Assembly: GCA_024275485.1 (NCBI GenBank)
Contig: JAJRZA010000004.1
Span: 1-38,705, forward strand
From: Candidatus Krumholzibacteriota bacterium
Lineage (GTDB): Bacteria; Krumholzibacteriota; Krumholzibacteriia; LZORAL124-64-63
Reading direction: 5' to 3'
Length of the DNA stretch: 38,705 nucleotides
The translations under genes were made by a program, and so were the position numbers. This document shows, piece after piece, positions 1 through 38,705 of the stretch; position 1 is the first letter of the stretch, and every line of letters starts with the position of its first letter. The notes under the pieces are model-generated. The model did no database searches. It was not told where the DNA came from and saw only the letters and a list, made by a program, of their open reading frames with translations.

Positions 1-2171
1 CGGAAGGTATCGGTGATGTCCTGGACTCCGGGGTAGGTGGCCAGTTCCGCCTTGAGTTGACGCCCGGCAGCCAGCAGGCCCTCGGTGTTCGGTGAGGACA
101 ACTGCACGTAGACGGGTTTGCCGCCGTGGAACAGGTCGGCGGAAAAGCTGAGAGCCACCGCGCCCGTGATGGGACCGCAGAGTTCACGCCATCTTTTGGC
201 CATATCAGGACTGGGGATGTTTCGCAATTCGGCAACCAGAAGCTCCGCATTTACCTCTATCAAATGCGCACCACCGGATGTGGAAACCTGGTTGCGTTCG
301 TTGGTTCGGGGCTGGGAGCCGATGGACGTCGATACATGCTTGACGATGGGATCGGCGCCTTCGGGTCGGCCCTGAGAAAATTCGGCAAGTGTTTGTTCCA
401 ATGATTCTTCCAACTGCGCAACAGCTTCCAGGGCATCGTCCATGGTGCTGCCCTGGGGCAAAGTCAGGGCGGCGATGAGGTTGTCCGCGTCGACCTTGGG
501 CATGAAGGTAAACTTGATGTGACCGCTGGCGAACCAACCCAGGGTAACAATCATGGTAGACAGTCCAACGGCAATGACCAGGGCACGGTGGGAAAGGGCA
601 TACTTGAGAGTGGGGCGATAGATGCTGTGCAAAACGGTTTGCACCAGCGTATCGAATTTGATTTTCATTCGACCGTACAAGAGGGGTTCACGGTTGGGAT
701 CTTTTTTGGCCAATTTGATCGTGCTCAGGTGAGCGGGCAAAATCAACAGGGATTCCACCAGGCTGAACACCAGGATGGCGATCACTACCACGGGAATGTT
801 TAACATGAATTTGCCCATGACGCCTCCGACAAAAGCCAGGGGCAGGAAGGCAACGATGGTGGTGAGTACGGCAAAGGTCACCGGGCCGCCCACTTCCAGG
901 GTTCCCAGCTTGGCGGCTTTCAACCTGCCGTATCCCATCTCACGGTGGGCGTAGACGTTTTCGCCCACCACGATGGCATCGTCCACCACCAACCCCAGTG
1001 AGACGATGAAGGCGAACATGGAGATCATGTTCAGCGAGACACCAAAGAACGGAAGAGCCCAGAAAGCTCCCAGGAAGGCAATAACCAAACCGACTGTCAC
1101 CCAAAGGGCGAGTCGGAATTCCAGGGAAATGGTCAGGGTCAAAAAGACGAGTATCAGGCCGAAGATACCGTTTTTGCCCAAAAGATTCATGCGGCCGCGG
1201 TAAATGGTGGATCGGTCGTGCCAGGTGGCCAGCTCAACTCCGGGAGGCATCTGGCTCTTCATGTTTTCAACATACTCTTTGGCCTTCGAGGTGACCGTCA
1301 GCACCCCTTGGTCTCCCGTACGAAAAACCGAGACGATAGCTGCGCGTTTACTGTCCAAAAAGCTGCCGGTTTCCAGGTCCTCGAAACCGTCCTTGATGGT
1401 GGCGATGCGGTCGAGGGTGACCTGGCCTCCGTCCAGGCTGGTGATCACCACGATTTGACCGAATTCCTCGCCGGTGTAAAGCTGTCCCTTGGTGCGCACC
1501 AGGATTTCGCCAACCTCGGTTTTGACGCTGCCGCCGGGCAGGTCCAGGCTACCTGTTTTTACGGCCTGGGTAACTTGTGACAGGGTCAATCCGTAGGCCT
1601 GCAGATTCTCCTCGCTCACCTCGATGGAGATTTCGTAGGGCCGGGTGCCCCCGATGGTGGCGTAGGTGATGTCCGGCAGGGCCAGCAAATCGTCCCGTAC
1701 TTTTTCGGCCAGGATTTTGAGGGTGGCCTCGGTGGCATCGCCGAATATAACCACGTCGATAGCCTGGTTTTTGCGTTCCATCTGGGAGATGATGGGTTTT
1801 TCGGTTTCTTCGGGGAAGGTGACGATGCGATCGACTTCCGCCTTGATATCGTCTAGGGCCTTGCGAACATCCACGCCACGGTTCAGTTCGACCATGATCA
1901 TGCCCATGCCCTCGCTGGCGGTGGAGGTGATTTTCTTGATGCCGTCCACGCCGTGGATCTGTTCTTCAACCCGCACACACACCGCTTCTTCCACTTCCGC
2001 CGGCGTGGCGCCCAAGTAGGGCACCTGAACGGTGATGATGTCCATGGTCAGTTCGGGGAAAACTTCCTGTTTGATGGACAACACACTGGCCAGCCCGGCC
2101 ACGGCGATGACCAGCATCAACAGGTTGGCCGCCACATGGTTGTCGGCGAACCAGCGAATCAGGCCGTTCAT
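1..2171 (-). CDS. RND efflux permease (AcrB/HAE1-type), C-terminus beyond left edge
   Basis: This is the inner-membrane proton-driven pump of a tripartite drug/solvent exporter. The reading frame starts at ATG 2169-2171 and stays open to base 3, giving about 723 residues of a family that is usually 1000-1050 long, so the C-terminal third lies outside the window. The N-terminus (MNGLIRWFADNHVAANLLM) is the typical first transmembrane helix of RND permeases. A long porter domain follows (residues about 35-330), then the membrane block with the diagnostic GLVVDDAIVVGENV motif, whose paired Asp397-Asp398 correspond to the proton-relay aspartates of AcrB. The start overlaps the stop of the adaptor gene (ATGA), so the two are translationally coupled. 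The substrate cannot be read from the sequence. I saw no frameshift in the part present. Confidence 0.93.
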   Translation of the reverse strand, partial: MNGLIRWFADNHVAANLLMLVIAVAGLASVLSIKQEVFPELTMDIITVQVPYLGATPAEVEEAVCVRVEEQIHGVDGIKKITSTASEGMGMIMVELNRGVDVRKALDDIKAEVDRIVTFPEETEKPIISQMERKNQAIDVVIFGDATEATLKILAEKVRDDLLALPDITYATIGGTRPYEISIEVSEENLQAYGLTLSQVTQAVKTGSLDLPGGSVKTEVGEILVRTKGQLYTGEEFGQIVVITSLDGGQVTLDRIATIKDGFEDLETGSFLDSKRAAIVSVFRTGDQGVLTVTSKAKEYVENMKSQMPPGVELATWHDRSTIYRGRMNLLGKNGIFGLILVFLTLTISLEFRLALWVTVGLVIAFLGAFWALPFFGVSLNMISMFAFIVSLGLVVDDAIVVGENVYAHREMGYGRLKAAKLGTLEVGGPVTFAVLTTIVAFLPLAFVGGVMGKFMLNIPVVVIAILVFSLVESLLILPAHLSTIKLAKKDPNREPLLYGRMKIKFDTLVQTVLHSIYRPTLKYALSHRALVIAVGLSTMIVTLGWFASGHIKFTFMPKVDADNLIAALTLPQGSTMDDALEAVAQLEESLEQTLAEFSQGRPEGADPIVKHVSTSIGSQPRTNERNQVSTSGGAHLIEVNAELLVAELRNIPSPDMAKRWRELCGPITGAVALSFSADLFHGGKPVYVQLSSPNTEGLLAAGRQLKAELATYPGVQDITDTF

Positions 2172-3367
2172 TCTTCACCGTCCTGTTCCACTTTGGCGGC
2201 GAGTTTTTCCCCTTCGATGCGCACCGGGAGCCCTTCGGTGACGTATTGCAAATTGCTGGTGCAAACGGTTTCACCGGCTTGGAGGCCGGAGCTGATCACC
2301 GCTTCGTCCACGCCGGCTCTCGCCACGGTGACCTTTCGCACGTTCACGGTCCGTTCAGATGTGATCACCCAAACCTTGCTGTCGGGACGCAGTGCAGTGC
2401 GGGGGATGACCACGGCATCGGCGGAGGGCGTTCCCCTGAATATCACCTGCACGAACATGCCTTCGACCAGAGGTGGACGCCGCCCCACCATCTCATAGGG
2501 TTTGGTGATCTCGACAACCACCGGGACCAGGCGACTGCGGCTGTCCACGGCGCCGCCCAGACGGACCGCGCGGCCTTCCCAATGATGTCGTGCACCGGCA
2601 AAATCGGCGTAGACGTCCACAACTGTTTCGGGGGCGTTGAGGCACCCGGAGTTTTCAATGGAGATCCAGGCCAAATCGTCGTCCGGCACGGAAATAGTGA
2701 CTTCGGCCACATCGGTGGCGTAGATGGTGCCGATGGCGTTGCCGGCTCGCAGGTATTGTCCGGCGTCCACATCCGCGGCTAGGATTCGACCATCGAAGGG
2801 AGCGTTGATGGTGCAACGACCGAGGTTCACTTCGGCCTGGTGCAATGCGGCCCGGGCAGCTTCCAGGTTGGCCTGGGCCAGTTTGAGCTGGGGTTCGTGC
2901 AGGACCAGGCTGGAGGGCTCGGGTTCATCTGGGGAGCGGCGCATGTTGTCCCACTCGCTGAGTGCAACCTGGGCTTCTTCTTCAGCCCGGGCCAGGTTGA
3001 ATTCCATTTGGGCCATGTCGGCATTGGCTTTGGCCACGGCCAGGGCATAATCGGTTTCGTCGACCCTCAGTAGGAGCTCACCTTCAGTGCAATAGCCACC
3101 GGGTTCAAAGATGGGGGATTTCTCCATCACTTCACCACTGACCTGGGGCACAATGTTCACCGAACGCTTGGCCTTGACGGAACCAAATCCCCGGACCCTG
3201 ACTTCGGAATCACCAGAGGAAATAGTGAACACCGTGACGACCGGCTGGGGAGCTCGCGGTGTTTGGCGTTCGGCTTTGGGTTTCATCTTGAACATGAAGA
3301 CGGTGGCCAGCACGGCCACCAGCACCAGGATTATGGGCAGGAAAACCTTGCCAAAGGAGGAATTCAT
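2168..3367 (-). CDS. RND periplasmic adaptor (membrane fusion protein)
   Basis: This 399-residue protein links the inner-membrane pump to the outer-membrane channel. It has one N-terminal anchor (residues about 8-26, IILVLVAVLATVFMF), then the split lipoyl/barrel-sandwich halves around an alpha-hairpin rich in Ala, Glu and Leu (about 110-185). The second lipoyl half carries the family signature INAPFDGRI followed by DAGQYLRAG. A beta-barrel region and membrane-proximal C-terminus follow. There is no lipobox, so it is anchored by a helix rather than by lipid. It overlaps the channel gene upstream by one base (TAATG) and the permease downstream by four (ATGA), which indicates one transcript and equal expression of the three parts. 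Confidence 0.93.
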   Translation of the reverse strand: MNSSFGKVFLPIILVLVAVLATVFMFKMKPKAERQTPRAPQPVVTVFTISSGDSEVRVRGFGSVKAKRSVNIVPQVSGEVMEKSPIFEPGGYCTEGELLLRVDETDYALAVAKANADMAQMEFNLARAEEEAQVALSEWDNMRRSPDEPEPSSLVLHEPQLKLAQANLEAARAALHQAEVNLGRCTINAPFDGRILAADVDAGQYLRAGNAIGTIYATDVAEVTISVPDDDLAWISIENSGCLNAPETVVDVYADFAGARHHWEGRAVRLGGAVDSRSRLVPVVVEITKPYEMVGRRPPLVEGMFVQVIFRGTPSADAVVIPRTALRPDSKVWVITSERTVNVRKVTVARAGVDEAVISSGLQAGETVCTSNLQYVTEGLPVRIEGEKLAAKVEQDGEE

Positions 3368-4851
3368 TATTTCTCGGCTCCTTGATTCCAGTCGGTTTTG
3401 AGGTCATCCCAGGGACCACCCAGGGCCAGGATCAAGTTGACCCGGGCAGTGCGGCGAAGTCGTTGGGTGGTCAGAAGTTGGCTCTCGGCGTTGTACAGCC
3501 GGCGCTGGGATTCCAATGCGACGAGGATGTTGTCCAGGCCGCGCATGTATCGGTCTTCGGCCAGATCCACCGATCGGCTGGCCCGATCGACCGATTCGAT
3601 CAAATATTGTTCCTGTTCCATCTGGAAATGGTCCTGGTCCAGAGCGTTCTCAACTTCGCTGAAAGCCTGCAGGATGGTACTGCGGTACTGGGCGGTCGAT
3701 TGCAGGACGCGGGCTTCGGCGGCCTTGATCTGGGCCTGGGTGGCACCACGGTTGATCAATGGCATGAATAGGTTGCCGGCCAGGGACCAGACGTTTGTGG
3801 GGGCGGTGAAGAGTTTGGACAACTCGGTGCTGCTGGTGCCCGCGCTGGCAGTCAGGCTGATGCGGGGATAGAGCGCGGCCTTGGCTTCGCCGACCCTCGC
3901 CATGGTGGAGTGCAATCGCATCTCGGCGGCGGCCAGGTCGGGCCGACGCTCCAGCAAGTCCGAAGGCAGTCCCGCAGGCACCACAGACAGGGGTTCGGGC
4001 ATGGTCACAAGGCTGAGGGTGCCGTCGGCCTTGTCCAGGTCGCTGGCGGTGATCAATCCTGACGGGTAGCGGCCAACCAATATTTCCAGACGCCGCCGGG
4101 CCTGGCCAAGACGCAGACGATTGGCAGGCCCCACCGCCTGGGCCGCGGCCAGATTCTGGCCGGCCAAATGCACATCCAGCGCCGTCACCAATCCGCGCTG
4201 GTAGCGGTTGCGAACCGCTACCAGGTTGTCGGTGAAACTGAGTACCGTGCCATCGCTCAACTCGACCTGCATTTGCAGCTCACGAATTTCCAGCCAGGTG
4301 CGCACCACATTGGCGATCAGGCTCTGAACCAGGGCCCGCCGGTCCTGTTCGCTGGCCAGCAATGTTGACAGGGCCGCTTCTTTGCCCCGGGCCAGGCGCC
4401 CCCACAGGTCGGCTTCGTAACGCAGGGTGGCGTTGGTGGAAAATGAATTGGTGTGGCTTGGTAAAAAGGGGGTATTATTGCTGCGGGAGAGTTTGTTGCG
4501 CGAGGTGTTGCCACCAACTTCCAGGGCTGGCCATTGGTTGGATTTTGCACCTCCGAGCAAGGCTTCGGCTTCGAGCACACGACCGGCGGCGACGGCCAGA
4601 TCGTTGTTGTGCACCAGGGCCTTTTCCACCAGGCTGTTCAGGGTGGTATCATTGAATGACTCCCACCAGCGCCAGTTATCCTGGGCCCCGGACTCACTGG
4701 AACTGTCCGGCAGGACGTCGGCCATTGTGGGTCGTGGAGTCCAGTCAGCGGGCACCTCGGTTTCCAGGTTCGGCCTGGCATAGTCGGGGCCCACGGCGCA
4801 ACCGGCCAGGAACATCAGGAGCAACGGGGTACCGCTCAGCCTCAGGGTCAT
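3367..4851 (-). CDS. Outer-membrane efflux lipoprotein, TolC/OprM (NodT) family
   Basis: This 494-residue outer-membrane channel completes the tripartite efflux pump. The lipoprotein signal peptide ends in FLAGC, with the acylated cysteine at residue 18, and is followed by the NodT-family start AVGPDYARP. Two tandem OEP repeats are visible; each has a long coiled-coil helix pair, for example residues about 180-250 and 390-460 (DLAEDRYMRGLDNILVALESQ is the conserved turn of the second repeat). The length is typical of OprM-like channels. It overlaps the TetR gene upstream by four bases (ATGA) and the adaptor downstream by one. The fusion of regulator and pump into one operon suggests autoregulation. 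Confidence 0.93.
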   Translation of the reverse strand: MTLRLSGTPLLLMFLAGCAVGPDYARPNLETEVPADWTPRPTMADVLPDSSSESGAQDNWRWWESFNDTTLNSLVEKALVHNNDLAVAAGRVLEAEALLGGAKSNQWPALEVGGNTSRNKLSRSNNTPFLPSHTNSFSTNATLRYEADLWGRLARGKEAALSTLLASEQDRRALVQSLIANVVRTWLEIRELQMQVELSDGTVLSFTDNLVAVRNRYQRGLVTALDVHLAGQNLAAAQAVGPANRLRLGQARRRLEILVGRYPSGLITASDLDKADGTLSLVTMPEPLSVVPAGLPSDLLERRPDLAAAEMRLHSTMARVGEAKAALYPRISLTASAGTSSTELSKLFTAPTNVWSLAGNLFMPLINRGATQAQIKAAEARVLQSTAQYRSTILQAFSEVENALDQDHFQMEQEQYLIESVDRASRSVDLAEDRYMRGLDNILVALESQRRLYNAESQLLTTQRLRRTARVNLILALGGPWDDLKTDWNQGAEK

Positions 4852-5543
4852 GGGGAAACCTCCGGATACAGAGAGTCGATGGCGGCAGTGGAGAAGGCGG
4901 TGATGTGATCGGTCACCTGGGCGATGTATTCATCCATCGATAGCCCGAGGGCGGGGAACATCCGAATCATCATCCGGATTTCTTCACTTCGGGCATCGAA
5001 GCCACTTTTTTTGTGCCAACGCATGATGAAATGATGGATTTGGCCGACGATGCTGGCCATGATCCAGTTGATTTGTTCCTGTTTCAGACCAGGCCGAACA
5101 TCCATCAAGGCCATGGAGTAGGCCCGAAAAACCGGCATGACCATCTCCTTGAAGAAGGTCTTGCTGCCGTGGTGCTTCTGGGATTGCATCTCCCTGGCCA
5201 CCAGAAGCATGAAAGAGCCTCCGCCTGGACTGGAGAGCGTGCTCTTGAGGTATTGCTCCACGAGAGTCTTGATCACCTGGGCGATGTCGGGTTTGTTGGC
5301 GGGATCGCTGAGGATGCCATCAAGAGCGTGCAACGTATTGTCCCGCTGGCCGACGAATCGTCGCACTATGACCTGCTGAAACAGGTTCTCCTTGCCCTGG
5401 AAGTGATAATTCACCGCAGCGACGTTGACGTCGGCTGCGGCGGCGAGCTCCCGGATGGAAACGTCGTCGAAGCCCTTGCTGGCAAACAGGGATTCGGCGG
5501 CGTCGAGCAATCTATCTTTGGTTTTATGTTTCTCTTCTGACAC
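4848..5543 (-). CDS. TetR-family transcriptional regulator (CecR/YbiH-like) of the efflux operon
   Basis: This 231-residue repressor has the usual TetR N-terminal helix-turn-helix at residues about 10-60. The recognition-helix segment reads VAAVNYHFQGKENLF, which is the pattern of the CecR (YbiH, DUF1956) branch. The C-terminal half is an all-helical ligand and dimer domain with no identifiable ligand. The start is GTG at 5541-5543, supported by AAAGGA seven bases upstream. It is the first gene of the operon and overlaps the channel gene, so it probably represses its own transcript together with the pump. An inverted repeat in the AT-rich leader (5616-5631) is a candidate operator. The specific inducer is unknown. 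Confidence 0.9.
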   Translation of the reverse strand: MSEEKHKTKDRLLDAAESLFASKGFDDVSIRELAAAADVNVAAVNYHFQGKENLFQQVIVRRFVGQRDNTLHALDGILSDPANKPDIAQVIKTLVEQYLKSTLSSPGGGSFMLLVAREMQSQKHHGSKTFFKEMVMPVFRAYSMALMDVRPGLKQEQINWIMASIVGQIHHFIMRWHKKSGFDARSEEIRMMIRMFPALGLSMDEYIAQVTDHITAFSTAAIDSLYPEVSP

Positions 5544-5615
5544 GGGGGCTTCCTTTCGGGGAAGCGGGGGCTTTAGTGAAACAGGTGATTGGAACTTTGG
5601 ATTTAAACATATATA

Positions 5616-5631
5616 TTAAACATTTGTTTGA
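5616..5631. promoter_or_regulatory. Candidate TetR operator / promoter region of the efflux operon
   Basis: The stretch 5600-5640 upstream of the TetR gene is far more AT-rich than its surroundings. It holds an inverted repeat with AAACA and TGTTT arms around TT at 5618-5629, extendable by two bases on each side with one mismatch. Its place about 75 bases before the TetR start and its symmetry fit an autoregulatory operator. This is inference from position and symmetry only. Confidence 0.35.
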
Positions 5632-5673
5632 ATTTTGCAAGGGTGGTTTTCTACTTGGAGGAATTGGGCCTCA

Positions 5674-5695
5674 AATGTTCCCGCCGGCGGGAACT
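5674..5695. repeat. Repeated 18-bp perfect palindrome, copy 1
   Basis: GTTCCCGCCGGCGGGAAC at 5677-5694 is a perfect palindrome that can fold as a 7-bp stem with a CCGG loop. The same 18 bases occur at 24133-24150. With flanks counted, 22 bases match between the two copies in opposite orientation. It lies between two genes, 20 bases after the end of the glycine-zipper gene. It lacks a following T-run on either strand, so it is not an obvious intrinsic terminator. Confidence 0.75.
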
Positions 5696-5714
5696 TTGAA
5701 CCTCATAAGTTCAA

Positions 5715-5963
5715 TTATCCGTTTTTGAACTGCACAACCAACATACCCAGTGCTGCCCCCAGTGCCAGGCCAATTGCCACACCGAATGCAGTGTTTCCCA
5801 TGGCGATACCCGTTGCGGCCCCGAGAATAACACCAGCCGCTGCACCCCGTATCATTCCCTGTCGAATCGCGGGTGAATCCCCTTTGCATTCCTTGAATTT
5901 CATGTTTTTGCCACCAATCAAATTTCTCAGACACCATCGGCTCAGGAAACCTGTGTTCCTCAT
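5715..5963 (-). CDS. Small glycine-zipper membrane protein
   Basis: This is an 82-residue hypothetical protein. The start at ATG 5961-5963 is chosen because GGAGGG lies five bases upstream; longer versions of the frame have no such site. After a basic N-terminus the protein has two hydrophobic, glycine-spaced segments (GAAAGVILGAATGIAMGN and FGVAIGLALGAALGMLVVQF). These match the glycine-zipper pattern of small proteins that pack helices in membranes. It ends in a short basic tail. No enzymatic motif is present. It follows the serpin and membrane-protein genes on the same strand, but a gap of about 150 bases leaves co-transcription open. Confidence 0.7.
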   Translation of the reverse strand: MRNTGFLSRWCLRNLIGGKNMKFKECKGDSPAIRQGMIRGAAAGVILGAATGIAMGNTAFGVAIGLALGAALGMLVVQFKNG

Positions 5964-6112
5964 GAACACCCTCCAGAGTACGCGTTGAGGATTTCTACCC
6001 AAGGCCGAACCAAAATATTCATGAGATTCCACCACAGGAGTTGATGGCTTCGGCAAGGTTCCCTAAAATAATCTCGGGCATGGAAAATCTTCTGATCCGG
6101 GCCAAAACCATC

Positions 6113-6646
6113 TCAAACCTTATCATACCCATGCCCTCGGGCCAGCAACACCGCTCCGATGGTCGCCGGAACGAGCAGAATCCAAAAGAAACTCTCCACA
6201 AACACGCCCGCCACAAAAGTCAGGGTCAGGATGCTGCCCAGCACAGCCATGCGCCATTCAAAATGCACCCCGGCCAACAGGCAGGTTACAGCCAAAAGCA
6301 AGAGAGCAACCAACCCGGCGGATCCAGGCATCAAATGGCCGAAGCGTTGCATCAAAAAAACAAGCAACAGGGCCACCACCAAAACCAGCCAGTGCAAGAG
6401 CTGCCGTTTGATATGACCACCGGCGGTGGCGTCATGCTCATGGGCAGTTTTCCAGGCCAAGGTAAGGCTGGCGCCGGCAAAAATCGGAGCCATGCAGAGC
6501 CAGTACCAGAGAGCGAACTTTTCTGAAAAATCCATCACGCCGATACCCAGGATGGAAAGAGCCACCAAGGCAATGAAAACAATTCGCCGCGTGCGAAACT
6601 GCCGTTGGGCTGGTGGGGTTGCCGACTGTTTGTATTGGTTGTCCAT
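6113..6646 (-). CDS. Multi-pass membrane protein of unknown function
   Basis: This 177-residue protein has a short cytoplasmic-looking basic N-terminus (QFRTRR) and then about six hydrophobic helices (for example residues 23-40, 46-64, 85-103, 109-125, 132-150, 153-170). I do not recognise the family, and no charged catalytic motif stands out. The start is well supported: GGAGG sits five bases before the ATG at 6644-6646. The 13 bases GGAGGATCCCATG are identical to those at the start of the serpin gene upstream. The serpin stop is about 50 bases before this start, so the two are probably co-transcribed. A structural or stress-related envelope role is possible but not shown. Confidence 0.75.
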   Translation of the reverse strand: MDNQYKQSATPPAQRQFRTRRIVFIALVALSILGIGVMDFSEKFALWYWLCMAPIFAGASLTLAWKTAHEHDATAGGHIKRQLLHWLVLVVALLLVFLMQRFGHLMPGSAGLVALLLLAVTCLLAGVHFEWRMAVLGSILTLTFVAGVFVESFFWILLVPATIGAVLLARGHGYDKV

Positions 6647-6696
6647 GGGATCCTCCGGTCGAATTGATAGAATTGTTTGTGACCGACAATATACTA

Positions 6697-7905
6697 TCAG
6701 GGCTGTTCAAATCGACCCATAAAAAGGATTGCCCCGGTATCCTTCTGACGAATCAGGAAGAGAAAGGGATGGTCGGCAATGAACATCGTAGGAGGAGAAG
6801 GCATGCTTGTTATGCCAATAACGATGCCGGTGGCGGCAGCGGCCTCGGTCCCCTGTTCGTCTACCATCAGGTAGCTTTTGTGCACCACGGAAGAAACGAA
6901 AAGGCCGGGTTCTACGGTCAGGCGTGAGAAATTCGCCCGGCCTTCTTCAAAAATCTCTCGCAAGCCCATCTTTTTAAGGGTGGCGTCAAGGTTTATGGTG
7001 TGGTCCAGGTCCAGTTTAGGCAACCAGACGTCCACTTCACGGGGGGTCATGGCATTGATGGCGGCCTGCAGTCCGGATGTGGTTAAGGCGGCAGTCACTT
7101 TGGGCAGCCCCTTATTGTCGTTGGGCATTACCACCAGAAATTCCAGTTCATCCCCTTGGTACGGCAGAGCCACCATGGCCCAATTGTCGTTGGCAAAAAA
7201 TGGCAGACGTTTTTTGAGTTTCATGGTGGGAATTTTCACCTGGGAGCCGTCTGCGGCATGAAACATTTCATCCCGGGTGCGATCCACCTTGAATGGGTTT
7301 TGCCATTGCCCGAGGAAATAGACGGCGTTGGTGAGCACCAGCCTGGTGTTGGTATTGATGGAGCCGGCGGGCAGCAGATCCTGGATTTTGTCGGCCGTAC
7401 GATCGGCGACCCAGGTGTTGATTTTTTGACGCTCTTTTTCGGGGGATGAGATGAAATTGCAGGCTTCGAATCCCCCGCCGAAACGGCTTTGGATTTCCGA
7501 CAAATAATCGGCTTTGAAAGGGAATTCTTTTTGACCCCAAAGCCGGTTGGCAACGTTCAGGGTAAAGGTTGAATCGCTGCCGGCGAGGCCGCCCAGCATT
7601 TGGGAAAAATCGGCCAAAACCTGATCCCTGTCTGGTCCCAGATGAAGCACGCTGGCAGTCTCTTTGGCCGTGGTTCCATCGGTCCCCGCCCAGGTCATGG
7701 CCAGGGCGGTGGAGATGCTGGCGGGGCTGAAGAAGAGGTTGCCGTTTTCGAGGGAAAGCTGCCGGTACAAAAGGAAAGCGAACTCATTGACCGCCGAGGC
7801 GGCAACGTCGGCTTGACCACTGGGAGCCGACTGCAATGGTTCTTTATGGTTGCAGCCAACCAGTAGCAACACAACCAATGGGATGATGGAAAACAACCGG
7901 CGCAT
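6697..7905 (-). CDS. Serpin (serine/cysteine protease inhibitor), lipoprotein
   Basis: This 402-residue serpin uses a conformational trap to inhibit proteases. The start at ATG 7903-7905 is preferred over an upstream codon at 7917 because GGAGG lies between them, five bases from the chosen ATG. A lipoprotein signal peptide ends in LLVGC (Cys18), so the inhibitor is expected on the cell surface or periplasmic face. The family's C-terminal signature is present as FIADHPFLFLI. The reactive-loop hinge is GTEAAAAT (residues 352-359), with small residues throughout, as expected for an inhibitory serpin. Counting from the hinge puts the scissile bond near Thr366-Ser367 or the next Met. The loop after it is about three residues longer than in alpha-1-antitrypsin. 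The target protease is unknown; hydrophobic P6-P2 residues suggest an elastase- or chymotrypsin-like enzyme. Confidence 0.95.
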   Translation of the reverse strand: MRRLFSIIPLVVLLLVGCNHKEPLQSAPSGQADVAASAVNEFAFLLYRQLSLENGNLFFSPASISTALAMTWAGTDGTTAKETASVLHLGPDRDQVLADFSQMLGGLAGSDSTFTLNVANRLWGQKEFPFKADYLSEIQSRFGGGFEACNFISSPEKERQKINTWVADRTADKIQDLLPAGSINTNTRLVLTNAVYFLGQWQNPFKVDRTRDEMFHAADGSQVKIPTMKLKKRLPFFANDNWAMVALPYQGDELEFLVVMPNDNKGLPKVTAALTTSGLQAAINAMTPREVDVWLPKLDLDHTINLDATLKKMGLREIFEEGRANFSRLTVEPGLFVSSVVHKSYLMVDEQGTEAAAATGIVIGITSMPSPPTMFIADHPFLFLIRQKDTGAILFMGRFEQP

Positions 7906-7971
7906 GGGATCCTCCATTAAAAAAGTTCGGTTTGAGCACAGGATGATAGCTTCCCCTGGCTGGTTTGTATA

Positions 7972-7983
7972 TCCTGATCAGGA
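7972..7983. promoter_or_regulatory. 12-bp perfect palindrome between divergent serpin and DUF2461 genes
   Basis: TCCTGATCAGGA is a perfect palindrome midway in the 116-base space between two divergent starts (7905 minus, 8022 plus). The position suits a regulator acting on either gene. I do not recognise the site. Confidence 0.3.
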
Positions 7984-8021
7984 CGCCCACGAGCACGAAC
8001 ACCAAATCCTGGAGGACCCTG

Positions 8022-8708
8022 TTGCCCGAGTCACACTTCAAGCCATCCATTTTCAAGTTCATGAAAGACCTGGCTGCCAACAACAACCGCGATTGGTTCA
8101 AGCAGAACAAGCCACGCTACGAGAACCAGCTGAAGGAACCGGCCCTCTGTTTCATCATGGATTTTGGTGCGCATTTGCACCGGATCAGTCCCCACTTCAG
8201 GGCCGACCCCAAAGGCCATGGCGGTTCCCTCTTTCGCATTTACCGGGATGTGCGGTTTTCCAAAAATAAAAGCCCCTACAAAACCCACACCGGTCTGCAT
8301 TTCCGTCATGAAGCGGGCAAGGATGCCTACACGCCCGGCTTCTATCTGCATCTTGAGCCGGGGAGTTGTTTTGTCGGAGTGGGTTTGTGGCGGCCCGACA
8401 ACCCCACATTGAAATTGATCAGGGACAAAATTGTCGCGGATCCGGGTCGATGGAAAGAGGCTGTGGGTGGTGCCGAGTTTCAGAAATTTTTCACCGTCAC
8501 CGGCAACAGCCTGAAAAGACCACCTCGCGGTTACGATGCCGAACATGAACTGATCGATGTTCTGAAATTGAAGGATTTCACCGCCCTGGCGCCATTGTCC
8601 CAAAAGCAGGTGACCGGTCCGGATTTTGTGGAAGAATTTTCTGATTATTGTCGTACAGGCGGAACGCTGGTGCAGTTCATTTGCGAGGCGCTGGATCAGC
8701 CCTTCTGA
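8022..8708 (+). CDS. DUF2461 (TIGR02453) family protein
   Basis: This is a member of the DUF2461 family, whose biochemical function is unknown. The protein begins with the family pattern of a short helix, then KFMKDLAANNNRDWFKQNKPRYE. The conserved central block LFRIYRDVRFSKNKSPYKTHTGLHF and the GFYLHLEPGSCFVGVGLWRPD strand pair follow. The start is placed at TTG 8022-8024 (228 residues), because GGAGG sits six bases upstream and the conserved domain begins right after it. An ATG at 7965 would add 19 residues with no ribosome site. The length agrees with the family (about 220). It converges on the 8832 gene across a terminator. Confidence 0.9.
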   Translation: MPESHFKPSIFKFMKDLAANNNRDWFKQNKPRYENQLKEPALCFIMDFGAHLHRISPHFRADPKGHGGSLFRIYRDVRFSKNKSPYKTHTGLHFRHEAGKDAYTPGFYLHLEPGSCFVGVGLWRPDNPTLKLIRDKIVADPGRWKEAVGGAEFQKFFTVTGNSLKRPPRGYDAEHELIDVLKLKDFTALAPLSQKQVTGPDFVEEFSDYCRTGGTLVQFICEALDQPF

Positions 8709-8747
8709 TGGGGTAGACCAGCCCAAGAGAAAATTAACTAGTTGATG

Positions 8748-8779
8748 AAAAAACCCGGGAAGCCTAAGCCTCCCGGGTT
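8748..8779 (-). terminator. Intrinsic terminator of the 8832-10772 gene
   Basis: The arms at 8752-8763 and 8768-8779 pair over 12 positions with one mismatch around a four-base loop. On the minus strand the hairpin is followed at once by six Ts (8748-8753 read as A on the plus strand, partly shared with the stem foot). On the plus strand no T-run follows, so it mainly serves the minus-strand gene. Confidence 0.85.
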
Positions 8780-8831
8780 CCATTCGCGCTCTCCGTGTTC
8801 CGGCGGGCCGAAACCCGCCGATAAACGCGAA

Positions 8832-10772
8832 TTACTTGATCAGGGACATTTTGCGGACCTGGACCACTTCCTTGCCGATGCGCAGGCGAGCGAAGTATTG
8901 GCCACTGGACAGGTTCTGACCGCTGTCGTTCTTCCCGTCGAAGACGAAGGTGTACTCGTTGACCGGCAGGGTGCCCTGGACCAGGGTCCGGACTTTCTCC
9001 CCGCGGATGTTGTACACATTCAGCTGCACGATGTCGGCGACGTTAACCGCAAACTTGATCGTGGTGGAGGGGTTGAACGGGTTCGGGGCGATGGAGCGGA
9101 TGCCGCCGGCTTTTTGCATGACCGGGTTATCGTCCACGGCGGTCAGGCCGGTGACGATGATGCTCTCGTCGCTGGTGGGTACGATTTTGTAGGCGCCGAA
9201 GTTGTAGTCCATGTAGCTGTTGACCTTGATGATGTCACCCAGGGTGGGCACATAGGTCAACTCGACCAGGGGGTCGACGACCAGGCTGTCGGACCGGGCA
9301 CCAGAATCGGAGATGATGTACTCGCCATAGCCGATGGTGTCCTTCACGACGGCTGCGAATGTCTGAACCCAGACGCTTTCCCAGTCTTCACCACGACGGC
9401 CATTGCCGTCGATGTCGTGCATGCTGTCGTCAGCCAGCACCACGGTGGCAACCTTGGAGGCTTCGGGCAGATTCTGACCGAAATCAAGCAGGTTAACGGC
9501 GTCGGCGTTGTGGGGAATCATCTCGGTCAGGTTGTTGTACTCGTCACCCATTCCGCCGACTTCCACCAGGTCACCCTGATAGTAGGCGTAAGAGGCGGTC
9601 CCTTCGTAGACCAGGACGCCACCGCGGGCATAGCTGTTGGTCTCAGGGTTTTTGTCGGCTTCCTGAACGATGAACTTGCTGGGCGCTCCCACCTGATTGG
9701 TGCCGGCGGTGATGATGCCGCGGATGTTCAGGAACCTACCGTCGTAGGCGTTGGCCTGATTGACACTGTCAGGATGGGCATACTGCATCTCGTAGATGGT
9801 GGTGATGCCGACGGCAACGGAATAGAAACCAACAGGAGCATCGCCGGGGTTGGTGACGAACTGGGCGGCATCGTCGGAAGCTTCAACGTAGAAGTCCACC
9901 TGGCTGCTGCTGTGGCCGCCGGGGATGGTTCCAGTGTAAATGTCGCCACCGGTGGGGGTCATGGTCGCCATGGACCAGGGACCGGGGGTTGTGCCGTCGC
10001 TGTCGCGGTAAAAAACGCTGGCAGTGGCCACAGCGTTGTTATCCGTGATGGTGGCCGAAACCACGATGGGTTCGGCAATAGAGGGCACCCAGTTGGCGCA
10101 GTTGATGTTGTCGATCACGGGAACGGTGTCGCCGGTGGGGTTTTCCACCAGGTCACCCTGCCTGCGGGGTTTCAATTCGATCAGGCCATTGTAAACGACA
10201 CAGGGGCTCTTGACCTGGTAGATGTCGCCGACCTGGACGTCGCCAAGGTTGATTTGGGTATCGCTGTCGATGTAGCAGAACAGCAGGCTGTCGCCGGCGA
10301 CCAGCTCGAAGTTGTTGCCTCCCACAGTGGCAATTTCACCGATCACCGAAACGAAGTTGCCCACGATTTCATAATCGTAGAGAACTTCCTCGGGAGTGTA
10401 CTCCGTGGGAATGGGTTCGGGACCGGAGCCGGTTACGGCCACGCTGGGGCCGGAGATCTGGATTTCGCCGCCGTAGGCCCCTACACTACCGGTGACTTCA
10501 ACCAGGGTTCCGTAGTCGAGGCCGTTGATGGTGGAGTTGAAGAAGCTGATGCCACCGGTAGCACCCTGCAGGTAGTGGGTTCCGCCGTTGTAGGTTCCCT
10601 TCACCACGTAGATTGATCCGGCGACGGTGACGGTCTGACCAACCCAAGGGCTTTCAGGGGCACCGGTTTCGGGATTGTAGTACTGAATGTCATCAATGGT
10701 CTGGGCCATGGCCGAGCCACTGACCGCTACGAGGCACAGTACAAGTGCCACGCCAAAAAGATGCTTTTTCAT
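8832..10772 (-). CDS. Secreted multi-domain (OB-fold-like) protein with FlgD/T9SS-like sorting domain
   Basis: This 646-residue exported protein starts at ATG 10770-10772, with GGAGG and a second AGG upstream. The start gives a clean signal peptide (MKKHLFGVALVLCLVAVSGSAMAQ); a longer frame to 10838 would bury it. The body contains repeated beta-rich units of the form VGQTVTVAGSIYVV, VGNFVSVIGEIATVG, DGRFLNIRGIITAG and WVQTFAAVVKDT. These resemble the OB-fold domains that often precede extracellular nucleases, with an Fn3-like segment around residues 235-330. No nuclease catalytic domain is present. The last about 85 residues are the FlgD-like sorting domain (APNPFNPSTTIKFAV, FDGKNDSGQ, SSGQYFARL, ending MSLIK). 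It is probably surface-attached or secreted; ligand binding is possible but unproven. Confidence 0.85.
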   Translation of the reverse strand: MKKHLFGVALVLCLVAVSGSAMAQTIDDIQYYNPETGAPESPWVGQTVTVAGSIYVVKGTYNGGTHYLQGATGGISFFNSTINGLDYGTLVEVTGSVGAYGGEIQISGPSVAVTGSGPEPIPTEYTPEEVLYDYEIVGNFVSVIGEIATVGGNNFELVAGDSLLFCYIDSDTQINLGDVQVGDIYQVKSPCVVYNGLIELKPRRQGDLVENPTGDTVPVIDNINCANWVPSIAEPIVVSATITDNNAVATASVFYRDSDGTTPGPWSMATMTPTGGDIYTGTIPGGHSSSQVDFYVEASDDAAQFVTNPGDAPVGFYSVAVGITTIYEMQYAHPDSVNQANAYDGRFLNIRGIITAGTNQVGAPSKFIVQEADKNPETNSYARGGVLVYEGTASYAYYQGDLVEVGGMGDEYNNLTEMIPHNADAVNLLDFGQNLPEASKVATVVLADDSMHDIDGNGRRGEDWESVWVQTFAAVVKDTIGYGEYIISDSGARSDSLVVDPLVELTYVPTLGDIIKVNSYMDYNFGAYKIVPTSDESIIVTGLTAVDDNPVMQKAGGIRSIAPNPFNPSTTIKFAVNVADIVQLNVYNIRGEKVRTLVQGTLPVNEYTFVFDGKNDSGQNLSSGQYFARLRIGKEVVQVRKMSLIK

Positions 10773-11116
10773 CCTTTCGGCCTCCTTCGAAATAGGGTGA
10801 ACGTGCTCTTTTGTTTCACTCAAAGTAACAGGTGTCAAGCGAATGGACTCGGAGTGGAAAGTGAGCTTGTTGCCGTGAAAGAATCCAAAACCAATAGGAC
10901 CAGGGTGAACAACCGGAATTGCTGCTACAAGGGCTTAAGCAGCCACCAGCGGGCGATAGCGGTTCCTGGGCTGTCGACCTCCTTTGGATAAACACATACA
11001 TTATCTGCGATTACGCAAATTTTAGACGATTTTTCGTTTCGTGAAGAATAATTCTACCACAAATTCGGGAAAAATGGAATGATATAATGTTAATAATTGG
11101 CAAATGATTATGGAGT
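10773..11116 (-). other. 344-bp intergenic region with a possible structured leader
   Basis: No gene is supported here. On the minus strand, 10985-10900 contains segments that can pair in competing ways: CAGCC (near 10973) and AGCAGC (near 10925) can each pair with the same GGCTGCT (near 10940). CCAGG (near 10970) can pair with CCTGG (near 10904). A TTGACA lies at 10838-10833 with no good -10 partner. The segment between 11000 and 11117 is very AT-rich and holds several TATAAT-like hexamers. I compared the conserved cores of common riboswitches from memory and saw no match. Confidence 0.4.
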
Positions 11117-12694
11117 TCAAGTCTCTTTTATCATGGACCTGCCGGTCATTTCCATTGGTTTTGGGATTTTCAACAGGGAAAGAATCGTGGGTGCAATGTC
11201 GGCGAGTCCGAAATTGCCATCGGCAAGGGCGCCTGATCGGCCTTCGAAACCATGGCCGGCCACCACAAACGGAACTTTGCTGAGGCTGTGCTGGGTCAAA
11301 ACGGCGCCATCGGGTCCAATCATTTCATCGCAATTGCCATGGTCGGCGGTGACAAGCCAAACGGTGCCTTTTTCCAGGCTCGGCGGCATGATTTCACTGA
11401 GCAATTTGTCGAGGGTCTGAATGGCCTTGACTGCGGCGTCGAGATCGCCGGTGTGCCCCACCATGTCCCCGTTGGCGAAGTTGACAATGACCACGTCGTA
11501 TTGATGGCCGCTGCAAGCCTTGTTGACGATTTCCGCCACTTCGGGAGCGCTCATTTCAGGCTGAAGGTCGTAGGTGGCAACCTTGGGGGAAGCTACCAGT
11601 TGGCGGTCTTCCTTGGGGAAGGGTTTTTCGCGGCCGCCGTTGAAGAAATAAGTTACGTGGGCGTATTTTTCCGTCTCGGCGGTGCGCAAATTGCGGATGC
11701 CTTCCCGGGCAAAAATTTCAGCCAGACAGTTTTTGGGCCTTTCGGGCTGGAAGACGCTGGGCAGAACCAAATTCTCATCGTATGGGGTCATGGTCAGGTA
11801 GTTGGTTTGGGGACGGTCGGCCACATCGAAGCCGTCGAAACCATCTTGCTGGAAGGCCCAGGTCAGTTCCCGGGCTCGATCGGCGCGGAAATTCCAGAAG
11901 AATATGCTGTCGCTTTCACCGATGGTGGCTATGGGGCTGCCGTCGCCGGTGAGAATGACGGTGGGTTCCACAAATTCATCGGTGATGTCGTTTTCGTAGG
12001 AGTTGGAAATGGCACCCTGGACATCAGTGGCCGTGGCGCCGCCTTTTCCTTTTACCAGCATATCCCAGGCCCGGGACACGCGGTCCCAGCGTTTGTCGCG
12101 GTCCATGGCCCAGTATCGTCCGCAGACGGTGGCGATTTGTCCGGCCCCGATATCGTCCAATTCTTTGGCCAGGTCAGCCAGAAAACCTTGGCCACTGCGT
12201 GGGGCGGTGTCGCGGCCATCAAGAAATGCGTGGATGTAGATTTCCTCGAGGCCGGCATCACGGGCGGCGCGCACAATGCCATAGAGATGGTTGGTGTGGC
12301 TGTGCACTCCACCCGGTGAAACGAGGCCCAACAAGTGCAACCGGCCACTGCCTGCCTTGGCTCGATCGACAAACTCCGCCCAGGCGGGGCGGGATTGAAA
12401 GTCGCATTTCTGCAAACTGCGGGAGATGCGCACCAGTTCCTGATTGATGATGCGTCCGGCGCCGATGGTCAGGTGTCCCACTTCGCTGTTGCCCATCTGT
12501 CCTTCGGGCAGACCCACCTGCAAGCCGCCTGCATCCAGGGTGGTGAAGGGGAAACGCTCAAACAGGGAGTTGTAAAAGGCAGGCTTGGCCGTGACGATGG
12601 CATTGCCCACCTCGCTGCCGGGGCCTGTTCTGTAACCCACGCCATCAAGAATGCAGAGCACGACTTTGGGACCTGTGGCAGGGGTGGTGGGCAT
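11117..12694 (-). CDS. gpmI: 2,3-bisphosphoglycerate-independent phosphoglycerate mutase
   Basis: This glycolytic enzyme interconverts 3- and 2-phosphoglycerate through a phosphoserine intermediate and uses two metal ions (usually Mn). The 525 residues match the usual length. The metal-binding start LCILDGVGY (Asp17), the catalytic serine in MGNSEVGHLTIGAGR (Ser70) and the HAFLDGRDTAPRS, GRYWAMDRDKRWDR and FFNGG motifs are all present. The C-terminal metal sites DMVGHTGD and LVTADHGNCDEM are intact. GAGGAG lies seven bases before the ATG at 12692-12694. The gene starts 18 bases after the stop of a cyclic-nucleotide-binding-like gene, so it is probably the last gene of a three-gene transcript. 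That is an unusual partner set for a housekeeping enzyme. Confidence 0.97.
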   Translation of the reverse strand: MPTTPATGPKVVLCILDGVGYRTGPGSEVGNAIVTAKPAFYNSLFERFPFTTLDAGGLQVGLPEGQMGNSEVGHLTIGAGRIINQELVRISRSLQKCDFQSRPAWAEFVDRAKAGSGRLHLLGLVSPGGVHSHTNHLYGIVRAARDAGLEEIYIHAFLDGRDTAPRSGQGFLADLAKELDDIGAGQIATVCGRYWAMDRDKRWDRVSRAWDMLVKGKGGATATDVQGAISNSYENDITDEFVEPTVILTGDGSPIATIGESDSIFFWNFRADRARELTWAFQQDGFDGFDVADRPQTNYLTMTPYDENLVLPSVFQPERPKNCLAEIFAREGIRNLRTAETEKYAHVTYFFNGGREKPFPKEDRQLVASPKVATYDLQPEMSAPEVAEIVNKACSGHQYDVVIVNFANGDMVGHTGDLDAAVKAIQTLDKLLSEIMPPSLEKGTVWLVTADHGNCDEMIGPDGAVLTQHSLSKVPFVVAGHGFEGRSGALADGNFGLADIAPTILSLLKIPKPMEMTGRSMIKET

Positions 12695-12712
12695 GGTTAC
12701 TCCTCAATAGGG

Positions 12713-13102
12713 TTACATCTTGCAGTTGTCGAGAGCTTTTTCAGGAAAGGACCAGAGCTCGGTTTCAGCCGTGGCCATGACGACGATTCTCGACAGATTA
12801 TATAAGTCGGCGGCAGGTTTGTCGCCATCGTCATTGGTCCACAGGGTGAAAAAAACCGAACCGGCCTGCAGAACGGCACGAGTGATCTCGCGACCATCAT
12901 CCAGAAATTGACTGATGCGTACTTTGCCTTTGCGCACGATATAATGCCGCGGAACCTGCGGATGCAGAATCTGGTCGGGGGCCAGGACCAACAGTTCCCT
13001 TCGGGATTCGAGCTCTCTGATTCGGCCGGCGTTGTCCACAAAAAAGTGGTCAGCCCTGCCAAAAATCAGGGTGGAGGATTTCTGTTTGGATGGGACACTC
13101 AT
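12713..13102 (-). CDS. Stand-alone cyclic-nucleotide-binding-like (Crp N-domain) protein
   Basis: This 129-residue protein resembles the beta-roll of the CRP/FNR sensor domain. It runs LVLAPDQILHPQ...HYIVRKGKVRISQFLDDGREITRAVLQAGSVFFT and ends with a strand VVMATAETELWSFP, the usual last strands before the C-helix. It has no DNA-binding helix-turn-helix, so it cannot act as a complete CRP. The phosphate-binding cassette (normally GE...RxA) is not clear, since the part after AGSVFFT is replaced by WTNDDGDKPAA; it may bind another ligand or a protein. It overlaps the upstream AlbA_2 sensor gene by four bases and precedes gpmI by 18. The pairing suggests a partner or reader for the membrane sensor. 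Confidence 0.65.
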   Translation of the reverse strand: MSVPSKQKSSTLIFGRADHFFVDNAGRIRELESRRELLVLAPDQILHPQVPRHYIVRKGKVRISQFLDDGREITRAVLQAGSVFFTLWTNDDGDKPAADLYNLSRIVVMATAETELWSFPEKALDNCKM

Positions 13103-14634
13103 TGTTCCCGCTCCTTTAAATAATCGATTACCCGGCTGCCGGGCAACGGGCGGGTGCTGGGGCCCATGCGGATGTAGAAATCTTCCTTCTCTCCCATTTT
13201 CAGATAGACCGGTTCGGGGCAGCGGTCACAGGCCACCAGCAGAACTTGTTTTTCACCCAGATGGCGGATTTCAGCCTTGATATAGGTGGCGAATTCCAGG
13301 CCGATGTGTTGCTTGACAAGGTTGTCGAAGTGTAACAGAAATTTGTCGTCGTTGGGAAATTTGTCATTTTCCAAACCCAGGATTTCACCATCATCAGCCA
13401 AGCCGATGATCAGGAAACCGCCGCCAGTGTTGAGGTAGGCGACCACGGATTTCAGCCAGGCTTTTTCGATCTCTTTTCCCGGTTTGTCCGCCCGCAAATT
13501 CCAGCGCATGGTGCTCTTGAACTCCACATGGTCGGATTCGCCTTCAACGATGAGGGCTTTCAGCGCCTGGTCGGTGGACGGATGTTTCAGGCGGCGGCGA
13601 GTGAATCGCCGCCACTTGCGGGAGTAGGAGAAGGCCTGAACCACCACCGCCAGCATGGTCAGTCCGAGCACTCCTGCAAAGAGCCAGGTCACTCTTCCGG
13701 TCACGGTCTCCAGTCTTCGGCCCAGATCCGACGCCGGTGCGATGAGGCCCAATTCGCCGGGATCGGTGCCATCGATGGCGGGATAAAACGAGCACCACCA
13801 GTTCTGGCCATCATGGCGAAACGTGAATGGTTCCGTATAGGGTTGTCCCAGGGCGCCCCAGGCCATCAGGGCTCTGCCGATGACCTGGTGCTCGGTCAAT
13901 CCGGAAGTGAGCAACTCATCACTGGAGTTGAATTGCATCCGGTTGCCCTGTTGGGGCGTGAGCCAGGCCACATTACCGTCTTCATAACGACGGATGAGGA
14001 TGCCGTTTTCAGTGATGGGAGCGGTGGCCGTGAATTGGTCGAGATAGTTTTCGCGCATGCCCAGGCCGATGATCAGGTCGCCGCTGGAAGACAGGGACCG
14101 AGCTCCTGCCACAAGACCAGTTTCTCCTAGCCCAGGCAGAAATACATAACCCGACCAGTGAATGGGTTTGTCGATGGGACTCTCGAGGCTGTCTTGATAC
14201 CATGATTGGGAACGGCAGGGGTTTTTGCCGGCATTTTCCAGACGGGAATCCCAGCCATCTGCGGTGCGGGTAAGGCAGTAGTAAGGCCCGGTTTCGGGTA
14301 CAAGATAGACCGAGGCGACCTGGGCGGAGGGGTCGACAAGAGGGACAATGAGCTTTTCCATGCCCGCAGGATCCTCCAGATCCAGGAGACCGGCTTCGTT
14401 CCAGTCTTGCAGGGTTGCCAGGTAGTTGGGAAAGGGAGTCAGGTACATGCGGAACTGGCTGCGCGTGGCGGTGAGTTTTTGCTGGAGGATCTTGGTGTAG
14501 ACCGATTGCTGGACCTTGAATTCCTTGATGGTGATCCAGCTGATGGCCGCGATGCCGGTGAGGACCAGGATCACCACGGTGGCGGTCAAGGTGTTGGCCA
14601 GGGGGCGGCGGTGATTGGTTTGGCCAGTTTTCAA
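13099..14634 (-). CDS. Membrane sensor with Cache-like periplasmic domain fused to cytoplasmic AlbA_2 domain
   Basis: With the start at TTG 14632-14634 (CGGAG six bases upstream) the protein has 511 residues; a longer frame reaches 14739 but lacks a well-placed site. TM1 lies at about 16-36 (TATVVILVLTGIAAISWITI). A periplasmic region of nearly 300 residues follows and looks like a Cache sensor (coiled stalk after TM1, then VASVYLVPETGPYYCL and GLGMRENYLDQ strands). TM2 is at about 325-350 (LFAGVLGLTMLAVVVQAF). The cytoplasmic part (about 358-511) is an AlbA_2/Schlafen-type domain: EGESDHVEFKST, KSVVAYLNTGGGFLIIGLADDGEILGL and EDFYIRMGPSTRPL. AlbA_2 domains are usually found in soluble DNA- or RNA-linked regulators, so a Cache-TM-AlbA_2 layout is unusual. 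It is the first gene of the operon with the CRP-like protein and gpmI. Confidence 0.8.
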   Translation of the reverse strand: MKTGQTNHRRPLANTLTATVVILVLTGIAAISWITIKEFKVQQSVYTKILQQKLTATRSQFRMYLTPFPNYLATLQDWNEAGLLDLEDPAGMEKLIVPLVDPSAQVASVYLVPETGPYYCLTRTADGWDSRLENAGKNPCRSQSWYQDSLESPIDKPIHWSGYVFLPGLGETGLVAGARSLSSSGDLIIGLGMRENYLDQFTATAPITENGILIRRYEDGNVAWLTPQQGNRMQFNSSDELLTSGLTEHQVIGRALMAWGALGQPYTEPFTFRHDGQNWWCSFYPAIDGTDPGELGLIAPASDLGRRLETVTGRVTWLFAGVLGLTMLAVVVQAFSYSRKWRRFTRRRLKHPSTDQALKALIVEGESDHVEFKSTMRWNLRADKPGKEIEKAWLKSVVAYLNTGGGFLIIGLADDGEILGLENDKFPNDDKFLLHFDNLVKQHIGLEFATYIKAEIRHLGEKQVLLVACDRCPEPVYLKMGEKEDFYIRMGPSTRPLPGSRVIDYLKEREQ

Positions 14635-14752
14635 AAGGGTCTCCGTAAGGGAAAAGCGGGTTTTGGGTATTTGGTGGCGGGTGACAATCCTTTGGGGGAT
14701 TCTTCCAGTTTCAGGCCCTGAATCGAATCCCCCTGCCAATCATGCTGGAATC

Positions 14753-17224
14753 CTAAGATCCGGAAATCTCCTTCTCTTCCAATATCCGGGGTTCAGCATT
14801 CTTACAATACCTATCCAGCCAAGTCGAAGTTTCCCACAACAAATGCATGATCGACTCCCTGGCCCGATAACCATGACTCTCATGGGGCAACATCACCAAA
14901 CGCGCGGTGGCTCCAAGTCCTTTCAACGCGCCGTAAAGACGCTCGCTCTGCATGGGATAAGTCCCCGAGTTGTTGTCGGCTTCACCGTGCACGATAAGAA
15001 TCGGCTCATTGATTTTATCGGCGTGCATAAAGGGCGACATGGCAAAGTAGATCTCGGGAGCTTCCCAGATGGTGCGTTCTTCGGCCTGGAAGCCGAACGG
15101 GGTCAATGAACGGTTGTAGGCGCCACTGCGCGGCAATCCCAACCGGAAAATATCACTGTGGGCCAGCAGGTTGGCCGCCATGAAGGCACCATAACTGTGC
15201 CCACCGATGGCCATGCGGTCGCGATCGCCGACGCCTCGCGCGACCACCACATCCACGGCAGCCTGGGCGCTCATGACCAGCTGTTCGATGAAGGTATCGT
15301 TGGGCTCCACGTCACCCTCGCCGATGATGGGCATGGTTGGGTCGTCGAAGACTGCGTAACCAAGAGTCAGGTACAGCATGGGAGAGTACCAACCCACGCG
15401 AGTGAAGCGGTAGGGCGAGTCGGTGACCTGGCCTGCGTCCTTTTTGCTTTTAAATTCGGTGGGGTAGGCCCACATGAGCACTGGCAGAGGGCCATCTCGC
15501 TCCTTGTCGTATCCGGGGGGCAGGTACAGGGTGCCGGTGAGGTCAACGCCGTCGGCCCTTTGATAGGTGATCAGTTCCTTGCTGAGACCGGCCAGTTGGG
15601 GAGCCGGATCCGGAAAGGTGGTCAGCTGTTCCAGGGTTTCTTTTTGAAGGTCGCGCAGGTAATAGTTGGGCGGTTCGGTTTGCGATTCGCGGCGGGTGAC
15701 CAGCCGCAGCTTTTTGGCGTCCACCATATCGACGAAACGTTCGTAAAAAGGTGCTTCGGAGCGAAAGAGCCGTTCGGTTTCGCCGGTCTCCAGGTCGACA
15801 CGGTCCAGGAATGGCCGGTCGCCTTCGGGAGAAGCGCCATCGCCGGAATGGAAGATTGTTTTACCGCCGTCAGCGGTGAGGATGACCGGAGTTCCATAAG
15901 GGCCGGGGTGCATGACCGGGCTGCCGGGGTCGTTGTAGCGATCCTGCCAGCTGCGGTCTTCCACCAGTTCAGGCTTGATGTCGCGGTCGCCGGGGTGCAC
16001 CAGCCACCCTTTGACGTTGCGGGTTTTCCACCACCAACTGGAAACAAAAGCCAGGTCGTCGTTGCCCCAGATGACGCCACCGTAACGCTGGGCCAAAGTC
16101 ATCAATTCCACGGGCTCGCCCTTGAAGGGTGCCTTCAAGGTGAAGACGCGATCGCGCTCTTCGGCTTCGATGCCGCCGTCGCCACCGTCGAGGGCTTCGG
16201 CCCAGACCAGTTCCGCCTTGGCATCGGCCCGCCAGCCCACACTGCGCCGACCGGTGGCAACGGACCCGAAGCTGATGGGGATTTGATCCTGCAGGGGCAG
16301 GTCGGCCACTTCGTAAACAGGGTCGCCGTCGCGGTCGATGATCTCGATCAGGCGGGGAAATTTGTTTTCCGGCAGGGAGTAGGTGTATGGCCGCTGAACG
16401 GTTTCGGTGAGGATGTATTTGCCGTCCGGGGCTGGGGAAATACGCCGTAACAATGCGGGTTGGCCCAGTTTTTTGGCGTTTCCCTTCAGGTCCAGTCGGA
16501 TAGCCTGGCTGGTGGCGTAATATTCGTACAGGGATTCGTCAAAGGAGTTTTTCAAAAGATCCTGATAAGTGCGCGCGGGGGCCTTTTTCCCCATGTTTTC
16601 CTGAATCACCGGGCCACTGGGAACCAGCGGCTCGACGGGAGCGTCGCCCCGGTTTTCGGGCACGGCGCGAACAACAAATTCTTTGCCGGTATCAAGCCAG
16701 CTGTAAGGCCGTCCGTAGACACCGTTCAGGCGCATGTCGTCGGGAGTGACCTGCGTGGCCTTGGCCGACTTCAATTCCGCCGTCCACAGGCTGATCCGGT
16801 CTTCCATGGTGACCACGAAAGCCACCCGCTTGCCATCTTCACTCCAGGTGAACCCCGTCAGTCGCGCTCCTTCGGGGATGCCGGTGACCTGACGTTCTTC
16901 GTCGCCATCCATGCTTTGAAAACGGAGGCCGTTGCCGCTGGTTTGCCGGCTGCGGCCATTGGTGCGCGGGTTGATGCGCAAGCCGGCCAGGCGCAATTCC
17001 GGTTGGGCCACTTCTTCGATGGACGGCAGGCCCGGTCGCTCGATGAACATCATCCACTCATTGTTCGGACTGAGGGCCACCCAGGGAGTCTGGGGTGCGT
17101 CGATGATGTCGGCCAGCACCTGGGGAGGCATTTGGTAGCCGGTTTCAGCCGGTTCGGCGGCCAATGCGCCCAGGGCCATGAATAATGACAAAAACACAAT
17201 GGCACGCGACAGTTTGACCGTCAT
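14753..17224 (-). CDS. Secreted prolyl-oligopeptidase-family (S9) peptidase, glutamyl-endopeptidase-like
   Basis: This 823-residue exported serine peptidase has a start at ATG 17222-17224 with AAGGAG eight bases upstream, which exposes a signal peptide (MTVKLSRAIVFLSLFMALGALAA). An N-terminal beta-propeller covers about residues 40-540 (repeated blades such as GARLTGFTWSEDGKRVAFVV and PAPDGKYILTE). The C-terminal alpha/beta-hydrolase has the nucleophile in GGHSYGAFMAANLLAHS (Ser677), an acid in HGEADNNSG (about Asp750) and the histidine in HESHGY (about His784). The overall order resembles the S9 glutamyl endopeptidase group (chloroplast CGEP-like). It is likely periplasmic or outer-membrane-associated and degrades peptides. 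The gene stands alone, divergent from the ATPase gene at 17393. Confidence 0.92.
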   Translation of the reverse strand: MTVKLSRAIVFLSLFMALGALAAEPAETGYQMPPQVLADIIDAPQTPWVALSPNNEWMMFIERPGLPSIEEVAQPELRLAGLRINPRTNGRSRQTSGNGLRFQSMDGDEERQVTGIPEGARLTGFTWSEDGKRVAFVVTMEDRISLWTAELKSAKATQVTPDDMRLNGVYGRPYSWLDTGKEFVVRAVPENRGDAPVEPLVPSGPVIQENMGKKAPARTYQDLLKNSFDESLYEYYATSQAIRLDLKGNAKKLGQPALLRRISPAPDGKYILTETVQRPYTYSLPENKFPRLIEIIDRDGDPVYEVADLPLQDQIPISFGSVATGRRSVGWRADAKAELVWAEALDGGDGGIEAEERDRVFTLKAPFKGEPVELMTLAQRYGGVIWGNDDLAFVSSWWWKTRNVKGWLVHPGDRDIKPELVEDRSWQDRYNDPGSPVMHPGPYGTPVILTADGGKTIFHSGDGASPEGDRPFLDRVDLETGETERLFRSEAPFYERFVDMVDAKKLRLVTRRESQTEPPNYYLRDLQKETLEQLTTFPDPAPQLAGLSKELITYQRADGVDLTGTLYLPPGYDKERDGPLPVLMWAYPTEFKSKKDAGQVTDSPYRFTRVGWYSPMLYLTLGYAVFDDPTMPIIGEGDVEPNDTFIEQLVMSAQAAVDVVVARGVGDRDRMAIGGHSYGAFMAANLLAHSDIFRLGLPRSGAYNRSLTPFGFQAEERTIWEAPEIYFAMSPFMHADKINEPILIVHGEADNNSGTYPMQSERLYGALKGLGATARLVMLPHESHGYRARESIMHLLWETSTWLDRYCKNAEPRILEEKEISGS

Positions 17225-17392
17225 GGCGGAAGCTCCTTGGCAGGGTATGAATTGTGCAATTTCCCCCGGATCATAACCGGGAAATTTCATTCTGGACAGC
17301 TACGAATTCGGGGAGGGTTGGTTGCGGTGGAAAATCCGGGAGAGGAGAAAACCATCCTTGCAAATTCAATATTTCATGTTAAATTTGCAGGC

Positions 17393-18565
17393 ATGTATGA
17401 AAGGGCACTAACAAAAAAAATTAAAGATGGCCTGCGTCAGAATGCTGCTGTAGCAATTCTGGGACCGCGCCAAGTGGGTAAAACCACCTTGGCTCTCGAA
17501 ATTGCCCGGGGCAAATCTTGTATATATGTGGATCTGGAAAGGCAAGAAGATTTTGCCAAATTGCAAGACCCGGTAGCTTTTTTAGGTTCCCATTTTGATA
17601 AGCTGGTAATTTTAGATGAAGTGCAGCGCTATCCGGATCTTTTCATGTCGATGCGCGGTCTTATAGATAAGGCACGGCGAGAAGGCAAAGGCAAGGGGCG
17701 TTATATCATGCTGGGATCCGCCTCGCATGATCTACTGCGCCAGACCGCCGAAAGTTTGGCAGGCCGAATTAGCTATCTTGAACTGACCGGGCTGAATCCT
17801 CTTGAGGTTGGTGCACGGACACCGGAATTGCTTCGGACATTATGGTTTCGCGGTGGTTTTCCTGAAAGCTACCAGGTTGCCGATGATGTTCAAAGTGATG
17901 AGTGGCGCAGAAATTTTATCCGTACCTATGTGGAAAGAGATATTCCCCTACTGGGGCCGAGGATTCCAGCAACAACACTGATTCGGTTTTGTACAATGCT
18001 CGCCCATGTGCAAGGAGAGGCGTTGAATGCCTCCAAGCTGGCTGGCTCATTAGATGTTAGGAGCGTGACTGTTTCCCGCTATGTGGATTTGATGTCGGAT
18101 CTCCTACTTGTGCGAAAATTGAGACCTTGGTACGGAAATACCAAAAAACGGTTGGTCAAATCTCCGCGTATTTATATTCGCGACAGTGGGATCTTGCATT
18201 CGCTTCTTCAAATCCCCGGTCCTGATCAGCTTCTCTCTCATCCTGTTTTGGGTAAAAGCTGGGAAGGATTTGTGATTGAAAACATTATTGGGATCTTGCC
18301 GGATCATATCCATTCATTCTTTTACCGCACCTCTGCCGGGGCCGAGATTGATTTGCTGCTTGAAACCAAGATCAATGAATACTGGGCCATAGAAATAAAA
18401 CACAGCCGTGCCCCAAAGGTAAAAAAAGGCTTTCATATCGCATGCGATGATTTAAAGGTTGCACGAAAATATGTTGTCTATACAGGTGATGATCAATATC
18501 CGATTGGCAATGATATTACCGTCACTAGCCTACCTTTGCTGATGCAGGAGATCAAAAAATGCTGA
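17393..18565 (+). CDS. AAA ATPase with C-terminal DUF4143 domain
   Basis: This 390-residue protein starts at ATG 17393-17395 (MYERALTKKIKDGLRQ), where the family similarity begins; the open frame to 17237 adds 52 unlike residues. The Walker A is GPRQVGKTT, the Walker B is LVILDEVQRYPDL and the sensor segment is GRYIMLGSASHDLL. The mid-part RISYLELTGLNPLEV and RGGFPESY is typical of this ATPase class. The C-terminal DUF4143 domain has a restriction-endonuclease-like pattern (GAEIDLLLE...WAIEIKHS) that keeps E, D and ExK-type residues. Such proteins are common and patchily distributed; their role is unknown. The gene is clearly more AT-rich than its neighbours and is the only plus-strand gene for many kilobases, which suggests acquisition by transfer. 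Confidence 0.9.
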   Translation: MYERALTKKIKDGLRQNAAVAILGPRQVGKTTLALEIARGKSCIYVDLERQEDFAKLQDPVAFLGSHFDKLVILDEVQRYPDLFMSMRGLIDKARREGKGKGRYIMLGSASHDLLRQTAESLAGRISYLELTGLNPLEVGARTPELLRTLWFRGGFPESYQVADDVQSDEWRRNFIRTYVERDIPLLGPRIPATTLIRFCTMLAHVQGEALNASKLAGSLDVRSVTVSRYVDLMSDLLLVRKLRPWYGNTKKRLVKSPRIYIRDSGILHSLLQIPGPDQLLSHPVLGKSWEGFVIENIIGILPDHIHSFFYRTSAGAEIDLLLETKINEYWAIEIKHSRAPKVKKGFHIACDDLKVARKYVVYTGDDQYPIGNDITVTSLPLLMQEIKKC

Positions 18566-18566
18566 C

Positions 18567-18586
18567 AGGGTAATCCTGATTGCCCT
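18567..18586. terminator. Hairpin between convergent genes
   Basis: Eight-base arms (AGGGTAAT and ATTGCCCT, one T-G pairing) with a four-base loop sit between the stop of the ATPase gene and the stop of the minus-strand gene. No T-run follows directly on the plus strand. On the minus strand a run of six Ts comes about ten bases later. It may act weakly on both transcripts. Confidence 0.35.
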
Positions 18587-21017
18587 ATTGATTCCAGGCG
18601 TCCCGCCAATGGGATGATTGGCGCAGATTCTCAAACATGCTGTTGGTTCGAAAATCCTCCATAGTACCCAGGTTTTTTTCCAGGCAGATCCCAACCCAAC
18701 GAGCACTCAGTTCGGTCTGGCCGGCCATGCTGTAGGCGGCAGCCGCAAAATATCCGGAACCCTTGACGCGGGGATCGAGTTCGTGCACCCGGGCAAAGGA
18801 TTCGGCCGCCTCGTCGAATTGTTTGAGTCGGCCCAGAGTGGTGGCCAGATTGTTCAAATAGATGGCGGATTCAGGTTCCAGTTCTAGACAATGACGGGCA
18901 TAGGGAAGGCTCTCTGCCGGACGCCCCAATAGACTCAAGATGATGCTGGTCTGGGATACCCAGGGTGCATCGTCGGGGCTGTTTTCCAGATGACCGAGGC
19001 ACAGGGCGAGAGCTTCTTCCTCGCGTCCGAGATGGCGCAAGGCTTTCACCCGGGTAAATTTCAGGGCCGGGTTTTCTGGATCCGCTTTCAGGGCCCGATC
19101 GAGAATGACCAGGGCCTGCTCGGGTTTTCCGGTGTCCATTTGGGCCCTGGCTTTTTGAAGAAGAGTCTTGGTGTCTTGGTTTTGATTGGATGCCGAACCT
19201 TCCGACAAGCCATCGTCAATCAATTTCAGCAGTCGGGTTATGCGAAAATCATCGGGGTTATCGCGGGCACCCTGCAAAAGGGCTTCGCGTCCGTTGGTCA
19301 CGTAGTTGGTCCCGCCACCGGAGCCATAACCCAGCATGAACTTCTGGGTGGAAGCGATAAATCGCTGAAGTTTGGCTTCATCGTGAGAACCCTTAACGGC
19401 CAATCCGCCAGATTGCCAAACACGCGACAGGAAACGGAAATTGTCGTCTTCATGTCGATCCAGGGGTTTGGATCGGACCTCCCGCAGCACGGTAAATTCC
19501 AACGTCGGACGCTGCCAGGTGTTGGGCCGGCCTTCTGCCAAGGCGGCCTGCAGGGCTTCCTTGCCGGCCACCCGCTGGGAGACCATGATGTATGGGTCAG
19601 CCATATTTTGGGCCTTCAAATCTTGTTCCACATCGGATTCAGTGATCAGGGTGGCGAAACGGTCGAAATCAAAAACTATTGGTTGGGGCGATCCCACCAG
19701 GATCATGCTGTTGGGGTCGATCCAGAACAATTCCATGTGCTCGAAAGCCATGCCGAAACTGCGAATCACTGTTTCGGTTTCGGTAGCAGGAAAATGCTGG
19801 GCCAGCCATTGCACCATGATGCCGTGGTCCGCAAGACGACTGCGGCACAGTTGGTAATAGTCGAGGGAGAGCAGGGCCGAGTTGCCTGCGTATTCGGGAT
19901 TGAGTTTGGAATCACTGCTGATGATGTCGTAGGTGTCGCCGGTGGTCAACAGGTGCTGGATGCCGTCGCCCAGATGCAGGTCCAGACGTGGGTCTTTCAT
20001 CACATTGCCGTGGTGGGCGGCGAAAAACTGAGCGCCTTCAATGACACCGGGAACGATTTCCACGCAGGTCATTTTTTGGATTTCATCGTAGAGCGCCAGG
20101 GTGCCGAGGGTGACGCCGCTGCCCAGGCCCACCGAAAGTGTGTGCTGGGCGCCGGGTGAAAGAACCATGGGCAGATGAGCGAGGATCTTTTCCTTGCGGG
20201 CGATTGCGGGTTCGGTGCCGCCAATGTGATGCCCGTCGACGGCCATGTGCATTTCGCCATTGGGTTTGCGAAAGACCCTGGTTTGAGCGGTTGGGTCTTC
20301 ACGGTCGAACAGGACGATGTCGTTGATGTCCTGGGTATCTCCCAATAGTGGTTTGGCCAGGCGCGAGAGCGGGACAAAAAGAACGATCAGCAGCACCACG
20401 GCCGCCAAGCCGGGCCAGACATCCCGCGTCCCACGTCGGCTGTTTTTCAACAGAATAGCGAGACCCACCACCGCGCTCAGCAAAGATGTCGCCAACAGGG
20501 CATTGCGAGTTCCCAACAAGGGTAATATTACAAATCCGGCAGCGAGACTTCCCACTATGGAACCGGCAGTGTTGGCAAAGTAGAAATGACCGACCTTGCC
20601 GCCAATTTTATCCAAACTCTGGATGCCGATGCGGTTGACGAGGGGAAAGGTCATGCCGGACAGGAAAGTAGGCAGGGCCATCACGGCAAAAGAAAGCAGA
20701 AAGCGCCGAAACAAATAGGTGTTCCAGTTCGGCGGATGGATGATGACCGAATCCAATCCCGGCAGCCAGTTCCAGATGAGCGGCAGGGTGGCGGCCACGG
20801 ACAGGGCCAGCGCGGCCTGGATATAACCCAGGGTGCGGGCCGGTGAAGAGGCGCGATCGGCCAGGCGTCCGCCCACCCAACTGCCGGTGGCCAGTCCTGT
20901 CAGATAGGTGGTCAGCATGGCGCTGAAGGCGTAGGTGGAGTTGCCCAGAAAATGATGCAGGGCCCGGGTCCAGTAGAGTTCAAAACCCAGGGCGGCAAAA
21001 CCGGTCAGGGCAAACAT
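18585..21017 (-). CDS. MFS/spermidine-synthase-like protein with TPR repeats, C-terminal part of a split gene
   Basis: This 810-residue frame holds a block of about seven membrane helices (residues 1-230), then a spermidine-synthase-like methyltransferase fold. The fold has LSVGLGSGVTLGTLALYDEIQKMTCVEIVPGVIEGAQFF as the nucleotide loop and acidic strand, and GDTYDIISSDSKLNPEYAGNSALLSLDYYQLC as the active-site strand. TPR repeats follow (about 640-790, e.g. PEQALVILDRALKADPENPALKFTRVKAL). The family normally has two homologous membrane halves. The first half is the separate frame at 21093-21725, in the same reading frame, 25 codons upstream across a TAA. ATG 21017 has no ribosome site, so this part may depend on read-through or reinitiation. 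Polyamine synthesis itself is not certain for this membrane-fused class. Confidence 0.85.
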   Translation of the reverse strand: MFALTGFAALGFELYWTRALHHFLGNSTYAFSAMLTTYLTGLATGSWVGGRLADRASSPARTLGYIQAALALSVAATLPLIWNWLPGLDSVIIHPPNWNTYLFRRFLLSFAVMALPTFLSGMTFPLVNRIGIQSLDKIGGKVGHFYFANTAGSIVGSLAAGFVILPLLGTRNALLATSLLSAVVGLAILLKNSRRGTRDVWPGLAAVVLLIVLFVPLSRLAKPLLGDTQDINDIVLFDREDPTAQTRVFRKPNGEMHMAVDGHHIGGTEPAIARKEKILAHLPMVLSPGAQHTLSVGLGSGVTLGTLALYDEIQKMTCVEIVPGVIEGAQFFAAHHGNVMKDPRLDLHLGDGIQHLLTTGDTYDIISSDSKLNPEYAGNSALLSLDYYQLCRSRLADHGIMVQWLAQHFPATETETVIRSFGMAFEHMELFWIDPNSMILVGSPQPIVFDFDRFATLITESDVEQDLKAQNMADPYIMVSQRVAGKEALQAALAEGRPNTWQRPTLEFTVLREVRSKPLDRHEDDNFRFLSRVWQSGGLAVKGSHDEAKLQRFIASTQKFMLGYGSGGGTNYVTNGREALLQGARDNPDDFRITRLLKLIDDGLSEGSASNQNQDTKTLLQKARAQMDTGKPEQALVILDRALKADPENPALKFTRVKALRHLGREEEALALCLGHLENSPDDAPWVSQTSIILSLLGRPAESLPYARHCLELEPESAIYLNNLATTLGRLKQFDEAAESFARVHELDPRVKGSGYFAAAAYSMAGQTELSARWVGICLEKNLGTMEDFRTNSMFENLRQSSHWRDAWNQ

Positions 21018-21092
21018 CCAGGCCAGGAATGCGGGAGACAGTTCGGGAGCGATGGCTTTGGTGACGGTTGGATCTGATTGAGCGGGGGATTT

Positions 21093-21725
21093 TTATGCTT
21101 CATGGGATAGAACGAGACCACGTCCCAAAGCGAGGGCAACCAAACCGGCCAACAGATTTCCGGCCACGGCAAAAACAGTGCTGCCGGTCAGTCCCATGGC
21201 GGGGATGAGCACAAAACCGGAAAGGGCAATACCGATGACGGCGCCAAAGGTGTTGACGGCGTAGAGCATGCCCAGGTTTCGTCCCAGTTTTTCGCTGTGA
21301 CGCACCAGGAATCGACTCAAAACCGGCAGGGTGCCACCCATCAGGAAGGTGGGCGGCAGCAGAAGCACAAAGGTCAAAACGACGCGCAAAATGGCGACCA
21401 TGCCGTCCGGCAGCGAGGTGGCGGCTTTAATGTAGGCGGGCTCCAGAATCAAGACCATCAGCGGGACCAAGGCGCCCAGCCCGGCCACACCCAACTCAAG
21501 GAAGGAGTACAGACGCAATGGGTTGGCGCTCTGATCCACCCGCTTGCCAAAATAATGACTGCCCAGGGCCAGCCCGCCCATGAAGGCGGCCAGAACGGTG
21601 CTGATGGCCAGGGTTGTGCCGCCAAGAAGGTGGCTCAGCAGGCGAATCCAGACCAGTTCGTATACCAGAGCGCTGATGCCGGACACGGCAAAGAGCAGGG
21701 CGATGATGAGGGTCGTCTTTTTCAT
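21093..21725 (-). CDS. N-terminal membrane half of the MFS/spermidine-synthase-like protein (truncated by in-frame TAA)
   Basis: The 210-residue product has about six membrane helices and the family start FAVSGISALVYELVWIRLLSHLLGGTTLAISTVLAAFMGGLALGS. This is clearly homologous to the beginning of the downstream frame (FALTGFAALGFELYWTRALHHFLGNSTYAFSAMLTTYLTGLATGS). So the ancestral protein had two tandem membrane halves. Translation stops at TAA 21093-21095. The next 25 codons, in the same frame, are open and lead straight into the second part. Without the stop the product would be 1046 residues, a normal size for these fused proteins. The break is a single codon; it may be a true nonsense mutation, a strain variant or a sequencing error. 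Confidence 0.85.
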   Translation of the reverse strand: MKKTTLIIALLFAVSGISALVYELVWIRLLSHLLGGTTLAISTVLAAFMGGLALGSHYFGKRVDQSANPLRLYSFLELGVAGLGALVPLMVLILEPAYIKAATSLPDGMVAILRVVLTFVLLLPPTFLMGGTLPVLSRFLVRHSEKLGRNLGMLYAVNTFGAVIGIALSGFVLIPAMGLTGSTVFAVAGNLLAGLVALALGRGLVLSHEA

Positions 21726-22371
21726 GGAGCATCCGCTGTTGGGGGGGTGTTAAGGATTTTGGTTAGGGTATTTTAGCAGGAAAAGTGGGGAAAGACAATG
21801 GTGGGTGGTTGTGTTTGATGGGGAAATCTATTCCAACAGAGGTGGAATTTCAGGTTTCTCTTTCTCACCCTTGTCTGCGGTTGCTTTACTAACGCACCTG
21901 TATCCTCCTTCAGGCCCAGAATCAGCCATTTCCGATGAGCAGCCAGTGGGTTCTTGACTTCAATATTCATTGCTCAGACCTCCTCCATTGTACTCTATGG
22001 GGCAGGCTGTCAAGACATACCTCACCAGCATGCTGAGTGCTTCTGGTCTGGCAGACAGCGTCCGTTTTAAATAATCTCACAACCGATTGATTTTCCCGGT
22101 TTTGGTTTTCGGTCCCAAGCTTTTTGCTGACTTCCCGGATAACTTTGCAGCTGTACTGTTCTCCGCTTTCATGCGGGAACCATCCTTCTATCGGGGACTC
22201 AATGGCCCATGGCTTCGTTCGGCACTCCAAGGGGGCATAGCCTATCCTGGGGGACTCCGGCTGGTATGGCCGGGACCAGAAAAACAATGGATGCACTCCC
22301 CTGTAACCATCTTGTCTCCGGAAGTTTTGCCGGCTTTGTTTGGCTTGTTCACCAGCCGGTTTCTCAACCCG
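21726..22371. other. Non-coding or decayed region
   Basis: No gene is convincingly supported. On the minus strand a 65-codon frame (21773-21970, MNIEVKNPLAAHRKW...) has a strong GGAGG eight bases before its ATG. It resembles nothing I recognise and has a low-complexity basic C-terminus. A TTGACA and a TACAAT lie near 22015-21988 with 15 bases between them, but they would place the transcript start inside that ribosome site. A frame of 109 codons (21967-22296) overlaps it and also looks non-coding. The region sits downstream of the IS110 remnant and may be the rest of a decayed insertion. Confidence 0.4.
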
Positions 22372-22694
22372 GAGACATACTTAGTTTTCGGACTCATTTT
22401 CTTTGGATCGTAAACCTCCTGGGAGCGCCACACCGAAAGAACGATTGAGGCGATCTGACGCGAGATGGTCAGCTTCGCCAAGTTGGGTTTCGTGCCACCA
22501 TCGAGTAAATCTTGATAGTGCCGATACAAAGGATCGTCCTTGTTGGCGCGACAAATTATCGTCGTCGCCGCACCCTTGAAGATGTGCTTCAAGGAACGGT
22601 TGAAGTTGCGATTCAGGCCTCGAGTCTTCTGGATTTGGGCCTTGATCCACTCGCCATTCTGGGCGCGAACCCAATCCGACGAACTGCGCATCAC
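22372..22694 (-). pseudogene. IS110-family transposase, C-terminal remnant
   Basis: The frame reading FNRSLKHIFKGAATTII, then DPLYRHYQDLLDGGTKPNLAKLTISRQIASIVLSVWRSQEVYDPKK is the C-terminal end of an IS110-type (Transposase_20) protein. The N-terminal DEDD catalytic domain is missing: upstream sequence on this strand (22695-23000) shows no transposase similarity in any frame I checked. No terminal repeats are visible, which is usual for IS110. The element is therefore a dead fragment, about a quarter of the usual length. It marks this stretch as a place of past insertion. Confidence 0.75.
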
Positions 22695-23057
22695 AATACC
22701 CAGCCCATTCTCTCAGAAAATAGTTCCCTTTTCCGTCCTACCCGAGTAGCCAAATTAAAAACTACGAAATCCCGTGGACCAAATGGTAGTGTCCAGAATC
22801 TTTCGCACTTTTCTTGAGAGGCGCCCGCGACATTCACGGTTCCCCAATAGATAGGTGTTGTGCCTAGTAAAAATTCCATAACCCGCCCAACATCCAATCG
22901 CCTGATCACTACCCCCAACATTTTCGCAGTTTGAACTCCCGAACGACCATCCCATCCCTTTGATTTCTGAAATTGAAAATGCCTTGGGGGGTGACTTGGG
23001 GGGTGTTTGATGGTAAATTCTTGGAAGTTCAGAATCCACCCAAAAGGCAGGTCGAAA
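22695..23057. other. Intergenic region before the Fic gene
   Basis: This stretch has no supported gene. It contains an inverted copy of the TPQV-coding repeat (22983-23005) and the first copy of a 13-bp direct repeat, TTCAGAATCCACC (23028-23040). Frames on the minus strand here (for example 22691-23101) are open but look like no known family. Confidence 0.4.
22983..23005 (-). repeat. Inverted copy of the TPQV-coding repeat
   Basis: On the minus strand these 23 bases match, without error, two units of the 12-bp repeat at 23808-23843 inside the Fic C-terminus. One minus-strand frame reads TPQVTPQ here as well. The two sets face each other across about 0.8 kb that includes the whole Fic catalytic domain. 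Confidence 0.7.
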
Positions 23058-23669
23058 ATGGCTTCAGAATACCACCCTCCTTTCACGGTACCCCCCTCCA
23101 TTGTGAGCCTGGTTGGCGAAATTGGTGAAACCCTCGGCCAGCTAAAAGCCCAATTGGATCAGTCTCCTGATTTGCGCCTGCGCCGCATCAACAGGATCAG
23201 GACGATCCGGGGATCGTTGGCCATCGAAGGCAATACCCTGAGCGAAGAAATGATTACGGCAATTCTGGATGGGAAACGGGTAATTGCTCCTCCTAGGGAA
23301 ATCCAGGAAGTCCGGAATGCAATTGCAGCCTACGAGCGCCTTTCGGGTTGGAATCCCGAGAGGGAGACGGATCTCAGGAAAGCCAATGGCATCCTGATGC
23401 GGGATCTCATGGTGGATGCCGGGACCTATCGCAAAGGCGGGGTTGGTGTTCTTGGACCGGGTGGAGAAATCATCCACATGGCACCTCCTGCCAATAGGGT
23501 ACCTGGGCAAATGGCCGATTTATTTGATTGGCTGGCACAATCGCACCATCACCCATTGATCACGAGTTCGGTATTCCACTATGAATTTGAATTCATCCAC
23601 CCCTTCAACGATGGAAATGGCAGAACAGGCCGCCTATGGCAAACCTTGATCCTGGAATCCGTTGTTTGA
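23058..23669 (+). pseudogene. Fic-family protein adenylyltransferase, catalytic part, frameshifted
   Basis: This is the N-terminal and catalytic part of a Fic protein, an enzyme class that transfers AMP (or a similar group) to protein hydroxyls. The start at ATG 23058 gives MASEYHPPFTVPPS. The self-inhibitory helix motif is SLAIEGN (Ser53, Glu57), the pattern of Fic proteins that carry their own inhibition. The active-site loop HPFNDGNGRTGR begins at His181 and is complete. The frame then runs into LILESVV and a stop. The alternative frame from TGG 23653 reads WNPLFEDIPVESLVF, the expected continuation in this family (LILS-WNPLF...). So a few bases (2 plus a multiple of 3) were lost just before 23653. 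The catalytic part could still be made, but the protein is truncated. Confidence 0.88.
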
Positions 23670-24027
23670 GGATATTCCGGTGGAAAGCCTTGTTTTCGAA
23701 AGTCAGAACGATTATTATCAGGCTCTTCAGGAAAGCACCGCCCTGGGAGATTCTGAACCATTTATCCTTTTTATTCTCCATCGAATCCTTGAGGCCATGA
23801 AAATGGCCACCCCCCAAGTCACCCCCCAAGTCACCCCCCAAGTCGCCGAAATGTTGGAGATCCTAGTTGGGGAAATGGCTCGGAATGAAATACAAAAAGC
23901 TCTTGGGTTGAAAGACCGGAAATCTTTCCGTGACCGGTACCTTAAACCGGCCCTGGAGGTTGGATTGATTGAAATGACCATCCCCGAAAAACCAACCAGC
24001 CGGCTTCAGAAATATCGCCGGAAATAG
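23653..24027 (+). pseudogene. Fic-family protein, C-terminal part in shifted frame
   Basis: This frame carries the rest of the Fic protein: WNPLFEDIPVESLVFESQNDYYQAL, GDSEPFILFILHRILEAMK, then a linker of three TPQV units. A winged-helix-like tail follows (MARNEIQKALGLKDRKSFRDRYLKPALEVGLIEMTIPEKPTSRLQKYRRK). The tail form, with a helix-turn-helix and a basic end, is common in Fic proteins with a DNA-binding C-terminus. It has no ribosome site of its own and is only meaningful joined to the upstream part. The tail is well preserved, so the frameshift looks recent or may be a sequence error. Confidence 0.85.
23808..23843 (+). repeat. Three tandem 12-bp repeats coding TPQV
   Basis: CACCCCCCAAGT is present three times in a row without change (23808, 23820, 23832). 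In the Fic frame each unit codes for Thr-Pro-Gln-Val. TPQV linkers of variable number are a known feature of Fic-type proteins; the exact nucleotide identity suggests recent copy-number change. Confidence 0.9.
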
Positions 24028-24131
24028 GAATAAGGGTTTCCAATATCGATAATCGGATTCCCTCTCAGAAATTTGTTATAAAAAGATACGAAGGGACCTC
24101 CCCTGGTTTCGTAGACACTCAGGGGAAGTCC

Positions 24132-24153
24132 AGTTCCCGCCGGCGGGAACATT
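24132..24153. repeat. Repeated 18-bp perfect palindrome, copy 2
   Basis: GTTCCCGCCGGCGGGAAC at 24133-24150 is identical to 5677-5694, and 22 bases match when this copy is read on the minus strand. It lies in the 278-base gap between the Fic remnant and aroF, in which I see no gene. A minus-strand frame across it (24006-24299) is open but unlike any family I know. Confidence 0.75.
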
Positions 24154-24279
24154 GGCAGTCTGTCAAGCCACCGGTTCAAAATCATATCCACAAATGCCAA
24201 CGACCTGGAAGCAATCATCATCGAGTACTCCGTTGTGCTACTACAGCCATGGGGAGCAGGAGTGGAAGGATTACGAATA

Positions 24280-24295
24280 ATTCTGCATTCAGAAT
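24280..24295 (-). terminator. Weak hairpin after aroF (possible trp operon terminator)
   Basis: ATTCTG and CAGAAT pair around a four-base loop, starting 11 bases after the aroF stop on the minus strand, followed by TATTCG. The stem is short and AT-rich and the T-run is broken, so termination here would be weak. Part of it lies inside the 13-bp direct repeat shared with 23028. Confidence 0.3.
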
Positions 24296-24305
24296 CCACC
24301 TCAAC

Positions 24306-25334
24306 TTATTTTCCCACGGGCTCAATCATCGTCCGTCCCATGGCGTTGGCGATGGGTCGCAGGCTGACCATGAGTTCATCAAAGGCTTCTAAGGTCAGGC
24401 TTTGTTGCCCATCGGAAAGGGCTTTGGACGGATCGGGATGGGTCTCGATGATGATCCCATCGGCGCCCGCAGCCACCGAGGCCCGGCACATGTCGGCCAC
24501 ATAATCCACGTGCCCCACCGCATGGCTCGGGTCAACAATAACCGGCAAGTGGCTGACCCGTTTGATGACCGAGACTGCCGAGAGATCGAGGGTGTTGCGT
24601 GTCGCCGGCTCGTAGGTGCGGATTCCCCGCTCGCACAGCATGACCTGGGTATTGCCGCCGGACATGAGGTATTCCGCAGCCAACAGCATCTCCTCAATGG
24701 TCGACATCAGTCCCCGTTTCAACAGCACCGGTTTGCGCTCCTTGCCGACGTCTTCGAGCAGGGCGTAATTCTGCATATTGCGCGCGCCGATCTGCAAAAT
24801 GTCCGCATAACGGGCAACCAACGGTACCAGCTCGGGCGAGATGATTTCAGTGACGATGGGCAGGCCGGTCTCCTGGCGCGCCATGGCCAGGATTTTCAAC
24901 CCTTCTTCCCGCAGTCCCTGAAAACTGTAGGGTGAGGTGCGGGGCTTGTAGGCGCCGCCCCGCAGCACCCGGCCGCCACTGGCCTTGACCTGGCGGGCGG
25001 TCGAAAGCAGTTGATCGGTGGACTCCACGCCACAGGGGCCGGCCATGACCACAAACTCCGACCCGCCGATTTTCAGATCACCCACCTGGACCACGGTTGG
25101 CTCGGGCTTGAAATCCTTGCTGACCATTTTGAACTTGCTGCTCAACGGTGCAACCTGGTCGACACCCGGCATGTCCGCCACGTCCGACAAGTCGTCGCCG
25201 GTTGCATCCATGATACCGATGACCGTGCGCTGGGCACCGTGGTTGGGTCGCGGTTTGAATCCGCGGTCTTCGAGAACCTTGAGGACTCGGCCCAGTTCGG
25301 CCACGGTGGCGTTTTCTTTCATGACTATTATCAC
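24306..25334 (-). CDS. aroF: 3-deoxy-7-phosphoheptulonate synthase (DAHP synthase, type I-beta)
   Basis: This enzyme joins phosphoenolpyruvate and erythrose 4-phosphate in the first step of the shikimate pathway. The 342 residues include the short ferredoxin-like regulatory N-domain of the Thermotoga/Bacillus type ([26 protein letters not shown], to about residue 70). The (beta/alpha)8 barrel follows, with [67 protein letters not shown] and [10 protein letters not shown]. Metal and substrate residues in these motifs are intact. It overlaps trpA (ATGA-type junction) and ends the trp operon, so precursor supply falls under tryptophan control. The N-domain may confer feedback inhibition, but its effector cannot be told from sequence. 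Confidence 0.96.
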
Positions 25335-26151
25335 GACTGGGAACCTTTCGTGGGGTGCATGGCCTGAACCATGTCGGCAAGAAATTTGGTTGCGGCCGCA
25401 ACAGCATCGTCGCCGGCCTGATCGATGGTTCGGATCAATGCACTGCCAACGATGGCACCATCGGCCACCCTTGCGACCTGAGCGGCCTGATCGGGAGTGG
25501 CAATGCCGAACCCGACATAAAGTGGCAGGGAGGTGACTTTGCGGACGCGGTTCACATAAGAAGCCAGGTCGCCGGTGGCCGATGCGCCAGTCCCGGTGAC
25601 GCCGGTGGTTGAAACCAGATATAGAAAGCCTCCTGCTTTAACCGTGTTGCGGGCCAGGCGGGAAGGGTGGGTGGTCGGAGCGATCAGATCTACCAAATCA
25701 GCGCCATTTTCGGCCAGCAGGTTGTGAAATCCGCTGGACTCTTCGGGCGGCAGATCGGGAATGATGACCCCGGCGATGCAGGCCTGGCCACAAGCTGCCG
25801 CAAAACGGTCTGGCCCCATCTTCAGGATGGGGTTCAAGTATCCCATCAAGACCACGGACAACCCGTGTTCGCGTTGGGCATCGGCAGCCAGTTCCAGGGT
25901 TCGGGACAAAGTCATGCCCTGGGCGAGGGCCTGCCGGGATGAGGCCTGAATCACCGGCCCATCGGCCACCGGATCACTGAAAGGGATGCCGATTTCCACC
26001 AGGGGGCATCCCACCGAAGCGGCGGCGGCCAGAACACCGGCAAAGGTTGCTTCATCGGGATAACCGGACGTCAGGAATGGCACCAGTGGCTTGATCCCTT
26101 CCGTGCGAAGGCGTTCGGTCAGCTGGGTGAGACGACCTTGTGGCAAAGCAC

Positions 26152-26155
<4 letters not shown>
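25331..26155 (-). CDS. trpA: Tryptophan synthase alpha subunit
   Basis: TrpA cleaves indole-3-glycerol phosphate to indole, which tunnels to TrpB. The 274-residue TIM barrel has the catalytic glutamate in [20 protein letters not shown] and the aspartate in [12 protein letters not shown]. It also has the phosphate-binding loops [15 protein letters not shown] and [13 protein letters not shown], plus the late GAIVGSALI loop. The length is normal. The start overlaps the trpB stop by four bases and the end overlaps the aroF start, which fits coupled translation of a complex that needs equal subunits. Confidence 0.97.
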
Positions 26156-27291
<1,136 letters not shown>

Positions 27292-27372
27292 CAGGGTTTC
27301 GGGTACGAACTGGCCTCCGTAGGGGCCGAAGCGCCCCTTGCCGGATGTGGAGAAAATTGATTAGGAGCTCAC
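27292..27372 (-). other. trpB: Displaced trpB start: ideal GTG start followed by in-frame TAA at codon 4
   Basis: GTG 27370-27372 overlaps the trpC(F) stop (GTGA) and has GGAGG seven bases upstream, which is exactly how the other genes of this operon begin. The frame then reads S-S-stop (TAA 27361-27363), S, I (ATT 27355-27357), F-S-T-S-G and the conserved TrpB N-terminus. One base change in the TAA would restore a normal TrpB of about 406 residues. Confidence 0.75.
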
Positions 27373-28763
27373 CGTTTCACCTCCGTGATGAAAACGCGGG
27401 TTTTGTCCGGGTGTTTCAGCCTGGGCTTTGCTTCGACGCCGCTGGCCACATCCATGGCAAAGGGTCGCACCTGGTCGCAGGCTGCGGCCACGTTTTCCGG
27501 GGTCAATCCACCGGCAAGAAAGACCTCGTGACCGGCGGCAGCCAGGGCTGAAGCGGCAGCCCGACAATGGGCCGGTTCCACATCCTCTTGGTCGGGGCCT
27601 TTGGGCAGATCAACCAGGAAATAGGCCACAGATTTATAGGATGCCGCCCGTTGCGGGGTTGCTTGGTTGGCGGTCAGGGCCTTGATGAGAGGACGCCCGG
27701 TTGCCGCAGCGATTTCATCACAATCGTTGGGACTCTCGTTGCCGTGCAACTGGATAAGATCCAGGTCGCAGGCCTCGGCAACGGTGATGATGTGTGAGGA
27801 AATCTGGTCAGAAAACACACCGCACAATCGTGCGTCCGGAACCGCTTGACGAATCTCCAACGCCTGATCCACGCTGACTTGACGAACGCCGGCAGCGAAA
27901 ATCACACCGAGAATATCGGCACCCGCACCATGGGCCATCAACGCATCTTTGGCCGAGGTGATACCACAAATTTTTACGCGCGTGGTCTTTTCCGACTCGC
28001 GTCCCACCAGTTCGGCCACCTTGCGGCCAGGGTCACGACTTTGCAGAAGTGCGTGGCCTACCAGGAAGGCGTCGGCACCAAAATCGGCCATGCGGGAGAT
28101 ATCTTCGCGAAGGTAAAGTCCGCTCTCGCTTATTCTTATGACCTGGGTTGGAACATAAGGCATAAGAGCCGCACCGTGCTCCAGATTGGTTTCCAGGGTG
28201 GCCAGATTGCGATTGTTCACGCCAATCAAACGGGCTTCGGCCGCCACCGCCAGATTGATGTCTTCCCGATCATGACATTCCACCAGAACGTGCAGGCCCA
28301 AATTGTGGGCAAACTTCAACAAAGTCTTGAGCCGTTCTCCATCCAACATGCGAACGATCAGCAAAACTGCATCGGCGCCGGCTGCCCAGGCTGCCAGCAG
28401 TTGCGCTTCATCGATGACAAAATCCTTCACCAGAACAGGCAGCGGCACGGCCTCTTTCACCGCCGCCACATCAGACAACGAGGTGCCAAAATGCTCGGCA
28501 TCGGTGACGATGGAAAGGGCAGCAGCGCCATTGCGCAAATAGGCACGGCCCAGGGTGGCGGGCGACGCAGGTTGGTTGAATTCCGGGTGGCTGGGAGACT
28601 TGCGCTTGATCTCGGCGATGAGACGGTTTCCACATCGCAGGGCCGCTTCAAAATCGCGCACTGGCAGGTCGTGGGGGCGCTCGGGTTTGGCCTGGGCAAA
28701 AGCGGATCGCAAAGCGGCGACTTCAGCTTGTTTGGTCGGCAGAATCTTCTCCAGAAAACTCAT
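27369..28763 (-). CDS. trpC: Bifunctional indole-3-glycerol phosphate synthase / phosphoribosylanthranilate isomerase
   Basis: This 464-residue protein fuses two TIM barrels, so it carries two consecutive steps of tryptophan synthesis (isomerisation of phosphoribosylanthranilate, then ring closure to indole-glycerol phosphate). The N-terminal TrpC domain (about 1-255) has LIAEIKRKSPS, VLVKDFVID, GVNNRNLATLETN and ISESGLY. The C-terminal TrpF domain (about 262-464) begins VKICGIT and continues LGVIFAAGVRQVS, LIQLHGNE, FLAGGLTPENV and MDVASGVE. The order C then F is that of the enterobacterial fused protein. It overlaps trpD at its start (ATGA) and the proposed GTG of trpB at its end. Confidence 0.95.
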   Translation of the reverse strand: MSFLEKILPTKQAEVAALRSAFAQAKPERPHDLPVRDFEAALRCGNRLIAEIKRKSPSHPEFNQPASPATLGRAYLRNGAAALSIVTDAEHFGTSLSDVAAVKEAVPLPVLVKDFVIDEAQLLAAWAAGADAVLLIVRMLDGERLKTLLKFAHNLGLHVLVECHDREDINLAVAAEARLIGVNNRNLATLETNLEHGAALMPYVPTQVIRISESGLYLREDISRMADFGADAFLVGHALLQSRDPGRKVAELVGRESEKTTRVKICGITSAKDALMAHGAGADILGVIFAAGVRQVSVDQALEIRQAVPDARLCGVFSDQISSHIITVAEACDLDLIQLHGNESPNDCDEIAAATGRPLIKALTANQATPQRAASYKSVAYFLVDLPKGPDQEDVEPAHCRAAASALAAAGHEVFLAGGLTPENVAAACDQVRPFAMDVASGVEAKPRLKHPDKTRVFITEVKR

Positions 28764-29806
28764 GATACCCCTCCGGCGTCACTGGTCGAGCGGGACTTCA
28801 AATGGTTGAAAACACGCAGGGCGGAACCATCGTTCAGTTTCTGTCGGGCCAAAGCGACGCCGCCTGGAATATCGGGAGCAAGATCAGCCAAAACGGCGAC
28901 AAAGGCAGCATTCAGAACCACCACATCGGTGGTCGGGCCCTGCTGGCCCTGCAATATATTCCGGATGATCGCAGCGTTCTGCTGCACGCTTCCGCCCAGA
29001 AGGTCTTCCGGTCGACAGAGTTCGAACCCAACTTCGAGGGGGTCAAAACTAAATGTTGTGACCACTCCCTTATTGAGGGCGGCCACCCGGGTTTCTCCCA
29101 TCAGCGATACCTCATCCAGCCCACCCTCGCCGTGCACCACGAAGACTTTCTCGGAGCCCAGGGCGCACAGCACCCGGGCCAGGGGTTCACAAAGGTCGCC
29201 GTCGAAAACACCCAACAGCTGACGCCTGGCGCCGGCGGGATTGGTCAACGGTCCGAGCACATTGAAGACGGTGCGCACACCCAACTCGCGACGGGCCTGC
29301 ATGGCGTGTTTCATGGACGGATGCAGGGATGGGGCAAAGAGAAAGCCCAGGCCGATTTCGTCCACCAGGTTCGCCACTTGGGTCGGGTCCAGGTTGATGT
29401 CCACGCCCATGGCTTCCAGAACATCGGCACTGCCACAGGCCGATGAGACGGCTCGGTTGCCGTGCTTGGCCACGGCACAACCCATGGCTGCCGCAACAAT
29501 GGCCGTGGCGGTGGAAATGTTGAAAGTACTACTTCCATCGCCGCCGGTGCCGCAGGTGTCGACCAGATCGGTGCGCCGGGGCCTGACCGTCACGGCGCTT
29601 TCGCGCATGGCGCGAGCCAGCCCGGTGATCTCGTCAACGGTCTCGCCTTTGGTTCGCAACGCCACCAGGATTCCGGCCAGCCGGGCGGTAGGCACCCGTC
29701 CATTCATGACCTCGGTCATCAACCCATGGGATTGGTCCAGGGTCAGGTTTTCACTGGCCATCAAGAGGTTCAAAATCGACTGGCTCAGTTCAGTGTCCGC
29801 GGACAT
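28760..29806 (-). CDS. trpD: Anthranilate phosphoribosyltransferase
   Basis: TrpD transfers a phosphoribosyl group from PRPP to anthranilate. The 348 residues include the PRPP- and metal-binding loop [23 protein letters not shown], the KHGNRAVSS segment and the anthranilate-site region [38 protein letters not shown]. The C-terminal [13 protein letters not shown] is also present. Length and motif order are standard. GGAG lies six bases before the ATG at 29804-29806, inside the end of trpG, which it overlaps by 17 bases. Confidence 0.97.
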
Positions 29807-30389
29807 GGTTTTCTCCTCTCGGACTCACCAACTGCAGGAAATTGTGCAGCAGGGTCGATCCTTCGGGAGTCAGAATGGATTCGGGATGGAATTGCAGACC
29901 CTCGATAGGCAGGTCGCGATGCCGAACACCCATGATTTCGCCACCGCTGGTGTAGCTGGAAATATTCAATTCCCCGGGCAAGTCACTTTCCAGGGCGATC
30001 AGCGAGTGGTAGCGCGTGGCCTGGAAAGGGTTGGACACTCCGGCAAAGATGGTTCCTCCGTCGTGGTAAACGCTGCTGGTTTTTCCATGCATCAGCCGCT
30101 CGGCCCGTACAATGCGGCCACCATAGGCCTGCACGATACTCTGATGCCCGAGGCATACCCCCAGAATGGGTCCGCGTCCGGCATAGGCTCGAATCAATTC
30201 CACACTTATTCCGGCATCATCAGGCGTACCGGGGCCAGGGGAGATGATTACTGATTCGGGTTTCAGGGCCAAGGCTTCTTCCACGGTGATCTGGTCGTTT
30301 CGCACCACTTTGATTTCGGCGCCCAGCTCGCCCAGAGCCTGCACGATGTTGAAAGTGAACGAGTCGTAGTTGTCGATGAGCAAGTGCAT
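29790..30389 (-). CDS. trpG: Anthranilate synthase glutamine amidotransferase component
   Basis: TrpG releases ammonia from glutamine for TrpE. The 199-residue class-I amidotransferase begins [19 protein letters not shown], the family's typical start. The nucleophile is in [15 protein letters not shown], the conserved [12 protein letters not shown] loop is present, and the His/Glu pair is in [11 protein letters not shown] longer open frame to 30569 runs back through trpE and is not used; ATG 30387-30389 lies two bases after the trpE stop. It is a separate subunit here, not fused to trpE or trpD as in many other bacteria. Confidence 0.96.
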
Positions 30390-30391
30390 GT

Positions 30392-31933
30392 CTACAGCCC
30401 CTCTTCGGCGATGCGGACGGCCCGGGTCAGCGCCCGGATCTTGTCCAGTGATTCCTGATGCTCGCGCGCGGGATCCGAGTCGGCAACGATACCCGCTCCC
30501 GCCTGCACGCTGAATTGGTAGCCGTCCGGTTTGTTGCGTTGCATGAGCAGGGTGCGGATGGTGATGCACATGTCCATGTCACCATTTTGACCGAAGTAGC
30601 CCACGGCACCGGCGTAGTGTCCGCGCCGGTTGCCTTCCAGTTCGGACAAGATTTCCATGGCCTTGATTTTGGGCGCTCCCGAAACCGTTCCGGCCGGGAA
30701 GGTGGCTCGTAGGGCGTCGAACATATCCAACCCTTCGTTCAACCGGCCGGAGACATGGCTCACCAGATGCATCACATGGCTGTAACGCTCCACGGCCATG
30801 AATTCGTCGACTTTCACGGTGCCGGTTTGGCATACCCGGCCCACATCGTTGCGCCCGAGGTCGACCAGCATGACGTGTTCGGCGCGTTCTTTTTCGTCGG
30901 CCAGAAGATCATCGGCCAGCTCGTTGTCCTGGGCTACGGTTTTGCCTCGCGGCCGAGTGCCGGCGATGGGATTGACCTGCAAACGACCGTTGGTCAGCCG
31001 CACCATCATCTCGGGTGATGAGCCAGTCAGCTGGAAGTCGTCGAAGTCCAGGAAGAAGAGGTAGGGACTGGGGTTGAGGATGCGCAGAGCTCGATAGATC
31101 TGGAACGGAGCAACCTCTGTTTCACCGCTCAGACGCTGGGAAATCACGATCTGGAAGGCGTTCCCGGCCCGGATGTGTTCCTGGACCTGGCCAACGAGGT
31201 TCATGAATGTTTCCCGGTCCAGGTTGGGTGTCAGGCCGGCACTGGGGTCGACCACGGTTTCTTTTGAACCTTGAAGGCGCCGTTCCTTGCGCACTTCCGG
31301 CGGCAAGGGCTGGTCCAGGGCCTGCAGGATGGCTTCGATTTCGGTGCAGGCTTTGGCGTGGGCCGCTTCCGGAGACCCGGCACGCGGCAAGGTCAGGATT
31401 TCAATTTCACTCTTGATGTGATCGAAGACCACCAGGGTGCGCGGGAACATGAAACGGTAGTCGGGCAGGTCGTCGGCCGTTCCATTGGGCAAGGTGATGT
31501 TTTCGAAATACTTCACCATGTCGAACCCCACATAACCCACGGCGCCACCAAATGGAGGCGGCAAGGCGGACTCCGGATCCTGCGTCAGCATTGAAGTTGC
31601 CAATTCAGCCCGGACCGGACCCAGGGGATCGGCGGGATCAACCGCGGCGGAGGTTGGTTCGTGACCTTCCCGCCTGGTGTGCACCACATCGTCCACCAGT
31701 TGAATGTTGGTTTCGGCAGAAAGTCCGATGAAGGAATGACGCCCCATCTGGACCCCCCGTTCAACACTTTCAAATAGAAAGGCGCTACCGTCGGCTTGGG
31801 ACTTCATGAAGGCCTTCAGCTTCAGAAAGACCGAGACCGGTGTCTCGAGATCGGCGGCAATGGTGGCCCGCACGGGGATATTTTGTCCCTCTCGGGAACT
31901 GTCGATATAATCGGAACGGGTGGGCGAGATCAT
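30392..31933 (-). CDS. trpE: Anthranilate synthase component I
   Basis: TrpE makes anthranilate from chorismate and is the committed step of the pathway. The start at ATG 31931-31933 (513 residues) is chosen because GGAGG lies five bases upstream; a GTG at 31945 would overlap that site. The N-terminal domain holds [19 protein letters not shown], equivalent to the LLES region that forms the tryptophan feedback site. The chorismate-binding domain has [19 protein letters not shown]-like [37 protein letters not shown] and [17 protein letters not shown]. It is the first structural gene after the attenuator. Both enzyme-level feedback and transcriptional attenuation are therefore likely. Confidence 0.97.
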
Positions 31934-31994
31934 CGCGTCCTCCACAGGATTGTCTCTCGGAGATCCGCCATTCGGCAGTGGAGGGAAACAAAAA

Positions 31995-32020
31995 ACCCAC
32001 CATCTGCGCGGATGGCGGGT
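31995..32020 (-). terminator. trp attenuator (intrinsic terminator before trpE)
   Basis: On the minus strand ACCCGCCATC (32020-32011) pairs with GATGGTGGGT (32004-31995) over ten positions including one G-U, with a six-base loop and a run of Ts directly after (TTTTTTG TTT). It ends about 60 bases before trpE and after the leader-peptide frame, which is the exact place for a transcription attenuator. Two upstream leader segments can pair with it instead: CGGATG at 32086-32081, and an eight-base segment at 32074-32067 that pairs with the terminator loop and foot. These are candidate antiterminators. Confidence 0.9.
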
Positions 32021-32025
32021 CTGGA

Positions 32026-32065
32026 GACGGGTTTGGTTCAGTCAGCTACTGGGTGAACCTCCCGT
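32026..32065 (-). promoter_or_regulatory. Leader hairpin across the trpL stop codon (possible pause structure)
   Basis: ACGGG/CCCGT, GGTTCA/TGAACC and CAG/CTG can stack into one interrupted stem with the leader-peptide stop codon TAG in the loop. It lies between the Trp codons and the terminator. In classical trp leaders a hairpin here pauses polymerase until the ribosome arrives; assigning that role here is inference. Confidence 0.6.
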
Positions 32066-32174
32066 GCGCGCAAACGCGAACATCCGGGCACTCGTTTTGA
32101 GCGCACCAACGCCACCAACGCCAAGAGGCACTGCTGGAGGATTGGATGTTGTTTTGGCACAGGGGCACGTTCAT
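32046..32174 (-). CDS. trpL: trp leader peptide, Trp-rich
   Basis: This short frame lies between the trp promoter and the attenuator and codes for 42 residues, MNVPLCQNNI then QSSSSASWRW then WRWCAQNECP, ending in FTQ and TAG (32046-32048). Four Trp codons fall within six codons (32121-32123, 32115-32117, 32112-32114, 32106-32108). That is far above the normal Trp frequency and is the mark of a tryptophan-sensing leader. An in-frame ATG at 32187-32189 would add five residues. GGAG lies three bases before ATG 32174, closer than usual. Under Trp starvation the ribosome should stall on these codons and leave the downstream CGGATG free to pair with the terminator arm, allowing readthrough into trpE. 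Confidence 0.88.
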   Translation of the reverse strand: MNVPLCQNNIQSSSSASWRWWRWCAQNECPDVRVCAHGRFTQ

Positions 32175-32208
32175 GGTCTCCGTCTGCATGAGAATATCAA
32201 CAGGCATG

Positions 32209-32237
32209 ATCATATATCAAGATTGGATTTGTGTCAA
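32209..32237 (-). promoter_or_regulatory. trp operon promoter (sigma70-type)
   Basis: On the minus strand TTGACA (32237-32232) and TATGAT (32214-32209) are 17 bases apart, a near-perfect sigma70 promoter. The predicted start, about 32202, gives a leader of roughly 270 bases that contains trpL and the attenuator. Confidence 0.88.
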
Positions 32238-32242
32238 GACTT

Positions 32243-32266
32243 GTGGACTCCAATTGCAGGGTCCAC
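32243..32266. promoter_or_regulatory. Inverted repeat just upstream of the trp -35 box
   Basis: GTGGAC and GTCCAC form perfect six-base arms around 12 bases, ending five bases from the -35 hexamer. It could bind an activator or repressor, in addition to attenuation. No known site is recognised. Confidence 0.35.
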
Positions 32267-32307
32267 GCATCTAAATAAATTCCCAATATTGTTAGGCATG
32301 AGCGGCC

Positions 32308-32340
32308 AAAAAGAGGGCTTTCCCGGGGTCATGTCCCTCT
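32308..32340 (-). terminator. Intrinsic terminator after the DUF2846-like gene
   Basis: On the minus strand AGAGGG (32340-32335) pairs with CCCTCT (32317-32312), and a run of five Ts follows (A at 32308-32312 on the plus strand). It starts nine bases after the stop of the 32349 gene and separates it from the trp promoter. Confidence 0.65.
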
Positions 32341-32348
32341 CTCGGGCA

Positions 32349-32813
32349 TCAATCGGGAATGTACGTACTTACCAGGAGCTTCAGACCCTGCACCGCTGCT
32401 GTACCGGTGCCTTCATCGCGGATATCCATCTGCACCCGGCCCGAGGAGAGTCCGATCCGTTGGTTCTGTTCGATAAAGTAGAGCTTCCCGGCCTCGACCT
32501 TGATTTCAACCGCGGCGGAACTTTCCTTTGTATTGGCGGAAAAAACATAGGTGCCGGGCTTCAGTTCCCACCTGAAGAAAGTCCCTGGTCCAGTCCCGCC
32601 GGCGTCCTTGCCATTGACCTGGACCTGCGTCGCCACGGCTGCGCCGACGGCTCTACCGCGCCGGTAGAGGTAGAGGATACCCCTGTCGTCCACGGTCTCG
32701 AATCTCTTGGCGGCGCTGCCGGCCTCCCCGGGTGCCTTGGATGTCTTGGCACAACCGAGGAGGCCGACCAGTACGAAAACCGCCAGCGAGGCAATGATCA
32801 TTTTCTGGCTCAT
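32349..32813 (-). CDS. DUF2846-like lipoprotein
   Basis: This 154-residue lipoprotein has a signal peptide ending LVGLLGC (Cys21) and a single beta-rich domain. The domain reads GILYLYRRGRAVGAAVATQVQVNGKDAG, then FFRWELKPGTYVFSANTKESSAAVEIKVEAGKLYFIEQN. This matches the DUF2846 pattern: YLYR start, a conserved V-NG turn, and LKPGTY followed by a V-A-GK-YF strand. The function of the family is unknown. The C-terminal strand (GLKLLVSTYIPD) completes the fold. AAAGGA lies about ten bases before the ATG. It follows a surface lipoprotein gene by 33 bases and is probably in one transcript with it, ending at the terminator at 32308-32340. Confidence 0.75.
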   Translation of the reverse strand: MSQKMIIASLAVFVLVGLLGCAKTSKAPGEAGSAAKRFETVDDRGILYLYRRGRAVGAAVATQVQVNGKDAGGTGPGTFFRWELKPGTYVFSANTKESSAAVEIKVEAGKLYFIEQNQRIGLSSGRVQMDIRDEGTGTAAVQGLKLLVSTYIPD

Positions 32814-32846
32814 AAGCTAACGGTCCTTTTGGTCCAACAATGAGAA

Positions 32847-34883
32847 CTATCGTATCAACAAGACCCCACGGTCGTCCTGGAGGATCTCCTCGAACGGATT
32901 ATCGTTCGTGAAGGTCACATCGAACGTTCCTGTTCCACTTTGCATACTGACCACTCGGGATTCCCAACCGACATCGGGAAGGGCCATCACGTTTAGTTCG
33001 AGAGTGCCGTCGAGTACCTGCCCGCCTCTCAAGAAGGTGAGGCTCTCGGCGGGAATGTCTCCGTTGACAGGAACATCCAACTCGAGCTTGAACAAGGATC
33101 CCAGGACGACATTGCCGTTGATGGCCATGTGGGCGGGCTGGCCGCCGAGGTCTGGTCGAATCGTGCCGGACATTACGGCTGACGAGGCATCCACTACGTA
33201 CAACTGTGCGGTGGCAAGATCAGGTACTTCGGTGCTGCCCCCGGTCATGATCCCGGAGTCGAAGAGTGTAAACGCACCCTTTACGGTGAGCGTACCCTCG
33301 ACCAGGTTCATGGTGCCCGAGCAGTCGAAGGCTGTTTCCACCACGAAAGCTCCCTCGCCCGTCCTGCGGAACTCACCGATCACGTCGAAACTGCCGGGTG
33401 CTCCCAGACCCTGGTTCACGGTGCCGGCGGTCGACTGGAACCATCGGCCGGCATACTCGATGCTGATGGTTGCGCCCTCGGCCAGGGTGAGGTTGACGAT
33501 GGTGTCGCTGGTCACCTCGCCGTGGACGTGCCAAGTGGTCGCGGACAGTGCAGAGGTGCCGGTGTTCTCAAGCGTGGTCTGGGATCCGACCTGGGTGTTC
33601 AGCGAACCCAGCTCGGCTACTGTGCCCCGGCGCCAGGTAAATGTGTGATTGATCAGCAGGCCACCTGGCCCGGTGATCCCGGGGAGGGTTCCCGAATCGA
33701 GAATGAGGTGGCGGAAGGTGACGATATCGGTCTCGAATGTACCCATGGTCACACTACCACCGATCACAAAGGGACCGTCACCTTGTGAGTTGACGTTTGG
33801 GATGGTGGTTTGACCGGACTGTCTCAGAATCGCATCCCCGTCGATTTCGATGGTTCCGCGTAACGAGCCACCCGTGATCCACAGCGAACCGGTGTCCACC
33901 CGCAGCGAACCAGTCGAGCTGAACTCGGCCGAGGACGCAAAAAGGGTAGCCTCCTGCGCACCTTGGCTCTTACGAATGGTGCCGGCGTTGCTGAGGTTGC
34001 CATTGTTCTGCACAGTCAAGCTGGCGTCGCCCTGAAGGTCGATGATCGCGCCGCTGCTGCATTCAAGCATCTGATTGACTCGCAGGCTGGCACCGGCCCC
34101 CACCGAAATGGTACCGCGATTGTCCACGTCCGTCTGAAGTTCAAGTGGGTTGCCGATGGCATGCAGCTCGGCCCCGCTCTGGATCTCCATTTGGCCGGAG
34201 CCCATGATGACGCCGCCGCTCCAGGCGAGATCACCCTGCACGATGAGATGGCCGGAGACCTCCATTTCGGCGCCGTCCAGCAAGCCGCAGGTCGTGAGCT
34301 GGAGCTGATTTCCGTTGGTGTCGAGGATCTGGGTACCAGAACCGGCGCCCAGAACAAGGGCCTCCACGTCGACGTCGCCATTCAGGGTGACGGTGTAATC
34401 GCCCGTAGCGGTGATCACTGCCACGTCGCCAGCGCCCGGCACCGCGTCGTCGCTCCAGTTGGCAGCATCTTCCCAGTTGCCGCTACCGGCGGCGATCCAT
34501 TCGCGCACCGGTCCGCTGGCCAGGGTTACGGTCACCTCGGCGGTGTCAGTCGCGCTGCCCGCAGTGACGTAGATCGAAGCCGTGCCCAGGCCGGTTGCGA
34601 CCGCCGCGCCGTCCTGCCCTACGAACACCACGCCGTCGTCGCTGCTCTGCCAAGTGAAGACCGTGTCGATGGCTGCGCCATTCTGGTCAAAGGCGGCGGC
34701 GTCGAACTGCACATCCTCACCGATGGCGGTGAAGGTAATAGTTTCTGGGTCGACGACCACGGTGGCTACGTGCGGATCCTCGGGTACTCCAGGATCGACA
34801 GGGTCGTCGTCATCGCTACATCCGGTGACGCAGACAATGGCGAGCATCATCATTGCCAAAATAGCGTATTGGCTAAGTTTCAT
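32847..34883 (-). CDS. Large surface lipoprotein with BIG2-like domain and beta-helix-like repeats
   Basis: This 678-residue protein has a lipoprotein signal (IVCVTGC, Cys22) followed by an acidic tether (SDDDDP), typical of surface-exposed lipoproteins. Residues about 40-125 form a BIG2-like Ig domain (VVVDPETITFTAIGEDVQFDAAAFDQNGAAIDTVFTWQSSDDGVVFVGQDGAAVATGLGTASIYV). From about 130 on, GSGNWEDAANWSDDAVPGAGDVAVI begins a run of short glycine-, threonine- and valine-rich beta turns (LVLGAGSGTQILDTNGNQLQLTTCG and so on) consistent with a parallel beta-helix of the kind in autotransporter-like adhesins. No enzymatic motif is seen. GGAG lies eight bases upstream of the ATG. The role is probably attachment or structural. 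Confidence 0.8.
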   Translation of the reverse strand: MKLSQYAILAMMMLAIVCVTGCSDDDDPVDPGVPEDPHVATVVVDPETITFTAIGEDVQFDAAAFDQNGAAIDTVFTWQSSDDGVVFVGQDGAAVATGLGTASIYVTAGSATDTAEVTVTLASGPVREWIAAGSGNWEDAANWSDDAVPGAGDVAVITATGDYTVTLNGDVDVEALVLGAGSGTQILDTNGNQLQLTTCGLLDGAEMEVSGHLIVQGDLAWSGGVIMGSGQMEIQSGAELHAIGNPLELQTDVDNRGTISVGAGASLRVNQMLECSSGAIIDLQGDASLTVQNNGNLSNAGTIRKSQGAQEATLFASSAEFSSTGSLRVDTGSLWITGGSLRGTIEIDGDAILRQSGQTTIPNVNSQGDGPFVIGGSVTMGTFETDIVTFRHLILDSGTLPGITGPGGLLINHTFTWRRGTVAELGSLNTQVGSQTTLENTGTSALSATTWHVHGEVTSDTIVNLTLAEGATISIEYAGRWFQSTAGTVNQGLGAPGSFDVIGEFRRTGEGAFVVETAFDCSGTMNLVEGTLTVKGAFTLFDSGIMTGGSTEVPDLATAQLYVVDASSAVMSGTIRPDLGGQPAHMAINGNVVLGSLFKLELDVPVNGDIPAESLTFLRGGQVLDGTLELNVMALPDVGWESRVVSMQSGTGTFDVTFTNDNPFEEILQDDRGVLLIR

Positions 34884-35034
34884 TGGCGTACTCCAGGTTA
34901 TGGGAAAAGGGAATTCAATAATTGGCTTTGAAGTAAGGTAAATCGATTTTTGGACAATGCCAAGTAGTAAAGCCGGCCGCCAAACCTCCCTGGGTTGACG
35001 ACCGGTTGGAATGAAAATCCAAATAAAACGAGAG
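34884..35034 (-). other. Gap between peptidase and surface lipoprotein genes
   Basis: No gene is present. A CCGG...CCGG and AACC/GGTT hairpin can form on the minus strand near 35005-34972, followed by broken T stretches. It may act as a weak terminator, but the pairing is poor. Confidence 0.25.
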
Positions 35035-37974
35035 TTATTTCAGCAGCATCATCCGCCGACTCATAACCGTATCATCCGTCTCCAGACGATAGAAGTACAC
35101 ACCGGTGGCAACCGGATAACCGCCGGAAGTGGTACCATCCCACAACACACTCTGGTCGCCCGCGGGCAGGTCGCCCTGGAGCAGGGTCTTGACCAGGCGT
35201 CCACTCACATCAAAGACCTGCAGCGTCGCCCGACCAGGCTTGGCAAGAGAGAAGTTGATGCGAGTTCGGGGGTTGAATGGATTGGGGTGATTCTGACCCA
35301 AATCCGTAACAATTTGGACCGGCAACAGTTCATCATCCACACCTGAAACTCCGCTCAGCGCGATGATCGCCAGGTCGTCGATGCCGGCTTCGACCAGGGA
35401 ACCGGCGCCCTCGTCCGAGGCGACAAACCTCAGTTGCACCTGATCTGCCACCGGGAAATAGTCCAAAACATTTACGGTGTGGCTAACCCAGGCGTTTGTG
35501 GACTGGGTTGTGTGTTCAACCACCACCCAGTTGGTGCCGCCGTCGTTGGACAGACTTACGTCCCAGTAATCCAGGTTGGGGGTGGCGCCCATATTATTGG
35601 AGTACCATTTCCAGTAGCGCAGGGTCACCTCGTTGAATCCGGACAGATCGTACACCGGTGAGAATAGGGTGGTCGCTCCCCCATCAATGTCATTATAGCC
35701 GGCTCCCTGGCCAACCTCGTGCTGGCCGGTGATCCAACAGTTGGTGCCGTCGAAGGTATGATCATTTTCCGGTTGGGCGCTGGTGCCAACAGGGTCAACG
35801 TGTTCCCAGACACCGGAAGTAGCCGCATCGCCCTGGGCACCGGCACTCCAGTCTCCTGCTATCTCGATGGGATCAATGCTCGTTGCCACGAGGAATCCGA
35901 AGAGGGAGTCGGGAGCCAAGGTAGGCAAAGAGCCGACATTCCCGAGGTCATCACCAGCGGACAGGTAATACTCCACGTCCCCGGATGATTGGGCGGGAAT
36001 CTCCCCGGTGAAAGAATTGTCCTGGCCGGCGGTCATGACTTGTTCAGTCCAGGTTCCGCCGTTGACTCGACAGTGCAATAGAACCGTTGAAGGGTCGAGA
36101 TCAGCTTCGGTGGACCAGATCTCGGCCACCACTTCGTAGGGGTTCGTGCTGTCGGTCGTATCGATGAGTGGTGTGTGGGAAAAGAGAACGCCCACCAGGA
36201 TTTGTGGACAATCAAAGTTATGGTTGCCGGCGGCTGCACAATAGAAAGCGTGGTTGGGTGTGCCGTTGTCCAGGTTGCCGTCGTCATCATCGGCAAAGAA
36301 GGTTGCGAAGACCTGATCCGGCTGGGAGGTCGGATGCAACAATGTGCGCCCGAAATGCCAGTTGGAAGCCGAAATCATGGTGCCCTGTTCCTCACCGTAA
36401 TAGTCCTGCATCAGAACCATTGCATCCCAGGTAAAGCCCAGAATAACCTGACCGGCAGCGTGGATTGGTATGCCGACGACATTGTCGGGATAGATCAAAC
36501 TGTTCACGGCATCCCGAAGCCCCGTCTCGCAGTTACCCGAGAAAAATCCTCTACCCAGCTCAGGATCCTGGGTCATCAGGCAAGCCAGGATGTCCCCGTT
36601 GCCTTCGCCCAGGCCTTGGTCGCCCTGCCAACCCAGAATATAGTTCTGAACACCATGACCAAATTCGTGTTGCACCACTCCCTGTATCTCTCCCGTGTTT
36701 TCATAGCCATCACCGGCGACGCAGAAATTGATGGTTCCGTTCCACCAGGCGTTGCCGGGACAGTAACCGTCGTTTCGACTAACATAGGCACTGATTCGTG
36801 CCTGCGAATAACCAAAACCAGGGTCAAAAGATTCAAAGAAGTCGTGGATATCATTGATGGCGTCGAAGGTGTCGCGCTCATCCTGTTGGGAATTGAAGGG
36901 ATTGAACTGGATATTGAGCGGTTCACCTTCCTGGGCCACTCCGACGTATTGGCCTTCAGGCCCGCTGAAGTTGTTCATGTCGATGTAGGGACCGTAAAGA
37001 TCGGCCGAAATACTCAACGCACCGGTGGAACCTTCAAAGAGCCAGTTGCCGTCGGCATCGGTGATGGTCTCGCCCACGCCGCTGCCGGTTATGCGCAGGT
37101 AGGGACTGGGCTGGGTGGTTACACCGTTGCAGTAAGTACTATCCTGAACCCGGGATCCTGCAGTGCCAACATGGTCAAAGTGGATGTCGTTGTAACGCCA
37201 GATGATGTCGCCACTGTGAGCGTCAATATGAGTCACCCAGATTCCCAGGGGATCGCTGGTGCTCACTCGAATGCGGTAAACCAGGTGATACTCAACCTCG
37301 GAGGGAGAAACGGGAACCGGCAGAATCAGCAGATCAGTTTCTCCATCAAGACTATCGCTGCCCGGGTTGAACGGAACACTGTTGCGGGCAATCATTTCAG
37401 CCATGGCGCGGTCTAGGCTGGGCCGGAAATCCACCTTGATGTTGGGATAGAAATCGCTACCCGCCAACATCAACCCACCCTTGTCGGAGAAGGCCACAAT
37501 TGCTTTGCCTTCCCAGACGTCGAGTCCGTGATAGGTCTGCTGGTAATGCACGACCCATTTGCCGACTGCGTGGGGAACGGCCTTGACCCTCAGCTCATCC
37601 AGATTGGCCTGGAAGAGATCCGGGTTTTCGACCAATACCCTGCGAGCTGATGAGACAACCTGATCAGTTGATTGGAACGAACGTCCCAGGGGTTCACTGC
37701 CACCGTACACATAGTGCGGTGTTCCCGTGTACTGATTGTGCGAAAAAACCTGCCAGTTTCCACCATAATTGGCCCTGAGGGAGGCTGTGGCCTGATTTGC
37801 CTGTCGGGCGAAGGCGATCTTGGCCTGGGGCAAGGGCATGAATTGCGGCAGACTGATTTCATAGCTGTTGTTTTGAGGGACGGGCTGAATGGCAAAAACA
37901 GGTAAACTGCCAAACAAGGTCAGCAGTCCCAACACGATAGCCATAGGCGGAAAAAATAAATACGGACGGTTCAT
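35035..37974 (-). CDS. Secreted zinc metallopeptidase (M36 fungalysin-like) with FlgD/T9SS-like sorting domain
   Basis: The start at ATG 37972-37974 gives 979 residues with a clear signal peptide (AIVLGLLTLFGSLPVFA) and GGGGAG upstream; a longer frame to 38442 has neither. An FTP-type propeptide region follows (about 80-170, ENPDLFQANLDELRVKAVPHAVGKWVVHYQQTYHGLDVWEGKAIVAFSD). The catalytic domain has HEFGH at residues 436-440 (36655-36669) and the third zinc ligand in GLGEGNGD (about Glu457), the M36 arrangement rather than the M4 one. Downstream are a beta-sandwich region (Fn3-like, about 620-720) and a MAM/jelly-roll-like domain (TLRYWKWYSNN). The last 80 residues are the sorting domain (NHPNPFNPRTRINFSL, VLWDGTTSGG, ATGVYFYRLE, ending MMLLK). 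Confidence 0.92.
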   Translation of the reverse strand: MNRPYLFFPPMAIVLGLLTLFGSLPVFAIQPVPQNNSYEISLPQFMPLPQAKIAFARQANQATASLRANYGGNWQVFSHNQYTGTPHYVYGGSEPLGRSFQSTDQVVSSARRVLVENPDLFQANLDELRVKAVPHAVGKWVVHYQQTYHGLDVWEGKAIVAFSDKGGLMLAGSDFYPNIKVDFRPSLDRAMAEMIARNSVPFNPGSDSLDGETDLLILPVPVSPSEVEYHLVYRIRVSTSDPLGIWVTHIDAHSGDIIWRYNDIHFDHVGTAGSRVQDSTYCNGVTTQPSPYLRITGSGVGETITDADGNWLFEGSTGALSISADLYGPYIDMNNFSGPEGQYVGVAQEGEPLNIQFNPFNSQQDERDTFDAINDIHDFFESFDPGFGYSQARISAYVSRNDGYCPGNAWWNGTINFCVAGDGYENTGEIQGVVQHEFGHGVQNYILGWQGDQGLGEGNGDILACLMTQDPELGRGFFSGNCETGLRDAVNSLIYPDNVVGIPIHAAGQVILGFTWDAMVLMQDYYGEEQGTMISASNWHFGRTLLHPTSQPDQVFATFFADDDDGNLDNGTPNHAFYCAAAGNHNFDCPQILVGVLFSHTPLIDTTDSTNPYEVVAEIWSTEADLDPSTVLLHCRVNGGTWTEQVMTAGQDNSFTGEIPAQSSGDVEYYLSAGDDLGNVGSLPTLAPDSLFGFLVATSIDPIEIAGDWSAGAQGDAATSGVWEHVDPVGTSAQPENDHTFDGTNCWITGQHEVGQGAGYNDIDGGATTLFSPVYDLSGFNEVTLRYWKWYSNNMGATPNLDYWDVSLSNDGGTNWVVVEHTTQSTNAWVSHTVNVLDYFPVADQVQLRFVASDEGAGSLVEAGIDDLAIIALSGVSGVDDELLPVQIVTDLGQNHPNPFNPRTRINFSLAKPGRATLQVFDVSGRLVKTLLQGDLPAGDQSVLWDGTTSGGYPVATGVYFYRLETDDTVMSRRMMLLK

Positions 37975-38579
37975 GGAAAACTCTCCCCGAGGTTGCGATA
38001 ACAGATCAGTGCCCCCTGACCGTGAATGATTCATTGTACCAAAGATTGGCGGGAAATGCGAACCAAAGGGATAGGACCAAGGGCTAGGACTTAGCGAAAA
38101 TCCCTTTTTCAGCCATTTACTATGGGTCAGAGTAGCGATTGGGTGTGACCTCCGCGGGGGCACGACCAACGTTGGACAACAGGTTGATGGCTGTGGAAAA
38201 ATCAGGAGCGACGGCAGCATGACCGAGTTGAACCCCTGCTCTCCGCCGGTTCGCCATGCTACCCGAATTCTCCTACTGCATTTTGCGGAGCAGCTAAATT
38301 CTGCCGAATGAAAAGTTGCCGATGAACCGCTTGGCCGCGTGAGAGGAGAAAAAGGATCTGGTGCAGGCAATCTGCGGCGGTTTCGCCTATGGGGTATCTG
38401 GTTGGTAGCAAATACTTTAATCCGGCAGGTGGGCCTTTTCAATCAATAAATTCGCTAAATTGGATGCTCCAACTTGGTGAACCCAAAAATATGAAAATGA
38501 GGCTCATTACTTTGTTTGTGCCCCCGAAATTGTTTCTCCCTTCTATCGTTGGTGTGTTCCCCAGCCATCCATTAACCCC
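37975..38579 (-). other. 605-bp region upstream of the peptidase gene, no gene seen
   Basis: The open frame that continues upstream of the peptidase start looks non-coding. A TACAAT (38038-38033 on the minus strand) is the best -10 candidate for the peptidase, with no clear -35. Nothing else is recognisable. Confidence 0.35.
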
Positions 38580-38705
38580 CTACCGTGCGTAACTCAACTC
38601 ATGTTCACAGTTCCTCTCCAATGCCCGGGTCTTGACCTTGCCATCGTAGTATTCCGACCAACGTTCCGGTAACTCAATGTGATCACGAAAGATCCGCTCC
38701 GAAAA
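38580..38705 (-). CDS. C-terminal fragment of an unidentified gene at the right edge
   Basis: The frame is open from the right edge to a TAG at 38580-38582 and gives 41 residues, FSERIFRDHIELPERW, then SEYYDGKVKTRALERN, ending ELSYAR. The composition (charged, with regular Trp, Tyr and Arg) looks like real protein. It could be the end of a transposase or another DNA-acting protein, but I cannot name a family. The start lies outside the window. Confidence 0.4.
   Translation of the reverse strand, partial: FSERIFRDHIELPERWSEYYDGKVKTRALERNCEHELSYAR

Follow-up and report, generated by a model that had tools for sequence, protein, structure and literature searches.

A candidate ribosome-mediated attenuator of the trp operon, conserved in three families of Krumholzibacteriota

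The trp operon of a Candidatus Krumholzibacteriota bacterium is very probably controlled by transcription attenuation in which a translating ribosome senses charged tRNA-Trp, as judged from the sequence of the locus and of its relatives. The element fits the leader-peptide trp attenuators: it has a short open reading frame (ORF) with clustered Trp codons, an intrinsic terminator, and an alternative antiterminator pairing with compensated base changes. These parts are conserved in related genomes, and their pairings compete in silico. An earlier note on this DNA had called it a classical leader-peptide trp attenuator, a reading that is borne out by its retention in 23/23 readable related leaders and in two held-out loci.

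Most descriptions of classical ribosome-mediated trp attenuation come from Proteobacteria and Actinobacteria. Searches of the open-access literature gave no earlier account of trp leaders from the FCB group; a comparative survey by Lopatovskaya and colleagues from 2010 may list some FCB cases. The known range of the mechanism would thus extend to a phylum without an earlier report that we could find, in which a whole uncultured lineage keeps the attenuator and its compensated pairing. Leaders of this type are also common in a second FCB lineage.

The trp operon and its promoter

The window, i.e., the whole stretch of 38,705 nucleotides that was analyzed, carries a complete trp operon on the minus strand in the order trpE-trpG-trpD-trpCF-trpB-trpA-DAHP synthase, with a promoter and a leader upstream. 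The host had been thought to be a member of the FCB group, which agrees with its assignment to Candidatus Krumholzibacteriota and with its nearest TrpE relatives (81 to 89% identity), which are mostly Krumholzibacteriota/Krumholzibacteriia.

32209..32237 (−), sigma70-type promoter, TTGACA, 17 nt, TATGAT (11/12 consensus bases)
30392..31945 (−), trpE, anthranilate synthase component I, above the TIGR00564 cutoff
29790..30569 (−), trpG, glutamine amidotransferase
28760..29806 (−), trpD
27369..28763 (−), trpC-trpF fusion
26152..27291 (−), trpB
25331..26155 (−), trpA
24306..25334 (−), DAHP synthase, at the end of the run of overlapping genes

Promoter-like sites are more frequent in the 600-base region than in shuffled sequences (4 versus 0.3), and hexamers resembling TTGACA and TATGAT occur at the equivalent position in related leaders. 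The trpE ORF is open from a GTG at 31945, and an ATG preceded by GGAGG lies at 31933. In the trpG ORF, about 60 residues precede the glutamine amidotransferase domain, which places the true start at about 30389. The last four bases of trpA are shared with the DAHP synthase gene, and the trp attenuator therefore probably controls the entry step of the aromatic pathway as well.

Leader, terminator, and antiterminator

The following parts lie between the promoter and trpE; the locus is labeled L001 in the comparisons below.

32046..32174 (−), trp leader peptide ORF, ATG 32174 to TAG 32046, 42 codons, MNVPLCQNNIQSSSSASWRWWRWCAQNECPDVRVCAHGRFTQ followed by the stop
32106..32123 (−), regulatory Trp codons, UGG CGU UGG UGG CGU UGG (codons 18, 20, 21, and 23; WRWWRW)
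32081..32090 (−), base of segment 2, UGCcCGGAUG, antiterminator 5′ strand, inside the leader ORF
32005..32090 (−), antiterminator rod, 86 nt, UGC/CGGAUG/CG/GUUUG/ACGGG/GGUUCA and their partners
32027..32065 (−), apical hairpin spanning the leader stop codon, ACGGGaGGUUCA ... UGAACCaaaCCCGU
31994..32021 (−), intrinsic terminator hairpin (segments 3 and 4), GACCCGCCAUC-CGCGCA-GAUGGUGGGUU
31990..31995 (−), terminator U-tract, six T's in the sequence

The earlier note had described a near-perfect promoter, a 42-codon leader with Trp codons at positions 18, 20, 21, and 23, a hairpin over the leader stop, a terminator with a T-run just before trpE, and two segments able to form an antiterminator. 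All of these were recovered, and the leader was exact, with a possible alternative start at 32168. In alignment, this GTG, two codons past the leader ATG, coincides with the GTG start codons of close relatives (L024, L025, and L047) and for that reason may be the true start, giving a peptide of 40 rather than 42 residues.

The terminator, a hairpin of 11 to 12 bp (ΔG, −18) followed by the six T's, lies some 57 nt ahead of the ATG of trpE. In the predicted antiterminator, CGGAUG (32086 to 32081) pairs with CAUCCG (32014 to 32009), and the pairing extends into a rod (ΔG, −37.5; z = −3.4) that holds the leader stop codon in its apical loop. The 5′ strand of this predicted antiterminator is coding sequence within the leader reading frame. 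At equilibrium, the full-length RNA of L001 with a stalled ribosome favors the terminator over the rod (−46 versus −37.5 kcal/mol). In this model, the choice between terminator and antiterminator must therefore be kinetic and made during transcription, as in E. coli.

A Shine-Dalgarno-like GGGAGG (32063 to 32058) lies six bases before the last sense codon of the leader and is kept in close relatives. We considered it as a holder of the terminating ribosome and rejected this role, as the motif can be explained as part of the rod (ACGGGAGGUUCA with UGAACC..CCCGU) and is absent from some lineages. It is probably a piece of the antiterminator rod and could affect ribosome release.

Proposed mechanism

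Transcription would begin at about 32202, and a ribosome would start on the leader ORF. Under a shortage of charged tRNA-Trp, the ribosome is predicted to stall at the UGG cluster (32123 to 32106), its footprint leaving the RNA free from about 32095 onward. Segment 2 and the 5′ arm of the terminator could then form the 86-nt rod, and RNA polymerase would continue into trpE. With ample tryptophan, the ribosome would cross segment 2 and reach the stop codon at 32046, in the apical loop of the rod. This would disrupt the rod, the terminator (32021 to 31994) would form, and transcription would end at the U-tract at about 31990. Without any ribosome, the leader would fold with the terminator, so that the default state is presumably off. 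We infer the coupling, the stalling, the termination at 31990, and the response to tryptophan from the arrangement of these parts; if correct, they imply coupled transcription and translation as well as intrinsic termination in bacteria that have not yet been grown.

Conservation across the phylum

A search for TrpE over 80 genomes of the phylum gave 23 loci from three families (f1, f7, and f8) with a readable upstream region. A Trp-rich leader followed by a terminator was present in all 23, with two to five Trp codons in a span of seven residues (WRWWRW, WWPW, WWQW, WWRWWTW, WWWC, etc.). These leaders end 88 to 163 nt upstream of the TrpE match, with the terminator next. Two held-out loci (L047 and L050) show the same combination, bringing the total to 25/25 readable loci. 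Some elements were marked by hand after misses or errors of the script (the terminators of L024, L038, L043, and L045 and the leader of L043); the hairpin of L028 was trimmed by hand, and L034 is truncated by the end of its contig.

In families f2 and f4 of the same class, none of the five leaders checked (L048, L049, L051, L142, and L143) had the leader-terminator combination. Three of these five loci were placed in the TrpE tree and fall in a separate TrpE lineage. Regulation of trp in the phylum therefore appears to take two or more forms.

Competing pairings in related leaders

As had been suggested in the earlier note, we folded the leaders with and without a stalled ribosome. The stalled state was represented by the RNA that is free behind a ribosome at the last Trp codon, before the 3′ arm of the terminator has been made. 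These stage-specific folds were adopted because several members gave only weak z-scores when their duplex was compared with shuffles locus by locus. Across the 23 leaders, the stalled folds all beat dinucleotide shuffles (mean z, −2.54; Stouffer, −12.2). The 5′ arm of the terminator pairs with the leader ORF or the stop region in the minimum-free-energy structure of all 23, by 2 to 11 bases each; the pairing involves two bases in L035 and L036 and is strong in most leaders. The ribosome-free structure includes the terminator in 18/23 leaders, and in the examples folded with a ribosome at the stop codon, the terminator forms in silico. As a control, E. coli trpL gave the textbook 2:3 antiterminator helix in the same script.

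Leader lengths and inserts differ too much for a single reliable alignment, so a permutation of swapped partners was used instead of one covariance model for all leaders. Cognate duplexes were more stable than swapped ones (−18.2 versus −15.6 kcal/mol; 0/20,000 permutations), and the same was seen with one genome per deep lineage (−19.3 versus −15.4). The swap test was uneven, in that the cognate segments of L001 and L023 to L026 did not rank high among all partners.

The sequence of the basal helix varies from lineage to lineage: L001 has CGGAUG:CAUCCG and L027 has CGGUGG:CCACCG, with further compensated versions in L041 (GGGUAGCGGG:CCCGCUAUCC), L043 (CUUGCGGAUAG:CUAUCCGCAAG), and L050 (GCGGAAcAUGGGC:GCCCAUcUUCCGC). 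It is in this helix, and between deep lineages, that both sides of the pairing change. In an alignment of seven genomes (the genus and its neighbors), 91% of the cells of the rod are paired, compared with 27 to 42% when the strands are slid by one to three columns. Within these seven genomes, no pair changed on both sides, the covariation score was not above that of shuffles, and there were fewer pair types than in shuffles. The finer details of the rod rest on conservation and energy for this reason. The comparison of related leaders that had been called for thus yielded conserved Trp codons and a covarying helix between deep lineages, with no such covariation for the rod within the genus.

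Comparison with known attenuators

The E. coli trpL-trpE leader (RF00513, Trp_leader) has in common with the studied leader its tandem Trp codons, an antiterminator that uses the 5′ arm of the terminator, a GC-rich terminator with a U-tract, and trpE as the next gene. RF00513 was the sole Rfam family with an E value below 1 in the 400-base region, matching from the Trp codons to the terminator at 18.3 bits, short of the gathering cutoff of 41 bits and compared with 93.1 bits for the E. coli control. The attenuator thus appears to work like the RF00513 family and is not classed in it. The architecture differs in several respects. The leader has 40 to 42 codons here and 14 in E. coli, and the distance from the last Trp codon to the stop is 57 nt here and 9 nt in E. 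coli. Segment 2 follows the stop codon in E. coli, whereas here it lies inside the ORF, some 15 to 25 nt downstream of the last Trp codon, where a ribosome heading for the stop would sweep it.

Trp leaders of Corynebacterium and Streptomyces, likewise outside Proteobacteria but in a different phylum, have double or triple UGG codons and a terminator and antiterminator sharing complementary triples (PMC1262725). The shared core is gGCC-rGCy-GGCC in those leaders and CGGAUG-CAUCCG-GAUGG here.

In Balneolaceae, Trp-rich leaders precede trpE in 11/11 loci. Like the studied leader, those of Balneolaceae and related genomes, e.g., Aliifodinibius salipaludis (L010) and Fodinibius sediminis (L011), are followed by a terminator, and in most of them segment 2 lies inside the ORF. 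They differ in a tandem WWW without Arg between the Trp residues, in a CCCACUG core, and in a TrpE that belongs to a separate clade. Most Balneolaceae-like leaders have an almost fixed distance of about 33 nt from the last Trp codon to the stop. In the more AT-rich members of the phylum that includes Balneolaceae, an antiterminator was not evident by the folding method used.

The earlier note had stated that leader-peptide trp attenuators are mostly proteobacterial, which needs qualification. Across the phylum of the Balneolaceae (loci L008 to L017, L020, L054 to L083, and L144 to L180), 47/70 sampled genomes carry Trp-rich leaders before trpE, nearly all with terminators, according to lists read by eye; the count is made up of 27/30 of the best TrpE matches and 20/40 others picked by hand down the ranking. 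Among 58 single genomes across the domain, about seven carry a Trp leader, one of them weak. Statements on taxa here rest on the named loci. The cross-domain leaders with terminators (L096, L097, L109, L117, L118, L129, and L137) come from scattered families, and that of L096 ends in KGWWRSMQ, close to E. coli trpL. A trpE leader with WYSINWWW (MCKKQDDPLALLKVINTTPSNFQVNSWYSINWWWAVHAAL) was also seen in an Aminicenantes genome (L007, 2730 to 2850).

Origin of the operon

The earlier note had also offered convergent evolution or operon transfer as explanations for a host outside Proteobacteria. Acquisition of the operon and its attenuator from Proteobacteria would account for the TrpC-TrpF fusion and a gene order resembling that of E. 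coli, and yet we consider it very unlikely. TrpE scores 532.9 against TIGR00564 (trpE_most; cutoff, 517.7) and only 306 against trpE_proteo (cutoff, 494.7), and the leader peptides cannot be aligned with trpL. TrpE also stands apart from E. coli in trees, which included one named proteobacterium with a full TrpE. Based on the profile scores and the tree position, a recent transfer from Proteobacteria is therefore unsupported.

In a tree of 72 TrpE rows, the 24 leader-bearing Krumholzibacteriota form their own group (support, 87/98), the rows from the phylum of the Balneolaceae form another (100/99), and E. coli lies apart on a long branch, with weak support for the deep backbone. When leader presence was used as a label on an 88-row TrpE tree, 11 changes were needed at best, two of which are forced by well-supported branches. 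Since the TrpE backbone lacks resolution, ancient inheritance with losses and repeated gain of the leader are both compatible with these TrpE sequences, which the assessment of origin covers. The placement that had been proposed for TrpE thus gave a group of its own, away from E. coli, on a weak backbone, and the choice between the two earlier explanations needs qualification. Such leaders offer a route to ask how often leader-peptide trp attenuation arose.

A further reading is that leader-peptide trp attenuation is old and widespread across the FCB group, inherited there rather than obtained from Proteobacteria, and built on an antiterminator architecture of its own. We put it forward tentatively and regard it as rather less than probable. 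If true, the moving ribosome itself would unwind the antiterminator, through a 5′ strand made of coding sequence past the Trp codons, and the antiterminator of some genera would be a long rod tipped by the stop codon.

Other sensors and roles

The leader peptide might itself be the active product, either in trans, a mode of action reported for Sinorhizobium meliloti peTrpL (PMC7298713), or as a TnaC-like arrest peptide, with the terminator being secondary. Its Trp/Arg-rich core is unusual, and the long tail PDVRVCAHGRF is similar among close relatives. The tail is not conserved as protein, however: the same RNA block is translated in another frame in L004/L025 (RMFAFAHGRF versus DVRVCAHGRF) and likewise in L047, and therefore it is the RNA that is kept and not the peptide. 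Beyond the genus, the Trp cluster is the sole conserved part of the leader peptide, and regulation in cis through pairing accounts for the conserved RNA, all of which makes an active peptide highly improbable.

A terminator/antiterminator pair by itself is compatible with any sensor, including a TRAP-like protein or uncharged tRNA bound by a T-box. A translating ribosome remains our preferred sensor. The TRAP profile PF02081 has no match in the 96%-complete genome (the Bacillus subtilis control was positive), and the window has no T-box or other Rfam family at gathering score. Either of these sensors would leave the Trp codon cluster, found at a fixed place in every leader, unexplained, and we find them scarcely credible here.

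Finally, the promoter and terminator are consensus matches and could in principle be an ordinary upstream terminator next to a chance small ORF, with the operon under another promoter or repressor, but this is barely tenable given the full set of parts in the 25 readable loci of f1, f7, and f8, the covarying pairing, and a genome in which no TrpR gene was found (96% complete; controls positive), unlike the E. coli system. For specificity, we scanned for short ORFs with at least three Trp residues in seven codons and a terminator within 110 nt. The single match on both strands of the window was the studied leader, and the 19 matches in 238,186 strand-bases of related loci were all trpE leaders, with no further Trp-rich ORF and terminator. 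Chance is therefore excluded.

Genome context

The upstream region of trpS in the same genome, read by eye, has no Trp leader. HisG, the LeuA dimer domain, and the large subunit of acetolactate synthase (IlvB) were unmatched in this genome, which is 96% complete and has a full trp operon; auxotrophy for His, Leu, and Ile/Val is possible, as are unusual enzymes. Upstream of the operon, the window encodes two large proteins: one (32847 to 34883) without any Pfam or NCBIfam match and another (35035 to 38442) with a C-terminal FlgD Ig-like domain, possibly a secretion sorting tail.
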